Shown here piece by piece: positions 1-64,000 of a stretch of DNA of 64,000 nt. The stretch's first letter is position 1. Every line of letters starts with the position of its first letter. The DNA lies in assembly GCA_023954475.1 (NCBI GenBank), contig JAMLHW010000009.1, positions 62,001 to 126,000 of the forward strand, read 5' to 3'. This DNA comes from Anaerolineae bacterium. Its GTDB lineage: Bacteria; Chloroflexota; Anaerolineae; Promineifilales; Promineifilaceae. The translations under genes were made by a program, and so were the position numbers. Under the pieces are notes generated by a model. It was not told the origin of the DNA, ran no database searches, and saw only the letters and a program-made list of their open reading frames with translations.

Positions 1-847
1 AAAGCACAGCCACCAGCGTTGTCGCCTGTCCCAGCAGTTGGCCGCCAGGCGTCATCAAGCGCAGGATGATGACGGCAATAATCGCGAGCAGGCTGATTCC
101 CGCTATCAGAAAACCCAGATACGTCGCAATTTGCAGCGGAAAATAAGAGAAACTAGTAATCGCATTGACGGCAAACGGCCCCATTTGGCGCACACTGGTG
201 AATTTAGAGCTTCCGGCAACACGTGCAGCGCGATGATACTGGACACCCGTTTGCCGATAACCGACCCACGGCACCATGCCGCGCAGGAAGCGATTGCGCT
301 CCGGCATGCGCTTGATCGCCTCGACGACACGTCGATCCATCAGACGAAAATCACCCGTATCAAGCGGAATGTCGATGCCGGTAATGCGGTCAATGATGCG
401 GTAAAACGCTTTGGCCGTGCCCTTTTTGAACCACGTCTCCCCTTCCCGTGTGGCACGAATGCCGTAGACAACGTCGTAGCCTTCACGCCACTTGGCGATC
501 ATGTCGGGGATGACTTCAGGCGGGTCCTGCAAATCGGCATCAATCAAGATGACGGCATCACCGCGGGCCATATCAAGACCAGCCGAAACAGCGACCTGAA
601 AGCCAAAGTTACGTGAGAAGCTGAGCCCACGGACACGTGGATCGCGTGCATGGAGTTCGTTGATAATTTCGGCCGATTTATCCCGGCTGCCATCATCGAC
701 CAAAATCAGTTCCCACGGCTCACCCATGCTTTCCAGCACGGCCGACACGCGTTCGTACAACAGATGTAGCACCGGTTCCTCATTATGAACAGGCGCAATG
801 ACGGTAACAGTGAGTTTATCAGTGGCGGGCAAGGTCGTTTCTTCCAT
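1..847 (-). CDS. Family 2 glycosyltransferase (DPM1/GtrB-like), partial at window edge
   Basis: Transfers a sugar from an activated donor to a polyprenyl-phosphate or similar acceptor at the inner membrane. Translation from the ATG at 847 gives an N-terminal GT-A domain with VIAPVHNEE at about residue 15, LVDDGSRD at about 48-55 and the metal-binding DADLQDPPE at about residue 100, followed by a [10 protein letters not shown] segment typical of DPM1/ArnC/GtrB enzymes. Towards the window edge the protein turns hydrophobic (two membrane helices), as in GtrB-type enzymes. About 282 codons are present and the gene continues off the left edge, so the C-terminus is not visible. The acceptor cannot be told from sequence. 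One TCGGCCGA motif lies near its start and reads Ser-Ala-Glu. Confidence 0.85.
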
Positions 848-930
848 GGGTAATATACGTTGAGCAAGCAAATATGCTGGACTGCCTATTTTACACAACC
901 GACTGCGCTTTGGCGCATTTTCGCGAGAAA

Positions 931-1704
931 CTATATCTCGACTTCGGCCCAAACACCCACATGATCAGATGGATACAACGTATCATCTTCAACGGCTGAC
1001 GCCAATCCAAATAACCCGCTGCGAAAAGCTTTCCCGGATGCCGACGACAGAAAAATATAGTCACGGCACTCACCGACACGGTGCGGCGTTGCCACGAGGG
1101 CTGTCGGAAAAGTCGCTGCCGGTTCGTGCCCATTTGTTGCGGCATGGGCCGACCGGTAACGATAAAACTGTTGTATGCGGCGCAGAGCTAACTGTCCAGG
1201 CACGTCTTCATAACTCCCGGCAACGATCTGGTACGCCACAGCGCCTGGACCATTGAGCCAACCCAGCAGCCTCATGATTTGCTTTTCACGCGTTTCATGT
1301 GCCCCGGGAGTGGGATTGAGCTGTACTGATACAAAATCGAGTGATTTGCCGTTGGACAGAACTGTATTGATGCGCAGCGCCATCCGACCGTCCTGGCCTA
1401 ACATTTGAGCATCGGCCGAAATGACGGGCAGTTTCGTCAACACACCCACCCCCTCTACCAAACCCCAGAGTGGATGGCGTCCTGATCGTTGCACCAGCTT
1501 GTATGGCGCATGTGATTGACCGCTCAGTCGCAAATTGAGTTGCTTGCATAGCCATTGTCCCTGACGCGCCACAATCGAAAGCTCCTGCAACGCTACCAGA
1601 TCGGGATTCACATCCAGCAGTGCTGACAGCAACACCTCGCGGCGCAACTGCCAGCGGTCCAGTCTGCGATGGACATTGAACGTAGCTACGCGAATCGTAG
1701 ACAT
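931..1704 (-). CDS. Endonuclease/exonuclease/phosphatase-fold protein, active site partly degenerate
   Basis: The 257-residue protein has the EEP (DNase I-like) order of motifs: ATFNVH at the N-terminus, ALQE near residue 40, GVGVLTK in the middle, DYIF and a terminal PSDHVGV. Family members hydrolyse phosphodiesters or phosphomonoesters of nucleic acids, lipids or inositols with Mg2+. Two usual catalytic positions look altered: the strand that normally carries a catalytic His reads SVQLNPTPG, and the expected GDFN reads GSYED. Activity may therefore be lost or changed. There is no signal peptide. It sits 80 bp downstream of the glycosyltransferase start on the same strand and 36 bp from the lipoprotein gene upstream, so co-transcription is plausible. 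The substrate is unknown. Confidence 0.7.
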
Positions 1705-1740
1705 GACATGCGCTGAACAAGCTGTCGCCGTTTTGGCAAC

Positions 1741-2508
1741 CTAAGTGCGCGGTTGTGGTTGTAATGGCGGCCTATACGGAATGTAAACCATCTCGCCTGT
1801 GCCGGAAAGTTGTAGTTCAGTCTCCGAGGCACTGGTGATCACGAGGTTGTAACGGACGTAAATGTTCTGACCCAACTGTCCCAACCAGTTCAGTGAGTTG
1901 CCTACAGAGGAAATGGGGTATTGACTGGTACCAGAAAACTGCACTTCTCCGTTCGATGTGCCCTGGTACACCATCGTCGTGCCGGGTATGCGCTGACCGA
2001 TCGGAACCACATATTGCAACTGCAAACCGGTGAATGTTCCGGGATTATTGAGCAGTGGCAAATTGAAAAGTTCCACCGGCACAGGATTAAAAACGACAAT
2101 ATCGACCGATCCTTGGGTAAACATATCGATTTCCGATCCGGGTGACACGATCAACTGGTAGCTCGTATACAGACTGGGTGCAACCAGTCCACGCCACGAG
2201 ATCGTGTCGCCGGAACGGACAAAGGCCGCGAATCCGTTGATATTCAATTCAAACAGATCGCTTTGTTTGTTAGCATAGCGGATTTGCGTATTGGGCACGC
2301 TCTTCGTCAATGAGACCATCGCCGTGTATGAAGTGGTGCGATACGTTAGCATATCGGTGGGAATAGCGGCCTGTGTCGCTGTAACAGCGACAGACGTCTG
2401 GGTCGCCGGTGCCGGCGTCGGCGTCGCACCTGTGCCGATACTGCAACCGGCAAGCAATACAAAGAGACATACAGAACTCACAATGAGTGCCCATGTTTCC
2501 CGCCGCAT
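1741..2508 (-). CDS. Predicted lipoprotein, unknown function
   Basis: A 255-residue protein with a type II signal peptide: basic start, hydrophobic stretch and lipobox LLAGC at about residues 19-23, followed by a Thr/Pro/Ala linker. It is therefore expected to be exported and lipid-anchored. The rest is rich in beta-prone, polar segments with several Trp, Tyr and Gly residues (for example DTISWRGLV and TSYQLIVSPG), suggesting a beta-sandwich that might bind a ligand, but I recognise no named domain. It lies upstream of the EEP gene and downstream of the DsbA-cyclophilin gene, all leftward. The name lipoprotein is secure; the function is not. Confidence 0.75.
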   Translation of the reverse strand: MRRETWALIVSSVCLFVLLAGCSIGTGATPTPAPATQTSVAVTATQAAIPTDMLTYRTTSYTAMVSLTKSVPNTQIRYANKQSDLFELNINGFAAFVRSGDTISWRGLVAPSLYTSYQLIVSPGSEIDMFTQGSVDIVVFNPVPVELFNLPLLNNPGTFTGLQLQYVVPIGQRIPGTTMVYQGTSNGEVQFSGTSQYPISSVGNSLNWLGQLGQNIYVRYNLVITSASETELQLSGTGEMVYIPYRPPLQPQPRT

Positions 2509-2574
2509 AGTAATTCTCCCACCACACCAGCTTATGAACCGAATCTCCGGCAGAGTTTCGGTTTTGCTGGTGTG

Positions 2575-3903
2575 TCATTCACTAACTATTGTGATTGATT
2601 TGATGCGATCACCATCGCCGGCATTGGGATTATCCGGATCGCGTGGTGCAATTGCTTGCACAACATCGAGTCCATCCACAATTCGGCCGAAAATCGTATA
2701 ACCACCATCGAGCGACATCAACGACTGATCGCCATCGGCCAACGTAATGTACCACTGACTGCCACTCGTATCCGGCCCACTGTTTGCCATCGCCACCATG
2801 CCGGCTGTGTCGTGACTCAGTTCCGGATCGATTTCATTTGGCAGCATGTAGCCGGGTCCGCCACGCCCTGTTGCGCTCGGATCACCCGTCTGGGCGACAA
2901 AACCGGGAATGACGCGATGGAACATGACGTCATCAAACCATCCGGCTTCCGCCAGAAATACAAAGCTGTTCACTGTCTGTGGCGCTGAGGACGGCAGCAG
3001 TTCAATCGTGAATGTCGCGCCATTCTCCATTTCTACAATGGCCTGGTAACTGGCATCGACATCAATCGACATCGGCGGAGCCGCATCATATTGTCGTGCT
3101 TCCAGATCGGCTAACGCGATTTGCTGATCGATGTAGTTTTCCCAGATGTCCTGGCTCGGTATACTGCCAACGGGAAAACCGTCGACGATAGCGGAAGGCG
3201 TTCCGGGCAATTGCAGATTGACTGCTTCCTGGTAACTATTCTGTATGTAGTCATCGTGAATGCCGTCGTTCATTTCGGCCGAAAACTGATCACTATCCAA
3301 CCCCAATTCTACAGCCAGTTCGACAAAATAATCCTGTGCAGCTGATGCAGCCAAGCCAGACCATTCACGCTGGCGCTCAAATAACAAGTCATGATAAGGC
3401 CAAAATGCGTCCTGGGTGGCAGCAGCCTCAGATGCGGCAGCAGCGGCGCGAGCATTGGCGTGACTGTCAAGCGGAAAATGACGATAGACGATGCGTAGGT
3501 CATTGGGATAAGCCTCTACCAGAGACTCGAGCAGCGGTGCAAACGCTGCACAACCCGGTCATTGAAAGTCGCCGTATTCGATTATCTCGACTATCGGTTC
3601 TTCTGCCCCTTTGAAATGATCAGTCGCACGCAGCACGGCGGCCTCTTCAAACGTGGTCGCCGGAAACGCTACAGCATCGTCTGATGCAGGCTGTTCTATT
3701 TCCTCGCCAACTTCCGCTGCCGTCGTATCGGCCGATTCAGATACAGCCGTATCTTCACTGTCTTCGCTGTCTGTCGCTGGAGCAGCCGCCTGGTCGACTA
3801 CCGCCGTTGCCTCTGTCACCGTTTCGGCCGAATCAGGCTCCGCAGGCGCACAAGCTCCCAGTAACATCAGCAGGCAAATCAGCAAAAGCCAAACTCGTTT
3901 CAT
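2575..3903 (-). CDS. Secreted DsbA-like thiol oxidoreductase fused to cyclophilin PPIase, probable selenoprotein
   Basis: The reading frame from ATG 3903 is interrupted only by TGA at 3559-3561, and protein similarity continues unbroken across it. Read through, it gives 442 residues: lipobox LLGAC near residue 20, an acidic Ser/Thr/Glu linker, a thioredoxin-fold DsbA/DsbG-like domain (about 85-260, with EYGDFQ-TGA-PGCAAF and the cis-Pro GTPSAIVDG), and a cyclophilin domain (about 265-442; FHRVIPGFVAQTGDP, SGSQWYI, YTIFGRIVDG). Residue 115, the nucleophilic first position of CxxC, is the TGA, so I read it as selenocysteine (UPGC). A GGU-loop hairpin follows 38 nt downstream. TGA is an ordinary stop in neighbouring genes, for example aroC. 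The protein probably folds exported proteins: disulfide exchange plus proline isomerisation. The alternative is a nonsense mutation or a base error. Confidence 0.75.
3511..3527 (-). promoter_or_regulatory. Candidate bacterial SECIS hairpin
   Basis: In the mRNA (minus strand) a 7-bp stem, AGUCUCU paired with AGAGGCU (one G-U pair), closes a GGU triloop at 3518-3520. Bacterial SECIS elements are stem-loops just 3' of the UGA, with a conserved G/GU in the apical loop bound by SelB. Here the loop starts 38 nt after the UGA, at or just past the usual upper spacing. A second hairpin (GCAGCG/CGCUGC) lies nearer but has no G at its loop start. Confidence 0.45.
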
Positions 3904-3971
3904 AAAGCCTCTCTTATAGACAGTCGCGGCTTCGTTTATCGGCCGCTCTGTCTTCTCAATTTGATGAGCGC

Positions 3972-4001
3972 ATTCTACCACGTCACTCCGCTTGAGGTAA
4001 A
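3972..4001 (-). promoter_or_regulatory. Possible promoter of the DsbA-cyclophilin gene
   Basis: On the minus strand TTTACC (4001-3996) and TAGAAT (3977-3972) are separated by 18 nt, placing transcription start about 60 nt before ATG 3903. A TAAAAT box on the plus strand at 3998-4003 may serve the divergent aroC, but no good -35 precedes it. Confidence 0.35.
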
Positions 4002-4123
4002 ATCCTGACACGTAGATCTTCACATTGGCGTTAACCAGGCTGCTATGCGCCATCACGACTGACCCAGTCCAATCTGTATCCATCGATCATGCAGTTAGCG
4101 GCCACATTCAGGAAGGTACAACT

Positions 4124-5308
4124 ATGCTCAGGTTTCTGACCGCCGGTGAATCCCACGGGCCACAATTGACTGCCATTCTGGAAGGATTTCCCGCCGGACT
4201 AATTGTCGACAGGGATCGACTCAATCGCGATATGACACGTCGTCAAAAAGGGTACGGGTCGGGCGGTCGCATGAAAATCGAAAGCGACACCGTGCAGATT
4301 ACCAGCGGCATCATGGCCCACAAGACAACCGGCGGCCCAATCGCCATGCACATCGTCAATCGCGACTTCGACAAATGGAAAGATCGCGATATAACGCCCA
4401 TTACAATTCCGCGACCGGGTCACGCCGATTTGACCGGTGCGATCAAATACGGCTATGGAGAGTTGCGCCTGGCCCTGGAACGCGCGTCGGCGCGTGAGAC
4501 GGCGGCGCGGGTCGCAGTAGGTGCCTTGTGCAAGCAATTATTGGCGCACTTCGGCATTGAGATCGGCAGTTATGTGGTGTCTATTGGCCCTGTCATAGCA
4601 GAGATTGCCCCGGAAATGGCGTATGAACTGCGTTTTGCATCGGCCGAAACCAACGACTTGCGCTGCCCCGATCCCGTCGCAACCGAAGCCATGCGCAATC
4701 ACATCCGCGACATCATGCAGGCCAAAGATACCGCTGGTGGCATCTTTGAAATCATTGCCCTCAACCTGCCCCCCGGTCTCGGCAGCCACGTCCACTGGGA
4801 TCGCCGACTCAGCGCCCAAATCATGCAGCACATCGGCTCAATTCAGGCAATCAAAGGGGTCGAAATCGGCCGTGCATTTGCCAACACCACCCTGCCCGGT
4901 TCGCAAGTCCACGATGAAATGGTTCTCGATGACGACGGAAACACGCTGCGCCGCACAAGCAATCGCTCCGGCGGACTGGAGGGCGGCATCACCACAGGTG
5001 AACCGCTTGTCATTCGTGCCGCGATGAAACCGATCTCGACGGTACTCAACCCACGTCGTTCAGTCGATCTCGCCACAGGTGAAGACGCCCTCACCGTCTA
5101 TGAACGGTCAGATTTTTGCGCCGTACCACGTGCCGCCGTCGTGGGTGAAGCGATGTTGGCCATACCGCTGGCAAACAGCTTGCTGGAAAAACTGGGTGGC
5201 GACAGCATCGCCGAAATGGAACCGCGTTTTGCCGGGTTGTGCCGGGCACGGCTGGAAGATTTGCCGATGGACAATACGGCATGGCGCTTTGACTATCAGG
5301 ACGTGTGA
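4124..5308 (+). CDS. aroC: Chorismate synthase
   Basis: Converts 5-enolpyruvylshikimate-3-phosphate to chorismate with reduced FMN, the last common step of aromatic amino acid synthesis. The 394-residue protein starts MLRFLTAGESHG and contains the family signatures GESHG, RRQKGYGSGGRMKIE, RPGHADLTGAIKYGY, RASARETAARVAVGA and SNRSGGLEGGITTGEP, in the usual order and with normal length. I chose ATG 4124 rather than an upstream in-frame ATG at 4025 because homologues begin here and a GGAAGG ribosome site lies 8 nt upstream. The gene is divergent from the DsbA-cyclophilin gene. Chorismate feeds the trp operon 3 kb away. It carries one SAE-coding TCGGCCGA. Confidence 0.95.
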   Translation: MLRFLTAGESHGPQLTAILEGFPAGLIVDRDRLNRDMTRRQKGYGSGGRMKIESDTVQITSGIMAHKTTGGPIAMHIVNRDFDKWKDRDITPITIPRPGHADLTGAIKYGYGELRLALERASARETAARVAVGALCKQLLAHFGIEIGSYVVSIGPVIAEIAPEMAYELRFASAETNDLRCPDPVATEAMRNHIRDIMQAKDTAGGIFEIIALNLPPGLGSHVHWDRRLSAQIMQHIGSIQAIKGVEIGRAFANTTLPGSQVHDEMVLDDDGNTLRRTSNRSGGLEGGITTGEPLVIRAAMKPISTVLNPRRSVDLATGEDALTVYERSDFCAVPRAAVVGEAMLAIPLANSLLEKLGGDSIAEMEPRFAGLCRARLEDLPMDNTAWRFDYQDV

Positions 5309-5327
5309 TTGAGTGCTCTGTAACAAA

Positions 5328-5384
5328 AGAAGCCTAGCTTTTTCGTCTGGTGCAAACGCTACTCATTGAAAAAGCTAGGCTTCT
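5328..5384. terminator. Bidirectional terminator stem-loop
   Basis: A 17-nt perfect inverted repeat, AGAAGCCTAGCTTTTTC (5328-5344) and its complement (5368-5384), separated by 23 nt, lies between convergent aroC and the 5407 lipoprotein gene. The A- and T-rich inner arms give U runs on either strand. Confidence 0.7.
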
Positions 5385-5406
5385 GAAAACTTCCGTTACA
5401 GTGTAT

Positions 5407-5943
5407 TCAGGGCGTCAGTTGCAGTGAATTGACAATGCGATCCACGGTGTCATCGTAACGGTCGCCGTCGCCGGTGCTGACAAGCAATAAAGCAATCTGA
5501 TCGTCGTCGCGCACAATCAAGAACCGGAAAAGACCGCTCTGTCCCCCAATCGTGCCGCGCATGGTTGTCGTCGCCCCGTCATATGTGTTGATCGCCATCG
5601 GCCGAATCTCCTCCAGCACTTCCACGTCTGTCCCTACCGTAAACGCATCGACAAAAAGCTGCAGAAGCTGTTGCGAATCAGATAAACCTAGTTCAGACGT
5701 CGAGCCAGTTAAAAACGTAATGGCCGCACCATAGCGGACGTCTTCGTCCAATGTGCGCGGTGAATTGGCGACAGCCAACGCACCCGCCTCTTCACGCACA
5801 ATCCAGCTTTGCGGCACTTCAAAAGTGAGTCCGAAAACCTCGCTTTCGTAACCAATCCACGTTTCCGGCTCCGGTTGGCGTCCACATGCTGCCAACCCAA
5901 TTGCAACAGCCGCAACTATCAGCAAATACCTGATACGCTTCAT
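5407..5943 (-). CDS. Small lipoprotein, PsbP/DUF1795-like fold possible
   Basis: A 178-residue exported lipoprotein: basic N-terminus, hydrophobic core, and lipobox GLAAC at residues 17-21. The mature part begins with YESEVFGLTFEVPQSW followed by alternating beta and alpha segments and ends DDTVDRIVNSLQLTP. That pattern, a beta strand with FEVPxSW then a terminal helix IVNSL, is shared with PsbP-like and DUF1795 extracytoplasmic proteins whose roles are mostly unknown. The next gene upstream (6020-8056) has a comparable segment, FLYPPEWV...MDILDTIARSIVLTG, so the two may be related surface lipoproteins. A terminator separates them, so they are probably transcribed separately. Confidence 0.7.
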   Translation of the reverse strand: MKRIRYLLIVAAVAIGLAACGRQPEPETWIGYESEVFGLTFEVPQSWIVREEAGALAVANSPRTLDEDVRYGAAITFLTGSTSELGLSDSQQLLQLFVDAFTVGTDVEVLEEIRPMAINTYDGATTTMRGTIGGQSGLFRFLIVRDDDQIALLLVSTGDGDRYDDTVDRIVNSLQLTP

Positions 5944-5956
5944 CCGATTTTCCTCA

Positions 5957-5990
5957 CAAAAAAACGGTCGCTCCCAGGGTAACGACCGCC
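5957..5990 (-). terminator. Rho-independent terminator
   Basis: On the minus strand CGGTCG (5988-5983) pairs with CGACCG (5970-5965) around a 12-nt loop and is followed by a run of seven T, just downstream of the propeller lipoprotein gene ending at 6020. Confidence 0.75.
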
Positions 5991-6019
5991 AATTGGTTCA
6001 GATCGTCGCGAGGCGATGG

Positions 6020-8056
6020 TTACTCTTCATCCAGTGTAATGGTGCCGATATCCAACTCTTCACCGGCGATGATGGGCACGCGCTCCGATCCCAGACCAAA
6101 CTCGGTGGTGATTTGTGCCCAGCCGTCGTCCGTCTCAAAGACAATGATGTAAAACCCTTCCGGCACATCGTTGAAGGCAAATGCCCCGTCGGCATCGGTC
6201 ACTGTCTGGAAGAATAACGGCTGATCGGAACACGGTGTGTCGCCTCTGAAACTACTGTAGAGCGGTTGAACACATATTTCAACACGGGAATCGGCCGAAG
6301 CCGCCCCATCTAATTCAACACGGCCAATCATACTGCCTGTACCTTTGTCCACCGGCTGTGGCAATGCTGCCGGACCATCACCGAGAACGGCCACGGTAGC
6401 GATGTCGTGATCAACCATCTCCGCATTGTCCAGCCGATAAATTGTCCAATTATTGTCAGCATCAACCACGTTGAGACCCCAGGTTGTGCCGATCCAGGCG
6501 CGTCCCGTGTCGTCGAATGCGATTGCCTGCACACGTTCGATGCTCAAATCGCTGTTATCCAATGACACTGATTGCCAATTCCCGTCAAACACCTCAATGC
6601 CATCGCCAAACGTCCCGACCAGCGCAGCATCATTGGGAGCAAAGGCCAGGGCATTGGCAACGAGAAAGCTCGGGTGTTCATGCACTATCCACTGACTGCC
6701 GTCAAACTGCAGCAACCCATCACCTTGTGCAATCCACGGTAATCCTGTTGAATCCAACGCAATCGCATCAATAAACAGTTGATCGTCGAAACCCTGACCG
6801 CCCTGATACACAGTCCAATCGCTCCCATCGTAGGCGGCAACACTGTTTGCCGTCGCTACCCAAACGATACCGTCCGGCGCGATGACAACATCTTCCACCA
6901 GATCTGTGGCGGATTCACCGCTGGAAAGCAAATCAGATGCAAATGTCGTCCATTCTGAGCCGTCATAGCGGCTGACGCCTTCGAAGTGTGCAACCCAGAT
7001 GACACCGTCGGCGTCACATGCGACACCAGTCGGCGTTGCGAAGCCCCAACCGGCGTCGAGTTCACCCCATTCCGCACCGTCAAAAAGCGAGAGACCGCTT
7101 GTATGAGCGATAACGAGTCTACCATCGGCGCAGGTGCTCAGCGCCGTGATGTAATCACCACCCAGCGACGAATTATCAGTCGTATAGGTTTGCCAGCTAC
7201 CGTCCGCATCGATACAAGACATGCCCAATCCTTGCGTGCCCAGACACGCCATTCCTGGGCCAGAAACGGCTTCGCCTGCCGCAGTTAACGTGGATGCGGA
7301 ATCAACATCGTCGACCGCACCAGTCAAGACAATCGAACGGGCAATGGTATCGAGTATGTCCATCCACGACGCAGCGGCGGCTGGTGATGTGATACCCATC
7401 AGACTGACTAATTGCTCGCCGTCCGTCAGGATGTAGATGACGATGTGTTCATTTTCGCCTGCGCCATCTACATCGGCCGAAAATGTGGCACGCGCTGCCT
7501 GTAAATCGGGCATGTCAAACAATGTCGCAGCTTCGATTGGTTCGCCCTCAAAATCGTTGACAATTGAATCATCGGTCCAGCCGGTCAAATCATTGAGGTC
7601 AACACCTGCCTCTTCGGCCGAAGAAACGACGACGTACGTGCCTAATCCCTCATCAAATTCATCCGCTACAAACATTGCTTCATCGTTGGCAAAGATGTAG
7701 AAACCGTCGCCAGATTCAGGATCGAGCACCCATTCCGGTGGATATAAAAAGCGAATACCGGCTGCGACATCTTCAAATGTCTCGTAGTTGGCAGCGGGAT
7801 CGGGTGTAGCCGTCGGCTCCGGTGTGGGAGTCGGCTCTGGTGTTTTGGTCGGTTCAGGTGTGTCAGTCGGCTGTGGTTCGGGAGTTGGATCTTCGGCCGA
7901 TTCAGTTGAATCACCATCCATGTTATCAATCGCAGCAACATCACTTTGGGTTGTTTTGGTCTCTTCTGCGGGCGCTTCTTCATCACCGCCGCACGCCACA
8001 AACAGCAATACGACCAGTATTAGGGTAATTATCAGGAACGGGTGGTTACGATGCAT
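6020..8056 (-). CDS. Large lipoprotein with beta-propeller and carboxypeptidase-regulatory-like domain
   Basis: A 678-residue exported protein. The N-terminus has a lipobox VACGG at about residue 22 and an acidic, Pro/Thr/Glu-repeat linker to about residue 90. Residues 90-250 form a PsbP/DUF1795-like domain (GIRFLYPPEWVLD). From about 265 to 570 come repeated blades with Trp and YDGS motifs (GVIWVAHFEGVSRYDGSEW, GIVWVATANSVAAYDGSDW, LPWIAQGDGLLQFDGSQW, RAWIGTTWGLNVVD), the pattern of ligand-sensing Reg_prop/two-component-regulator propellers. The C-terminus (about 580-678) has a carboxypeptidase-regulatory-like beta-sandwich (GAFAFNDVPEGFYIIVFE). No kinase follows, so it is probably a surface binding or scaffold protein. 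Ligand unknown. Confidence 0.75.
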   Translation of the reverse strand: MHRNHPFLIITLILVVLLFVACGGDEEAPAEETKTTQSDVAAIDNMDGDSTESAEDPTPEPQPTDTPEPTKTPEPTPTPEPTATPDPAANYETFEDVAAGIRFLYPPEWVLDPESGDGFYIFANDEAMFVADEFDEGLGTYVVVSSAEEAGVDLNDLTGWTDDSIVNDFEGEPIEAATLFDMPDLQAARATFSADVDGAGENEHIVIYILTDGEQLVSLMGITSPAAAASWMDILDTIARSIVLTGAVDDVDSASTLTAAGEAVSGPGMACLGTQGLGMSCIDADGSWQTYTTDNSSLGGDYITALSTCADGRLVIAHTSGLSLFDGAEWGELDAGWGFATPTGVACDADGVIWVAHFEGVSRYDGSEWTTFASDLLSSGESATDLVEDVVIAPDGIVWVATANSVAAYDGSDWTVYQGGQGFDDQLFIDAIALDSTGLPWIAQGDGLLQFDGSQWIVHEHPSFLVANALAFAPNDAALVGTFGDGIEVFDGNWQSVSLDNSDLSIERVQAIAFDDTGRAWIGTTWGLNVVDADNNWTIYRLDNAEMVDHDIATVAVLGDGPAALPQPVDKGTGSMIGRVELDGAASADSRVEICVQPLYSSFRGDTPCSDQPLFFQTVTDADGAFAFNDVPEGFYIIVFETDDGWAQITTEFGLGSERVPIIAGEELDIGTITLDEE

Positions 8057-8520
8057 GGGGTTTTCCGTAAATCAGTTTGTTAGTTTGTTGGTTGGTAATG
8101 GTTTGCCTTGTTTGATCGGTGAGGTGGTCTTGACAACCACCCCACCGCCATCACATCTAGGCCGTGGCGGCAGCCCGGATGGGACGGGCAAACAAACAGG
8201 AAATCATGAGTTATCGATGCAATCTTCTTGCGCAGGATGTTCCGGATCAGTGTAAAGCCCAACGTCAACGGTCTGATGCATTGTCTTGCTGAGAATCGTT
8301 GAAGAAGGTCCAGATAAGCAGAATGGTCAGTGTCAGAAAGAGTAGGCCGGTCATGATTTCTCCACAGGCATAGAGGCACTCGGTAAGTGGCCTCAATTCA
8401 TTAGACCGCACTTTTTCGGTTTAGTGACACCGAGTTTCAAAATTGGTTTTCAGTGAGGTCCTTATAAGTTGAGACGCACATGACCAATATATTCTTTCTC
8501 CGGTTTTCGGCCGATGATGA
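8057..8520. other. Intergenic region between trpC and the propeller lipoprotein gene
   Basis: 464 bp holding the microprotein gene below. A degenerate hairpin at about 8400-8437 (CGGTTTAGTGACACCG with flanking A/T runs) may terminate the trp operon. A 6-bp stem at about 8129-8147 (GGTGGT/ACCACC around CTTGACA) also lies on the lipoprotein gene's leader side. I see no convincing promoter or riboswitch. Confidence 0.4.
8265..8354 (-). CDS. 29-residue single-span membrane microprotein
   Basis: ATG 8354 opens a 29-codon frame ending TGA 8265. The first 18 residues (MTGLLFLTLTILLIWTFF) form one hydrophobic helix followed by a short polar tail (NDSQQDNASDR). GGAG lies 5 nt upstream of the ATG, a good ribosome site in a region without other ribosome sites. 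The size and one-helix form recall small accessory subunits of membrane complexes, but I do not recognise a family. It could also be a chance frame. It lies between the trp operon end and the propeller lipoprotein gene, on the same strand. Confidence 0.4.
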   Translation of the reverse strand: MTGLLFLTLTILLIWTFFNDSQQDNASDR

Positions 8521-9390
8521 CTATACTCTCCCGGCTTGCACTAAATCACGAGTCGTTTTGAATGGTTCTTTACTCCTTACCAGAGTCTCGCCGACGAGAA
8601 TAGCATCAACACCGATTTGCTTCATCGTGCGCACATCGTCGGCCGATTTCAAACCGCTTTCGCCAACTGTCACAATGTCGTCGGGAATCAACCGGCGCAG
8701 CCGGGCTGTGTTGGCAAAATCAACCTCAAACGTTTGCAAATTGCGATTGTTGACACCAATGATCCGCGGCTTGAGTGGTAAAACCTGTTCGATTTCTGCT
8801 TCGCTGTGTACTTCGACCAGCGCATTCATACCCAACTCATGCGTCAATTGCAGCAAATCGCGCAGTTCAGTAGGAGCCAACACGGCGGCGATCAACAACA
8901 GGGCATCGGCGCCGGCAGCCCGCGCTTCGTATACTTGATACGGATCAAAAATGAAATCTTTGCGCAGCACGGGAATGCCGATAGTAAAGCGCGGATCAGA
9001 TTTACCGATAAGCAGTTTGGGCAATTCGGCCGAAACGACCTCCTTCACATCGCGCAGATCGGCCAACGACCCCTGAAAGTGACGGGCATCAGTCAAAACC
9101 GAAATGGCAGACGCGCCTGCGCTCACATAGGTGCGCGCCAACGCCACTGCATCGTAATGGGGAACCAGTAATCCTTTACTCGGTGACGCCTTTTTGCATT
9201 CAGCAATCAATGACACACCGGGACGCCGCAACGCCGCATAAAAATCGAGTGGCGGCGGCGTCACCATCGCCAACGCGCGCACGGTATCTTCTGGCACGTC
9301 ACGCTTTGTCTTCGGCAGTCGCTCACGATGATGCCGCATGATTTCGTCGAGAATTTTACCGCGCTGGATCGATTTGTTGGATACGCTCAT
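8521..9390 (-). CDS. trpC: Indole-3-glycerol-phosphate synthase
   Basis: Closes the ring of 1-(2-carboxyphenylamino)-1-deoxyribulose-5-phosphate to indole-3-glycerol phosphate in tryptophan synthesis. The 289-residue TIM barrel has LIAECKKASPSKG at about residues 61-74 (catalytic Glu and Lys), VLRKDFIFDPYQVYEARAAG, the phosphate-binding GVNNRNLQTFEVD and VGESGLKS. It is complete and of normal length. I prefer ATG 9390; an in-frame TTG at 9417 is possible and neither has a strong ribosome site. It is the last gene of the leftward trp operon, 33 bp after trpD. No trpF or trpA follows. It contains two SAE/SAD-coding TCGGCCGA motifs. Confidence 0.95.
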   Translation of the reverse strand: MSVSNKSIQRGKILDEIMRHHRERLPKTKRDVPEDTVRALAMVTPPPLDFYAALRRPGVSLIAECKKASPSKGLLVPHYDAVALARTYVSAGASAISVLTDARHFQGSLADLRDVKEVVSAELPKLLIGKSDPRFTIGIPVLRKDFIFDPYQVYEARAAGADALLLIAAVLAPTELRDLLQLTHELGMNALVEVHSEAEIEQVLPLKPRIIGVNNRNLQTFEVDFANTARLRRLIPDDIVTVGESGLKSADDVRTMKQIGVDAILVGETLVRSKEPFKTTRDLVQAGRV

Positions 9391-9423
9391 GGGATATAGT
9401 TGAAATCGGATCCGCAATCCGAC

Positions 9424-10452
9424 CTACGATTGAAAACTGTTGGTTTTGGCAATCCAGGCGTCGAGTTTGGCGAGGGCGGCACCGCTGTCGATGGCATGAC
9501 GTGCTTCTTCGAGACCGGCGGCAAACTCACCTGATTCAGTCGAAAGTGCCGCTGCTGCGTTGAGCAGCACAATGTTGCGGCGTGGTCCGCGATCTGCGCC
9601 GGACAGTACATCGCGCGTAATGATGGCATTCTCTGCAGGCGTGCCGCCAATCATGTCCTCAAGTGAGGCGCGCGGCAGACCCAATTCGGCCGAATCGAGT
9701 TCAAACGACCGTACGCGACCGTCTTTCAGATGGCTGACAATGTTGATACCGCTTGTGGAAAATTCATCGAGTCCATCCGCACCGTGGACGACGTAAGCCG
9801 CCGTTTTGCCCAGTTCAGCAAGGACTCTTGCCAATGGTTCCACCAATTCGGCCGAATAAACGCCGATCATCATGTGCGATGCCTGCGCCGGATTGGTCAG
9901 CGGGCCGAGCACATTGAAAATCGTGCGCTGCCCTAGTTCACGACGCGGTCCGATGGCGTAACGCATCGCCGGATGGTGATTGACGGCATAGAGAAAACCG
10001 ATGCCAACCTCATCGATACACGCTGCAACCTGATCGGCGTTCAGGTCAAGATTGCCGCCCAGTGCCAGCAACACATCGGCCGAACCACTTTTACTGCTCG
10101 CCGCACGATTGCCGTGCTTGGCGACCTTGTAGCCTGCTCCCGCCACGACAAACGCCGTCGTCGTCGAGATGTTGAACGTGTGCTTGCCGTCGCCGCCCGT
10201 GCCGACCACATCGATCAATGGTTCGCCGTCCGCCAATGTCGGTGTGACTGGCACGACATGTGTCAACATCGCCGCCGCGCTGCCGGCGATCTCTTTCCAC
10301 GTTTCGCCTTTCATGCGCAGCGCTGTCAGATAGCTGCCAATTTGCGCCTGGGTCGCCGCGCCGTCCATGATAATGTTCATTGCTTCGGTCGCCTGGGACA
10401 GTGTAAGATTGCGCCCGTTAATCGTCTCTGCGATATATGGTTTCAGATCCAT
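9424..10452 (-). CDS. trpD: Anthranilate phosphoribosyltransferase
   Basis: Attaches phosphoribose from PRPP to anthranilate, the second step after chorismate in tryptophan synthesis. The 342-residue protein shows the PRPP-binding VVGTGGDGKHTFN (about 82-94), KHGNRAASSKSGSAD (112-126), the anthranilate-site LYAVNHHPAMRYAIGPRRELG and FNVLGPLTNPA, all standard for TrpD. Length and start are normal. It lies between rid (8 bp upstream) and trpC (33 bp downstream). Three TCGGCCGA motifs fall within it, all read as Ser-Ala-Glu. Confidence 0.96.
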   Translation of the reverse strand: MDLKPYIAETINGRNLTLSQATEAMNIIMDGAATQAQIGSYLTALRMKGETWKEIAGSAAAMLTHVVPVTPTLADGEPLIDVVGTGGDGKHTFNISTTTAFVVAGAGYKVAKHGNRAASSKSGSADVLLALGGNLDLNADQVAACIDEVGIGFLYAVNHHPAMRYAIGPRRELGQRTIFNVLGPLTNPAQASHMMIGVYSAELVEPLARVLAELGKTAAYVVHGADGLDEFSTSGINIVSHLKDGRVRSFELDSAELGLPRASLEDMIGGTPAENAIITRDVLSGADRGPRRNIVLLNAAAALSTESGEFAAGLEEARHAIDSGAALAKLDAWIAKTNSFQS

Positions 10453-10460
10453 AACGTCCT

Positions 10461-10853
10461 CTATTTGTCTTGCATGATGGCGACCGCTTCGATTTCGACT
10501 AACATATCGGCCGAAACCAAGCGGCTGACCTCGACCAACGTCGCCGCTGGACGAATATCGCCGAAAAACTCACCGTGTGCGCGGGCAAATTCCCCAAATC
10601 GGCCGATATCCGTCACATAAGTCCGCGTCCGCACCACATCAGCCAGCGTAGCCCCAACCTGCTGCAATGCCCACTCGATATTGCGCAGTGTTTGCACTGT
10701 CTGCGCGTACAAATCGCCGATACCGACGATGTTGCCCTCGGCATCGGTCGCTGTCGTACCGGCAACATGGATCGTATTGCCGATTCGCACCGCACGCGAA
10801 TAACCAGCCAACGGCTCCCACGGCGTGCCTGATGAGACGTTTATTCGCTGCAT
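10461..10853 (-). CDS. Rid/YjgF-family protein lacking the catalytic arginine
   Basis: A 130-residue RidA-fold protein ([29 protein letters not shown]). Classical RidA hydrolyses 2-aminoacrylate made by PLP enzymes and needs an Arg in the PARS motif. Here the aligned segment reads RPAATLVEV with Ala at that position, so it belongs to the Arg-less Rid groups whose activity is uncertain. ATG 10853 overlaps the methyltransferase stop (TAATG), so translation is coupled; a longer N-terminal frame exists but is antisense-like to the preceding gene end. Placement in a trp operon is suggestive because tryptophan synthase forms aminoacrylate from serine, but the missing Arg argues against plain deamination. 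Confidence 0.85.
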
Positions 10854-11551
10854 TATGCGCTCCGTTTTCCACTTCCAATGATAAAGAATTGTGCGGTCTG
10901 TCTTACTGAAACAGTCCATCCCACCGCTTCCAGACGCGCTTGCAACTGTTCAGGCACGTAGAAAACCTTGACGATCTCGTATTGCGTTCCATTGTTTAGT
11001 CGCCGCGTGACAACGGTATCCTCCGGTTGGCGCAGAAACTGATCGCGTGCCGTCGAATTGGGGTCGTGCAACGAATCGACGAATGCAACCCGTCCGCCAG
11101 GCGCTAAACAGCGCGCAACGAGCGCCCAAAACGCGTCAAATCGTTCCGGCGGCACATGCGACAACCAAAAGCCGAAGAAGACGAAATCGTACTGCTGATC
11201 CGGTTCCCAACTGAAGATGTCAGCTTGTATGAAGCGTACTGTGTCTGAGTTGATGCGGGCGCGGTTGATAGCGATCATTTCGGCCGAACTGTCAACCACT
11301 GTGATCGATTCGACCGAATCGACAAGCCGTTCCGTCCACAACCCTGTGCCGCCGGCAAACTCCAGCAAGTGTCCGTATGGTGCGAGTTCAGCGACAATCT
11401 GCTGCGCTTCACTTACCTCGGCGAACCACTGCTGCCTGTGCTGTGCGCCGCGATCATATCGGCCGATGCGCAAAAACCACTCATCATACTCGGCTGCACG
11501 CGCCCGATAGTATGCCTTTTGCTCTTCAAGCAACGAATCGTGATTACTCAT
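10853..11551 (-). CDS. Class I SAM-dependent methyltransferase
   Basis: The 232-residue protein has a Rossmann SAM-binding core: motif [16 protein letters not shown] (about 62-76), motif [13 protein letters not shown], motif [16 protein letters not shown], and [14 protein letters not shown] after it. A short helical N-terminus ([18 protein letters not shown]) is typical of ubiquinone/menaquinone- or small-molecule-type methyltransferases. Substrate unknown. It lies inside the trp operon between trpG (64 bp away, across a stem-loop) and rid (1-nt overlap). A role in indole or anthranilate-derived metabolism is possible, but co-location is the only support. One SAE-coding motif is present. Confidence 0.8.
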
Positions 11552-11567
11552 ACCGATCTTATGGATT

Positions 11568-11602
11568 CAGAAACCGAGTTTTTGAAAAAAGCTCGGTTTT
11601 TC
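11568..11602 (-). repeat. Stem-loop between trpG and the methyltransferase gene
   Basis: Inverted repeat AGAAACCGAGTTTTT / AAAAAAGCTCGGTTTTT, close kin to elements at 52476-52509 and 55152-55184. It lies inside the operon and could act as a partial terminator that lowers expression of the distal genes rid, trpD and trpC. Confidence 0.6.
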
Positions 11603-11615
11603 AGACATGACCGTA

Positions 11616-12179
11616 CTACTTCATATCCAGAAAGTTCTGCAAAATCCGCTTGCCATGCTCGGTCAAGATGCTTTCAGGATGAAATTGCACGCCGACGACC
11701 GGATATGTCTTGTGTTCCAGTCCCATCACCTCACCCTGACTCGTAAATGCCGTCACGCGCAACTCATCCGGCAATGGTTCCTCGACGATCAACGAATGGT
11801 AGCGGGTTGCCTTAAACGGACTCGGTACGCCATAAAACAAACCGTTGCCTTTGTGATAGACGTTCGACGTTTTGCCGTGCATAAGGCGCTGCGCGCGGTT
11901 AACCACGCCGCCAAACACAGCGCCCATGCATTGATGACCCAGACAGACACCCAACGTCGGCGTCGTTGGCCCAAATTCAGCAATGACGGCATTGGAAATG
12001 CCACCGTCATTCGGATCACCCGGCCCAGGACTAATGCAGATGTGTGTCGGGTTCAGTGCCCGAATTTCGTCAAGCGTGACCTGATCGTTGCGAAAAACGC
12101 GAATTTCTGCACCCAATTCGCCGAAGTACTGCACCAGATTGTAGGTAAATGAATCGTAGTTATCGATAACGACCAGCAT
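11616..12179 (-). CDS. trpG: Anthranilate synthase glutamine amidotransferase subunit
   Basis: Supplies ammonia from glutamine to TrpE for anthranilate synthesis; the family also serves 4-amino-4-deoxychorismate synthase. The 187-residue class I amidotransferase begins [16 protein letters not shown] and has SPGPGDPND, the nucleophile elbow GVCLGHQ (Cys79) and VQFHPES with catalytic His and Glu. It is a stand-alone subunit, separated from trpE by trpS; its start lies 2 bp after the trpS stop. Genomic context supports the tryptophan role, and no pabC-like gene is nearby. Confidence 0.93.
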
Positions 12180-12181
12180 GG

Positions 12182-13201
12182 CTACGCTCCAGCGGGCAGC
12201 ACAAGGCCCATGACTTCTTTCATCTGCGCCAGCTTGGGCATCGATACCGCCGCCGCCCGTTCTGCGCCAAGCGCCAGCAAACGATCCAATTCGGCCGAAT
12301 CATCCATCAACTTGGCGTGCTGTTCCTGCAGCGGCGTCAACAAATCAATGACGACCTCCGCGACACATTTTTTCAAATCGCCATAGCCGCGTGCATCCGC
12401 AAAATCGGCCAGCACATCCTCCTCGCTCTTTCCGGTCACCGCCTTATAGATACCGAGCAAGTTGTTGACACCTGCTTTGTCGGGGTCATCCGAAAAGACA
12501 ATCTCATTACCTGAATCGGTGACGGCACGCTTAAATGAGCGCATGATTTCTTTCGGATCGTCCGCTAAGCGAATCGCATGACCACGGCGATGCGCCAAAC
12601 TCTTGGACATCTTGTCGTTGGGATCATCCAATCCCATCAGGCGCGCGCCGGTCGCCGGAATTCTGGGTTCCGGTACGACGAAGAATTCCTCTTCGTAGCG
12701 GTAGTTAAAGCTTTGGGCAATATCCCGTGATAGTTCAATGTGCTGCTTCTGGTCTTCGCCGACCGGTACCTCATCGGCATCGTAGAGCAGAATGTCCGCT
12801 GCCTGCAATACCGGATAATCGAGCAGCGCTGTCAGCACGCTTTCCTGCCTGGCCGATTTGTCCTTGAATTGGGTCATGCGCTGCAACCAACCGAGCGGCG
12901 TCACGCAGTTGAGCAGCCAACACCCTTCAGCATGGGCTGATACGTGGCTCTGAATGAACAACGTGCTCTTTTCCGGATCGATGCCTGCTGCCAGCAGCCA
13001 CGCCGCCAATGAGCGCGTCTCGTGACGCAACTGCACCGGGTCTTGCGGCACAGTTAAGCTGTGCAAATCGACCACGCAGAAAAAATTGATCTTTTCATCT
13101 TGTCCGGCAACCCATTGGCGAATTGCCCCGAGATAATTGCCCAGATGGATGTTGCCACTAGGCTGTATGCCACTGAATACTACTTTCTTTTTCATAATCA
13201 T
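12182..13201 (-). CDS. trpS: Tryptophanyl-tRNA synthetase
   Basis: Charges tRNA-Trp with tryptophan in the cytoplasm. The 339-residue class Ic enzyme has the HIGH-type [13 protein letters not shown] (about 14-26), [29 protein letters not shown], the [15 protein letters not shown] signature and the KMSKS loop NDKMSKSLA. Two in-frame ATGs (13201, 13195) are possible. It lies between trpE (12 bp) and trpG (2 bp) in the operon. A synthetase gene in the biosynthetic operon fits the T-box leader, which senses uncharged tRNA-Trp and would raise both tryptophan supply and charging capacity. Confidence 0.95.
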
Positions 13202-13213
13202 TGTCGCTAACGT

Positions 13214-14725
13214 TTACAATAATCCTTGCTCGGCGCGTTTGACCGCTTCGGCCAGTGCGCCGGCTTTGTTGACACATTCCTGATGTTCGCGCGCTGGGTC
13301 GCTATCAGCGACGATGCCGGCACCGGCCTGCACATAGACAGTACTGCCGTTCATCAGCAGTGTGCGAATGGCAATACAGGTATCCATACTGCCGTCGTAG
13401 CCGAAATGACCGACTGCACCAGCGTATAAACCGCGTCGTTCCCCTTCCAAATCTTCGATAATCTCCATGGCGCGCACTTTGGGGGCACCGCTGACGGTGC
13501 CGGCTGGGAAAGTGGCTCGCATCAGGTCGAATGCATCCATGTCAGGCTTGACCTGTCCTTCAACATGGCTGACGATGTGCATAACGTGGCTATAGCGCTC
13601 GATGACCATCAAATCGCTGACTGTAACGCTGCCGTATTCAGAAACGCGACCGATATCATTTCGGCCGAGATCGATCAGCATGACGTGTTCAGCACGCTCC
13701 TTGGGATCGGCCAACAGTTGAGCCTCAAGCGCTTCATCCTCGGCTTCGGTCTCACCGCGTGGCCGCGTTCCCGCAATCGGCCGAACTTCGGCCACGCCGT
13801 CTTCATAACGGACGTGCATCTCCGGGCTTGCGCCGATCACCTGCATATCATGGTCGGGAAAGTCGAAGTAAAACATATACGGACTCGGATTGAGCATCCG
13901 CAGCGCGCGATAAATCGCAAACGGGTGCGCGTCTGTTTCGCGACTGAACCGCTGACTGAGCACCACTTGAAAGATGTCGCCTGCCGCGATGTGTTCCTTA
14001 GCTGCCATCACCATCGCCATATACTCGTCAGCGCCCTTGTTGGAGTGCAACGTGCGATCTCCCGATGTGACGCCCCAGCGACGCTGTGGAATCGACGGCA
14101 GCGGACGCAGCAACTGCTCACTGACCTGCTCAATGCGCTGAATTGCCGCAACGTATGCCGCTTCGGGGTCATCGTCGACTTGTGCATTGGACAACAAAAT
14201 CAAGCGATGGCGCGCATGGTCGAAAACAACCAGTGTATCAGCCAGCAAGAACAATGCATCGGGAACATCGAGCACACTTTCGGCCGAATCGGGCAGCCGC
14301 TCAAAAAAGCGCACACAATCATAGCCAAGGTAGCCCACAGCGCCGCCACTCAAACGCGGCAAGCCGGGTATACGTGCCTGCTTGAACGGTGTCAGTTCTG
14401 ACTTGATCACGTCGAGAATATCTTCGCCGTCTGTCAACACACGATCGGTCACCATATCGCCGGCACGCCGGGTCACCGTTTTACCTCGCAGTGCCAGAGT
14501 CGCCTTGGGATGGACGCCGACAAACGAATATCGGCCGATTTGCTCGCCACCTTCTACTGATTCCAGCAAAAAAGACGGGCCAACATACTCCATCAACTTG
14601 ATATAAACCGATACCGGTGTTTCCAGATCAGCCGCGAACGTCCGATAGACCGGAATCAAATTCACATCACCCTGTGCCAATTCGCGATACTGCGCCAGCG
14701 TCGGTTGATAAACATCTCTACTCAT
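13214..14725 (-). CDS. trpE: Anthranilate synthase component I
   Basis: Converts chorismate and ammonia to anthranilate. The 503-residue protein has an N-terminal regulatory domain containing the tryptophan feedback signature LLESX10S (SFLLESVEGG...S), then the chorismate-binding domain with FQVVLSQRF, IGASPEMHVR, RPIAGTRPRG, LIDLGRNDIGRV, FPAGTVSGAPKVRAMEII and the C-terminal YVQAGAGIVADSDP. ATG 14725 is chosen because GGAGAG lies 8 nt before it; an upstream frame to 14779 has no such site. It is second in the operon, after trpB2 and a 97-bp spacer with an inverted repeat. Several TCGGCCGA copies lie within it. Enzyme likely feedback-inhibited by tryptophan, inferred from the motif. Confidence 0.96.
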   Translation of the reverse strand: MSRDVYQPTLAQYRELAQGDVNLIPVYRTFAADLETPVSVYIKLMEYVGPSFLLESVEGGEQIGRYSFVGVHPKATLALRGKTVTRRAGDMVTDRVLTDGEDILDVIKSELTPFKQARIPGLPRLSGGAVGYLGYDCVRFFERLPDSAESVLDVPDALFLLADTLVVFDHARHRLILLSNAQVDDDPEAAYVAAIQRIEQVSEQLLRPLPSIPQRRWGVTSGDRTLHSNKGADEYMAMVMAAKEHIAAGDIFQVVLSQRFSRETDAHPFAIYRALRMLNPSPYMFYFDFPDHDMQVIGASPEMHVRYEDGVAEVRPIAGTRPRGETEAEDEALEAQLLADPKERAEHVMLIDLGRNDIGRVSEYGSVTVSDLMVIERYSHVMHIVSHVEGQVKPDMDAFDLMRATFPAGTVSGAPKVRAMEIIEDLEGERRGLYAGAVGHFGYDGSMDTCIAIRTLLMNGSTVYVQAGAGIVADSDPAREHQECVNKAGALAEAVKRAEQGLL

Positions 14726-14757
14726 AAACTCTCCTACAAAGAAGAAAAGACTGGAGA

Positions 14758-14808
14758 TTAGAGATTGGAGATTAGGCAATCAGAAATCACGCTAATCTCC
14801 ATCTCTAA
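14758..14808. repeat. Inverted repeat between trpB2 and trpE
   Basis: TTAGAGATTGGAGATTA (14758-14774) is nearly complementary to TAATCTCCATCTCTAA (14793-14808), making a long AT-rich hairpin in the spacer. It may be an mRNA processing or partial termination site; there is no clear U tract. Confidence 0.5.
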
Positions 14809-14822
14809 ACACGATCTCGTTT

Positions 14823-16187
14823 TCATCCTACTTGCGGTGCACCTGCAATCGCTTGCTGAATCATTTCGTCCGGATATTCAAAGTCATCCAGTTCACCCTT
14901 CATATACGCGTCATACGCTGCCATGTCAAAGTGACCATGACCACACATGTTAAAGACGATCACCTTTTCTTCACCAGACGCTTTGCATTTCAGCGCTTCT
15001 TCGATAGCCACAGCAATCGCGTGAGTCGGTTCCGGAGCCGGAATGATGCCTTCTGCTTTGGCGAACATCATACCTGCCTTAAACGTATCCAATTGGTGTA
15101 CGGCGCGTGGTTCAACATAACCGTGATGCACCAATGCGCTGACCTGTGGCGACATGCCATGATAGCGCAGACCGCCCGCGTGAATCCCTGGTGGCACAAA
15201 CGAGTGACCCAACGTGTGCATTTTCACGACCGGAGCCATCATAGCCGTATCGCCGTAGTCAAACCGGTAGCTGCCTTTGGTCAATGTCGGGCACGAAGCC
15301 GGTTCCGCAGCAATGACGCGCGTGTTTTTACCATTGCGGAAATTCTCCTGCAAAAACGGGAAAGCAAAGCCGCCGAAGTTCGATCCGCCCCCCGTGCAGC
15401 CGACAATGATGTCAGGATACTCATCGGCCATTTCGAGTTGCATCAAAACTTCCTGCCCGATCACCGTTTGGTGCATCAAAACGTGGTTGAGTACCGAACC
15501 AAGGCTGTATTTCTTCTCACCGTTCGACATGGCAGCCACTTCAACGGCCTCTGAAATGGCAATGCCGAGCGAACCGGGCGAATCCGGATCTTCTGCCAAC
15601 ACGGAACGACCGTAATTTGTGCGGTCGGTCGGGCTGGGGTAAACCTCAGCGCCGTAGGTATGCATCATTATGCGACGGTACGGTTTCTGCTGGTACGACA
15701 CTTTTACCATGTAGACTTCAACATCGATATCAAAGATATTTCCCGCAAACGCCAACGACGATCCCCATTGTCCCGCACCTGTTTCCGTTGTCAGCGCCTT
15801 TGTGCCGGAGATTTTGTTGTAGAACGCTTGCGGAACGGACGTGTTAGGCTTGTGCGACCCGGTTGGACTGACACCTTCGTACTTGAAGTAAAGGTGCGCC
15901 GGCGTGTCAAGCGCTTTTTCGAGTCGACGCGCTCGGATGAACGGTGTCGGTCTCCACAATTTGTACACCTCGCGCACTTCTTCCGGAATCTCAATGTAGC
16001 GCTCGGTGCTGATCTCCTGCATGATCAGCGGCATCGGAAAGAGGACGCTCAGGAAATCGGGCGTAACCGGCTCCAGCGTACCGGGATGCAACACGGGTTC
16101 CGGCGGCACCGGCATATCGGCATTGATGTTGTACCAAAATTTCGGCAGCTTTGATTCGTCGAGTAAATACTTGGTCTGACTGGACAT
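14823..16187 (-). CDS. trpB: Tryptophan synthase beta chain, TrpB2 type
   Basis: PLP enzyme that joins indole and serine to make tryptophan. At 454 residues it is longer than TrpB1 (about 400) and has TrpB2 hallmarks: the N-terminal [40 protein letters not shown] with the PLP Lys at 113, [12 protein letters not shown], and the phosphate-binding [17 protein letters not shown] lies 9 nt before ATG 16187. TrpB2 proteins often work without tight TrpA contact, and no trpA is visible. First gene of the operon, directly under the Trp T-box. It lacks TCGGCCGA over its entire length, unlike the other trp genes, so its origin may differ. Confidence 0.94.
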
Positions 16188-16207
16188 GTTAGCTCTCCTT
16201 AATTGTA

Positions 16208-16230
16208 GCTGTCAGCTATCAGCTAACAGC
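16208..16230. repeat. Short imperfect palindrome upstream of trpB2
   Basis: GCTGTCAGCTATCAGCTAACAGC reads nearly the same on both strands. It lies between the T-box terminator and the trpB2 ribosome site. A related AGCTGACCGTTAACAGCT occurs near 22358, so it may be a dispersed short repeat. Confidence 0.5.
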
Positions 16231-16234
16231 GAGA

Positions 16235-16560
16235 TCAAAAAAACGCCCTCATCCCTCACTTGGGACGAGAGCGTAAATTCTCCCGTGGTGCCACCCACAT
16301 TAGGCTGGTTGCCATTAAAAAACGCACTATGAAAGCGCGTATCAGCCAGCCTCACTCTGCAAACAATAGCGTCGCTGCGACGGTATTGTCCGTGCCATGA
16401 TAACGGTGGCATTTCCGAATCAAGCTAATAAGCGATGCTTTTCACCTGATTGACTCCTCAGTCCATTCACCAGTCGCGTTGCCGTCGGTTTTTCAGCACT
16501 TGAACCGACTCTCTATGACTCGCTTGACCGATTACTACTCTGATTCGCAGTCGATGTGTT
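16235..16560 (-). promoter_or_regulatory. Tryptophan-specific T-box leader with terminator
   Basis: Read leftward, the leader has an AGAGAG motif and a GTCGGTT/AACCGAC stem (16509-16484), a candidate specifier TGG (Trp) followed by A at 16465-16462, and the T-box GGGTGGCACCACGGG around 16296-16282. The TGGC within it is complementary to GCCA, the acceptor end expected of bacterial tRNA-Trp (G discriminator). A GC hairpin (about 16275-16243) with eight T residues is the terminator competing with the antiterminator. In T-box leaders uncharged tRNA stabilises the antiterminator and switches the operon on. The T-box and terminator are clear; the specifier assignment is an inference from position. 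Confidence 0.88.
16241..16275 (-). terminator. T-box intrinsic terminator
   Basis: GCTCTCGTCCC pairs with GGGATGAGGGC (two G-U pairs) around a short loop, followed by a T run to about 16237. It directly follows the T-box sequence, as expected for a transcription-attenuation switch. Confidence 0.85.
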
Positions 16561-16577
16561 TTCAATTGTTCGCCAAA

Positions 16578-16606
16578 ATGGTAGCATGGACACAGATCGG
16601 TGTCAA
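16578..16606 (-). promoter_or_regulatory. Promoter of the trp operon
   Basis: Perfect -35 TTGACA (16606-16601), 17-nt spacer and -10 TACCAT (16583-16578) on the minus strand, putting the start near 16571, just upstream of T-box stem I. Confidence 0.75.
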
Positions 16607-16638
16607 GATGAATTAGTACTTAACTCAACATCAAATTC

Positions 16639-17406
16639 TTAGCTTTTCGGCCCCTTATTCTTGTTAATGGTCCGCGCAAGCTTTCGCACATCCTTCTTTT
16701 TCACGTAAATTTGATTTAACAATTCTTCCAAAATCTCATATGCGTCAAGGACATCGTCCTTAGTTATTTCTTGATGTGTATGACTACCTGCATTACCCAA
16801 CCACTTTAGTGCCAATAATAATTCTTTTTGCGAATCGTATTTCGCAGGCAACAATTGAATTCTATCATGTAAGCTAACGTAACGTCTTTTTTTAGGAGTT
16901 CCAACATACTTGTATCTTTTGATCTTTAGCGCCGTAAGCAATTCTTCAACGCTGCGCCGAACATGATTGGCTGCCGAAGATGGCGCACAAAAAAACAATG
17001 AAAATGATTCATTGATCTCGACTAAGACCGTTTTCGGTGTGCGCCCGGGAATTTGAAAAAATTGCAGATTTGGCAAAAAGTAGATTGGAACAAATTTGTA
17101 ATCCCAATCTTGGCGTACACCACCATCAGGATCATTGGGAAAGACAGGTTCGAGGTATCCCCTGCCAGAACTCGATATTACTTCCCTGCACTTATTATTA
17201 TTACATCTGAACAAACATGAATACAGGTGCTCACGGTTGATTGGGTACGATTCAAAGGCATTTTCCTTTACCGATTTGGCTGTCTCACTTACATGTAGTG
17301 TGCCCTCTTTGATCTCTAGCTTGCCTTTGCCACAGGTTGGACATTCCCAATTCAAAGCACCTCTCTCATGAAATGAATATGTGTGTCGCCTCTTATTCAT
17401 ATTCAA
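16639..17406 (-). CDS. DUF4145-domain protein, AT-rich
   Basis: The 255-residue cytoplasmic protein has two N-terminal CxxC pairs (CPTCG near residue 22 and CNNNKC near 69), suggesting a zinc ribbon, then a helical C-terminal DUF4145-like region (AANHVRRSVEELLTALKI, LLLALKWLGNAGSHTHQ, DVLDAYEILEELLNQIY). DUF4145 occurs alone or fused to restriction and other defence enzymes; its biochemical role is unknown. The gene is markedly AT-rich and Lys/Asn-rich and lacks TCGGCCGA, unlike its neighbours, so it is probably acquired. GGAGGT lies 7 nt before a TTG at 17406, so I choose TTG over the ATG at 17400. No partner defence gene is visible. Confidence 0.75.
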   Translation of the reverse strand: MNMNKRRHTYSFHERGALNWECPTCGKGKLEIKEGTLHVSETAKSVKENAFESYPINREHLYSCLFRCNNNKCREVISSSGRGYLEPVFPNDPDGGVRQDWDYKFVPIYFLPNLQFFQIPGRTPKTVLVEINESFSLFFCAPSSAANHVRRSVEELLTALKIKRYKYVGTPKKRRYVSLHDRIQLLPAKYDSQKELLLALKWLGNAGSHTHQEITKDDVLDAYEILEELLNQIYVKKKDVRKLARTINKNKGPKS

Positions 17407-17556
17407 TATATATACCTCCGGATTTCAAAAATATGGTCAACGATTGGGAAAGATACAGTGAAGACAGTGCAAAATATGTAGCTATTAACGCAATACTACG
17501 TGTGCTTCAGGACATATAGTGGGGGTAAAACAAGCACAGATTTTCGGCCGAAATTC

Positions 17557-17754
17557 CTACTTCCCCAGCGACGAACGCCTCAGCACACCCATAAACACGA
17601 ACGGTAGCAACAAGGCCACGATCAACAAAAACCAGGCAACCCAGCCTGGCGGGTTAACCGGCGTGTACAGTTCATCCGCTTCGGCCGCAAAAGCCAAAGT
17701 CGGGACAGCAAACAGGATCAGTGTGGCGTAAACAGTATAGAAACGTTTCATCAT
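17557..17754 (-). CDS. Small secreted or membrane protein
   Basis: A 65-residue protein starting MMKRF, with a probable signal peptide (LILFAVPTLAFAA, possible cleavage after AFA) and a second hydrophobic span (VAWFLLIVALLLPFVFMGVL) ending in a basic tail RRSSLGK. GGAG lies 4 nt upstream of the first ATG (17754) and 7 nt upstream of the next. It is in the same direction as the GT4, HD and M50 genes and is last in that run. No family recognised; it may anchor to or sit beside a membrane complex. Confidence 0.6.
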   Translation of the reverse strand: MMKRFYTVYATLILFAVPTLAFAAEADELYTPVNPPGWVAWFLLIVALLLPFVFMGVLRRSSLGK

Positions 17755-17864
17755 CTGGCTCCAACGTATTAGGTGACGGTCACTAATTCTTTGCGGTTCA
17801 TCCAACCTGAAGCGATTAATACCTCAGGGATTAAAGTCAATTGTACACGATTCGGCCGAAGCGA

Positions 17865-19064
17865 TCACGGCATTTCGCCGAGCAATCCACGGTACGTCGC
17901 TACAATTTTCTGTGCGGCATGCGACCAATCGTATCGCGCCCGCGCCCGTTCGCGTAACTGCGCCCCCAGCACACGACGTCGTTCCGGATCGTGCAGCAAC
18001 TCGCGAATTGCCGTCGCCAACGCTCCCACATCGGCCGATGGCGCATACACACCGAGGTCGCCCAAATATTCACGATGCACCCGGTTGTCATACGCGACAA
18101 CCGGCTGAGCCATCGCCATATAGTTGAGCACCTTGCCACTGCCCTCCGTCTGCGACATCTTGGCCGAGACGGCAATGGCGCCCAGCGATAAATGGATCGG
18201 TGCCAGATCGTAATTCATGCGACCGGTAAACGTGATGCGGTCGGCGACATCGAGTTGCTCAGCGAATGTGCGGTATTTTTCGACGTTGGGATAGCCCATG
18301 ATCAAAAAGTGCACCTTTTCACCGCGTCGCTTGAGAATGGCAGCCGCTTCCACGAGATGATGCGTACCCTGATAATCGGCGAGCAGGCCCAAATAGGCGA
18401 CGACCGGCGCATCGGGCGGGATGTTCCAGTCGCGGCGCAATTGTGCCTTCTGTGCAGGGGTGAATTGCGTCGGATCAAATCGGCCGAGATCGACACAATC
18501 TGGCAATGGATGGATCTTATCGGCCGAAACACCAAACGTCCCCACCAAATCGTCACGCGCACGCACTGAACTGGTGAGAATGGCTGCAGGGCGGTTGGAA
18601 ATGAACCGCTCCAAACGCATAAACGCCCATTCACGCCGCCCGGTTGGACGCAGAAAACCGTGATCGAGCATCTCGCGCGTCAAACTGCCCTGATAATCAA
18701 AGACGAGCGGCACACGCAATAACCGTGCCGCCGGCCACCCGATCAACGCGCCTTCATGCATGTGACCGTGAATAATGTCCGGCTTGATGCGCTGCGCCTC
18801 GCGCAGCACTTTGGGCAGCAAATAGGCGTCAAATGCAAATTTGTGGCGCGACGAACCGACTTCGTAGTCGGCGCGATAGGGCAGCGGCGCAGTGCGGCGA
18901 ATATCAATTCCGGGCAAATCGCGCCCCATGTAGTACGTCACCAGCGTTACGCGATGCCCTAGCCGTTGCAGCGCCAGAATCTCTTCCAACATGCGGATAT
19001 GACCGCCGTAATCGCCAAAAAACGACGTCGGCGCGATCATGAGGATGGTGAGCGGGCGTGACAT
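17865..19064 (-). CDS. Family 4 glycosyltransferase (GT-B fold)
   Basis: The 399-residue protein has an N-terminal acceptor domain beginning MIAPTSFFGDYGGHIRMLEE (glycine-rich loop) and IIHGHMHEGALIG, and a C-terminal donor domain with VAYLGLLADYQGTHHLVEAA, IMGYPNV, ITFTGRMNYDLAP and the nucleotide-sugar site KMSQTEGSGKVLNYMAMAQPVVAYDN, the E-x7-E-like motif of GT4. It would transfer a sugar to a lipid or glycan at the cytoplasmic face of the membrane. Acceptor unknown. It follows the HD gene by 26 bp. Three TCGGCCGA motifs are present. Confidence 0.88.
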   Translation of the reverse strand: MSRPLTILMIAPTSFFGDYGGHIRMLEEILALQRLGHRVTLVTYYMGRDLPGIDIRRTAPLPYRADYEVGSSRHKFAFDAYLLPKVLREAQRIKPDIIHGHMHEGALIGWPAARLLRVPLVFDYQGSLTREMLDHGFLRPTGRREWAFMRLERFISNRPAAILTSSVRARDDLVGTFGVSADKIHPLPDCVDLGRFDPTQFTPAQKAQLRRDWNIPPDAPVVAYLGLLADYQGTHHLVEAAAILKRRGEKVHFLIMGYPNVEKYRTFAEQLDVADRITFTGRMNYDLAPIHLSLGAIAVSAKMSQTEGSGKVLNYMAMAQPVVAYDNRVHREYLGDLGVYAPSADVGALATAIRELLHDPERRRVLGAQLRERARARYDWSHAAQKIVATYRGLLGEMP

Positions 19065-19090
19065 GGTATGGATTAGAGATGAAAGATAAA

Positions 19091-19612
19091 CTATGATTGG
19101 TTGTCAGCTGTCTGGAGCAGTTGCAACAAGTGATCTTCTTCCGTGATGATTTGATCGAGTTTATCTTGATGGCGTCGGATGAGTGCGACGGTTCGTGGTG
19201 AACTGCCGGCATCGGCAGCCATTGCCGCCCCCCACGCCGGATGGTGCGCTTTGACAACAAATCCTTTGTGCAGGGCGTGTAAATCGGCCGAATTGCCCCA
19301 TTCCGTCGCTTTTTTCGGTGCAAACCGGCAGCCCAGCACGACCAGCGACCGATCCCAAACGCGCAGCCTGGTACGCGTTTTGCCGATGTCGTGCAGCAGC
19401 GCCGCCTGCAACAAGTCGGGCTGTGTGTGCTCGTTTTGCTGTAACTGGTGCATGACACGATAACTGTGTTGCTGGTCGCCCGGAGAAAAGCGGCAAAACA
19501 GATGGTATTCAGCAGCGCTCAACAGGGATTGCACTTCGGCCGATTGGCTCGGCGACAACGGTTTTGCCCACACTTCCTGCCAAAATTGCCGCAAGCGATA
19601 GCGCACGCGCAT
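19091..19612 (-). CDS. HD-domain phosphohydrolase-like protein
   Basis: The 173-residue protein has an HD-fold core: HSYRVMHQLQ near residue 49, ALLHDIGKTR near 71 (paired His-Asp metal ligands) and a later HHPAWGA (His-His) segment followed by a HQDKLD helix. HD proteins hydrolyse nucleotides, phosphate esters or cyclic dinucleotides. No second domain is present, so its substrate cannot be told. It lies 1 bp after the M50 protease stop and 26 bp before the glycosyltransferase, a likely operon. Confidence 0.75.
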   Translation of the reverse strand: MRVRYRLRQFWQEVWAKPLSPSQSAEVQSLLSAAEYHLFCRFSPGDQQHSYRVMHQLQQNEHTQPDLLQAALLHDIGKTRTRLRVWDRSLVVLGCRFAPKKATEWGNSADLHALHKGFVVKAHHPAWGAAMAADAGSSPRTVALIRRHQDKLDQIITEEDHLLQLLQTADNQS

Positions 19613-19613
19613 C

Positions 19614-20303
19614 TCAGAAAAAACGATAGAACGGCTGACCTGTCAATATAGGGTAGAAAAATCCAATAGAAGTTGCCAGCAGCGTATTGAATACGTCCAG
19701 ATTGGGCGTAATACGTGGCAGTAAAATGATCATGCCAATGATCAGCAGACTACCGTAGCGCCGCAACGGCTCCAACCGGTACGCCATTTCGGCCGGCAAC
19801 AATCCCATCAAAATCGTAAAGCCATCCAATGGCGGCAACGGAATCAAATTGAACGTCATCAGCAGGATATTGGTATAGACACCCCAGAAACAGAGATCAT
19901 AAGCGAGCTGCAGACCCGGCGATGTCGCCAGCGTTGTTGCCGGCACGGCAAACGTCAACGCACGCATCCCTATGCCGAACAGCGCGGCCATAATTAGATT
20001 GGCGAGCGGTCCGGCAGCGGCGACAAGTGCGTACGACTGGCGCCAGTTGCCGCGCAAATTGTACGGATTGACCGGCGTGACCGCCCAACCAAAACCGATC
20101 AAGGCGACCATCAACAATCCGAAGGCGTCGAGGTGTTTGAGCGGATTGAGCGTCATGCGCCCGGCTGCGCGTGGCGTCATGTCGCCTAACCGGTCGGCGG
20201 CAATGGCGTGTGCAAATTCGTGGTAGGCAAACCCCAACACGATGGTAATGAAGTAGAGAACGACGGATTGAACGCTTGCGCCACCCGCCAACATGATTAG
20301 CAT
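19614..20303 (-). CDS. Site-2-protease-type (M50) membrane metalloprotease
   Basis: The 229-residue polytopic membrane protein has the zinc-binding HEFAH (His28, Glu29, His32) in the first helices, and the distal metal ligand in NLIPLPPLDG near residue 162, both expected for M50B rhomboid-like site-2 proteases. It has about six membrane spans and no PDZ domain, as in the short YwhC/YdiL-type group. Substrate unknown. These enzymes cleave membrane proteins to release regulators or clear signal peptides. First gene of the leftward M50-HD-GT4 run. Confidence 0.85.
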   Translation of the reverse strand: MLIMLAGGASVQSVVLYFITIVLGFAYHEFAHAIAADRLGDMTPRAAGRMTLNPLKHLDAFGLLMVALIGFGWAVTPVNPYNLRGNWRQSYALVAAAGPLANLIMAALFGIGMRALTFAVPATTLATSPGLQLAYDLCFWGVYTNILLMTFNLIPLPPLDGFTILMGLLPAEMAYRLEPLRRYGSLLIIGMIILLPRITPNLDVFNTLLATSIGFFYPILTGQPFYRFF

Positions 20304-20467
20304 AGGTTATTTTGTCTCCAATCAGACATCTTGACGGCTATTATACCGCTGCCGGCAGGCAACGCTATCTGAGCAACTGGCGGTATACATGCTGCTAACA
20401 GTCGACACATAGGCTGAACTGACGATGAACAGGGCAATGGACAGATGCCGCACAGTGGCCGAAACGC

Positions 20468-20473
20468 TATAAT
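20468..20473 (+). promoter_or_regulatory. -10 box of leaderless DUF951 gene
   Basis: TATAAT ends 9 nt before ATG 20483, so transcription would begin almost at the start codon. There is no clear -35 and no ribosome site. Confidence 0.45.
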
Positions 20474-20482
20474 CACCCTCTT

Positions 20483-20680
20483 ATGAGCACAGAAAACCCG
20501 CTACCCCAGGTCGACATCGGCAACAAAGTACAGCTGCGCAAGAAGCATCCCTGTGGCAGTTATATATGGGAAGTCACCCGTGTCGGCGTCGACATTGGCC
20601 TCGTCTGCCAGGGTTGCGGTCGCCGCATCATGCTGACGCGTTCAACCTTCAATCGCCGCGTCAAAAAAGTGCTTACATAA
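20483..20680 (+). CDS. DUF951-family small protein
   Basis: A 65-residue protein of the DUF951 family: an N-terminal IGNKVQLRKKHPCGS, GLVCQGCGRRIML with a CxxC pair, and a basic tail STFNRRVKKVL. In Firmicutes this small protein is often encoded near chromosome-partition or ribosome genes and is thought to bind nucleic acid, but its role is not established. Only one CxxC plus the Cys in HPCG are present, possibly a metal site. The transcript may be leaderless. The glycosyltransferase gene follows after 22 bp. Confidence 0.8.
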   Translation: MSTENPLPQVDIGNKVQLRKKHPCGSYIWEVTRVGVDIGLVCQGCGRRIMLTRSTFNRRVKKVLT

Positions 20681-20702
20681 TCGCTGCGACTGCAGCACCA
20701 CC

Positions 20703-22127
20703 ATGGATACACTGCTTGTTGCCGTCTACGTGCTCGTCCTGCTCGGTCTGGCTGTATACGGCAGTCTGGGTCTCGTCACGCTCGCCCTGTACATGCGTCA
20801 CCGCCACGACGACATCTCTTGTCGGCCGATTGCCGATGATGAACTACCTTCCGTCACCGTCCAACTGCCGATTTTTAACGAGCGGTTCGTCGTCGAGCGG
20901 CTGATCCATGCCGCCGCCGCGCTCGACTACCCAGGCGAGCGCCTGCAAATCCAACTGCTCGATGATTCAACTGATGACACGCCTGTTGTCGCCGCTCGTC
21001 TCATTGAGCACTATCAGGCAGAGGGCATCGACATCACCTTGCTGCATCGGGAAACCCGGGCGGGCTACAAAGCCGGTGCGCTCGCCGCCGGACTAGAATC
21101 GGCAACCGGTGAGTTTATCGCCATTTTTGACGCCGACTTTTGCCCGCACCCGACATTTCTGCGCGAAACGATGCCACATTTCAGCGGACGACCGCGATTA
21201 GGCATGATCCAGACACGCTGGGGTCATCTCAACGCCGGCAACTCCTGGCTGACCGGTGCGCAGGCGATAGCGCTCGACAAGCATTTCGCGATGGAACAGA
21301 CGGTGCGCCATCGAGCAGCCATTTTCCCCAAATTCAACGGATCCGGCGGTGTGTGGCGGCGTGCCTGCCTCGAAGATGCAGGTGGCTGGCAGGACGATAC
21401 TGTGTGTGAGGATTTGTGCCTGAGTACACGGGCGATTTTGCGCGGCTGGGAGTTTCGCTTTCTCAATGATGTCGTCGCTTCGGCCGAATTGCCGATGACG
21501 ATTGCCGCTTATAAAAACCAGCAAGCGCGCTGGGCCAAAGGGTCGCTGCAATGCCTGATCAAATTTTTTGGTGACATCATGCGCAGTCACGAACACCCGC
21601 TGGTAGCGCGACTTTATGCCGTGCTGGCTATGTCGGGCTATTTTGCCAGCGCCCTCGTCATGCTGCTGCTCTTGCTACAAATCCCGATCATCTTGTCAGG
21701 CGTGACGCTGCCGTCGGGTCTGATTGTGCTGAGCATCTTTGGCCTGGGTCAGCCGCTGCTCTTCATCATGGCGCAGCAGGTTCTCTACCCCGACTGGCGG
21801 CGACGGCTGCTCAACCTGCCGGCGATGCTCATCATTGCTATCGGCATGGCACCGAGTCAGTGCCGGGCGATGGCACAGGTATTCGTAGGCAAGCTGTTTA
21901 CGAGCGCCGACCAGCATCCGTTTATCCGCACGCCCAAAGGCGCAGGGCAACATGCCCATTACAAGTTGCCGTTTGACTGGATTGTGCTGGCGGAAATCGG
22001 GATGGCTTTCTACGCCGTGAGCGCTATTGTGCTGGCATTTGCGCGCGGCTTCTATGCGCCAATATTGCTGTTGGTGACATGTGCTATCGGGTTGTCGTAC
22101 GTCGCTTTTTTGAGCTTAACTGATTGA
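20703..22127 (+). CDS. Processive family 2 glycosyltransferase (cellulose-synthase-like)
   Basis: The 474-residue membrane protein has an N-terminal span, then a GT-A domain with PIFNER, LLDDSTDD (Asp87/88), AIFDADFCPHP (DxD at 143-145), TVCEDLCLSTRA (the acid, near 236) and KNQQARWAKG (QxxRW, 273-277). That D,D,D,QxxRW set marks processive synthases of beta-linked polysaccharides such as cellulose, mannan or glucomannan. At least five more spans follow. It polymerises from a nucleotide sugar while extruding the chain. No BcsB/C genes are near; the product may be a simple extracellular polysaccharide. Confidence 0.85.
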   Translation: MDTLLVAVYVLVLLGLAVYGSLGLVTLALYMRHRHDDISCRPIADDELPSVTVQLPIFNERFVVERLIHAAAALDYPGERLQIQLLDDSTDDTPVVAARLIEHYQAEGIDITLLHRETRAGYKAGALAAGLESATGEFIAIFDADFCPHPTFLRETMPHFSGRPRLGMIQTRWGHLNAGNSWLTGAQAIALDKHFAMEQTVRHRAAIFPKFNGSGGVWRRACLEDAGGWQDDTVCEDLCLSTRAILRGWEFRFLNDVVASAELPMTIAAYKNQQARWAKGSLQCLIKFFGDIMRSHEHPLVARLYAVLAMSGYFASALVMLLLLLQIPIILSGVTLPSGLIVLSIFGLGQPLLFIMAQQVLYPDWRRRLLNLPAMLIIAIGMAPSQCRAMAQVFVGKLFTSADQHPFIRTPKGAGQHAHYKLPFDWIVLAEIGMAFYAVSAIVLAFARGFYAPILLLVTCAIGLSYVAFLSLTD

Positions 22128-22394
22128 GTTACCGGCCTGTTGTCCTGCTCAAAGCGACGCAAAGACAACGCCGGCGCATTATTTTCGGCCGAAATCCCTC
22201 AAATTTTCTCAATTATTCCAAAAATTTAATATTCTTTGCATATATATCAATAAAATTTACATCAATATTGATTTTTCTATTGACATATCAAATTTTCTTT
22301 TGTATTATTTGACTAAATAGCAAGAAAGTAACCATCACGCTCGCAGCAATTTGCTGCAAGCTGACCGTTAACAGCTAACAAAAGAGAGAGATCA
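22128..22394 (+). other. AT-rich leader of the DUF2089 operon
   Basis: 267 bp, very AT-rich from about 22195 to 22315 in contrast to its surroundings, containing the promoter below. Part resembles an UP element. Downstream is a leader of about 80 nt with an inverted AGCTGACCGTTAACAGCT. Confidence 0.6.
22280..22308 (+). promoter_or_regulatory. Strong sigma70-type promoter of the DUF2089/DUF4097 operon
   Basis: TTGACA at 22280-22285, a 17-nt spacer and TATTAT at 22303-22308 preceded by TG (extended -10), inside an AT-rich tract. The start should fall near 22315. Confidence 0.8.
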
Positions 22395-22787
22395 ATGTAT
22401 TCTGTAATGGGTCACTGCCCCGTTTGTCACGACCAACTCCACGTTACGCGCCTCAATTGCCACAATTGTGACACAACCATTGAAGGCCGCTTTTCCCTGG
22501 GCCGACTCTACGAACTCAACAGCGAACAGCTCGAGTTCGTGGAATTGTTCATGCGCTGTGAAGGCAAGCTCAACCGGGTCGGCCAGGAACTCGACTTGTC
22601 TTATCCGGCTGTGCGGGCACGCTTGACTGATGTCATCCGCGCCCTCGGCTACGAAGTCGATGAACCGGAACCCGAGACGACAGGCGTCATTTCGGAAGCA
22701 GAACGGCGGGAAATTTTAGGGCGCGTCTCAGCCGGAGAATTGGCGGCAGACGAAGCTATCGAATTGCTGCGCCAAAAAAGCAGCTAA
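22395..22787 (+). CDS. DUF2089 zinc-ribbon/HTH protein with C-terminal SHOCT-like segment
   Basis: The 130-residue protein has two CxxC pairs (CPVCHDQ and CHNCDT, metal ribbon), then LSEQ...FVELFMRCEGKLNRVGQELDLSYPAVRARLTDVIRALGY, a helix-turn-helix-like DUF2089 region, and a final SEAERREILGRVSAGELAADEAIELL that recurs at the ends of the next gene products. DUF2089 proteins are small predicted transcription regulators, here probably of the operon itself. GAGAGAG lies 7 nt before ATG. Genes 22832 and 23341 follow. Confidence 0.8.
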   Translation: MYSVMGHCPVCHDQLHVTRLNCHNCDTTIEGRFSLGRLYELNSEQLEFVELFMRCEGKLNRVGQELDLSYPAVRARLTDVIRALGYEVDEPEPETTGVISEAERREILGRVSAGELAADEAIELLRQKSS

Positions 22788-22831
22788 TCACACCTTTCCA
22801 TCAGAGAGCTATTGCGATAAGGAGATCAACA

Positions 22832-23335
22832 ATGAGCGAAGAACGTATGAAAATCTTGCAGTTATTGGCTGACGGCAAAGTCACAGCAGAACAAGCTTCT
22901 GAGTTGCTGGCAGCGACAAAGGATACAGATGCTGCCGCGAAATCGGCCGAATCGGACGCACCGGACATCGACGCATTGAAAGAAGCCGAATCGGCCGATG
23001 TCACCGACGACAACACCATCCATATCACCGAAAGCGATCTCGAAGGCGACAAAACAACCAACGTCACCTTCAAGAAAAGCGAACGCAGCGTCAACAACGG
23101 CAAAGCACGCTGGCTGCGTATCCGCGTTGCCGACGCCAACAACGAGCGCCAACGCGTCCGCATCGACATCCCGTTGGGACTGGTTAGATTTGGCCTCAAA
23201 TTGGGTCAGAAATTCAGCCCCGATATCGACGGCCTTGAATGGAGCGAAATCGAACAAGCTGTGACTTCGGCCGAAGGTGGTCTACTCATCAACGTCGAGG
23301 ACGAAGACGAACACGTACAGATTTACGTGGAGTAA
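22832..23335 (+). CDS. SHOCT-like protein, paralogue of 27302 gene product
   Basis: The 167-residue protein has an N-terminal SEERMKILQLLADGKVTAEQASELL helix hairpin (SHOCT-like), an acidic Ser/Glu/Asp linker and a C-terminal domain (ARWLRIRVADANNERQRVRI to VQIYVE) that repeats in the gene product at 27302 (PRWFRVRVTDMNSGRKKVDI to VEVFVE). Such modules sit next to DUF4097 proteins in envelope-stress operons of Firmicutes and Chloroflexota; function unproven. The linker contains two SAE/SAD motifs from TCGGCCGA. It ends 5 bp before the DUF4097 gene. Confidence 0.75.
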   Translation: MSEERMKILQLLADGKVTAEQASELLAATKDTDAAAKSAESDAPDIDALKEAESADVTDDNTIHITESDLEGDKTTNVTFKKSERSVNNGKARWLRIRVADANNERQRVRIDIPLGLVRFGLKLGQKFSPDIDGLEWSEIEQAVTSAEGGLLINVEDEDEHVQIYVE

Positions 23336-23340
23336 ACAAC

Positions 23341-24708
23341 ATGAATCAGGAACGCATTGAAACAATTTCCAATCCACAAGTGACGATCACATGCGCCGGC
23401 GATCTCGTCATTCGCAGCACGATAGAGTCGTCTGTCATGGTGCGCGGCGATGATTTTCGCATGGCCGTAGCCGGCAGCACAGAGCAGCAATCCAAAGAAA
23501 AGGAAGCGTCTTCGGCCGAAAACGGCACTGAATACGCAGGCGAAGCAGTCAAAACGGCTCTGGCCGATAGTGTTGACATCACCGGCAGCGGCGATCTGGT
23601 CATTCAGATGCCGCGCGGCGCGTCAGTCGTCCTGCTCGACACCGTCAGCGGTGATGTCGTCGTCAAAAACATCGACGGCACGGTGACAGCCAACGAGATC
23701 TCCGGTGATGTTTCGCTGTCAACCATTGGCGGCTCGGTGACACTGGACAGTGTTCATGGCGATTGCGCAGCATCGGGCATTGGCGGTGATTTTGCCATCA
23801 ACGCGATTCACGGCGATCTATCCGTCAGTCGCATCGACGGTGATACGACCATCGGTTCTGTTCACGGCGATTTTGCAGCAAAAACGCTGGGCGGCGGTCT
23901 GTCGATTGAGGCGATTATGGGCGATATGTCTGTGCGCAGTGTCACGGGCGATCTGACGATTGAAAACGTCCACGGTGACTGCAGTCTGGCCAATCTCGGC
24001 GGCATCAATAACGTTCATGTCAGTGATGATCTGCGCATTGAAGGGGGCATGGCGTACGGCAAACACACGTTTTCGGCCGATTCCACACTCACCTTCCGCT
24101 GGCCGGACATAGAACCGATTACACTCAATGCCGTGGCGCCCGCTATTCGCAATCGCATCGCGTTTGATTCGGCCGAAGAAAGCGACGGCACACTGAACGG
24201 CTCTATCGGGTCGGACGGGCCGGTTGTCAATCTGGAAGCGGGTGAAAAAATCACACTGCGCGGAATTGGCGAATCAAGCAAGCAAGCCGGCTTTGAGTTT
24301 GACTTTGATGCCGGCAATTGGGCTGGGTTTGGCGAAATGATTTCGGCCGAGATCGCCACCAAGATGGAAGCATTTGCCGAAAAAATGAACTCACAATTCG
24401 GGCCGGAATTCAGTGCCCGTGTCGAACGGCAGGCGCAGCGGGCGGCGGAACAGGCCATGCGTGCCGCCGAAGGCGCCATGCGCAAAGCCGAGCAAGCCAT
24501 GCGCAAAGCGGAACAGCGGGCCGAACGCGATGCGGCACGGCAGGAGCGCCATGCACAACGCCGTCCGCCGACACCGCCCACCCCGCCACAGGCGCCATCC
24601 AAGCCCAACGTCGACACCAAAGCAGAGCAACTCAAAATTCTGAAGATGCTCGAAGACGGCACAATTTCGCTGGATGATGCCAATACATTGTTAGAGTCAT
24701 TGGGGTAA
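23341..24708 (+). CDS. DUF4097 beta-helix protein with SHOCT-like tail
   Basis: The 455-residue protein has a long right-handed parallel beta-helix built of about 18-residue repeats (GDVVVKNIDGTVTANEI, GDVSLSTIGGSVTLDSV, GDLSVSRIDGDTTIGSV) at about residues 120-245, as in DUF4097/YvlB-type proteins. A helical Ala/Met/Arg-rich segment (about 365-410, RKAEQAMRKAEQRAE) and a Pro-rich linker lead to QLKILKMLEDGTISLDDANTLLESLG, again SHOCT-like. No signal peptide is evident, so it is likely cytoplasmic. Homologues are linked to LiaX/PspC-type envelope responses. Start at ATG 23341 leaves 5 bp to the previous stop. Five TCGGCCGA motifs lie inside. Confidence 0.75.
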   Translation: MNQERIETISNPQVTITCAGDLVIRSTIESSVMVRGDDFRMAVAGSTEQQSKEKEASSAENGTEYAGEAVKTALADSVDITGSGDLVIQMPRGASVVLLDTVSGDVVVKNIDGTVTANEISGDVSLSTIGGSVTLDSVHGDCAASGIGGDFAINAIHGDLSVSRIDGDTTIGSVHGDFAAKTLGGGLSIEAIMGDMSVRSVTGDLTIENVHGDCSLANLGGINNVHVSDDLRIEGGMAYGKHTFSADSTLTFRWPDIEPITLNAVAPAIRNRIAFDSAEESDGTLNGSIGSDGPVVNLEAGEKITLRGIGESSKQAGFEFDFDAGNWAGFGEMISAEIATKMEAFAEKMNSQFGPEFSARVERQAQRAAEQAMRAAEGAMRKAEQAMRKAEQRAERDAARQERHAQRRPPTPPTPPQAPSKPNVDTKAEQLKILKMLEDGTISLDDANTLLESLG

Positions 24709-24715
24709 CCACTAC

Positions 24716-24762
24716 AGGTGACAGTCACTGACGAACAGGGTTCGTTTCAGTGACTGTCACCT
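24716..24762. terminator. Long hairpin terminator
   Basis: AGGTGACAGTCACTGA (24716-24731) pairs with TCAGTGACTGTCACCT (24747-24762), with a further CGAAC/GTTCG stem in the loop, making about 21 bp. It ends the DUF4097 operon just before the MFS gene. The half-palindrome GGTGAC(A/G)GTCAC also occurs at 17771. Confidence 0.7.
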
Positions 24763-24776
24763 CGCTACTTCTCATT

Positions 24777-26114
24777 ATGAGCACAATGACGGCTACACCG
24801 ACTAATAAGACAATGCGAGCCTTCCTGACCCTCTGGATCGGGCAGGCGCTGTCACTGCTGGGCAGTCAACTCGTCCAGTTTGCACTGATCTGGTATCTGA
24901 CCAGCACGACCGGCTCGGCAACAATCCTGGCCGTAGCCTCGCTGGTCGGCCTGCTGCCACAAGTCATATTGGGACCGTTTATCGGCCCTTTGATTGACCG
25001 CTGGAATCGCAAACGGATCATGCTGGCTGCCGATTTTGTTGTGGCGCTGGCAACGGCGGTATTAGCCCTGTTGTTCTGGACAGGCACTGTAGAAGTCTGG
25101 CAGATTCTGGCGTTGCTGTTTGTCCGGGCATTGGGCGGCGCTTTTCATTATCCGGCGTTTTCGGCGTCAACGGTATTGATGGTTCCGGAGCAGCATCTGA
25201 CGCGCATTCAGGGTCTGAATCAGGCGTTGATGGGCGGTTTGAATATCATCGGTGCGCCGTTGGGGGCGCTGCTGCTGGAAATTATGCCAATGCAAGGCAT
25301 TCTGGCAATCGACATTGTGACGGCGATGATCGCGATTGGCGTGTTAATTTTCATCAAAGTGCCACAGCCGGCAAAAAGAGAATCGGCCGAAACCGGCGTG
25401 GCTTCCACCTACAAAGAAGATCTCGTTGCCGGTCTGCGCTACGTACAACGCTGGCGTGGATTGCTGTATCTGATCGGCCTTGCCGTCCTGCTCAACTTCT
25501 TGTTGACGCCGGCATTCGCCCTGCTGCCACTGCTCGTTACCGACCATTTTAACGGCTCAGCCCTTCAACTCGGTTTGCTTGAGTCAACGTTTGGCGTCGG
25601 CGTTCTGATTGGCGGCATTGGTCTCGGCGTCTGGGGTGGTTTCAAACGGCGCATTGTGACATCGCTAATCGGGCTGATATTGCTAGGTAGCGGTGTAGTG
25701 GCACTGGGCATGGCCCCTGCGACACTATTCGTCATGGCGTTGGGGGCCGCATTGCTCGTTGGCCTTGCCCAAGTCATGACCAACGGGCCAATCATGGCAC
25801 TTTTTCAGGCGGTCATTGCACCGGATATGCAGGGACGTGTCATGACCCTGACAGTCAGCATGACAACGGCAATGACACCTATCGGCCTGATGGTTGCCGG
25901 GCCCGTTTCTGATCTGCTCAATGTGCGCATCTGGTTTGTCGGTGCAGGTACAGCATGTATCCTGGTTGCAGTCATTGCGTTTTTCATCCCGGCATTGATG
26001 CAGATTGAGAGCAATCACGTCGCTGAACAAACAGCGATGGTAGCGCAGCCAACAACTATGACGCAAAGCCATGAATATGAGCAATCAGCAGCCCAGATCG
26101 GGGCGGAATTGTGA
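24777..26114 (+). CDS. MFS transporter (drug/enterobactin exporter type)
   Basis: A 445-residue membrane protein with 12 predicted spans. It has FLTLWIGQALSLLGSQLVQFALIW at span 1, the loop 2-3 motif PFIGPLIDRWNRKRIM (motif A, GPxxDRxxRR), and a second-half ALLPLLVTDHFNGSALQLGLLES, all of the MFS_3 family of macrolide or enterobactin exporters. The start is the ATG at 24777; a further upstream ATG at 24750 lies inside the terminator hairpin. Substrate unknown. One SAE motif lies in the central loop. The GNAT gene follows after 65 bp. Confidence 0.85.
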   Translation: MSTMTATPTNKTMRAFLTLWIGQALSLLGSQLVQFALIWYLTSTTGSATILAVASLVGLLPQVILGPFIGPLIDRWNRKRIMLAADFVVALATAVLALLFWTGTVEVWQILALLFVRALGGAFHYPAFSASTVLMVPEQHLTRIQGLNQALMGGLNIIGAPLGALLLEIMPMQGILAIDIVTAMIAIGVLIFIKVPQPAKRESAETGVASTYKEDLVAGLRYVQRWRGLLYLIGLAVLLNFLLTPAFALLPLLVTDHFNGSALQLGLLESTFGVGVLIGGIGLGVWGGFKRRIVTSLIGLILLGSGVVALGMAPATLFVMALGAALLVGLAQVMTNGPIMALFQAVIAPDMQGRVMTLTVSMTTAMTPIGLMVAGPVSDLLNVRIWFVGAGTACILVAVIAFFIPALMQIESNHVAEQTAMVAQPTTMTQSHEYEQSAAQIGAEL

Positions 26115-26179
26115 GTATTAAAATCGCTGGTTTTCATGTATGTATGAGACTGTACACGAACCATACGGGGTGAGGTAGA

Positions 26180-27217
26180 ATGGGCACTATATCACAATTG
26201 ACCGTCACCAATTTAGCTGAGGTGTCGGTTCCCGGTTCATACATGGTTCTCACGCACCCAAACGAAACGGATGGCGTTCACGGCCAGGTACGCCCAATTA
26301 ACCTGAGCCGTGATGTTCCGCAGCTCATGCGCTTATTGCGGCTTGTTTTTAGTCCTACGCTGGATGCTGATGGACGACGTGCGCTCAATGCCTTAAGTTC
26401 CAAACCGGTGACGTTGTTGCGACTCAACCGGCTTGCAGGTGGTTTGACACCTGGGTTTGTCTGGGAAGTTGACGGCACACTCGTCGGCAACATCTCAATC
26501 ATTCCAACGCAACAGCGCCATCGCGCCATTATTGCCAATGTCGCCGTCCATCCTGATTATCGTCGGCAAGGGATTGCGTTCCGGCTGATGAACGCTACGC
26601 TGGCGTATTTGCGGCAGCAAGGTGTCAGTATGGTTATGCTCCAGGTAGATGTGAGCAATACGGGAGCACGCCGCCTGTATGAGCAATTTGGCTTTGACTG
26701 GATTGGAGCAACGCAACTGTGGCGAGCGACATCATCACAGTGGGAAACAGTTCGTGATGACAGTGGCGTTGTCATTCGGCCGATAAAACGTGGCGAGCAT
26801 CAACAGGCATACACAGTCGATACAAATTGCTTTGCCAGGGAGTTAAATTGGCCGGAACCACTGCAACCCAATCACTACAAACATTCCTGGTGGCAGCGGA
26901 TCAGTAACCTGCTCAACGGCAAGCAATTTGAAGCTTGGGTTATTCCCGATGCACATGACAGGCCACTAGCCGTGGGCAGTATCAGCGGTGAATGGGGTCG
27001 TCCCTATCACCTTGCTGTACGCGTGCCAGAGGTCTGGCGGGAAGAAATGACACGTCCGCTTCTGGCGAAGCTGCTGCGACGTCTGACATATTTGCGACAA
27101 CGGACGATCTTTATCGAACATGTAGATGATGACGATGTAATGCAAACATTGCTGCGCAGTGCCGCATTTCGGCCGACACGGCGCTTAGGCACGATGAAAC
27201 TGATATTTGACGGTTGA
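26180..27217 (+). CDS. GNAT-family N-acetyltransferase, probably two-domain
   Basis: The 345-residue protein has an intact GNAT domain at about residues 40-180: GFVWEVDGTLVGNISI, then ANVAVHPDYRRQGIAFRLM with the acetyl-CoA-binding R-x-x-G-x-G/A loop, and NTGARRLYEQFGFDWIG. A second, degenerate GNAT-like half follows (about 200-345, VIRPIKRGEHQQAY...AVGSISGEWGRPYHLAVRV). It transfers an acetyl group to an amine; substrate unknown. GAGG lies a few nt before ATG 26180; a later Met at 26243 is possible. It lies between the MFS gene and a SHOCT-like gene. Confidence 0.8.
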   Translation: MGTISQLTVTNLAEVSVPGSYMVLTHPNETDGVHGQVRPINLSRDVPQLMRLLRLVFSPTLDADGRRALNALSSKPVTLLRLNRLAGGLTPGFVWEVDGTLVGNISIIPTQQRHRAIIANVAVHPDYRRQGIAFRLMNATLAYLRQQGVSMVMLQVDVSNTGARRLYEQFGFDWIGATQLWRATSSQWETVRDDSGVVIRPIKRGEHQQAYTVDTNCFARELNWPEPLQPNHYKHSWWQRISNLLNGKQFEAWVIPDAHDRPLAVGSISGEWGRPYHLAVRVPEVWREEMTRPLLAKLLRRLTYLRQRTIFIEHVDDDDVMQTLLRSAAFRPTRRLGTMKLIFDG

Positions 27218-27301
27218 GGGGAGCTGGTTCGTTAACGCAGATTATTGACGAGATTATCGCAATCACGCAATGCGTTGAACAAACCTATCTGGAGTAATAA
27301 T

Positions 27302-27682
27302 ATGGCATCAACTGAAGAACGAATGCAAATTCTGAAAATGATAGAAGAAGGCAAGATCACGGCCCAAGAAGGCGCAGAGTTGATCCGTCTGTTGACATAT
27401 GAGGAACCTCAATCGCCCAAAGCCCCGCTGAAAGGAGCAAGTAAACCGCGTTGGTTCCGCGTACGCGTTACCGATATGAACTCGGGTCGCAAGAAAGTGG
27501 ATATCAACATTCCCATCGGGTTCGTCGAGACCGGAATGCGCATGGGCGCGCGTTTCATCCCTGAACTGGAAGAAGCACAATATGTCGACTTAATGGAAAC
27601 AGTCAAGTCAGGGCGTCAGGGAAAGGTGATCGATGTCTATGATGACGAAGGCGGCGAACACGTCGAAGTATTTGTCGAATAA
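27302..27682 (+). CDS. SHOCT-like protein, second paralogue
   Basis: The 126-residue protein starts MASTEERMQILKMIEEGKI, an SHOCT-like hairpin, and ends with the same domain as the 22832 product (KPRWFRVRVTDMNSGRKKVDI ... GEHVEVFVE). GGAG lies 7 nt before ATG 27302. It lacks the acidic linker and SAE motifs of its paralogue. It lies 85 bp after the GNAT gene and 3 bp from the convergent folA end. Probably part of the same envelope or stress functions; not established. Confidence 0.75.
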   Translation: MASTEERMQILKMIEEGKITAQEGAELIRLLTYEEPQSPKAPLKGASKPRWFRVRVTDMNSGRKKVDINIPIGFVETGMRMGARFIPELEEAQYVDLMETVKSGRQGKVIDVYDDEGGEHVEVFVE

Positions 27683-27685
27683 CGC

Positions 27686-28198
27686 TTAGCTACGAATTCT
27701 GTCCAGTGTAACGAAACGGTACGGATAGAGATTGGTCGCATCGGGGGAAAACGTTTCGGCCGAAACGACCTGCCATTCAGCCGGATCGAGCGTCGGGAAA
27801 AAAGTATCTCCCTCAAACTCTGCCGCAATTTGCGTCAAATAGAGCCGGTCAGTCAGCGGCAGCCACGTTTCAAACGCCCCAATCACCATCAATTCTCGTG
27901 CATCACCCGCCGCTGCAATCGCCGCTTCGGCCGAATGCACCACGATACAGCCGTCAGCCTCAAAATTCAGATTGCGTGTCAACACAATGTTGGTGCGCTT
28001 TGCCAGTGGTCGGCCAATTGATTCGTATGTGCGCCGACCCATAATCACCGGTTTGCCCAGAGTCAGCTCGCGAAAACGACGCATATCGGCCGGCAACCGC
28101 CACGGCAAGCGATTGTCGACGCCGATTACCCCATTGGCAGCCACTGCCGCAACAATAGATATTTTCGGCCGAAAACCATCCTGCTCAGTCACAACCAT
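27686..28198 (-). CDS. folA: Dihydrofolate reductase
   Basis: Reduces dihydrofolate to tetrahydrofolate with NADPH. The 170-residue protein has ISIVAAVAANGVIGVDNRLPWRLPADMRRF (catalytic Asp/Glu region D of PADM), GKPVIMGRRTYESIG, KRTNIVLTRNL and MVIGAFETW; the second Gly of the usual GG is Ala. An N-terminal extension MVVTEQDGFRPK encodes the TTTTCGGCCGAAAA motif as FRP, in an unusual frame. Start at ATG 28198. It lies 55 bp after thyA on the same strand, and the two form the usual thymidylate cycle pair. Confidence 0.93.
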   Translation of the reverse strand: MVVTEQDGFRPKISIVAAVAANGVIGVDNRLPWRLPADMRRFRELTLGKPVIMGRRTYESIGRPLAKRTNIVLTRNLNFEADGCIVVHSAEAAIAAAGDARELMVIGAFETWLPLTDRLYLTQIAAEFEGDTFFPTLDPAEWQVVSAETFSPDATNLYPYRFVTLDRIRS

Positions 28199-28253
28199 AA
28201 TTACCGTTCCATAGCTCCGTTACTGACCGACATGCAGCAGGTGATGGCCGACG

Positions 28254-29048
28254 TCACACCGCAATCGGTGCTTTGATACGAGGATGAAACTGGTAATCGA
28301 CCAACTCAAAATCATCATAGCGAAAATCGAACAACGAAGTCACAGTCGGGTTCAGGCGCATCGTCGGCAACGGATAGGGCATACGCGTCAGTTGCAAACG
28401 CGCCTGATCGAGATGATTCAAGTATAGATGAGCATCGCCAAACGTGTGGACAAATTCCCCGGGCTGTAAACCGGTCACTTGCGCCATCATCATTGTCAGC
28501 AAAGCATACGACGCAATATTGAACGGCACGCCGAGGAAAATGTCTGCACTGCGCTGGTAAAGTTGGCAGGACAATTTACCTTCTGCCACGTAAAATTGAA
28601 AGAGACAATGGCACGGCGGCAACGCCATGTCATCGATTTGTGCCACATTCCACGCGCTGACAATGTGGCGACGAGAGTCGGGTTTGTACTGAATACTATG
28701 TAACACTTGCCGGATTTGATCGATAGTGCGGCCATCGGCCGATACCCACGAACGCCATTGCGCTCCATAAACCGGCCCCAAATCTCCGTTTTCGTCTGCC
28801 CATTCATCCCATATCGACACGCGATTGGCATTCAAGTAAGCGATATTGGTGTCGCCCTGCAAAAACCAGAGCAGTTCATGGATGATCGAACGCAAATGGA
28901 GGCGCTTGGTGGTCACAACTGGAAACCCGGCGCTCAAGTCAAACCGCATTTGATACCCAAACACGCTCAGTGTACCGGTTCCCGTTCGGTCACCGCGCTC
29001 GACACCGTTGTCCAGCACAGTGCGCATCAAATCGAGATATTGTTGCAT
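28254..29048 (-). CDS. thyA: Thymidylate synthase
   Basis: Methylates dUMP to dTMP using methylene-tetrahydrofolate, producing dihydrofolate that folA recycles. The 264-residue protein has [27 protein letters not shown], the active-site [13 protein letters not shown] (nucleophilic Cys), [19 protein letters not shown] and [12 protein letters not shown], all standard. Normal length. The ATG at 29048 is preceded by a GGAG site. First of the thyA-folA pair, divergent from sufE. It lacks the flavin-dependent ThyX alternative. Confidence 0.97.
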
Positions 29049-29107
29049 CGTGTCTCCTCAACATTCATAGCAGCGACGAGTTGACTAATTGTCAGCTTGT
29101 CTGTTGT

Positions 29108-29123
29108 ACGGTCGGCCGACCGT
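29108..29123. promoter_or_regulatory. 16-bp perfect palindrome in the thyA-sufE spacer
   Basis: ACGGTCGGCCGACCGT is a perfect palindrome whose core is TCGGCCGA flanked by GAC. It lies between divergent thyA and sufE promoters and could be an operator or simply a variant of the dispersed palindrome. Confidence 0.45.
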
Positions 29124-29204
29124 GCTAATGAACGATATGCTTATCATAACCCGAGTTGCAATGTGCTACAATGGAACAGCATAGCTTGAACAAGGAAATT
29201 GAAC

Positions 29205-29645
29205 ATGACAAACGCTATTCCCGCGCAGTTACAGGAGATCATCGACGATTTCAGCTACTGCGTCGGACAAGAGAAACTGGAGTATTTGCTCGAATTATCG
29301 GAGCAATTGCCCCCTTTGCCTGATCATCTGCAGGCAAAAAGTGATCAGATGGAACAGGTGCACGAATGCATGACGCCCGTTTTTGTCGAGGCAGAAGTCA
29401 AAGACGGCACGATGCAATTTTATTTTGACGTACCGGTTGAGTCACCGACAGTACGCGGCTTCGCCACGATCATGATGAAAGGTGTCAACGGTGCAACACC
29501 AGAGCAGGTGCTGGCTATTCCCAACGATTTCTATTTGCAAACCGGGTTGCAACGCGTGCTTTCTGCCCAGCGCATGGCGGGCATGAGTACGTTTTTGTTG
29601 TACATGAAACGCCTGACCACGGCGCACTTGGCCGACAGCGCGTAG
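29205..29645 (+). CDS. sufE: SufE-like sulfur acceptor
   Basis: Carries persulfide sulfur from a SufS cysteine desulfurase to the Fe-S cluster scaffold. The 146-residue protein has the family's pattern IIDDFSYCVGQEKLEYLLELS, LPPLPDHL and the active-site Cys in QVHECMTPVFV, where most SufE proteins have GCQSxVW. ATG 29205 has AAGGA 8 nt upstream; an in-frame TTG at 29199 is less likely. No sufS or sufB is adjacent. TACAAT at 29166-29171 may be its -10. Confidence 0.88.
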   Translation: MTNAIPAQLQEIIDDFSYCVGQEKLEYLLELSEQLPPLPDHLQAKSDQMEQVHECMTPVFVEAEVKDGTMQFYFDVPVESPTVRGFATIMMKGVNGATPEQVLAIPNDFYLQTGLQRVLSAQRMAGMSTFLLYMKRLTTAHLADSA

Positions 29646-29704
29646 CTTAATGGGATGTGTGAGATGTTCAGCAAGGCATCTGCATTTCGGCCGAAAAATC
29701 AATC

Positions 29705-30649
29705 ATGAGTCGCTCACGGAAACTATGGGCCGGGATATTGCTCGTTGCGGCATTGGCTGCCGTTGTCGTTCTGGCATCGAGCATCTCCGAAACGACCTAT
29801 ATTTTAGGCGCCAATTTGGGCAGCGAATCGGCCGAAGCCATTCTGCCGCAAGAACCACTGCCCGAAAAAATCGAGAACGGACTAAAACTGTGGCAAATCT
29901 ACCTCGTTGTTGGCCTGTTTTTTGTGCTCGCAGTCACCAATCTCACATTGAACCGCAGCAACTTTCTCAACCGCAAGTACCTGTCGCTTGTCGGCGGCGC
30001 TATACTGCTTTTGGCTATCGTGGTCTACATATCAAATCAAAGCGACGGACCACTTGAGCCGCCGGTTGCAGAACCAACTGCCATGTTGAGCAATGAAACA
30101 GAACCGACCGAACCGGGAAAACGCATTGAATCGCCGATCTTCGACCAGGAGGATGCCCCAGAAACCGGCGTCGCCATCATTTCCTATTTGCTGATCGCGG
30201 GAGTGGTCGCCGTGATTGGAGGTGGCATCGCCTTAATCGCATATTTTTACTTCGATCAACCGCAGGAAACACCTTTGGACGAGATCGTTTCCCAAGCTGA
30301 AACTGCCATTGCCGCTATCGAGGCAGGTGGCGATTTGCGCGACGCGATACTGCAATGCTATGTTGAAATGACGCATGTGGTGCGTTCTAGTCGCGGTCTG
30401 CGCCGTGGCGAAGCCATGACACCACGTGAGTTTGAACAGAGTCTGATTACCGCCGGATTACCAGCTGCATCTGTCAATCGGTTGACGCGCCTGTTTGAAG
30501 CGGTGCGCTATGGCGGCATGGAACCGGGCAAACGCCAGGAATTGGAGGCGCTATCAGCATTGCGCGAGATAGCCGACGCCGTCAACAAAGAGACAGCAAA
30601 AAGACCGGATTCGGCCGAAACAAAACCGATCAAAACAGCACTCAGCTAG
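29705..30649 (+). CDS. DUF4129-domain membrane protein A
   Basis: The 314-residue protein has a signal-like N-terminal span (about 8-26), two further spans (about 63-80, 97-110), a Pro/Glu-rich linker, a span (about 152-180) and a cytoplasmic C-terminal DUF4129 domain (AILQCYVEMTHVVRSSRGLRR, AMTPREFEQSLITAGLP, RLTRLFEAVRYGG). DUF4129 proteins accompany MoxR ATPases and DUF58 proteins, whose role resembles complex assembly or protein maturation in the envelope. It is paralogous to the next gene, with which it shares the same layout and C-terminal domain. First gene of the cluster. Confidence 0.8.
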   Translation: MSRSRKLWAGILLVAALAAVVVLASSISETTYILGANLGSESAEAILPQEPLPEKIENGLKLWQIYLVVGLFFVLAVTNLTLNRSNFLNRKYLSLVGGAILLLAIVVYISNQSDGPLEPPVAEPTAMLSNETEPTEPGKRIESPIFDQEDAPETGVAIISYLLIAGVVAVIGGGIALIAYFYFDQPQETPLDEIVSQAETAIAAIEAGGDLRDAILQCYVEMTHVVRSSRGLRRGEAMTPREFEQSLITAGLPAASVNRLTRLFEAVRYGGMEPGKRQELEALSALREIADAVNKETAKRPDSAETKPIKTALS

Positions 30650-30664
30650 CCTGCAACACACATC

Positions 30665-31501
30665 ATGCAGACGAACCGCATTCCCCTCCTCGTCATCGTT
30701 GTCGCCGTTGTCGCCGTCATTGTGCTGCTTGTCTCCAGCTTGCCTTCCCTATCCTACAATACGGCCGAACTCAACTTCGACCTGCTTGCACCTGCGTCAC
30801 AAAACGATGAAACTGAGAGCGTCGACGCGACCGAACCGGAGCCGTTTGCCGTACCGCCTGTGCTGATCAGCGTATTTTTATGGCTGGCTGTCGGCATGGT
30901 TGTATTTTACATTTTGTCATCGCCGGAAACCCGCGCGCGATTGCGCCGCCAAATTCTGGCCGGCATCAGCCTGTCCCTGACTATCTACGTGTTGCTGCGT
31001 TTTGTGCTGCCGGCGCTGCTCGTGCCGCAAGAAATGCCGGCCGGTAACTCGCCCAACGGCCTGGGCATCGTCGTGCCGACTAATCCGCTGCTGATTTACG
31101 GTACAAGTACAGCAATCGCCGCATTAATCGTCGGCGGTGTCTGGTTCGCGGTCATCATGCTGCAGAAACGTCGTCATCCACTGGATGCTGTCGCGCGTTC
31201 GGCCGAAGATGCACTCGCCGATCTGGAATCCGGCAAAAATGTGCGTGAAACCATCATGCGCTGCTACATTGAAATGAGCAACGCCGTCGGCCAGACGCAC
31301 AACATGCGCCGCCAGGCTGCCATGACACCGCGCGAATTCCAGGAACGGCTCGAACGCGCCGGCCTACCTGCCCGGCAAACGCAACGGCTCACCGGGCTTT
31401 TTGAGAAAGTGCGCTACGGCGGCCATCAGGCCGGTGAAGCGGAAATTCGCGAAGCCCGCGATTGTCTGACCGATATTCTATTCGCCTGTGAGCGTCAATA
31501 A
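30665..31501 (+). CDS. DUF4129-domain membrane protein B
   Basis: A 278-residue paralogue of the 29705 product: N-terminal span, linker, membrane spans (about 78-96, 103-122, 153-172) and a C-terminal DUF4129 domain (TIMRCYIEMSNAVGQTHNMRR, AMTPREFQERLERAGLP, RLTGLFEKVRYGG). It starts 16 bp after the previous gene and its stop TAA shares an A with the ATG of the next (TAATG). Duplication within the MoxR operon suggests two different partners or a hetero-oligomer. Function inferred from context only. Confidence 0.8.
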   Translation: MQTNRIPLLVIVVAVVAVIVLLVSSLPSLSYNTAELNFDLLAPASQNDETESVDATEPEPFAVPPVLISVFLWLAVGMVVFYILSSPETRARLRRQILAGISLSLTIYVLLRFVLPALLVPQEMPAGNSPNGLGIVVPTNPLLIYGTSTAIAALIVGGVWFAVIMLQKRRHPLDAVARSAEDALADLESGKNVRETIMRCYIEMSNAVGQTHNMRRQAAMTPREFQERLERAGLPARQTQRLTGLFEKVRYGGHQAGEAEIREARDCLTDILFACERQ

Positions 31502-32127
31502 TGAAGAGACGGGTAAGCTACATCATCGCCTTCATCATCGTCGTCGCTCTCGTTGCGGCACTGATAAACGGTTTCGTTCAAGATTCCGTCTATCCTGTCA
31601 TCGCTGAGATTTATGTTTGGACGCGCTCTCTCATCACGGCATTACAGTCACTCATTTGGATAGCCATCGTCTTCATCGGTGTCAATCTGGCTATTCAAAG
31701 CTTGTTGGCAGGTAGAAAACGCAAACGTATTGTCGCGCAGGACAAACGGGAATTCTCGGGACGAATCGCCGCCGTTTCGACCTGGGTGCAGCGTGTCGAT
31801 GAAGATTCATTCTTTCAATGGCGCGTTGCCCGCCATATCGCCACCATCGCGCGGGAAGCGATTGGACACAGCCAGACATTGACCCCGCAGGAATTGGAAG
31901 CCGTCTTGACCGATGGAAGCATTGATCCGGAAGTCGCGCATTATCTACGCAAAGGATTGGCAGTGCGGTCAGATAAACTGGATATCAAGCAGTTTGGCGA
32001 ACGCGTGCAAGAATTGGTTGAGCGGCTTATACCACGGCGCAGACCACTGTTTTCGGCCGAACCCGGCCTCATCAAAACCATCGAATATCTGGAAGCAGAG
32101 CTGGAGGTTCCTCGTGACAGACATTAA
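31501..32127 (+). CDS. Membrane protein of MoxR cluster
   Basis: The 208-residue protein has two N-terminal spans (about 5-25, 45-70) followed by a soluble helical domain with a RDEF/TPQELEAVL segment. The SQTLTPQELEAVLTDG piece resembles the TPREF helix of the DUF4129 genes, so it may be a divergent relative. It overlaps the previous gene by 1 nt and moxR by 14 nt, showing tight translational coupling. No named domain recognised; probably forms a complex with the flanking membrane proteins. Confidence 0.65.
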   Translation: MKRRVSYIIAFIIVVALVAALINGFVQDSVYPVIAEIYVWTRSLITALQSLIWIAIVFIGVNLAIQSLLAGRKRKRIVAQDKREFSGRIAAVSTWVQRVDEDSFFQWRVARHIATIAREAIGHSQTLTPQELEAVLTDGSIDPEVAHYLRKGLAVRSDKLDIKQFGERVQELVERLIPRRRPLFSAEPGLIKTIEYLEAELEVPRDRH

Positions 32128-33073
32128 ACAAGTCGCCGTCATCAGCAACAAGGTCATTGCCGAAGTCGAAAAAGCAATCATCGGTAAACACGACCTGATT
32201 CGCACCGTCATGACAGCCATCCTGGCTGATGGACACATTCTGCTCGAAGATTTCCCCGGTTTGGGCAAAACATTGCTCGCAAATACATTTGCAACCGCCC
32301 TGGGCATAAAGTTCAAACGCATCCAGTTTACACCCGATTTGCTTCCCGGTGACATCACCGGCGGCTACATCTTCAATCGCGCCTCCAGCCAGTTTGAATT
32401 GCGCAAAGGCCCGCTGTTTGCCAACATCGTCCTCGCCGATGAAATCAATCGTGCTTCACCGAAGACGCAGTCGGCACTGCTGGAAGCCATGCAGGAGCAT
32501 CAGGTGACGCTGGAAGGTGAAACGATGCGTTTGCCCCAACCGTTTATCGTCATGGCGACGCAAAATCCCATTGAGTACGAAGGGACCTTTCCGCTACCGG
32601 AAGCGCAGCTCGATCGCTTTATGATCAAGGTCTCGGTCGGCTACCCATCGGCCGAAGAGGAACAGGAAATCCTGCGGCGGCGGCAAGCACGCCGACAAGA
32701 ACGCGTCGATCTCAACGCGGTCACCACTGCCGCCGAATTGCAACAATTGCGCGACGCCGTTGAAACTGTCTTTGTCGATCCCGACATGCAGAAATACATG
32801 GTCGATCTCGTCACTGCAACGCGCCGCGACAGCCGCGTCGCCGTCGGAGCCAGCCCACGCGGCTCGCTGGCCCTGCTCAAGCTGGCTCGTGCCTGGGCTG
32901 CTTTGGACGGTCGCGAGTACGTTTTGCCGGATGACATCAAAACGTTTGCGCATCCGGCTCTCATGCATCGCATTATCCTCGAACCCGATTTGTGGATGAA
33001 ACGCAATGCAGCCCGCGATGTGATCAACACAATTACCAAAACCGTCCCCGTTCCTGTTATCGAGGGTGCCTGA
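32114..33073 (+). CDS. MoxR-family AAA+ ATPase
   Basis: The 319-residue ATPase has Walker A EDFPGLGKT near residue 46, the ALEGETMRLPQPF helix-2 insert, Walker B IVLADEINRASPKTQ, sensor 1 VMATQNP and FPLPEAQLDRFMIK. MoxR enzymes act as chaperones that assemble or activate metal-containing or envelope complexes, with DUF58 (VWA-like) and DUF4129 partners. Start is GTG 32114, since GGAGG lies 7 nt upstream and homologues begin near here, although the frame opens at 31913. It overlaps the preceding gene by 14 nt. Confidence 0.88.
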   Translation: MTDIKQVAVISNKVIAEVEKAIIGKHDLIRTVMTAILADGHILLEDFPGLGKTLLANTFATALGIKFKRIQFTPDLLPGDITGGYIFNRASSQFELRKGPLFANIVLADEINRASPKTQSALLEAMQEHQVTLEGETMRLPQPFIVMATQNPIEYEGTFPLPEAQLDRFMIKVSVGYPSAEEEQEILRRRQARRQERVDLNAVTTAAELQQLRDAVETVFVDPDMQKYMVDLVTATRRDSRVAVGASPRGSLALLKLARAWAALDGREYVLPDDIKTFAHPALMHRIILEPDLWMKRNAARDVINTITKTVPVPVIEGA

Positions 33074-33104
33074 AACCAGTTTGACACCGTTTTAAGGCTG
33101 CTGT

Positions 33105-34403
33105 ATGGCCCGCTCTATCGTAGTCAGTACGCTGCTGTTCCTGATCGTCTTGACAGGCGTGGCACTGCTCAACGGCCCGATTCTGGCGCTGGCGCTGCCG
33201 CTCGTGCTATATCTCGGCGCTGGCGTGCTTTTCGGCCCTGAGCCGCTGCAACTTACATTTGAGCATCGTCTTGATAACGAACGGGTAGCGCAGGGGACGC
33301 CTGTAACGGTTACAGTGACAGTAACCAACCATGGCCGCTACCTGGAAGAAGTACAGATTCGGGATCACATTCCGGATAAAGCAACCGTTCTCGATGGGCA
33401 TACTGCCGTGATGGCCTCTTTGCGTTCAGGTGAGTCGGTGACGCTGACCTACTCGCTCGATGCCGCGCGCGGATTCTATGAATTTGGTACGCTGACGGTT
33501 GAAGCGACTGACCGTCTAGGCATTTTTCGTCGCCAGGCAACGTTAACGCTTGAAGAAAGTGAGTCGCTGTTTGTCGTACCACCGGTCAGAACAGTCGGAC
33601 AGATTCCTATTCGGCCGATGATGACGCGCGTATTTGCCGGATACATCCCTGCCCGCATCGGTGGTCCCGGTATCGAGTTTTTTGGCGTGCGCGGCTATCA
33701 ACCCGGCGATTCACTGCGCCATATCAACTGGCGCGCCAACGCTCGGCATCCCGGCAATCTCTACACCAATGAATTTGAGCAGGAACGCGTCGCCGACGTC
33801 GGCTTGATTCTCGACGGCCGTATGCGGGCGGTGGTTCACAACGGCAATCAAGCGCTGTTCGATCAAGGGATCATGGCGACTGCTGCGCTGGCCGATTCGT
33901 TTCTCACGTCCGGCAATCGGGTCAGCTTACTGCTTTACGGCCATTACATCGACTGGACATTGCCCGGTTACGGCAAACTACAACGCGAGAAAATCCTGCA
34001 ATCGTTGGCACGCGCTACGGTCGGCGACAGTCAGGTATTTGAACGGCTGCAAAATATTCCCGCACGGTTGTTTCCGTCAAAATCGCAACTGGTTCTGATC
34101 AGTCCATTGCTGCCGGACGATGTCCAGATTTTGCGCCGATTGCGCTCCCAGAGTTATAAACTCATGGTTGTCAGCCCTGATCCGCTGGCATTTGAGGAGA
34201 GTTTAATGTCGGCCGAAGAGCGTGCGAGCGAAGCAACTCAAATTGCCATCCGCATTGCCCGTTTGGAACGGGCACTCTTGTTCCGTCAATTGCGACAGGC
34301 CGGCATTCAAGTGGTCAACTGGCGCATTGACGAGCCACTGGATCAAGTCATACGGCAAGGCATGGTGCGTCCGGTCATGCGCGACATTGGAGGACTGCTA
34401 TGA
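33105..34403 (+). CDS. DUF58-family (VWA-like) protein
   Basis: The 432-residue protein has two N-terminal spans (about 6-25, 28-45), a CARDB/DUF11-like beta-sandwich (about 60-150, TPVTVTVTVTNHG), and the DUF58 signature FFGVRGYQPGDSLRHINWRA near residue 190, preceding a VWA-like region (VADVGLILDGR). DUF58 proteins pair with MoxR. The extra beta-sandwich is common in actinobacterial and Chloroflexota members. It begins 31 bp after moxR and overlaps the next gene by 4 nt (ATGA). Confidence 0.85.
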   Translation: MARSIVVSTLLFLIVLTGVALLNGPILALALPLVLYLGAGVLFGPEPLQLTFEHRLDNERVAQGTPVTVTVTVTNHGRYLEEVQIRDHIPDKATVLDGHTAVMASLRSGESVTLTYSLDAARGFYEFGTLTVEATDRLGIFRRQATLTLEESESLFVVPPVRTVGQIPIRPMMTRVFAGYIPARIGGPGIEFFGVRGYQPGDSLRHINWRANARHPGNLYTNEFEQERVADVGLILDGRMRAVVHNGNQALFDQGIMATAALADSFLTSGNRVSLLLYGHYIDWTLPGYGKLQREKILQSLARATVGDSQVFERLQNIPARLFPSKSQLVLISPLLPDDVQILRRLRSQSYKLMVVSPDPLAFEESLMSAEERASEATQIAIRIARLERALLFRQLRQAGIQVVNWRIDEPLDQVIRQGMVRPVMRDIGGLL

Positions 34404-34906
34404 GGCTGCTGGACGGAGCAATCGCGGCGGCGCTGCTGGTCGCTGCGGGTGCTTTGGCTGTCGGGTTTTTCTTTTACTCGGGCAATCAGGCAATTGTCTT
34501 CAGCGTGGTGCTGCCCATCGCGATTTGGGGTATCGGCCGATTTTTCAAGTTCTATTGGACGACTTTGATCGCCTTCACGTTGTTTGTCTTGCTCGCCTTG
34601 ATCGGTGTCATGATCAATATCAATACAACGTCAGCCATCGTCGCTGTCATAGCTGCGTTGGCATTGCTCGATCTCGACGCGTTTCGCGCCAAACTATTGC
34701 AGTTTGATCGCATAGATGAGGAAAGCCGGTTGATCGGACGACATTTCGGCCGATTAGGAATGATCTGCGCCCTCAGTCTGCTGCTCTACGGTGCGACCTT
34801 TCTCATTAACATCAATCTCGGCGTCTGGTCAGCCCTGCTCCTCGCCATCATCCTCTTCTACGGACTTTCCCGCGCTGTCACCTACCTGCGCCGCGAAAGT
34901 GACTAG
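34400..34906 (+). CDS. Polytopic membrane protein of MoxR cluster
   Basis: A 168-residue protein with about five hydrophobic spans (about 5-25, 30-50, 55-70, 75-92, 125-160) and a short charged loop near 100-118. It overlaps the DUF58 gene by 4 nt (ATGA), so it is translationally coupled and last in the operon. No family recognised. Its position suggests a membrane anchor or partner of the MoxR/DUF58/DUF4129 complex. Two TCGGCCGA motifs read here in the rarer RP and FGR frames. Confidence 0.65.
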   Translation: MRLLDGAIAAALLVAAGALAVGFFFYSGNQAIVFSVVLPIAIWGIGRFFKFYWTTLIAFTLFVLLALIGVMININTTSAIVAVIAALALLDLDAFRAKLLQFDRIDEESRLIGRHFGRLGMICALSLLLYGATFLININLGVWSALLLAIILFYGLSRAVTYLRRESD

Positions 34907-34950
34907 ATATACTGGCTGAACGCGCCTTGCCGGTTGCATGGCTGCTGCTA

Positions 34951-34979
34951 TTGCCAAAAACAATCCCGTTTGGTATCGT
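34951..34979 (+). promoter_or_regulatory. Promoter of gpmI
   Basis: TTGCCA (34951-34956), 17-nt spacer, TATCGT (34974-34979). Start would fall near 34986, about 58 nt before ATG 35044. Confidence 0.55.
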
Positions 34980-35043
34980 TCGCTCGTAACCAATAATCTG
35001 TGCGGGCTTAACACAACAGCCCCTCTTACTCTGGAGCTATCCA

Positions 35044-36576
35044 ATGAATTACAAACCGGTCGCTCTCATCATTTGCGATGGCTGGGGCATCCGCGAAACA
35101 CAATTCGGCAACTCAGTCACACGAGCGCATACACCTAATTTTGACCGCTGGCTCACGGCGCTGGAACGGTCTATCGTCGATGCGTCCGAAGAAGCTGTCG
35201 GCCTCACCAAAGGGCAAATGGGCAATTCTGAAGTCGGCCATCTCAATCTCGGCGCGGGCCGCGTCGTCTATCAGGATATCGCCCGCATCGATCTGGCGCT
35301 GCGCGACGGATCGTTTTACACACATCCCGACCTCCTGGCTGCTATCGATGCTGTAAAGAAAAACGGGTCGAAATTGCATTTACTAGGGCTGCTTGGTCCC
35401 GGTGGCGTACACAGTCACAGTGATCATTTGTTTGCACTACTCAAGTTGGCCCATGCACATGGTGTCGAGCCAATTGTCCACGTCATCACCGATGGCCGCG
35501 ACACGCCACCGACCAGCTCTCTCGGCTTTTTGAGCGACCTTGAGGCGGTCATCGTTGAGAATCCAGCGACAATTGCATCGGTCAGTGGCCGCTACTACGC
35601 CATGGATCGCGATCATCGCTGGCAGCGGACTGAAAAGGCGTATCGTGTCATTGTCAATCACGAAGGTGTTTCGGCCGAATCAGCCCAATCAGCTATCGAA
35701 GCCGCACACGCAGCCGGTGTAACAGACGAATTCATTGTGCCCGTTCCCATCGACACAGGCGCTAAAAACGTCCGCATCGAAGACGGCGACGCCATTGTCA
35801 CCTTCAACTTCCGCGCCGACCGAATGCGTCAAATTGTGCGTTCACTGTGCATCGAGCAGTTCGACGGCTTCGAACGCGACTACATACCCAATTTGAACAT
35901 TCTGACGTTCACTGAGTACGAAGAAGGATTCCCGGTCACTGTATTGTTCTCAATGCAGATCGTCGATTTGCCGCTTGCTGAAGTCATAAGCAATCATGGT
36001 TTCAAACAAGTCCATGCGGCCGAAACTGAGAAATATCCCCATGTGACCTTCTTCTTCAACGGTCGTGGTGAAGAACCATTCTCTGGTGAAGATCGCATTC
36101 TGATACCGTCGCCCAAGGTCGCCACATATGACCTGCAACCCGAAATGAGCGCCTACGAATTGACGGAAGCCATGCTGGAACGGATTGCAACCCATGATGA
36201 CGCATTCATCCTCGTCAATTTTGCCAACCCTGACATGGTCGGCCATACCGGTGTTCTCGAAGCATCAACCCGTGCTGTCGAAGTTACCGATGAATGTGCG
36301 GGACGATTGGTCAGCGCTGTGCTGGCGAAAGGAGGCGCAGCAATCGTCACCGCCGATCACGGCAACGCCGAGCGCATGATCAATCGCGCCACCGGGCAGC
36401 CACATACCTACCACACGACCAGTCCGGTCTCGCTGTTTGTCATTTTGCCGGACAAAGTAATCGGGCAGCGACCACGCGGCAAACTGGCTGATGTGGCACC
36501 GACTGTACTGGAGTTGATGGGACTGGAGCAACCGCCTCAGATGACTGGGGAAAGTTTGATCGCGGTGGGCGAGTAA
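35044..36576 (+). CDS. gpmI: 2,3-bisphosphoglycerate-independent phosphoglycerate mutase
   Basis: Interconverts 3- and 2-phosphoglycerate in glycolysis using two Mn2+. The 510-residue alkaline-phosphatase-fold enzyme has ICDGWGIRE (metal Asp), KGQMGNSEVGHLNLGAGRVV with the phosphorylated Ser, HVITDGRDTPPTSS, SGRYYAMDRDHRWQR, FNFRADRMRQI, FFNGRGEEPF, NFANPDMVGHTG and VTADHGNAE. Complete and normal length. It converges on acnA and shares a hairpin terminator with it. Confidence 0.96.
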   Translation: MNYKPVALIICDGWGIRETQFGNSVTRAHTPNFDRWLTALERSIVDASEEAVGLTKGQMGNSEVGHLNLGAGRVVYQDIARIDLALRDGSFYTHPDLLAAIDAVKKNGSKLHLLGLLGPGGVHSHSDHLFALLKLAHAHGVEPIVHVITDGRDTPPTSSLGFLSDLEAVIVENPATIASVSGRYYAMDRDHRWQRTEKAYRVIVNHEGVSAESAQSAIEAAHAAGVTDEFIVPVPIDTGAKNVRIEDGDAIVTFNFRADRMRQIVRSLCIEQFDGFERDYIPNLNILTFTEYEEGFPVTVLFSMQIVDLPLAEVISNHGFKQVHAAETEKYPHVTFFFNGRGEEPFSGEDRILIPSPKVATYDLQPEMSAYELTEAMLERIATHDDAFILVNFANPDMVGHTGVLEASTRAVEVTDECAGRLVSAVLAKGGAAIVTADHGNAERMINRATGQPHTYHTTSPVSLFVILPDKVIGQRPRGKLADVAPTVLELMGLEQPPQMTGESLIAVGE

Positions 36577-36602
36577 ATCAGCTACCGGGTGACAGCCGCA
36601 AT

Positions 36603-36632
36603 AAAAAACCCGAGTTCTTGCCAGAACTCGGG
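36603..36632 (-). terminator. Rho-independent terminator between gpmI and acnA
   Basis: CCCGAGTTCT (36609-36618) pairs with AGAACTCGGG (36623-36632), loop TGCC. On the minus strand it is followed by a T run, so it mainly ends acnA; gpmI transcripts meet the same hairpin without a good U tract. Confidence 0.75.
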
Positions 36633-36665
36633 TCATCTATTTAGCATCTGTCGCGGATAATCTGC

Positions 36666-39371
36666 TCAGGCATTCAGGAAGTTGCGCAAAACGGTGTGCA
36701 GAATACCGCCGTTGCGATAGTAATCGACTTCAACCGGGGTATCGATGCGGCAGATGGTGTCAAAAACGATCTCGGTACCGTCGGCTCTGACTGCTTTAAC
36801 TGTCACCTCTTGTAAAGGTTTTAGATCATCGGTCAAATTCAGGGTTGAGAATGTCTCGCTACCGTCCAGCAACAGTGTTTCGGCCGATTCGCCTGCTTTG
36901 TACTGCAACGGCAAAACACCCATACCGATCAAGTTACTGCGGTGAATCCGCTCATAGCTCTCCGCGATCACCATTTTGACACCAAGTAACAACGTTCCTT
37001 TGGCCGCCCAGTCCCGCGAACTGCCCATACCATAATCCTTGCCGGCCAAAACGGTCAGCGGTGTGCCGTCCTGCTTGTAATTCAGCGACGCATCATAAAC
37101 AGTCATCACTTCACCCGTCGGCAAATAGGTGGTCCAACCACCTTCAGTTCCCGGTGCCATCTGGTTGCGCAAACGAATGTTGGCGAACGTGCCGCGCGTC
37201 ATCACGCGGTCGTTACCGCGCCGTGATCCGTACGAATTGTAATATTGCGGTGCCACATCGCGTTCATCGAGATATTGTGCGGCCGGGCTATTGCGCGAAA
37301 TGGCACCAGCCGGCGAGATATGGTCGGTCGTGATTGAGTCGCCAACTTTGATCAACACTCGGGCGTTCTCAATATTGGTAATCGGTTTCGTTTCGGCCGA
37401 CATGCCGACAAAGAACGGCGGTTCCTGAATGTACGTCGAACTTGCATCCCACGGATACAACTCACTTTCACTCTTCGGAATCGCATTCCACTCTTCGTTT
37501 TGCGTATACACCTCACCGTATTCCTTGTGGAACATTTCCGGCCTTAAGGTTTTGTGTACGACATCCAGGACTTCCTGATTGCTCGGCCAAATGTCCACCA
37601 GGTAAACCGGCTCACCGTCTTTCCCCGTGCCAATCGGCTCAGTCAGCAGATCGATGTCTGTCGTACCGGCCAGCGCATAAGCGACAACCAGCGGTGGCGA
37701 AGCCAGGAAATTGGTTTTGGTTTTGGCATGGACGCGGCCTTCAAAGTTGCGGTTTCCGCTCAACACCGACGAAACAACCAGATCACCTTCGTCAATAGCA
37801 CGCTCTACTTCTTCCGGCAGTGGCCCGGAATTACCGATACACGTCGTACAACCATAGCCGACAATGTGAAAACCGAGTTGTTCCATATACGGCATCAAAC
37901 CGGACTCTTCCAGGTAGTCACGAACCACTTTAGAACCGGGAGCCAGGCTGGTCTTGACATACGGCGGCACCGTCAAGCCATGCTCAACCGCTTTTTTGGC
38001 AACCAATGCTGAGCCAAGCATCACCGACGGATTGGACGTGTTGGTACAGCTCGTAATTGCCGCAATCACAACATCACCGTGTTTCATCTCAACTTCCGTG
38101 CCGTTGCGATACATCGCCGTGCGCGTCAGTTCATCCTCTCTGAGACCGATGCCTTGTGGACCTTGTGGCGCGAGCAACATCTTGCGATAACTATCTTTCA
38201 TATCGCTCAAAGCGATTTTGTCCTGCGGGCGTTTCGGGCCAGCCAAACTGGGAACAACGGTACTCATATCGAGTTCCAGTGTGTCGCTGAATTCCGGATC
38301 GGGTGTCGTCGGATCGTAGAATAAGCCGTTGAGTTTACAATACTGCTCGACACGCTCGACTAAATCATTCGGCCGACCGGTACGCCGCAAATAAGCCAAC
38401 GTCTCATCGTCAACCGGGAAAAAGCCCATTGTCGCGCCGTATTCGGGAGCCATGTTGGCAATCGTAGCGCGGTCTGGCAAACTCATCGTGCGAATGCCGT
38501 CGCCGTAAAACTCGACAAATTTCCCGACTACGCCGCGTGCCCGTAACATCTGCGTCACGGTAAGAACGAGGTCAGTTGCCGTCGAACCTTCCGGCAGTGA
38601 GCCGGTCAATTTGAAACCGACGACATCGGGTGTCAGCATGTATATTGCCTGACCGAGCATGACAGCTTCAGCTTCAATGCCGCCAACGCCCCATGCAACA
38701 ACGCCTAGTCCGTTGATCATGGTCGTGTGTGAGTCGGTACCGACGAGCGAATCGGGGAACAAAACAATCGAGCCATCGTCTTCTTCGCGATCCATGACGA
38801 CTTTGGCCAGGTATTCGAGGTTGACCTGATGGACGATACCGGTAGCCGGCGGCACAACGCGGAAATTCTCGAACGCTTCCTGACCCCATTTGAGGAATTC
38901 GTAGCGCTCACGATTGCGCACAAATTCGCGCTCAGCGTTGAAGAAGAGCGCGAGTTTTGACCCAAAACGGTCTACCTGAACAGAGTGGTCGATCACGAGA
39001 TCGACAGGAACCTGTGGGTTGATTTTCTTTGGATCGCCACCCATACGTGCCATCGCTGAACGCAATGCAGCCAAATCAACAACGGATGGGACGCCAGTGA
39101 AATCCTGCAAAATGACGCGCCCAGGCATGAAGGCTATTTCTTTTTTGTCTTTTTCATGTGGATTCCAGTTGGCAAGCTGCCTGACGTCGTTTTGGGTAAT
39201 GACATATTCGTCGGTGTTGCGCAGCAGTGCCTCGAGCAGGACCTTGATGGAATAGGGCAGCTTGTCGACGTTGGCAATACCGTCGTCCTGTAATTTGCCG
39301 AGACGGTAGTAGTACGTATTGGCTTCACCGGGCATGGACGTGCGTGCGTTGAAATAGTCTTGTTTGGGCAT
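36666..39371 (-). CDS. acnA: Aconitate hydratase, AcnA type
   Basis: Isomerises citrate and isocitrate through a [4Fe-4S] cluster in the TCA cycle. The 901-residue protein begins in the AcnA/IRP1 manner ([33 protein letters not shown]), has cluster Cys in [15 protein letters not shown] and [14 protein letters not shown], and the swivelling domain with [17 protein letters not shown] near residue 790. Complete and full length. The start ATG 39371 is preceded by an AGGT site. It is convergent with gpmI. A TATAAT box lies about 180 bp upstream. Confidence 0.96.
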
Positions 39372-39701
39372 GAGAACTGTACCTCGGGTTAATTGCTCAA
39401 GTGCGGTGAAATCACCGGCGGTGAAATCACCGACACAGAAAAGGTCGTTGAAAAGTTAATGTTATTGGCCGAATGCAGATTCTTTCATTTGCTGCTGACT
39501 GAGGCCATCTCAACCTGTGCAGTTCAGGTCAAATAACACCTTAATTGATTATAACCCAATCCACACGGCGCGTCCGTCAGAAAGACAACAAAAAGCCGCC
39601 CGACTGGACGGCTCAAAGAGGTCGGTCAGTTTATTCGTTTGTAAGTTTGATAGGGGCGTGTCTCTTCAACCATCCAACTATCAAACCGGCCAACGATCCA
39701 A
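39372..39701. other. Spacer between acnA and the sugar-permease gene
   Basis: 330 bp. It holds the permease operon terminator (below), a possible -10 TATAAT at 39553-39548 (minus) for acnA, a direct repeat of ATCCAACTAT near 39673 and 39690, and a doubled CGGTGAAATCACCG-like repeat near 39410-39432. No gene seen. Confidence 0.45.
39589..39613 (-). terminator. Terminator of the sugar ABC transporter operon
   Basis: On the minus strand GAGCCGTCC pairs with GGGCGGCT around AGTC, followed by TTTTTG, about 90 bp beyond the permease stop at 39702. Confidence 0.7.
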
Positions 39702-40934
39702 CTATGCAATACCGGAACGGGCGCGGCCACGCCGTGAAATGGCGTCGATCAAAACAGCAGCCAGCAAAACCAGGCCGGTAACGACAAATTTGACACCGGA
39801 ACTTAATCCAAGCAAACCCATGCCGCTCTGCACGCTGGCAATCACCAACGCACCCAGGAAAGCGCTGATCACGCGACCGCTACCGCCAAACAGGCTGGTG
39901 CCCCCAATGACGGCAGCCGCAATCGAATTGAGCATCAAGTCACCGCCACCTGCAGCTGTATCTACAGAACGCAAGCGCGATGCCAGAATGATGCCGCCGA
40001 AACCGGCCATCGTGGCGGAAATCATGAACACGGCAATGCGGATGCGATTGACGTTGATACCGGCGCGTCGGGCCGACTCTGCGTTACCACCAATGGCGTA
40101 GACATATCGGCCGAATTTCATCCGTTCTGCCAAAAAGGTAAAACCAACCAACAACAGCAACAAAATCACACCGACGAACGGTACGCCACGGTCGAGATTG
40201 GCAACATAGACAGCCGCAAACGTAATAACAGCCAAAATCACAATCTGGGCAACCACCACCGCTATCGGCGTCGTGACAATGTCGCGACGTTGCCGCGACC
40301 GCCAGCGATTGAGTAACATCAGCGTGTAGAGAACGACAATCACGATAGCCAAAATCCAACCCTGGGTGGCCGTCAGGAAATGGTTGGCAAGTCCAATTAC
40401 AACATTGTCCTGGATAATGACCGTGCCGCCGTTTCCGATTAAGATCAAGACAACACCATTCCAGACCATCAAACCAGCCAAAGTTACAACAAATGATGGC
40501 AGCCTAAACTGAGTAATGATCGAGCCTTGAATCAGCCCAATGATGGCAGCGAATAATAGCGCTGCACCAATTGCCATCAACCAGTGCCAGCCGTCTGGCG
40601 GACGCAGACGCAATGTCATAAAGACCGCTGCGACAGCGCTCACGTAACCAATTGAAAGGTCAATTTCGCCCAACAACAACACAAAAACAACGCCAATCGC
40701 AATGGTTGTGATACCGGCCATCTGCACAATCAAGTTGACAAAGTTGCGCGGTGTCAGGTAATTCTCGTTCAGCGATTGGAAAATGACAGCGATGACGAGC
40801 AAGCCCAGAATGATGGGCAACGCACCAATATCGCCCTGCTTGACACGGCTCAAATAAGTCCGAAAATATTCTCCTACAGACGTCGATGATTTTTCTGCCA
40901 AAGTCGGTGCGGATGTTTGTTGTAATTCGCTCAT
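39702..40934 (-). CDS. xylH: Sugar ABC transporter permease, XylH/RbsC type
   Basis: The 410-residue protein is a BPD_transp_2-family permease with about 12 spans: NFVNLIVQMAGITTIAIGVVFVLL, the family signature GEIDLSIGYVSAVAAV, LAGLMVWNGVV, AIGGNAESARRAGINV and SLFGGSGRV. A central extension (about 185-260, RWRSRQRRDIVT) makes it longer than RbsC and like XylH. Imports a monosaccharide, xylose by homology and by xylA/xylB nearby, though ribose or another aldose cannot be excluded. Its ATG overlaps the ATPase stop by 4 nt. Confidence 0.85.
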   Translation of the reverse strand: MSELQQTSAPTLAEKSSTSVGEYFRTYLSRVKQGDIGALPIILGLLVIAVIFQSLNENYLTPRNFVNLIVQMAGITTIAIGVVFVLLLGEIDLSIGYVSAVAAVFMTLRLRPPDGWHWLMAIGAALLFAAIIGLIQGSIITQFRLPSFVVTLAGLMVWNGVVLILIGNGGTVIIQDNVVIGLANHFLTATQGWILAIVIVVLYTLMLLNRWRSRQRRDIVTTPIAVVVAQIVILAVITFAAVYVANLDRGVPFVGVILLLLLVGFTFLAERMKFGRYVYAIGGNAESARRAGINVNRIRIAVFMISATMAGFGGIILASRLRSVDTAAGGGDLMLNSIAAAVIGGTSLFGGSGRVISAFLGALVIASVQSGMGLLGLSSGVKFVVTGLVLLAAVLIDAISRRGRARSGIA

Positions 40935-41698
40935 GCTTCTGCCATTCCCGGTACCAGGTTTAGTTCGCCGGCGGTTATTGCGTGTACCACCTCTTGTTGT
41001 GTCGTTGCGCGTCTCTCGAGAATATCAACACGCTGACCCAAACGCAAGACCATGATGCGGTCCGCGACTTCAAATACGTCGTGCATATTATGGGAAATCA
41101 GCACGACTGCCAATCCTTTTTCAGCCAAGCGATGCACCAGATCGAGAACCTGGCGCGTCTGTGCTACACCGAGTGCTGCTGTTGGCTCGTCGAGAATGAC
41201 GAGTTTGGAATTCCACATTACGGCTTTGGCAACTGCAATGGCCTGCCGCTGACCGCCGGACAACTCAGCAACGGCTTGACGTACAGACCGCAATGTTGAG
41301 ACAGATAATGAATCGAGTGTTTCGATACATTTCTGTTCCATTGCCAGTTCATCGAGTCGGAGTGGCGCTTGTATCATTTCTCGGCCGAGGAACATATTGG
41401 CAACAACGTCGAGATTATCAGCCAGGGCGAGGTCTTGATAGACGATTTCAATACCGAGTGCTGATGTGTCTTTCGGCCCATTGATCTTGACTTCCTGCCC
41501 ATCAAAGTAGATTTTGCCTTCGTTGAACGGATAAATTCCCGCAATACCTTTAATCAAGGTTGACTTTCCGGCACCGTTGTCCCCCACAAGCGCCATGACT
41601 TCTCCGGTTCGTACTTCGAAATCGACTTTGTAGAGGGCCTGAACCGCGCCGAAGTTCTTCGATACGCCTTTGAGTTCGAGTAAGGGTGTTTCTGCCAT
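40931..41698 (-). CDS. Sugar ABC transporter ATP-binding protein, single ATPase domain
   Basis: The 255-residue ATPase has Walker A GDNGAGKST (39-47), Q-loop VYQDLAL, signature LSGGQRQ, Walker B LVILDEPTAALG and H-loop LISHNMHD, all intact. Typical XylG/RbsA/MglA proteins are about 500 residues with two ATPase domains; this one has only one, as in FrcA-type transporters, so it must dimerise or pair with another ATPase. A candidate partner is the degenerate ABC domain of the kinase at 44490. Overlaps the permease by 4 nt and starts 115 bp after the binding-protein gene. Confidence 0.9.
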   Translation of the reverse strand: MAETPLLELKGVSKNFGAVQALYKVDFEVRTGEVMALVGDNGAGKSTLIKGIAGIYPFNEGKIYFDGQEVKINGPKDTSALGIEIVYQDLALADNLDVVANMFLGREMIQAPLRLDELAMEQKCIETLDSLSVSTLRSVRQAVAELSGGQRQAIAVAKAVMWNSKLVILDEPTAALGVAQTRQVLDLVHRLAEKGLAVVLISHNMHDVFEVADRIMVLRLGQRVDILERRATTQQEVVHAITAGELNLVPGMAEA

Positions 41699-41813
41699 GC
41701 GCCACTCCGCTGCTTTGTATAGGGGTCTGGCACGCCAAACCGCTAAACGGAAATCAATAAAGGGTGAGGGTATCGGCCGAAACCAATTCCCTCACCATGA
41801 TAAACCCGATAAA

Positions 41814-42980
41814 CTAACGATCTGTCGGACAGTACTGCTCAAAGTCACCGATGCAGATCTCTTCCCAGGTGCGGAAACCATCAGCAATCACGGTGTCGGC
41901 AATATTGTCAATTGTCACAGCCAACGGTGTCAGTTTGATGAACGGCACTTCATTTTGACCATTGTTCAGCGTATCGCTGGTCAGGTCAGTGACATCACCA
42001 CCACAGAGCAACGTCACAGCCGCTTCGGCAGCCGCATCAGCTTCGAGCTTGATCGGCTTGTAGACGGTCATCGTCTGGTCGCCGGCAAGGATATTCTGGA
42101 TACCACCGACCGTCGCGTCCTGACCGCTGACCGGAACCGGACCGAGTCCCTGGCCCTTCAGCGCAGAGATGACCGAACCTGCCAATCCGTCATTGGCTGC
42201 AAACACGGCATCGACTTCACCACCGGCCGCGGTCAATATCTGCTCGAAGATGACCAATGCCTGCTGGTTGTCCCAATCCGGTACGGCCTGATCGTCGACC
42301 AGGGTCCAGTCGCCCGCATCGTAGCGCGGTGATGCGACAGAGAAGTAGCCTTCACGGAACAAGGTCGCGTTGTTGTCGGTCGGAGATCCGTTCAGTTGCA
42401 CGATTTGCGGGTTGTCGAGGCCCAAACCGTCGATGATTGGTTCGAGTGTCTCGCCCATCAATCGGCCGACAGCCACGTTGTCAAAGCTGACATAGACGTC
42501 CGCACCCGGCCCTTCGATGGTCAGGCGGTCGTAGTCGATGACCTTGACGCCTGCTTCGCGTGCCTGGGCGATGATGGCTGCACCGCTACCGCTGTCGAGA
42601 TTGACGAGCAAAATAACCTTCGCGCCGTTGGTGATGGCCTGTTCAGCCTGGGTCTGCTGATTGCGGGCGTCACCTTCCGCGTTGACGATGGAGTATTCAA
42701 CACCGGCTGCTTCAAATGCTTCTTCAAAGAAGCGGCGGTCGTCCGCCTCCCAACGCGCTGATGAGGCGCTGTCGGGGAGCAATACGGCGATACTGCCTTT
42801 GTCGGCCATTGCGTCATCGGATTCAGTCGTATCGGCCGAATCGCTTTCAGTTGTGTCGGTCGTTTCAGTCGTATCGGTGCTATCCGAATCAGTTGTCCCT
42901 TCATCACTTGCAGTTGAACAAGCCGTAAACAACAGGAGGCCCAACACCAGGGCTAATAACAGGGTCAATAACTTACGCAT
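41814..42980 (-). CDS. xylF: Sugar ABC transporter substrate-binding lipoprotein, XylF/ChvE-like
   Basis: Binds the sugar outside the membrane and delivers it to the permease. The 388-residue protein has a lipobox LLFTAC near residue 20, a Ser/Thr/Asp/Glu linker (about 24-55), and a Peripla_BP_4 fold: IAVLLPDSASSARWEADDRRFFEEAF, IDYDRLTIEGPGADVYVSFDN, VQLNGSPTDNNATLFREGY, AVFAANDGLAGSVI, VSGQDATVGGIQNI, closest in style to D-xylose proteins. ATG 42980 with AAGGAG 9 nt upstream is the real start; an upstream frame exists but is not supported. First of the leftward operon, divergent from the two-component genes. Confidence 0.9.
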   Translation of the reverse strand: MRKLLTLLLALVLGLLLFTACSTASDEGTTDSDSTDTTETTDTTESDSADTTESDDAMADKGSIAVLLPDSASSARWEADDRRFFEEAFEAAGVEYSIVNAEGDARNQQTQAEQAITNGAKVILLVNLDSGSGAAIIAQAREAGVKVIDYDRLTIEGPGADVYVSFDNVAVGRLMGETLEPIIDGLGLDNPQIVQLNGSPTDNNATLFREGYFSVASPRYDAGDWTLVDDQAVPDWDNQQALVIFEQILTAAGGEVDAVFAANDGLAGSVISALKGQGLGPVPVSGQDATVGGIQNILAGDQTMTVYKPIKLEADAAAEAAVTLLCGGDVTDLTSDTLNNGQNEVPFIKLTPLAVTIDNIADTVIADGFRTWEEICIGDFEQYCPTDR

Positions 42981-43188
42981 ATCTCTTCTCCTTGAAATTT
43001 GAGAAATGGGTTGGATTTTCGGTTGAAAGCTGATTTGGGGAGTAATCCAAGGACAAAAGGAAGGTGACAGCGCAACCTGGGGGAAAGATGATGCGAAGAT
43101 GGTGTGTCGCAAAATGTAAAGAAGCTGCGTCATACACTGTTGAAATTATCCAATGATCCACCACACAAATCAGGCAATTCGCCCAATC

Positions 43189-43203
43189 ATGTTAGCATAA
43201 CAT
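43189..43203. promoter_or_regulatory. Candidate operator palindrome
   Basis: ATGTTA-GCA-TAACAT is a perfect 6-bp-arm palindrome with a 3-bp centre. Its arms resemble LacI/GalR-family half-sites (TGTTA...TAACA), but a response regulator site is equally possible. It lies about 210 bp upstream of xylF and 240 bp upstream of the regulator. Confidence 0.4.
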
Positions 43204-43428
43204 AAGCAATCATGAGACGATATAGGTGCTACCCCCACAAAATGCCACGATAATGTAAGGGAAATCCCCTAATATTCGGCCGAAACCCGTATTCTTGTAA
43301 TGAAACCATGGCATATCGCAGAAAGATAAAATCTCCGTGCTACAAAACAACGGTCAATGATCCAGTCGCAGAACCCAAATTAACGGTTGCAGCCGAATCG
43401 ATCGGTGATTCATCTTCGGCCGATCAGG

Positions 43429-43434
43429 TATAAT
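43429..43434 (+). promoter_or_regulatory. -10 box of leaderless response regulator gene
   Basis: TATAAT ends 7 nt before ATG 43442. An upstream ATG at 43433 overlaps the -10 and is therefore unlikely to be used. Confidence 0.5.
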
Positions 43435-43441
43435 GTTCAGC

Positions 43442-44503
43442 ATGAGCAAAGCAACCCTGCTGCTGGCCGATGACCACGCCGTTGTCCGCGCCGGCATTCG
43501 CAATGCGCTGGATGAGCTAGACGAAGTCGAGATTATCGGCGAAGTCGGTGACGGCCCATCGCTGGAAGCAGCAATCCATCAACTACAACCCGATTGCCTG
43601 CTGATCGATGTGACTATGCCGGCGTTCGAACCGATTTCGGCAATTCGACGCATTCATCAACTGTATCCTGATATGAAAATTCTCGTCGTTAGCGCTTACG
43701 ATGACGATATTTACGTGCAGGGTTTGCTCAGTGTCGGCGTCAACGGCTACCATCTCAAAGATCAGGCATTGAGCGATTTGCGCATGGCCGTGCAGCGCGT
43801 GCTGGCCGGCGATCGCTGGTTGTCGAGCCGAATTTTGGACAAATTGCTCGCACCGGGCGGCATAACGGTTGAGCTGCCCCATTTGACACGCCGCCAAAAG
43901 GAAATCCTGCGCCTGCTGCTGCAAGGCTACGACAATCAAACCATTGCGATCGAGATGGGTATCAGCATCAAAACGGTGGAGAATCACTTGACAAGACTCT
44001 ACCGCCAACTCAATGTCCAAAGTCGCCTGGAAGCAGTCAACTATGTCCGTGAGCATCCTGCCGTTCTACAAGATGTGCCAACCAAGGCACCTTATTCGTT
44101 TCCACCGACAGCACACAGTTCGGCCGAATTGCACATCCTCCTTGTCGATGACAATCAACGGTTTCGCAGCCAACTACGGCGCACGATACAACGGATTCGG
44201 CCGAATGCGAGCATAAGCGAAGCTGAAAACACCGCCACTGCCGTTCGACTAGCGCACCAGACACGCCCACACCTCGCTTTTGTCGATGTCGTTTTATCAT
44301 CAGAAGACGGCATCCGCTGCACACAACGCATCAAGCAGCAGACACCCGATACGCGCGTTATTTTGATCAGCGCCTATCCCGACCGCGAATTTCACCGGCG
44401 CGGTATGAGCGTCGGTGCAACCGCATTTGTCGACAAGAAAGACCTCGATTCGGCAACATTGCAGCAAATCATTGCCGACCTGACCCACTATGGCGACGCA
44501 TAG
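43442..44503 (+). CDS. Response regulator with REC-HTH(LuxR)-REC layout
   Basis: The 353-residue protein has a first receiver domain (5-120; LLLADDHAVVRAG, acceptor Asp56 in LLIDVTMP, Lys106), a LuxR/NarL helix-turn-helix (148-205; LTRRQKEILRLLLQGYDNQTIAIEMGISIKTVENHL), and a second receiver (231-350; ILLVDDNQ, Asp282 in FVDVVL, Lys332/333). NarL proteins normally have one receiver and end at the HTH, so the C-terminal receiver is unusual. The partner kinase overlaps by 14 nt downstream. It probably controls the xylose transport genes. ATG 43442 chosen because a -10 lies just upstream. Confidence 0.88.
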   Translation: MSKATLLLADDHAVVRAGIRNALDELDEVEIIGEVGDGPSLEAAIHQLQPDCLLIDVTMPAFEPISAIRRIHQLYPDMKILVVSAYDDDIYVQGLLSVGVNGYHLKDQALSDLRMAVQRVLAGDRWLSSRILDKLLAPGGITVELPHLTRRQKEILRLLLQGYDNQTIAIEMGISIKTVENHLTRLYRQLNVQSRLEAVNYVREHPAVLQDVPTKAPYSFPPTAHSSAELHILLVDDNQRFRSQLRRTIQRIRPNASISEAENTATAVRLAHQTRPHLAFVDVVLSSEDGIRCTQRIKQQTPDTRVILISAYPDREFHRRGMSVGATAFVDKKDLDSATLQQIIADLTHYGDA

Positions 44504-46136
44504 TCTACTGACATTTTCATCGCTCTCGACGCTGTTATACGTCTCGCAACTCGTTAAACGATACGGCGGACTAACAGCGCTCAACGCCATCGATCTCAAA
44601 ATTGCACCGGGTGAAGTGGTCGGTCTGACCGGCACAAGTGGGGCCGGCACAACGACGTTGCTTAATGTCATTTCGGGACGCGTGCGGGCTGATGACGGCG
44701 AGATGTTTTTTGACGGTAGACGTTTGCTGTGGCCGTTTGATGCGAACAGTGTCGGCATTCGCGTCATCCACCAGCGCCCGGAGTTGTCGGAACAACTCGA
44801 CATCACGAGCAATATTTTTCTGGGGCACGAAATCGGCCGAAACCTCTTCAAACGCTGGCTGCACCTCCCCGACATGAGCAAAATGGATGAACAGGCGACA
44901 ATCCTGCTCACCCGTCTGGAAGCCCCTTTCTCATCGCTACGCGAAAAAGTAGTCAATTTGTCGAGCGAAGAACGCCAACTGGTCGCCATCGCACAAATCA
45001 TGGTAGCGCCGCCGCAATTGATCCTGATCGACGATCCGTCGCCGCAACTCAGCTATCCTTACCAGGAAAAATTGTTGCAACTCATCCGCGAATGGCAGCA
45101 AATTGGCAGCGCCATTCTGTTCAATAGCAAAAACCTGGATGAACTGTTTGCCGTTTCTGATCGGCTCATCGTATTGCGCCAGGGATACAAAGTGCTCGAT
45201 GAGCGTGCCGATGAGACCAACCGCGAAGAAATCGTCGCCGCTCTGGTCGGTACAGCCGATCGGCAGAAGCGCACGCCGGTTATCTGGGCGCTCGACAGCT
45301 ATTATCGCGCACGCCGCCAGGCTGAAACATTGCGCCACAATCAGGGATTATTGCAACGTGACCTGGCTGATCGCGATCTGATCAATCGCCAACTGGTCGA
45401 TCAGCTCGCCGATCAGGTGCAAGCACTCGACAGTGCTAATCTGGCGTTGCAGGATGCCCAACGACGCCTGCTGACTGAACGTGAGCAAGAACGCAAACAT
45501 CTGGCACGTGAACTTCACGACCAATCGATTCAGGATTTGCTCAGTCTGAACTATCAACTGGAGGACATCGGCGAGCAGATCAAGGACGACAATGCCTTAC
45601 AATCTGAAATTGCCGATGTACGCGAGCATATTCGTACCCTGGTTGCCGAATTGCGCCGCATTTGCGGCAATTTGCGTCCACCTACCATCGACAGCCTTGG
45701 TCTGGGTGCCGCATTGCAATCGTATACGCATGATTGGAGCCAACGCACGGGCATCATCATCGATTTGCAGATGGAGGACAGTTTCGGCCGATTGCCCGAG
45801 GCCACCGAACTCTCCATTTTCCGCATCGTGCAGGAGGGGTTGAACAACGTCTGGAAGCATGCCGAAGCCACCGCAGTCACTGTCGCACTGCGCAACACCT
45901 CGCCGCGCATGTTGCAGGTTTCAATCGCCGACAATGGGCGCGGATTGGATGAAGGGTTTGACCTGGCCTCATTGAGCAGCGCAGGACACTACGGCCTGCT
46001 CGGCATTAGCGAGCGTGTCGCGTTGATGGGTGGCCGTCTGCAATTCAAAAATCAGCCCAGCGGCGGTCTGCGCATACGTGTTGAAATCCCCCACCCGCGC
46101 GTGATAGAATCCGACTTCGGTGATACGCGCCAATAA
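44490..46136 (+). CDS. Histidine kinase fused to a degenerate sugar-ABC ATPase domain
   Basis: The 548-residue protein is a fusion. Residues 16-255 match sugar-transporter ATPases (IHQRPELSEQLDITSNIFLGHEI parallels VYQDLALADNLDVVANMFLG of the 40931 product) but with lost catalysis: Walker A GTSGAGTTT (Lys54 to Thr), signature LSSEERQ, Walker B LILIDDPSP (Glu to Asp) and the H-loop His replaced by Ser. A coiled coil (about 270-335) leads to HisKA_3 with acceptor His343 (ELHDQSIQDLL) and HATPase_c (VQEGLNNVWKHAEA, IADNGRGL, GLLGISERVALMGG). Overlaps the regulator by 14 nt. It may sense transporter state through the ABC domain, an inference. Confidence 0.88.
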   Translation: MATHSLLTFSSLSTLLYVSQLVKRYGGLTALNAIDLKIAPGEVVGLTGTSGAGTTTLLNVISGRVRADDGEMFFDGRRLLWPFDANSVGIRVIHQRPELSEQLDITSNIFLGHEIGRNLFKRWLHLPDMSKMDEQATILLTRLEAPFSSLREKVVNLSSEERQLVAIAQIMVAPPQLILIDDPSPQLSYPYQEKLLQLIREWQQIGSAILFNSKNLDELFAVSDRLIVLRQGYKVLDERADETNREEIVAALVGTADRQKRTPVIWALDSYYRARRQAETLRHNQGLLQRDLADRDLINRQLVDQLADQVQALDSANLALQDAQRRLLTEREQERKHLARELHDQSIQDLLSLNYQLEDIGEQIKDDNALQSEIADVREHIRTLVAELRRICGNLRPPTIDSLGLGAALQSYTHDWSQRTGIIIDLQMEDSFGRLPEATELSIFRIVQEGLNNVWKHAEATAVTVALRNTSPRMLQVSIADNGRGLDEGFDLASLSSAGHYGLLGISERVALMGGRLQFKNQPSGGLRIRVEIPHPRVIESDFGDTRQ

Positions 46137-46192
46137 TCAATGCGTATTGCCCGGTCAATGCGTGACAAACAACTTCGTTCAGGGAGCCAACG

Positions 46193-47179
46193 ATGCACTA
46201 TCGACAATTGGGAAAAACCGGATGGAACGTATCCGAAATCAGTTTTGGCGCGTGGGCGATTGGCGCTGATTGGGGCCACGTCAGTGACGATGACGCGTTG
46301 GCAACGCTGCACACTGCTCTCGACCACGGCATCAACTTCTTCGATACTGCCGACGTTTACGGTGACGGGCGTAGCGAACGTTTGATTGCCCAACTGCGGC
46401 GCGAACGGCCGAGCGACACCTTTTGGGTCGCCACCAAGGCCGGTCGGCGACTCGATCCACACGTTGCAGCGGGCTACAATCGCGACAATATCACCGCGTT
46501 CATCGAACGCAGCTTGAAAAACCTCAAAGTCGAAGCACTCGATCTCGTACAACTGCATTGTCCACCAACTGAAGTCTACTACACGCCGGAACTGTTTGAT
46601 GCGCTCGATGACTTGAAACAACAGGGCAAAATCAAGCATTACGGTGTCAGTGTCGAGAAAGTGGAAGAGGCGATCAAGGCGATTGCCTATCCCAATGTCG
46701 CGACGGTACAAATCATCTTCAACATGTTGCGCCAACGCCCGGCAGACCTGTTTTTCCGCGAAGCTCAGGCGCATCATGTCGGCATTCTGGCGCGTGTGCC
46801 GTTGGCGAGTGGCTTGTTGACGGGCAAGTTTTCGGCCGAATCCACCTTCTCCCCAAACGATCATCGCAACTACAATCGCCACGGCGCCGCCTTCGATGTC
46901 GGCGAGACGTTCTCCGGCGTACCGTATGATGTCGGTCTGCAGGCTGTGTCGGACATCGAAGCACTCAAGCCGGACGGCATGACAATGGCGCAATTTGCTC
47001 TGCGCTGGATTCTGGAATTTGACGCCGTGACCTGTGCCATTCCCGGTGCGAAACGCCCATCTCAGGTAGTCGACAATGCGGCGGCAAGCGATCTGGAGCC
47101 ATTATCGGCCGAAACGATGGCTGCCGTCAAAACCATCTACGACGAACAAATCTACCAATACGTCCATCAGCGCTGGTAA
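46193..47179 (+). CDS. Aldo/keto reductase
   Basis: NAD(P)H-dependent oxidoreductase, 328 residues, TIM barrel. It has YRQLGKTGWNVSEISFG, the catalytic tetrad in FFDTADVYGDGRSE (Asp, Tyr), ATKAG (Lys) and VQLHCP (His), and the cofactor-binding CAIPGAKRPSQVVDN near residue 285. Similar to the YajO/Tas-like group that reduces aldoses and other carbonyls. It lies 56 bp after the kinase gene and in the same direction, so it may belong to the sugar module, for example reducing a pentose or an aldehyde; exact substrate unknown. Two SAE-coding motifs are present. Confidence 0.85.
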   Translation: MHYRQLGKTGWNVSEISFGAWAIGADWGHVSDDDALATLHTALDHGINFFDTADVYGDGRSERLIAQLRRERPSDTFWVATKAGRRLDPHVAAGYNRDNITAFIERSLKNLKVEALDLVQLHCPPTEVYYTPELFDALDDLKQQGKIKHYGVSVEKVEEAIKAIAYPNVATVQIIFNMLRQRPADLFFREAQAHHVGILARVPLASGLLTGKFSAESTFSPNDHRNYNRHGAAFDVGETFSGVPYDVGLQAVSDIEALKPDGMTMAQFALRWILEFDAVTCAIPGAKRPSQVVDNAAASDLEPLSAETMAAVKTIYDEQIYQYVHQRW

Positions 47180-47194
47180 GCACGAGGAACATTC

Positions 47195-47608
47195 ATGGTC
47201 AAGCAACTGGCTCACATCTGCATCATGTCACGCGATTTGGCGGCGACACAACGCTTCTATTGCGATCTCCTCGGCCTGGAACGCACATTTGATTTTTACA
47301 AAGACGGCACACTCATCGGATTCTATCTCGGCCTGGGCAGTCGCACCTTTATTGAAGTGTTCCACAATGCACAGGCCACAGCCGGCGACACACCGCTGAT
47401 CGATCATCTGTGCCTGGAAGTGGCAGACATGGACGCCACCATCGCCCATATCCGCGCCCAGGGTTACGAAATTAGCGATAAATCGTTCGGCTGTGACAAC
47501 ACATGGCAATCGTGGATCACCGATCCGGGCGGCGTGCGCATCGAATTGTTCGAATACACAGACGCCAGTTCACAGTTTAGTGGCAACGATTGTCTCGTCG
47601 ATTGGTAG
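47195..47608 (+). CDS. VOC-superfamily (glyoxalase/dioxygenase fold) protein
   Basis: The 137-residue protein has two beta-alpha-beta-beta-beta modules: KQLAHICIMSRDLAATQRFYCDLLGLERTF and DHLCLEVADMDATIAHIRAQGYE, with metal-ligand candidates His at residues 7 and 66 and Glu in VRIELFEY. The closest match in style is lactoylglutathione lyase or a related lyase. It begins 15 bp after the aldo/keto reductase. Function unassigned; could detoxify a sugar-derived aldehyde. Confidence 0.8.
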   Translation: MVKQLAHICIMSRDLAATQRFYCDLLGLERTFDFYKDGTLIGFYLGLGSRTFIEVFHNAQATAGDTPLIDHLCLEVADMDATIAHIRAQGYEISDKSFGCDNTWQSWITDPGGVRIELFEYTDASSQFSGNDCLVDW

Positions 47609-47628
47609 GTAGCAAGTGGCCGAAAATA

Positions 47629-47692
47629 CGGAGCGCGGACATCCTTGTCCGCAAAGAGGCGGGCAAGATGCCCACGCCCCTGAAAACGACAA
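47629..47692. repeat. Dispersed double-hairpin element
   Basis: Contains GCGGACATCCTTGTCCGC, a palindromic hairpin, followed by GGGCAAGATGCCC, a second one. The two halves (ACATCCTTGT and CAAGATG) are related in sequence. It fits a short REP-like element between VOC and the FAD-oxidase gene; it is not coding. Possibly a terminator for both convergent genes. Confidence 0.55.
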
Positions 47693-47696
47693 GAGA

Positions 47697-49085
47697 TTAT
47701 TCGGCCGAAAAAATCTTGCCCGGGTTGAGAATGCCGTTGGGGTCGAGCGCCTGCTTCAACGTCCGCATCACGTCCAGTGCTGCGCCGTGTTCGCGACTCA
47801 TGAATTTTGCCTTGCCAATGCCGACGCCGTGTTCACCTGTTGACGTACCGCCCAACTCAATTGCCTTGTAGACAATGGTGTCGTTAGCCACTGCGGTGCG
47901 CCGCCGCGTCGCTTCGTCATTGTACGGCATCGTCACATGCACGTTGCCGTCGCCCGCATGACCGATGACAAAGCCGACCAACTCGTTGTTGAGCAAGGTC
48001 TGCGCAACGTGATCGACAAGCGCAGGCAAGCTGCTGATCGGCACGGCAATGTCCATCAACTGCCATTTGTAGCCGGGGAAAACCCGGACCAGCGTCTCAA
48101 ACAGGTGATGGCGTGCCCGCCACATTTGCCTGCGTTCGGCCGAATCTGTCGTCGCTCGAAACGCCATCACGCCCAACGCCATGCAAATCTCCTCAATGAG
48201 CGCGAGATCCAATTCGGCCGATGCCGCGTGTGTGGCATGTACCTCCATGAGCAAGATCGGCCGTTCACCCCATGCCACACCTTCCTCACGCGAGATCAAT
48301 GCCGCCGTTGGCCCGTCGATGAATTCCAGCGCGGCCACATCGAGACCGCTGCCGCGAATGGCAACCACAGCTTCAACCGCCGCCGCGACCGTCGGAAACG
48401 ACGCCAACACGCCGCTCATCACCGTCGCGATGGGCATTAACCGCAGCGTCGCTTCCGTAATCACCCCCAATGTCCCCTCGCTGCCGATCATTAAGTGCGT
48501 CAAATCGTAACCGGCCGATTGCTTGATCGAACGCGACCCCGTGCGGATCAGCCGTCCGTCGGCCAAGGCAACTTGCGTAGCCAACACATTGTCGCGTGTC
48601 GCACCGTACTTGACCGTGCGACTGCCGGCCGCATTGTTGGCCAACATGCCGCCAATCGACGCATTGGCACCTGGATCAGGGGCAAAAAACAGGCCGTCAC
48701 GCGCCAAAATCGCATTCAAATCCTTGTAGCCAATGCCGGGTTGAACAGTCACCTGGAAGTCGTCGGCGTGCAGTGCGACGATGCGATTCATGCGCTCAAA
48801 CGAGAGTGAAATGCCACCAAACAATGGAATGGGATTGCCTTCGAGCGATGATCCGGCACCCCAGGGCGTGACGGGCACCAGCGCTGCGTTGGCGATGCGC
48901 AGCACGTCGGCCACTTGCCGGGCCGTCCTCGGCCACACGACCAGTTCAGCCATATGGGGTGCGTGGTGCGACATATCGTGCGAGCGGAGGCGGCGTTCGG
49001 ATTCGGCCGAAGACAAATTCTCAACTCCGACAACAGATTCCAGTTGCTGCAAAACCTCTTCCGACACTGGTCTGAACTGCGTCAT
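47697..49085 (-). CDS. FAD-linked oxidase, GlcD/D-lactate dehydrogenase type
   Basis: The 462-residue protein has the FAD-binding PCMH domain (WPRTARQVADVLRIANAALVPVTPWGAGSS, PGIGYKDLNAI, NNAAGSRTVKYGATRDNV, IGSEGTLGVITEA) and the FAD-oxidase C-terminus (GHAGDGNVHV, GGTSTGEHGVGIGK, LDPNGILNPGKIF). It probably oxidises glycolate or a D-2-hydroxy acid such as D-lactate to the keto acid; the substrate is not set by sequence. It is single-subunit in form, as in D-LDH. It converges on the VOC gene. Five TCGGCCGA copies lie in or beside it. Confidence 0.88.
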   Translation of the reverse strand: MTQFRPVSEEVLQQLESVVGVENLSSAESERRLRSHDMSHHAPHMAELVVWPRTARQVADVLRIANAALVPVTPWGAGSSLEGNPIPLFGGISLSFERMNRIVALHADDFQVTVQPGIGYKDLNAILARDGLFFAPDPGANASIGGMLANNAAGSRTVKYGATRDNVLATQVALADGRLIRTGSRSIKQSAGYDLTHLMIGSEGTLGVITEATLRLMPIATVMSGVLASFPTVAAAVEAVVAIRGSGLDVAALEFIDGPTAALISREEGVAWGERPILLMEVHATHAASAELDLALIEEICMALGVMAFRATTDSAERRQMWRARHHLFETLVRVFPGYKWQLMDIAVPISSLPALVDHVAQTLLNNELVGFVIGHAGDGNVHVTMPYNDEATRRRTAVANDTIVYKAIELGGTSTGEHGVGIGKAKFMSREHGAALDVMRTLKQALDPNGILNPGKIFSAE

Positions 49086-49120
49086 ACAAACCTCTCAACC
49101 TTTTGAAAACAATCGGCCGA

Positions 49121-49993
49121 TTATCCGCCAAAAGAACCTATTGGCAGCCCGGTCACACCCAGCTCAACCATAAACAAGCTGCCGGCCAAAGGATGTTTAC
49201 GCAGTTGCCCGGCACTCATACCGACACTAGCTGTCGTGACAATCAGCTTGTCCAGTTTTGGGCCGACAAATGCGCAGCTCGTCACATTGGGTACCGGCAA
49301 TGGTACGATCTGCAATACCGCACCTTGCGGCGAATAGCGCGTCAGCCGTCCGCCGCCGTAGTGAGCGAGCCAGATACAATTGTCGCTGTCCACCGTCATG
49401 CCGTCAGGCGCACCTTCACTCGGGTCTATCAGTTGCACGAATAGGCGCTTGTTGCTGAGGTTGCCCTGTTCGTCACAATCAAATGCGTAAATTATGTGCC
49501 TGGTTGAGTCGGTGTGGTATAGGGTGCGCCCATCACGGCTAAACGCCGGCCCGTTACTGATGCAATATCCCGTGTCCATACGCTGCAGCGACAGGTCAGG
49601 ATCAAGGCGATACAAGACGCCTGTCTCAGCTTGAGCCGAGGTGTGCATGCTGCCTGCCCAATAACGCCCGGCGCGGTCGATTTTGCCGTCGTTAAAGCGA
49701 TTGTTTGGCATGTGCGCTTCCGGCAACGCGATGGGCTCGATTGTGCCGTTTTCCAAATCGAGCCAGGCGAAACCATCGGTAATGGTGCCGACAAAGCCGC
49801 CTTGTGCGCGTGTGGCGAGACTTGTCACGGCTGTGTTGAACGTCCACGTCCGGCGCGTGTCGTCTGCCAGGGAAAGTCGGTGCACGTTTCGGCCGATAAT
49901 ATCGACCCAATACACGGCATGTTCTGCTGCGACCCACAGCGGTCCTTCGCCTAGCGCGGCTCGAATCTGCCAAATGCACTGTACAGCGCTCAT
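49121..49993 (-). CDS. SMP-30/gluconolactonase/LRE-family protein
   Basis: The 290-residue six-bladed propeller has LGEGPLWVAAEHAVYWVDIIG (metal Glu), NRFNDGKIDRAGRYWAGSM (Asn, Asp), YCISNGPAFSRDGRTLYHTDS and EGAPDGMTVDSDNCIWLAHYGG (Asp), which hold the divalent-metal ligands of SMP-30 lactonases. It hydrolyses sugar lactones such as gluconolactone or xylonolactone, plausible next to xylose genes. ATG 49993 is preferred over the preceding TTG. It lies 35 bp from the FAD oxidase, same direction. Confidence 0.88.
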   Translation of the reverse strand: MSAVQCIWQIRAALGEGPLWVAAEHAVYWVDIIGRNVHRLSLADDTRRTWTFNTAVTSLATRAQGGFVGTITDGFAWLDLENGTIEPIALPEAHMPNNRFNDGKIDRAGRYWAGSMHTSAQAETGVLYRLDPDLSLQRMDTGYCISNGPAFSRDGRTLYHTDSTRHIIYAFDCDEQGNLSNKRLFVQLIDPSEGAPDGMTVDSDNCIWLAHYGGGRLTRYSPQGAVLQIVPLPVPNVTSCAFVGPKLDKLIVTTASVGMSAGQLRKHPLAGSLFMVELGVTGLPIGSFGG

Positions 49994-50173
49994 CAAACTG
50001 TCCTGTTCAAATCAATTGTGACCGCTCGCCAATCGGGAAAATGGTTCGCGATCACCAAATTATTGCAGTCGCAGCGCGCTCGTGTCAAGCGATGCGCCGG
50101 ATCATGGTGTCCTGTCGGCAACCGGCTCAACCGATTACATGCTGATAGCTGCATTTTTCCGTCAGCGGTGCGT

Positions 50174-50908
50174 TCAGTGCTGGTCTACCCGGCCAATCTC
50201 TTCTTCCACCTCATGGGCTGCGTATAAACCGACCAGCCGGGCCACAATCACTGCCATATACAGTACGCCAATTACGGCCTCCAACGTCGCAACCGACCGT
50301 GCCCAATAGGTTGCAGGCAGCACGTCACCATATCCGAGCGTCGACAAAGTCGCGTAGCTATAGTAGACAATGGTCTGCCACGGGAACGGGCCGTCCGGAT
50401 ACGTGTTCAGCCCGTCGCTAAAGGCGTGCGTCATCTGGTCAGGAAACCACGTCATCGTCTCGATGAAACCATAAATCGGCACGAAAATCGCGCCCAGCAA
50501 CAGATACACGGTGCAAGCCGCCAACAATACATCGAAGTTAACGACCCTGGCACGAAAAATGTACTTCAACAACACCACAGTCAAGGTGATCTGGAAGTAG
50601 ACAATTAACAGGTAGCTAACGATGTTGGCCCACTGTAACTCTGGTCGAAACGCATACACTGTGCCAACCACGATCCAGGCGATGCTGGCGGCAATCAGGG
50701 CATTCATTTGCCGTCGGTTGCTGCTGACGAGGTAGATTCCGGCCACGAACAGGCTCATGTAAAACAACTGGTATCCGATTTGGATGAGTGGCACGGCATC
50801 GGCCGAAATCGGATAGAGAAACTGCACAAGTAGCGTCATGATCAACACGTAGATGATTTTGCCTTCGAGTGGATCGCGGCGAGCGGTCGGGACTTGATCT
50901 GGTGTCAT
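50174..50908 (-). CDS. Two-pore-type or Ion_trans_2 potassium channel
   Basis: The 244-residue membrane protein has six hydrophobic spans and a pore loop SYATLSTLGYGDVLP with the K+ selectivity filter TxGYGD near residue 204, then a final helix. It lacks a cytoplasmic RCK/KTN domain and a recognisable voltage-sensor pattern. I start at ATG 50908 (MTPDQVPTARRD); an upstream frame to 51013 adds a tail with no domain. Role in ion homeostasis; no link to the xylose module visible. Confidence 0.8.
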   Translation of the reverse strand: MTPDQVPTARRDPLEGKIIYVLIMTLLVQFLYPISADAVPLIQIGYQLFYMSLFVAGIYLVSSNRRQMNALIAASIAWIVVGTVYAFRPELQWANIVSYLLIVYFQITLTVVLLKYIFRARVVNFDVLLAACTVYLLLGAIFVPIYGFIETMTWFPDQMTHAFSDGLNTYPDGPFPWQTIVYYSYATLSTLGYGDVLPATYWARSVATLEAVIGVLYMAVIVARLVGLYAAHEVEEEIGRVDQH

Positions 50909-51303
50909 AATTGTTATTGGGTTTGGTAGACGATGACGGTTTTCGGCCGAATAGTACCATTCTTGCGGGAAGTACGCAGTATGCTCATCCAATTGGATCA
51001 CGCAACCCGTCATTCGCGACGCCGCTGCCGGCGTATATGCTCTTGCAGAAAGTCAAAACGCTTCAAGCGCGTGACTCTGCCTGCGTTTTGCTCTGGACGT
51101 GAAGCAACCGGGATTCTATAATCACACGCTGGCGTATATAGCTGCCGTCGGTAGAATCGACACCCTGTTCGGACAGGTGACGTTAGCCGCTTCTGCTGAT
51201 TACGGAAGACGATACGCCGGTCGAGAATACATTTTCAATCCATGTCGGTTAACAGGCTGATTAATTCGGCCGATAACCGCAATCAACCCTACACAAGTGA
51301 ACC
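50909..51303. other. Spacer between the K+ channel and xylA
   Basis: 395 bp with two TCGGCCGA copies, a plus-strand promoter (below) and an IR CGGTTA...TAACCG around 51244-51278 just before xylA. Nothing coding. Confidence 0.5.
51094..51122 (+). promoter_or_regulatory. Possible xylA promoter
   Basis: TGGACG (51094-51099), 17-nt spacer and a perfect TATAAT (51117-51122). Start near 51129, leader about 175 nt. Confidence 0.45.
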
Positions 51304-52464
51304 ATGTACACACCAAAACCTGAGCACAAATTCTCCTTCGGACTCTGGACCATTGGCAACACCGGACGTGACCCGTTCGGCGAACCGGTGCGTAACGCCC
51401 TCACACCGGCCGAGATCGTCTACACCATCGGCGAAGTCGGTGCGTGGGGCGTCAACTTCCACGACAACGACCTGATTCCCATCGACGCTACCGCAGCGCA
51501 AGCGGCACAGATCAAAAGCGCTTTTCGCAAAGCACTCGACGACACCGGCGTCATCGTGCCGATGGCGACGACCAACCTGTTCACCGATCCCGCCTTCCGC
51601 GACGGCGCGTTTACGAGCAACGATCCTCAAGTCCGCGCCTATGCCCTGCACAAAACGCTGCGTGCCATCGACCTCGGGGCCGAGTTTGGTGCAAAGACCT
51701 ACGTTTTCTGGGGCGGTCGTGAAGGAACGGAAACCGATGCGGGCAAAAATCCGCTCGACGCCGGCAAATGGTTCCGCGAAGCGCTCAACTTCGTCTGCGA
51801 GTACGTGATCGACCAGGGTTACGGCATGCGCATTGCCCTGGAACCCAAGCCAAACGAACCGCGTGGCGACATCTATCTGCCGACGGTCGGCTCGATGTTG
51901 GCGTTTATCGAGACGCTTGATCACTCTGAGATGGTCGGCGTCAATCCCGAAGTAGCGCACGAGCACATGGCGGGTCTGAATTTCGTCCACGCCGTCGCGC
52001 AGGCGCTCGATGCGGGCAAGCTGTTCCACATTGACCTCAATGACCAGAGTTTCGGCCGATACGACCAGGATTTCCGCTTCGGCGCACACAACATCAAATC
52101 GGCATTTTTCCTCGTCAAACTACTCGAAGACAATGGTTACGACAATCCGCGCCACTTCGACGCCCACGCCTACCGCACCTCTGACCGCGAAGACGTGAAG
52201 GCGTTTGCCCGCGGCTGCATGCGCACCTACCTGATTCTGAAAGAGAGAGTGGCGCAGTTCAACGCCGATGCCGAGATTCAGGCATTGCTCGCTGAAATCA
52301 CAGCGGATGACGGCGCGATGGATGCGTACAAAGGGGCGTATTCGGCCGAAAAAGCCGCCGCCCTCAAAGCGCACACCTTCGACCGCATCGCCCTCGGTCA
52401 ACGCGGTCAGCCGTATGAGCGGCTCGATCAATTGACCATCGAACTGCTGCTCGGCGTCCGCTAA
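51304..52464 (+). CDS. xylA: Xylose isomerase, class I
   Basis: Isomerises D-xylose to D-xylulose. The 386-residue protein begins [18 protein letters not shown], has His53 and Asp56 in [19 protein letters not shown], the metal Glu in [16 protein letters not shown], and [19 protein letters not shown], matching the short class I (Actinobacteria-like) enzymes rather than the longer class II type. Complete. It is followed by a terminator-like hairpin and then xylB after 64 bp. Two TCGGCCGA motifs occur, one in the FGR frame and one as SAE. Confidence 0.96.
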
Positions 52465-52475
52465 ACCCATCTCGA

Positions 52476-52509
52476 AGAAACCGGGTTTTTCCGAAAAAAC
52501 CCGGTTTCT
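52476..52509. terminator. Terminator-like stem-loop between xylA and xylB
   Basis: AGAAACCGGGTTTTT and its complement AAAAACCCGGTTTCT form a 15-bp stem with a 4-nt loop. Member of the same family as 11568-11602 and 55152-55184. It may reduce xylB expression or separate two transcripts. Confidence 0.65.
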
Positions 52510-52528
52510 CAGGTTGTCTGACAATCCC

Positions 52529-54091
52529 ATGACCTATTTCATCGGTATTGACTCATCAACGACAGCGACCAAAGCGTTGCTGATGGACGAACACGGCACA
52601 GTTGTGACGGTCGCGTCGTCTGCATACGATTACGAAACGCCGCAGCCGCTGTGGAGCGAGCAACATCCCGATTTGTGGTGGACGGCGACGATTGCCGGCG
52701 TCAAGCAGGTGATTGCGCAGTCGGGAGTGGATTCGGCCGAAATTGCCGCCATCGGCCTTACCGGGCAAATGCACGGTCTCGTCCTGCTCGACCAAAACGG
52801 CCAGGTGCTGCGTCCCGCCCTGCTCTGGAACGACCAGCGCACCGCTGCTGAATGCGGCGAAATCCGCGCCCTCATCGGCAAACAGCGCCTGATTCAAATC
52901 ACGGGCAACGACGCCCTGACCGGATTCACCGCACCGAAAATTGTCTGGGTCAAGAACCACGAACCGGAAATCTACGCCCAAATCCGCCACATTTTGCTGC
53001 CCAAAGATTACGTGCGCTTCAAGCTGACCGGCGACTACGCCATGGACAAAGCCGGTGGTGCCGGGACGCAACTATTCGACATCAGCTTGCGCGACTGGTC
53101 GCCGACTATTGTCAAGGCGCTGGGCATCGATCCAAATTGGTTGCCGCCAACGTTTGAAGGGACGGGCGTGACAGGGGTGATTTCGGCCGAAGCAGCCGCC
53201 TTGACCGGTCTGCAACCGGGCACACCAGTCGTCGCGGGTGGCGGCGATCAGGCTGCCGCCGCCGTCGGCACCGGCGCAGTCAGCGCGGGGATCGTCTCGC
53301 TCAGTCTGGGCACGTCCGGCGTCGTCTTCGCCACCACCGACACGCCCGCCGTCGAGCCGGAAGGCCGCTTGCACGCCTTCTGCCATGCCGTGCCGGGCAA
53401 ATGGCACTTTATGGGCGTGATGCTGTCGGCAGCGGGGAGCTTGCGCTGGTTCCGCGATACGCTCGCGCCGGGTGTGGATTTTGCCGACCTCGTCGCGGAA
53501 GCGGCAGCAATTCCGGCGGGCAGCGATGGCTTGCTGTTCCTGCCCTACCTGACCGGCGAACGCACACCGCATCCCGATCCGTTGGCACGCGGCGCGTTTG
53601 TCGGTTTAACCGTGCGTCACACCCGCGCCCACATGACGCGCGCCGTGCTGGAAGGCGTGGCGTTTGGCTTGCGCGACAGCTTTGAGTTGATGAAAGCGTC
53701 CGGCCTGGAAGGAGTTGGGCAGGTGCGTATCACTGGCGGCGGTGCGCGCAGTCCGCTGTGGCGGCAGATTTTGGCCGATGTGCTCGGCGCGGAGATCGCG
53801 ACGGTCAACGCCGAAGAGGGGGCGGCGTATGGCGCTGCGCTCCTGGCGGCAACGGGTGCCGGTGTCTGGTCGAACGTGGCGGAGGCGTGTGCGGCGACGA
53901 TTCGGGTGACGGGTGTGACGGCGGTGGATGAGGGGCAGATCGGCCGCTATGACGCCCTCTACACCGTCTACCGCGACCTCTATCCGGCGCTACAACCGTC
54001 GTTTGCCCAAATCTCTACAATCAACTCATTGTTACGTCAAGACGACAAAGCACCGAAATCCGACATCCAAAATCCGAAATCGAGCAGCTAA
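52529..54091 (+). CDS. xylB: Xylulokinase
   Basis: Phosphorylates D-xylulose to xylulose-5-phosphate, feeding the pentose-phosphate pathway. The 520-residue FGGY-family kinase begins YFIGIDSSTTATKALLMDEHG, has GLTGQMHGLVLLD, LLWNDQRTAAEC, the catalytic-Asp region VAGGGDQAAAAVG and SLSLGTSGVVFAT, and ends with the ADP-binding RITGGGARSPLW and NAEEGAAYGAALLA. ATG 52529 is preferred over a TTG at 52514. Two SAE motifs are present in the first half, none in the second. Confidence 0.95.
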   Translation: MTYFIGIDSSTTATKALLMDEHGTVVTVASSAYDYETPQPLWSEQHPDLWWTATIAGVKQVIAQSGVDSAEIAAIGLTGQMHGLVLLDQNGQVLRPALLWNDQRTAAECGEIRALIGKQRLIQITGNDALTGFTAPKIVWVKNHEPEIYAQIRHILLPKDYVRFKLTGDYAMDKAGGAGTQLFDISLRDWSPTIVKALGIDPNWLPPTFEGTGVTGVISAEAAALTGLQPGTPVVAGGGDQAAAAVGTGAVSAGIVSLSLGTSGVVFATTDTPAVEPEGRLHAFCHAVPGKWHFMGVMLSAAGSLRWFRDTLAPGVDFADLVAEAAAIPAGSDGLLFLPYLTGERTPHPDPLARGAFVGLTVRHTRAHMTRAVLEGVAFGLRDSFELMKASGLEGVGQVRITGGGARSPLWRQILADVLGAEIATVNAEEGAAYGAALLAATGAGVWSNVAEACAATIRVTGVTAVDEGQIGRYDALYTVYRDLYPALQPSFAQISTINSLLRQDDKAPKSDIQNPKSSS

Positions 54092-54107
54092 TCGACTAAT
54101 TTTAGGC

Positions 54108-54113
54108 TATAAT
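54108..54113 (+). promoter_or_regulatory. -10 box of the fic gene, leaderless
   Basis: TATAAT ends 6 nt before ATG 54120; there is no leader for a ribosome site. The -35 is poor. Confidence 0.5.
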
Positions 54114-54119
54114 TAGGCG

Positions 54120-55359
54120 ATGAACACTGTTTTTGCACCCCAGTATCGCATCACGCCCACGTTGCTCAACACCATCAAACGCGTCGCCGTGCTCGTCCAT
54201 GAGCTCAACCGACACAGGTTGCCCGACGTGCTGCTGGCGGAACTGCAAACGGAAGCGGCTGCGTCTGCTACGTTCGCCTCTACCAGCATCGAAGGTAATC
54301 CGCTGCCGCTGACGGAGGTGCGGCGGCTGCTCAAGCAACAACCTGCCAACCTGCGCGACAGCGAGCGCGAAGTGATCAACTACAACACGGTGTTGAGCGC
54401 GTTGCATGGCGCTCCGGAGCGGCCAGTTTGATGAAGCCGGTTTGCTTGCGATTCATGCCGGTGTCATGGATGGATTGTTGCCGGGGTATCAGATCGGCCG
54501 CTATCGCCGGGAACCGGTCGTCATCCGCGACCCACGCACCCGTGACCTGATATTCCTGCCACCTGACTGGCAGGACGTTCCCGCACTGATGGCGCAGCTC
54601 GTCGCCTTTGTGCAGGAACAGCGCGGCATACTCGATCCGCTGTTGTTGGCAGGCTTATTTCACAAGCAGTTTGTCATCATCCACCCGTTTATGGACGGCA
54701 ACGGGCGCACAGCGCGCCTGGCGACCAAGCAACTACTGGCGGCGCTCGGTCTCAACCTGTTTCCTTTGCTCAGCTTCGAGAACGGCTACAACCGCAACGT
54801 GACGCGTTATTTCCAGCAAGTAGGTTTGCGTGGCAACTACTACGATGTGGCCACGACCGCTGACTTTACCGACTGGCTAGAGTATTTTGCTGACGGCATT
54901 CTTGACGAGTTGCTGCGGCTGCAGGAAACGGTCAGCGCACGCAGCAGGACACCGGACACGCGCCTACAACCGCATCACGAAGCGCTGCTGGCTTTCATCG
55001 ACACACATGGCTTCATCACCGACCGCGACTACGCCCAACTGACTGACCGCGCCAAGGCGACGCGGACGCTGGATTTCAGGAAGCTGATCGACTTGGGCCT
55101 GATCGAGCGGCGCGGGCGTGGGCCGCAATACGCATTACGTCCGTGGTACATAGAAACCGAGTTTTTTGGAAAAACTCGGTTTCTGGTAACTTACGGTTGC
55201 CGGGCGGCGAGGTCGTCGTCAAAAAGGGCGAAAAGCGCGTCAACGGTCCGCGGACAACTCGCCAGGTCGTCGCGGAAAAATGATTGGCACTCCGCGTCGG
55301 TGAAGCCGCGCGACAGCCGTTCACGGGCCACAGCAATCTTGCTTTCCAATGTCGGATAA
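54120..55359 (+). pseudogene. Frameshifted Fic-family AMP-transferase gene
   Basis: Fic proteins transfer AMP or another group from a nucleotide to a target protein. The first part, 54120-54431 (103 codons), carries the class II inhibitory motif STSIEGN. The reading then continues in the +1 frame from about 54406, with FDEAGLLAIHAGVMDGLLPG, the intact catalytic FVIIHPFMDGNGRTARLATK and a C-terminal winged-helix-like region. The overlap near 54406-54431 indicates one frameshift (or base error). The second frame runs into the stem-loop at 55152 and antisense to the 55191 gene to 55359, so its natural end is unclear. Probably a decayed or erroneous gene; programmed shifting is possible but unsupported. 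Confidence 0.75.
55152..55184. terminator. Stem-loop between fic and the WD40 STAND gene
   Basis: AGAAACCGAGTTTTT and AAAAACTCGGTTTCT make a 15-bp stem with a 3-nt loop, same family as 11568 and 52476. Just downstream of the STAND gene stop, it serves as terminator on the minus strand. Confidence 0.7.
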
Positions 55360-58300
55360 ATCGACCACACCTTCGCGCTCCCATCCCAACTGGCAGTGAC
55401 TATCAGGGCGCCGTCTGGGCTAAATGCTGCCGAGTTGACCTCATCCGCATGCCCGTCCAGTGACGCCACTGCCAAGCCATTCGCCACATCCCACACCTTG
55501 GCGCTCTCGTCATTACTGGCCGTGACGACTAGGGTTCCATCTGGGCTAAATACCGCCGAGTTGACCCAATCCGTGTGCCCGTCCAGCGACGCCACTTCCA
55601 CGCCACTCGCCACATCCCACACCTTGGCGCTCCCGTCCCCACTGGCAGTGACGATCAGCGCCCCGTCCGGGCTGAATGCCGCCGTGTTGACCGAACCCGT
55701 GTGTCCGTGCAGTGACGCCACTGCCGCACCGTTCGCCACATCCCACACCTTGGCGCTCCTGTCCCCTCTGGCGGTGACGATCAGCGCCCCGTCCGGGCTG
55801 AAGGCCGCCGACAAGACCGCATCGGTGTGCCCGTTCAGTGATGCCACTTCCACGCCAGTCATCGCATCCCACACCTTGGCGCTCCCGTCAGAACCGGCGA
55901 TGACGACTAGCGCCCCATCTGGGCTGAATGCCGCCAAACTGACCCCACTCGTGTGCTCATCCGACGACACCAATTCCCTACCGGCCACATCCCAAACCTT
56001 GGCGCTCCCGTCCCCACTGGCGGTGACGACCAGCGCCCCGTCCGGGCTGAATGCCGCCGAGTTGACCCCATCCGTGTGCCCGTCCAGCGACGCCACTTCC
56101 GCGCCGCTGGCCACATCCCACACCTTGGCGCTCCCGTCCTCACTGGCGGTGACGACCAGCGCCCCGTCCGGGCTGAATGCCGCCGAGTTGACCCCACCCG
56201 TATGCCCTTCCAGCGACGCCACTTGCCAGACGCGCGCCACTTCCCACACCTTGGCGCTCCCGTCATCACTGGCGGTGACGATCAGCGCCCCGTTCGGGCT
56301 GAATGCCGCCGAATTGACCGGACCCTCGTGCCCGTCCAGCGACGCCACTTCCCTGCCGTCAAGATCCCACACCTTGGCGCTCCTGTCCCCACTCGCGGTA
56401 ACGACCAGCGCCGCGTCCGGGCTGAATGCCGCCGAATAGACCGAAAGCGAGTGCCCGTCCAGCGACGCCACTTCCGCCCCGCTCGCCACATCCCACACCT
56501 TGGCGCTCCTGTCATCACTGGCGGTGACGATCTGCGACCCGTCCGGGCTGAACGCCGCCGTGTTGACCCTATCCGCGTGCCCGTCCAGGGAAACCAGTTC
56601 CACACCGTTGGCCACATTCCACAATTTGGCGCTCCTATCCCCATTGGTGGTAATGATTAGCGCCCCGTCTGGGCTGAATGCTGCCGAAAAGACCGCATCC
56701 GTGTGCCCGTACAGCGAACGACGGAATGGCGCGTAAACGGCATCGTAGAAGCCACGCAAGCTGTCTGGTTGTTCATTGAGTCCCAACGCTGTTGTAGCGA
56801 GCATAAGCGCCAACTCCTGATTGTCTTGCAGCTCTGCCCGGGATGCTTGCGCCAACTGGCTGGCTTGAATCGAGGTTTTCAGTTGCGCTACCTGCGCTTC
56901 ACTCGTCGCAGCCACCCGGGCATTGGCATCAGATGTGGCCTGAGCAATGGACGCCAAGGCAGCATTGGCATCAGACGTAGCTCTGGCATTTTGCGCCACA
57001 TTGGCGCTGCTGTTGGCTTGAAATGCCAACACGACCGCAACGATCAGCAATAAACCAACGACGACAGTTGCCCAACGCAAGATGCGCCCGATGCGCTGCT
57101 GGCTACGCAGCTCTTCATCCTTGCGCCGGTTGGCTTCGGCCTCCGCTTCACGGCGCTGGCGTTCCGCCAGGCTTGCCGCCACAAACCGGTTTGACAAATC
57201 ATCGAGATTCGGCTGCAACTGTCCCAGCTTCTCCTCTATTTGTAGCAGTCGCCCGCCTTGATACAGGAAACCGCTGTCATCGTCTTCCGCCCAGGCAGCA
57301 GCATCGCGACTGATCTGGTTCTGCAAGGCGATTAGATCGCGATTTTCATCCACCAGCGCGCGCAGCCACGGCCAGGCGTCGATCAGCTTCTCATGCGCGA
57401 TGGTCACGGTGCGTGTAGCGCTTTCCGGTACGTCCTTTGTAGCGTCGCTGGCTACCCGATCCGTAGTCAGCAGGCGTACGTCTTTGTGCGCCATAGCCAT
57501 GACGACGGCGCTCACTTCCGCCGGATCAGCACCGGCCGGAATCAGCTCGTCAAAAGACGCCGTGCGCCGCGTGTCGACACGTCCCTGCCCGACTTCGATC
57601 AACCGCGAGAATACATTGCGCGCCAGCGCCTTTTGTTCATCGGAGAATGTGGCAAAAACCGCATCGGCATGGCGCTGCAGCGCTTGCTCCAGCCCGCCGC
57701 GATCGAGATACTCCTGCAGCGTCAGGTCCATCGGCCGGCCGGACCGGCTTTGTTCCGCTTCGAACAGATCGCGCAGGGCAAAGCTCATCAGCGGCAACGC
57801 GCCCGGTTCACCGTGCATGTCGTCCATGATGCGCGACACCAGCGCCGCCTCGATCTCCGCGCCGACTTCCAGTGCCGGCAGGCTAATCGCTTTCACGAGG
57901 TCGTTGGGCTCCATCGCGCCCACGAGCTGGAACTCGCGGCTCAGCAGCTCGCGCAATGCCGGGTAGCCGGCGCAATTCGACACGAAGTCGGAGCGCAACG
58001 ACAGCACGATAATCATACGGCTGTTCTCCGGCTGGGCGGCACCGGTCAAGAGGCCGATGAAGGTTTGCCGCGTAACCGGGTCTTTCGTCTGGGTGAAAAT
58101 TTCCTCAAACTGGTCGACCAGCAGCAGGCAGCGCTGGCGCGGGTCGTCCGTAAGATACATTTCAATTGCTGTGGCCAGTAGGTGGGGATCGTTCCCGGCT
58201 TCCCCGGCAATCTTGGCGCCAATCGCCTCCGCTCCGGTGGCGCGCTGCAGTGCCAGCGCGAGATTACGCAGCGGATCGCCTTGCGGACTCATCGTCGCCA

Positions 58301-58739
58301 GCAACCAGGTCTCGCTGCCGTCCAGCTTGCCCTGGCGCAAGGCGTGCAGCAGCCCGGCACGCGCCGCCGACGATTTGCCGCTGCCGGACGGACCGGACAG
58401 AACGACAAAACGCGCTGTCGCGACGCGAGCTAGCAATTGGTCAACGAGGGATTCTCGGCCGAAGAAATACCTGGCGTCCGACTCCTGGAAAGCACGCAGG
58501 CCGGGATACGGATTGTGGCCGTTCCACACCTTCGGCATATCGGCGTGCTTGAGTTTGACGACTAGCGCGGCGACCTCATCGGCCGACAGGCCGTAGACGT
58601 TGATGTCGCGCCCGGCAACCTGGCTATCGACAATGTTGATTTCTTCGGCGGCAAAATTGACGTTGCTGTGGTTGTCGGAACGGATTTCGGCCGATCCGCC
58701 ACCTTCTATAGTGTCTAACCCAGTGGATTCTTCACCCAT
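55191..58739 (-). CDS. STAND-type NTPase with transmembrane helix and 11 WD40 repeats
   Basis: The 1182-residue protein has an N-terminal beta-rich stretch ([21 protein letters not shown]), a STAND NTPase (about 70-520) with [14 protein letters not shown], Walker [12 protein letters not shown] and Walker [13 protein letters not shown], a TM helix ([18 protein letters not shown]) near 570, a helical linker, and 11 WD40 repeats (about 720-1150) each with SAAFSPDGA and SAKVWDV. STAND proteins are signal-transducing switches, some in anti-phage defence; no effector domain is visible. ATG 58739 with GAGGG 5 nt upstream. TCGGCCGA is absent from about 53.2 to 58.4 kb. Convergent with fic. Confidence 0.88.
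55350..56720 (-). repeat. WD40 tandem repeat array, 11 copies
   Basis: Eleven units of 123-126 bp, most with the core [21 protein letters not shown] then [12 protein letters not shown] similarity between units is high, implying recent duplication or gene conversion. Confidence 0.85.
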
Positions 58740-58865
58740 GAACACGCCCTCTACAGCACGTTGGCGCAATACCGCATGCAAAATCGCTCTCTGGAACACG
58801 CAACCAACTGACCTTTATGGTAGCATAAATCACCTCGAAGAGAAACGCACACGGCTACTTTGGTA

Positions 58866-58893
58866 TTGCCAATTGCCGTCATTCAGCTACCAT
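58866..58893 (+). promoter_or_regulatory. Promoter of the HAD gene, leaderless
   Basis: TTGCCA (58866-58871), 16-nt spacer, TACCAT (58888-58893), 7 nt before ATG 58901. The transcript would start at the start codon. Confidence 0.5.
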
Positions 58894-58900
58894 TGCCGCC

Positions 58901-59707
58901 ATGCACGACAATCACATCACCCTCATTGCCGTGGACGTGGACGGCACATTGCTCAACAGCCATCACGCCTTGACACCACGCGTTGCAGCAGCCATCAGGG
59001 CGTGTCAGATTGCCGGCGTCCATGTGGTGATCGCCACCGGCAAAACGCGTTCCTCTGTGGAACCGCTTCTCGACCACCTCCAATTGGATACACCCGGCGT
59101 CTACTCGCAAGGTCTGATCATCCACAATGCCGACGGCTCGATCCGCTTCCGGCGCACGATGGAACCGGAACAAGTCGCCCAGGTCATCGCGTTTGCGCAG
59201 GCGCGTGCCATGCCTTTTCTGGCTTACAGCGGCGACAGGCTAATCGTCCTCGAGCGCAGCCCGTACACCGATTCCATCACCAATTACGGTGAACCGCTGC
59301 CGCTATTGCTCGCTTCTTTTGACGGCGTGCCGGTGGAAAAGTTCATCCTGATCCACACGCCGGAGACGATTGCGCCACTGCGCCATGCGTTGGAGCAGAC
59401 GTTCGACGGCCAACTCACCATTGTGCAGGCGCTCGATCACATGATTGAGATCGTGCCGCCGGGTTCATCAAAGGGGGATGGCTTGCGGCGCGTTCTGGCT
59501 GCGCTGGGTGTCGCGCCGGAACAGGTCATGGCGATTGGCGATGGTGAGAATGATATTGAGATGTTGCAACTGGCCGGACTGGGGGTGGCGGTCGGCAATG
59601 CAAAACCGGCATTGAAGGCGGTCGCGGATGTAATCGTGGCGGACAATGATCACGATGGCGTTGCTGAGGCGATTGAGCGCTTTGTTTTAGCAGGCAGGGA
59701 GGCATGA
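58901..59707 (+). CDS. HAD-superfamily phosphatase, Cof type
   Basis: The 268-residue enzyme has HAD motif I IAVDVDGTLLNSHH, motif II VVIATGKTR, the Cof cap domain (about 85-185), motif III SSKGDGLRRVL with Lys, and motif IV AIGDGENDIEML. Cof/YidA proteins dephosphorylate sugar phosphates or cofactors (FMN, PLP). Substrate not determined. The next gene, 31 bp downstream, is in the same direction. Confidence 0.88.
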   Translation: MHDNHITLIAVDVDGTLLNSHHALTPRVAAAIRACQIAGVHVVIATGKTRSSVEPLLDHLQLDTPGVYSQGLIIHNADGSIRFRRTMEPEQVAQVIAFAQARAMPFLAYSGDRLIVLERSPYTDSITNYGEPLPLLLASFDGVPVEKFILIHTPETIAPLRHALEQTFDGQLTIVQALDHMIEIVPPGSSKGDGLRRVLAALGVAPEQVMAIGDGENDIEMLQLAGLGVAVGNAKPALKAVADVIVADNDHDGVAEAIERFVLAGREA

Positions 59708-59737
59708 TGCATCATGCCCGCACACAAGGATCATGGT

Positions 59738-60739
59738 ATGAACACAGTACGGTGGGGTTTACTTTCAACAGCAAATATCAACCGCAAGCTGATTCCGGCG
59801 ATTCGGGCGTCGCAACGTGGTGAGTTGGTGGCGGTGGCGAGTCGGTCGCTGGCTTCGGCCGAATCCTACGCCGCTACATGGCACATCCCCCAAGCATTCG
59901 GCAGCTACGAAGCGCTACTGGCATCTGACGAAGTCGATGCCGTCTACATCGGCCTGCCCAACCATCTGCACGCCGCATGGACAGTCAAGGCGCTCGACGC
60001 CGGTAAGCACGTGCTCTGCGAAAAGCCGTTTGCTTTGTCGCTACACGAAGTTGACACCATGATCGATGCGTCCAGGCGCAATCAGCGCGTGTTGATGGAA
60101 GCATTTATGTACCGCCATCACCCGCAGACGAAGATCGTCGGCGAGTGGGTACATAGCGGCAAATTGGGCGAGATCGCAGCCTTTCAAGGTGTATTCAACT
60201 TCAGTATGGGCAGCCGCGACAACGTGCGTCTCGTGCCGGAATACGGTGGCGGGTCGCTCTGGGACGTCGGCGTTTATCCGCTGAGCTTTGCCCAATACAT
60301 ATTTGGTGGACCGCCGGTCGCCGTATCTGCGCAGCAATGGCTCGGTGCAGAAGGTGTTGACGAGTCGTTTCAAGGGCAAATGGTGTACGCTAACGGTGGG
60401 TTGGCACAGTTTACATGTGGTTTCCGCATGCCGTTTCACACTCATGTGACCATCATGGGCACAGCGGGGCGAATCGAAATCGATCGGCCATTTATCGGCG
60501 TGGATGTACCCAACGAGGGCGCGATTTATTACGACCGTGACGGCAAGCAGCAACGCATCGATGTGCCGCACAAAGAATTGTATCTTGGTCAGGTGCAAAA
60601 CATGCACGCGGCTATTCTGGATGGGGAGCAGACGTATGTGACCCTGAACGAAACGCGCAATCACATCAAGACGGTGTTGGCACTGTACAAATCGGCCGAA
60701 AACAACGGTAGCCTCGTAACCTTGCGCGAAATCAACTGA
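59738..60739 (+). CDS. Gfo/Idh/MocA-family oxidoreductase
   Basis: The 333-residue NAD(P)-dependent oxidoreductase has an N-terminal Rossmann fold (RWGLLSTANINRKLIPAIR, VDAVYIGLPNHLHAAW) and the family's HVLCEKPFALS (Lys), then a C-terminal alpha/beta domain (MEAFMYRHHPQTKIV, GGSLWDVGVYPLSFAQYI). These enzymes oxidise or reduce sugars and inositols; D-xylose dehydrogenase is one member, so a role in pentose use is possible. ATG 59738 chosen; an upstream ATG at 59714 is also possible. One SAE motif near each end. Confidence 0.88.
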   Translation: MNTVRWGLLSTANINRKLIPAIRASQRGELVAVASRSLASAESYAATWHIPQAFGSYEALLASDEVDAVYIGLPNHLHAAWTVKALDAGKHVLCEKPFALSLHEVDTMIDASRRNQRVLMEAFMYRHHPQTKIVGEWVHSGKLGEIAAFQGVFNFSMGSRDNVRLVPEYGGGSLWDVGVYPLSFAQYIFGGPPVAVSAQQWLGAEGVDESFQGQMVYANGGLAQFTCGFRMPFHTHVTIMGTAGRIEIDRPFIGVDVPNEGAIYYDRDGKQQRIDVPHKELYLGQVQNMHAAILDGEQTYVTLNETRNHIKTVLALYKSAENNGSLVTLREIN

Positions 60740-60747
60740 TCTGGGAT

Positions 60748-60783
60748 CAAAAAACGGGCAGACTGTCACCACTCTGCCCGTTA
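60748..60783 (-). terminator. Rho-independent terminator
   Basis: ACGGGCAGA (60754-60762) pairs with TCTGCCCGT (60773-60781) around a 10-nt loop, with a T run on the minus strand. It ends the leftward gene at 60804; the rightward oxidoreductase also stops at it. Confidence 0.75.
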
Positions 60784-60803
60784 CAATTGGTCTACGCAAT
60801 ATT

Positions 60804-61520
60804 CTACACGTCGGACCGTCGCTCGTGGCGCCGCACACGAATGCGGCGCAATTGCGCCTGCATTTGCTCGCGTTTGAAGACAAATAAAGTCAACAACACC
60901 AGACCAGACAATGCCAGCAACGTACCAATGAGCGGTGCAACCGGCGCTTCGACCACGGTATCCGCCATGGTAACGGCCAGCGCACCTTGCGCGTTAAGCG
61001 AAAAATGCAATACAAATGAAGAAGGTGCAACCGGTTCCTTACTGCCGTCCAACCCATATTTCATGATTTCCACAAAATACGTCTGACCTGACTCGAGCAT
61101 ATACCCGTCGATCATCGATGTCGCACCGACACCGCTGTCGTCATCACATACCAGTTCGACGAAGTCGCCGCAGCTACCGTCAAACACCGCGATGACCGTA
61201 TCGTAACCACTGCCACTTGTATCAAAAACCGCCTCAAAGTCAGTCGTTGGTTCGAGTTGATACCAGACGGTATGGCTGTTGCCGGCTGCAGCGCCACACG
61301 CCGACACTGGATCATCGGCCGAACTTGTCGCCCCGCTGACGTCTATCGTATCGGCAAACGTCGTCGCATCACCGGAAATAATGGTGGCGTTGCGACACAG
61401 ATCGTTAGATGGTGGTAATCCATCCCCGTCAGCCGCAACCACTCCAACCGCACATAGCAAAATCATGAAGCTAGCCAACACAGCGAGAAATCGGAGCCGG
61501 TTCGTCATTTTGGTAGTCAT
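60804..61520 (-). CDS. Exported protein with C-terminal membrane anchor
   Basis: The 238-residue protein has a signal peptide (LRFLAVLASFMILLCAVGVVAADG), an extracytoplasmic domain with two or three Cys pairs (NDLCRNATII, SACGAAAG, SCGDFVELVCDDD), and a C-terminal hydrophobic helix (PLIGTLLALSGLVLLTLFVF) followed by a Arg-rich tail, resembling a surface-anchored protein with a sorting-type end. The NDLCxxAT...GSCGD pattern resembles PPC (pre-peptidase C-terminal) or similar beta-sandwich domains. A GGAAGGA site precedes ATG 61520, and TATACT at 61583-61578 (minus) is a possible -10. Confidence 0.7.
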   Translation of the reverse strand: MTTKMTNRLRFLAVLASFMILLCAVGVVAADGDGLPPSNDLCRNATIISGDATTFADTIDVSGATSSADDPVSACGAAAGNSHTVWYQLEPTTDFEAVFDTSGSGYDTVIAVFDGSCGDFVELVCDDDSGVGATSMIDGYMLESGQTYFVEIMKYGLDGSKEPVAPSSFVLHFSLNAQGALAVTMADTVVEAPVAPLIGTLLALSGLVLLTLFVFKREQMQAQLRRIRVRRHERRSDV

Positions 61521-61696
61521 ATCTGCTTCCTTCCAGGCAGGTGATTATCACCTCTGATTAACACTGCCAACGTTTACAGTATAACATGAAATTGGTCGCA
61601 AAACGGTTCAAAAATGGTTGTGATTTTATGTAAACCTGGTTTTTCATCGCACTTATATTCGCAACCAGTAAACGATTCCCTTCTGCCGAAAAGTTA

Positions 61697-61725
61697 TTGA
61701 CGCTGACGGTAGCGGCAGCTATACT
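61697..61725 (+). promoter_or_regulatory. Promoter of the CBS-domain gene
   Basis: TTGACG (61697-61702), 17-nt spacer, TATACT (61720-61725); start near 61732, 28 nt before ATG 61760. The in-frame TTG at 61697 is the -35 and not a start codon. Confidence 0.65.
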
Positions 61726-61759
61726 CGCCACAGCAATCCGGGAAACGACGAGGGAGATC

Positions 61760-62194
61760 ATGAGTGCACAAACAGTAATGCAAGCAAAACGGTATGGAGT
61801 GTATACGTGCCAGGCCGGCGACACATTGCTGCGTGCTGCAACGCGCATGGTCGATGAGTTTATCAGCGCATTGGTCGTCGTGGATGATAGCGGCAGTCTG
61901 GTTGGCGTGATCTCGCGTGTCGACTTGTTGCGTGCCCGACTCGATTCGGCCGAATGGAAAACGTCAACCGTCGGTGACTACATGTCCACAAACGTGACAA
62001 CCATTGCGCCCGACGCCCCGCTGCTCGACGCGGCCCGCCTGCTGGTCGACCAACGCATACACCGCCTCGTTGTCACCACACAGGAAGACGGCAGCAATCG
62101 GCCGATTGCCGTCATTTCAACCGCCGATCTCGTCTACCACATGACACGTGCAAATATGCGCAGCAGCAAAGGCGGATTGCTTACCGACAGGTAA
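61760..62194 (+). CDS. Paired CBS-domain protein
   Basis: The 144-residue protein is two CBS motifs: GVYTCQAGDTLLRAATRMVDEFISALVVVDDSGSLVGVISR and YMSTNVTTIAPDAPLLDAARLLVDQRIHRLVVTTQED...AVISTADL. Stand-alone CBS pairs bind adenine nucleotides and regulate partner proteins. No catalytic domain present. GAGGGAG lies 4 nt before the ATG. It overlaps the convergent gene end by 14 nt. Two TCGGCCGA motifs, one in the RP frame. Confidence 0.88.
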   Translation: MSAQTVMQAKRYGVYTCQAGDTLLRAATRMVDEFISALVVVDDSGSLVGVISRVDLLRARLDSAEWKTSTVGDYMSTNVTTIAPDAPLLDAARLLVDQRIHRLVVTTQEDGSNRPIAVISTADLVYHMTRANMRSSKGGLLTDR

Positions 62195-62771
62195 CAAACT
62201 GATCGGCAAACGAAACAGTCACCGGTTCACCAAACGTCGTCGCCCACACACCCGATTGAAGTTCCCCGGCGGCTACGCCTGTAAACGGCATCTGCCACGC
62301 TATCTCGCGGTTGAGGCGCACCGTCAATTCCCCATTGTGCCAATCAAACCAAAACTCGTTGGGCAGCGCCGCACGCTTGACGTGCACCCACGGCTGCCAC
62401 GGCAATAGCGTGATGGTCTTATTTTCGGCCGATTGCCAAACCGTCATGTAGCCCAGTGGGGAAACAGCGACACCGACATAATTTTCCGGACTCCCCAGCA
62501 ACACACCATAACCCGCATTCTGTTCACCGTCGCGCCACATGGCCGTCAGTCGCACGCCCGTTGCACCATTTGGCAGTGGATCGAGCCAGGTCGTTTGCTC
62601 CTCGGTCATTGCGGCCAACGTCAGCGCTGTTGTCGGCAGTGGGCAGCAAGGCAACGGCGGATCAAATACGCCTGCCAACACCGCGATTACGCCGAAAACA
62701 ACGACCAGAGCGACGCCGCCAAACATTACTTTTGCCCAATGAGCTGACCCATCTGCTTTGCGCGGTTTCAC
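62181..62771 (-). CDS. Single-span membrane protein, leaderless
   Basis: The 196-residue protein (GTG start at 62771) has a hydrophobic helix near residues 15-35 (MFGGVALVVVFGVIAVLAGVF) and an extracytoplasmic domain with WLDPLPNGATGVRLTAMWRDGE, YVGVAVSPLGYMTVW and a LamG/concanavalin-like pattern, function unknown. TATAAT at 62783-62778 (minus) ends 6 nt before the GTG, so the gene looks leaderless; a longer frame from 62810 would put the -10 inside the coding sequence. Convergent overlap of 14 nt with the CBS gene. Confidence 0.65.
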   Translation of the reverse strand: MKPRKADGSAHWAKVMFGGVALVVVFGVIAVLAGVFDPPLPCCPLPTTALTLAAMTEEQTTWLDPLPNGATGVRLTAMWRDGEQNAGYGVLLGSPENYVGVAVSPLGYMTVWQSAENKTITLLPWQPWVHVKRAALPNEFWFDWHNGELTVRLNREIAWQMPFTGVAAGELQSGVWATTFGEPVTVSFADQFVTCR

Positions 62772-62861
62772 GCCATCATTATAGCAGTCAACACTATTGA
62801 GTTGAGCCACGAGTCATCGGTTGCCCGTTTCGGCCGATGCGGAGACAATTACACGCCGACC

Positions 62862-64000
62862 ATGCACAGCTTAACCAAAATGATGCGCCTGTTTGTTTTG
62901 ATCGCCGGCTCACTCACGGTGGTAATCGCCTGCACGCCGCAACAGCAACCGACGCCGACAGTTACACAAGCGCCAGTCGCCGAGGTTGCAGCAGTGCAAC
63001 AGCCGTCGCCAACGCCCGAGCCAAGTGCCACCGCGACGCCCGCACCTGTCTTGCTGCCCACACCGATTCCAACTGAGACGCCGACGCCGACACCAACCGC
63101 AACCCCATCGCCGACAGTTGAACCGACGCCGACAGTCGATCCGGTTGATCGCACCTGCCCCGACCCGATCCCGCTCAAACCGATTTACGACCGGTATTTT
63201 GTACCTGCGCAGCCGTGGCCGACACCGGTCCCTGCGCCGGAGCTGCATTTCCGCCTGTCAAAGCCTTTGCCGCCGGGATTCGGCCGAATGCTGCACAATG
63301 AAGATTATCCGTACGGCTTTGATTATGACGGACGCCTACTGCTGCACAACGCGGTCGATGTCAGCATGGAACTGGGCACGCCGGTCCTGGCCGCCGGTGA
63401 CGGCACCGTAATTGTTGCCGGTGACGACTACACAGCGCTTTACGGCTGGCGCTGCGATTGGTACGGCCACCTCGTCGTCATCGAACACGACGAATTATGG
63501 CTCGATCAGCCGATCTATTCACTCTACGGCCATGTGCTCAACATCAACGTCGAGCCGGGACAACGGGTCAAACGCGGGGAGCAAATCGCCGAAATTGGCG
63601 TCGGCGGTGCGGCGACGGTACGCCACCTGCACTTCGAGGTACGTGTCGGCAGCAATGAGTTTGGCGCAACGCGCAATCCGCTATTGTGGCTCATTCCCGG
63701 ATTCAATCGTGGGATCATTGCCGGTCGCCTGGTCGATGAAGCGGGCCGACCGTGGCAAGGTGTCGTTATCCACGCCTTCAGTCAGGAAGCAGACGGTGAA
63801 GCCAAAAAGACGTGGACCTACCTCGGTGATCCGGACGACATCAGTAATCCGGACGAACATCTGGCCGAAAATTTCGTCTTTGGCGACCTCAAACCGGGCA
63901 CGTATCAGATTTACACTGAGCTAAACGGTGAAAGCTATTCGGCCGAAGTGATCGTGATTCCCGGTGAGTTGGCGCAGGTTGAAATTGTGGTCCCGTCACC
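62862..64000 (+). CDS. M23-family metallopeptidase lipoprotein, partial
   Basis: The gene opens at ATG 62862 and runs off the right edge (at least 379 codons). The N-terminus has a lipobox VIAC near residue 23, a long Pro/Thr/Glu repeat linker (about 25-85), then an M23 LytM domain: a metal His in LLLHNAVDV (normally HxGxD, here HNAVD), VLAAGDGTVIVAGDD, IEHD, YGHV and the catalytic HLHFEVR. A beta-sandwich/CarboxypepD-like region (IIAGRLVDEAGRPWQGVVIHAF) follows. It likely cuts peptidoglycan or a proteoglycan at the cell surface. Altered HxGxD may affect activity. Confidence 0.85.
   Translation, partial: MHSLTKMMRLFVLIAGSLTVVIACTPQQQPTPTVTQAPVAEVAAVQQPSPTPEPSATATPAPVLLPTPIPTETPTPTPTATPSPTVEPTPTVDPVDRTCPDPIPLKPIYDRYFVPAQPWPTPVPAPELHFRLSKPLPPGFGRMLHNEDYPYGFDYDGRLLLHNAVDVSMELGTPVLAAGDGTVIVAGDDYTALYGWRCDWYGHLVVIEHDELWLDQPIYSLYGHVLNINVEPGQRVKRGEQIAEIGVGGAATVRHLHFEVRVGSNEFGATRNPLLWLIPGFNRGIIAGRLVDEAGRPWQGVVIHAFSQEADGEAKKTWTYLGDPDDISNPDEHLAENFVFGDLKPGTYQIYTELNGESYSAEVIVIPGELAQVEIVVPS

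Follow-up and report, generated by a model that had tools for sequence, protein, structure and literature searches.

A 2026 review of prokaryotic selenoproteins includes DsbA-like UxxC proteins and DsbG-like UxxC proteins (NF041057), with no cyclophilin fusion among them (PMC13188914). The preliminary description of the gene reported here had called a selenocysteine-containing DsbA-cyclophilin lipoprotein unusual; in view of this review the claim holds only in part, as UxxC DsbA/DsbG-like selenoproteins are known; the fusion is absent from that list. The NF041057 family (Rcas_1661 family thioredoxin-like (seleno)lipoprotein, DsbG-like UxxC in PMC13188914) shares with our protein the lipoprotein character, the thioredoxin fold and a UxxC motif with Sec/Cys variation. 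However, the fusion protein scores only 100 bits against this model, which has a cut-off of 190 bits, and adds a C-terminal cyclophilin, while a true TGA-bearing member of the family is encoded elsewhere in the host genome. The DsbA-like UxxC selenoproteins (PF01323; PMC1794560, PMC13188914) have the same type of domain with Sec first in the motif, but none is listed as having a cyclophilin attached. The bacterial cyclophilins PpiA and PpiB have in common with it the domain and the core residues FHRV, GF and AQ, whereas the cyclophilin here is joined to a redox domain and, judging from the lipobox, would be membrane-tethered. The bacterial SECIS (bSECIS) model (PMC13188914) resembles the structure found here in its short stem, small loop, G at position 1 or 2, and location in coding sequence just 3' of the UGA. 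In contrast to that model, the loop is 38 nt past the UGA, another covarying hairpin intervenes, and other orthologues have the loop at +17 or +23. The open-access literature was searched for a report of a cyclophilin-DsbA selenoprotein or of Rcas_1661, and none was found.

The gene and its predicted product

The window, that is, the whole 64,000-nucleotide stretch of DNA analysed, carries the gene on its minus strand; the strand was absent from the preliminary description. The features of the gene are as follows.

2575..3903, minus strand: whole gene, Sec-containing DsbA-cyclophilin lipoprotein, predicted, 442 aa (TGA=U translation, Pfam, relatives)
3908..3915, minus strand: candidate ribosome-binding site AAGAGAGG (read directly from the sequence)
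3850..3903, minus strand: predicted signal peptide and lipobox LGAC with lipidation Cys18 (alignment)
3625..3849, minus strand: acidic/Thr/Ala low-complexity linker, residues 19-93 (variable in alignment)
3127..3624, minus strand: DsbA-like thioredoxin-fold domain, residues 94-259 (Pfam, solved DsbA, model)
3559..3561, minus strand: in-frame TGA, residue 115, first position of UPGC (translation, homologue codons)
3550..3552, minus strand: resolving Cys118 of UxxC (invariant in 31 relatives)
3196..3198, minus strand: Pro236 of GTPS, at the cis-Pro position of thioredoxin folds (invariant in 31 relatives)
2596..3033, minus strand: cyclophilin-type peptidyl-prolyl isomerase domain, residues 291-436, with FHRVIPGFVAQTGDP (PF00160, Foldseek)

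The start ATG is at 3903 and the terminal stop is an ordinary TGA at 2577-2575. With the internal TGA read as U, 3903..2575 gives MKRVWLLLICLLMLLGACAPA...VEIIEYGDFQ-U-PGCAAFAPLLESLVEAYP...SITIVSE. Under table 11 the gene is broken into two ORFs, one of 174 aa and one of 270 aa that starts at a TTG, and this split is probably how automatic annotation would show it. The sequence AAGAGAGG, 4 nt 5' of the ATG, is a probable ribosome-binding site. The N-terminus has the signal peptide and lipobox Cys of a bacterial lipoprotein, and lipidation is predicted; Cys18 is invariant in 31 aligned relatives, and the lipobox is seen in the full-length relatives listed. Linker residues 22-57 have low confidence in the structure model.

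The identity of the protein and the position of the TGA at the first CxxC residue, both proposed earlier from the sequence, are borne out by these comparisons, and homology does run through the TGA in the same frame on both sides, with the cyclophilin following. The Pfam models Thioredoxin_4 (E=7e-22) and DSBA (E=3e-15) span the TGA in a single frame, the DSBA/Thioredoxin_4 scores being 78.8 and 56.9 bits, above the gathering score. The solved DsbA 4pwo matches at E=3e-14, with U115 aligned to the first Cys of its CxxC. The Pfam scores, the UxxC site and the proline at the cis-Pro position point to membership of the DsbA superfamily; by analogy with the family, Pro236 would be in the cis state. 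Likewise, a Pro_isomerase match above the gathering score (PF00160, E=2.1e-36, 126 bits) and the catalytic Arg330 argue for a cyclophilin. In the alignment, Arg330 and Phe335 are kept at 90% or more and Gln338 is invariant. In a structure model built with Cys in place of Sec, two domains are folded at high confidence, with pLDDT mostly above 90 in the DsbA-like domain, and the linker is disordered. Foldseek matches cyclophilins at E of about 1e-14; its top rows cover essentially the cyclophilin half and did not recover the DsbA half, and therefore the assignment of the latter rests on Pfam and sequence.

Selenocysteine machinery and homologues

The host genome is a 5.12-Mb draft in 26 contigs, about 98% complete. 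The preliminary description had treated absence of selA, selB, selC and selD as fatal to its reading; all four were found (SelA 546 bits, SelB 354 bits, SelD 370 bits, tRNA-Sec 63 bits with an ARAGORN call of tRNA-SeC), a full set of Sec machinery genes. Elsewhere, selA was undetected in several incomplete genomes that carry the TGA form. The host SelD (C12:502257-503192; L018, 1483 onward) has its own in-frame TGA at the expected Sec site (SCAGUASKLGP) and is itself a candidate selenoprotein. A paralogous lipoprotein, at 266 bits above the NF041057 cut-off, has a TGA in YSDFLUGTC; it is encoded about 130 kb from the fusion gene on the same contig (L153, C26:195346-196140) and is a second selenolipoprotein candidate. 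The machinery, the TGA-bearing SelD and the TGA-bearing paralogue together make it very likely that the organism makes several selenoproteins. The hairpin described below was sought in the SelD gene and in the NF041057 paralogue, and no obvious copy was seen. Two other proteins, with open frames of 706 and 658 aa (C15:31565-33520 and C16:29283-31085; L154-L159), each contain a run of three NF041057-like thioredoxin domains in tandem and are free of internal stops.

About 41 full-length fusions were found in 56 genomes of the order, most with exactly one internal stop, a TGA. In the class as a whole, 129 of 396 genomes have a match at E<=1e-55, nearly all of them to the fusion and a few to the cyclophilin part only, and the lipobox and domain order are retained throughout. 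The nearest named relative, from a Promineifilum MAG, is 63% identical over residues 102-439 and has Cys at the site. The preliminary description had suggested a search for such Cys homologues, and they are common: the 113 distinct homologue loci comprise 64 with TGA at this codon, 44 with TGC or TGT, two each with Ser and Thr and one with Asp, so that 108 have either TGA or Cys at this one position. In 14 pairs of Sec genes, dN/dS 3' of the TGA is 0.02-0.24, indicating that this coding sequence is under strong purifying selection. In family f29 (L204, L217, L209, L210), Ser or Thr occupies the Sec/Cys site and a new Cys is found four residues upstream (YCDFQ); the active site may have moved in this family.

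Hairpins downstream of the TGA and Sec/Cys switching

Two hairpins follow the TGA in the window.

3531..3549, minus strand: hairpin 1, GCAGCG...CGCTGC, between the TGA and hairpin 2 (fold, covariation)
3510..3528, minus strand: hairpin 2, SECIS-like, GAGTCTCT-GGT-AGAGGCTT (fold, covariation)

The GGU-loop hairpin noticed earlier does exist, at 3528-3510, and has 8 bp including G-U pairs, one more than the 7 bp first given. Its core occurs once in the window and its loop starts 38 nt 3' of the TGA. The loop follows the bSECIS rule and the spacing in relatives is about 16-38 nt; the bacterial SECIS model places the loop 16-37 nt from the UGA (PMC13188914), and the +38 class is therefore just outside it.

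Folding was assessed over nucleotides 9-54 from the TGA against synonymous-codon shuffles that kept the protein fixed and used the codon usage of each gene. In the first set the mean z was -3.03 for Sec genes (34 loci, nearly all of the order) against -0.05 for Cys genes (20 loci), with a Mann-Whitney p of 8e-10 that is overstated because the sequences are related. The class-wide means are -2.5 and -0.3, and outside the order the energy excess of Sec genes is weaker (mean z -1.7). Hairpin 2 is 85.7% paired in the first Sec set versus 39% in Cys genes. Five of its 7 pairs have changed on both sides, and 0 of 500 shuffles were as well paired (here and below, shuffle counts overstate significance, as the loci share ancestry and are not independent). 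Hairpin 1 also covaries in relatives, in two registers.

Other lineages have other arrangements. A different hairpin, with a CGUGNN loop at +23, is carried by families f42 and f46 and by a few further Sec genes; strong covariation was seen for it, in 6 of 8 pairs (14 loci) with 0/500 shuffles. The genus g22 genomes L134, L135 and L137, and L166/L167, lack hairpin 2 and have hairpin 1 with a GG loop at about +17, and in L182, L184 and L189 both hairpins have SECIS-like loops. Some SECIS-like hairpin class is present in 61 of 64 Sec genes versus 5 of 49 others, a descriptive count made after the classes were known. A strict scan, which applied the loop rule and energy limit of the published model, required 6 bp or more in the stem and allowed a wider spacing of 14-46 nt, was positive in 45/64 Sec genes, 3/49 non-Sec genes and about 4% of codon shuffles; the hairpin of the window fails it solely through its G-U pairs and is included in the 61. 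The RNAalifold consensus over all Sec loci was poor (-0.86 kcal/mol), as the register of hairpin 1 shifts and the placement differs in some lineages; the helices were therefore counted separately. A closing stem, CCGGG/CCCGG, that would form a three-way junction is not claimed: it is weak, its register varies and control shuffles come close. In all Sec loci the +17, +23 and +38 placements share one codon phase at the start. We put at about even the chance that the SECIS hairpin has moved among +17, +23 and +38 within one orthologous selenoprotein, sometimes with two in tandem, and that in the lineage of the window a structured spacer hairpin lets the distal +38 element work.

The residue at the site has changed repeatedly. 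On a tree of 110 proteins, at least 9-11 changes between Sec and Cys were counted (the class tree has no fixed root, so either state could be the first), and in the window's own family all Cys forms are nested among Sec forms. In genus g2 the TGA is kept in two genomes and replaced by TGC/TGT in four, where a hairpin remnant, CTGGTAGA or CTGGTGGA, has broken pairing. All four of these Cys genomes still have selA, and the switch was thus not caused by loss of the machinery. L191 has a TGC codon yet keeps the hairpin (z -3.9) and is probably a recent Sec-to-Cys switch. SECIS remnants in Cys genes are a known phenomenon (PMC1794560). A Cys homologue without TGA, L057 (396-458), keeps a hairpin of the +23 class with the loop CGUGCU, which may be a relic or chance.

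Alternative explanations and proposed role

The selenoprotein reading first proposed from the sequence is supported by the Sec machinery, the Cys homologues and a covarying hairpin absent from them; judged on machinery, hairpin and evolution, the gene very likely reads its in-frame UGA as Sec. Since the window derives from a 26-contig draft genome, one might suspect a sequencing error at the TGA or a gene that has decayed into a pseudogene. Error is very unlikely because the TGA recurs in many independent assemblies, in 64 distinct homologues, which for the family as a whole disposes of the idea, and the low dN/dS past the TGA and the retention of the hairpin only alongside it speak against decay; the chance of either is negligible. 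Neither do we give any real weight to a code change or plain readthrough inserting an ordinary amino acid without selenium. The open frame across the TGA would fit this too, but TGA serves as the terminal stop both here and in the neighbouring genes at 4025-5308 and 5407-5943, homologues that lack the TGA almost always have Cys, the usual counterpart of Sec, and all four Sec genes are present. That the hairpins are by-products of codon usage rather than SECIS elements has a very small chance: the high G+C content of the region and the position of hairpin 2 a little past the usual distance would fit, but the structure vanishes in shuffles that keep each gene's own usage, is absent from Cys orthologues of similar protein sequence and shows compensatory changes in its stems.

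What the redox domain does is less certain. The same selenoprotein could be mainly a disulfide reductase or isomerase, or a scavenger of peroxide or sulfoxide, and not an oxidative folding catalyst. Selenocysteine has a low redox potential that suits reduction, and DsbG is a reductase. The nearest model, NF041057, is termed DsbG-like (PMC13188914). Against this, the fused prolyl isomerase suggests protein folding and the closest solved sequences are DsbA-type proteins; we regard the reductase, isomerase or scavenger role as a serious possibility, somewhat short of an even chance.

We are confident in the following reading as a whole, which takes the protein to be a genuine selenoprotein. The UGA would be decoded by SelB and Sec-tRNA-Sec, directed by the GGU-loop mRNA hairpin just 3' of it. 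After export, the protein would be lipidated on Cys18 and, as its lipobox suggests, retained on the membrane's outer face. Clients among the exported proteins may undergo thiol-disulfide exchange at the Sec115-Cys118 pair of the DsbA-like domain and proline isomerisation by the attached cyclophilin; the net result would be a tethered two-activity factor for folding or repair. Relatives have Cys in exchange for Sec, and the hairpin then decays.

Standard gene finders cut such genes at the TGA, and proteins of this kind are easily missed. With a redox domain and a prolyl isomerase sharing a single lipid anchor, the present one seems to represent a domain architecture new among bacterial selenoproteins. 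Specialists are likely to be drawn most to the fusion and to the proposed movement of the hairpin. Nature has in effect run an experiment in this family: Sec and Cys have been exchanged many times in organisms retaining selA, hairpins have decayed once the switch had occurred, and no fewer than three placements of the hairpin exist. How SECIS elements originate, move and die is therefore directly testable in it.
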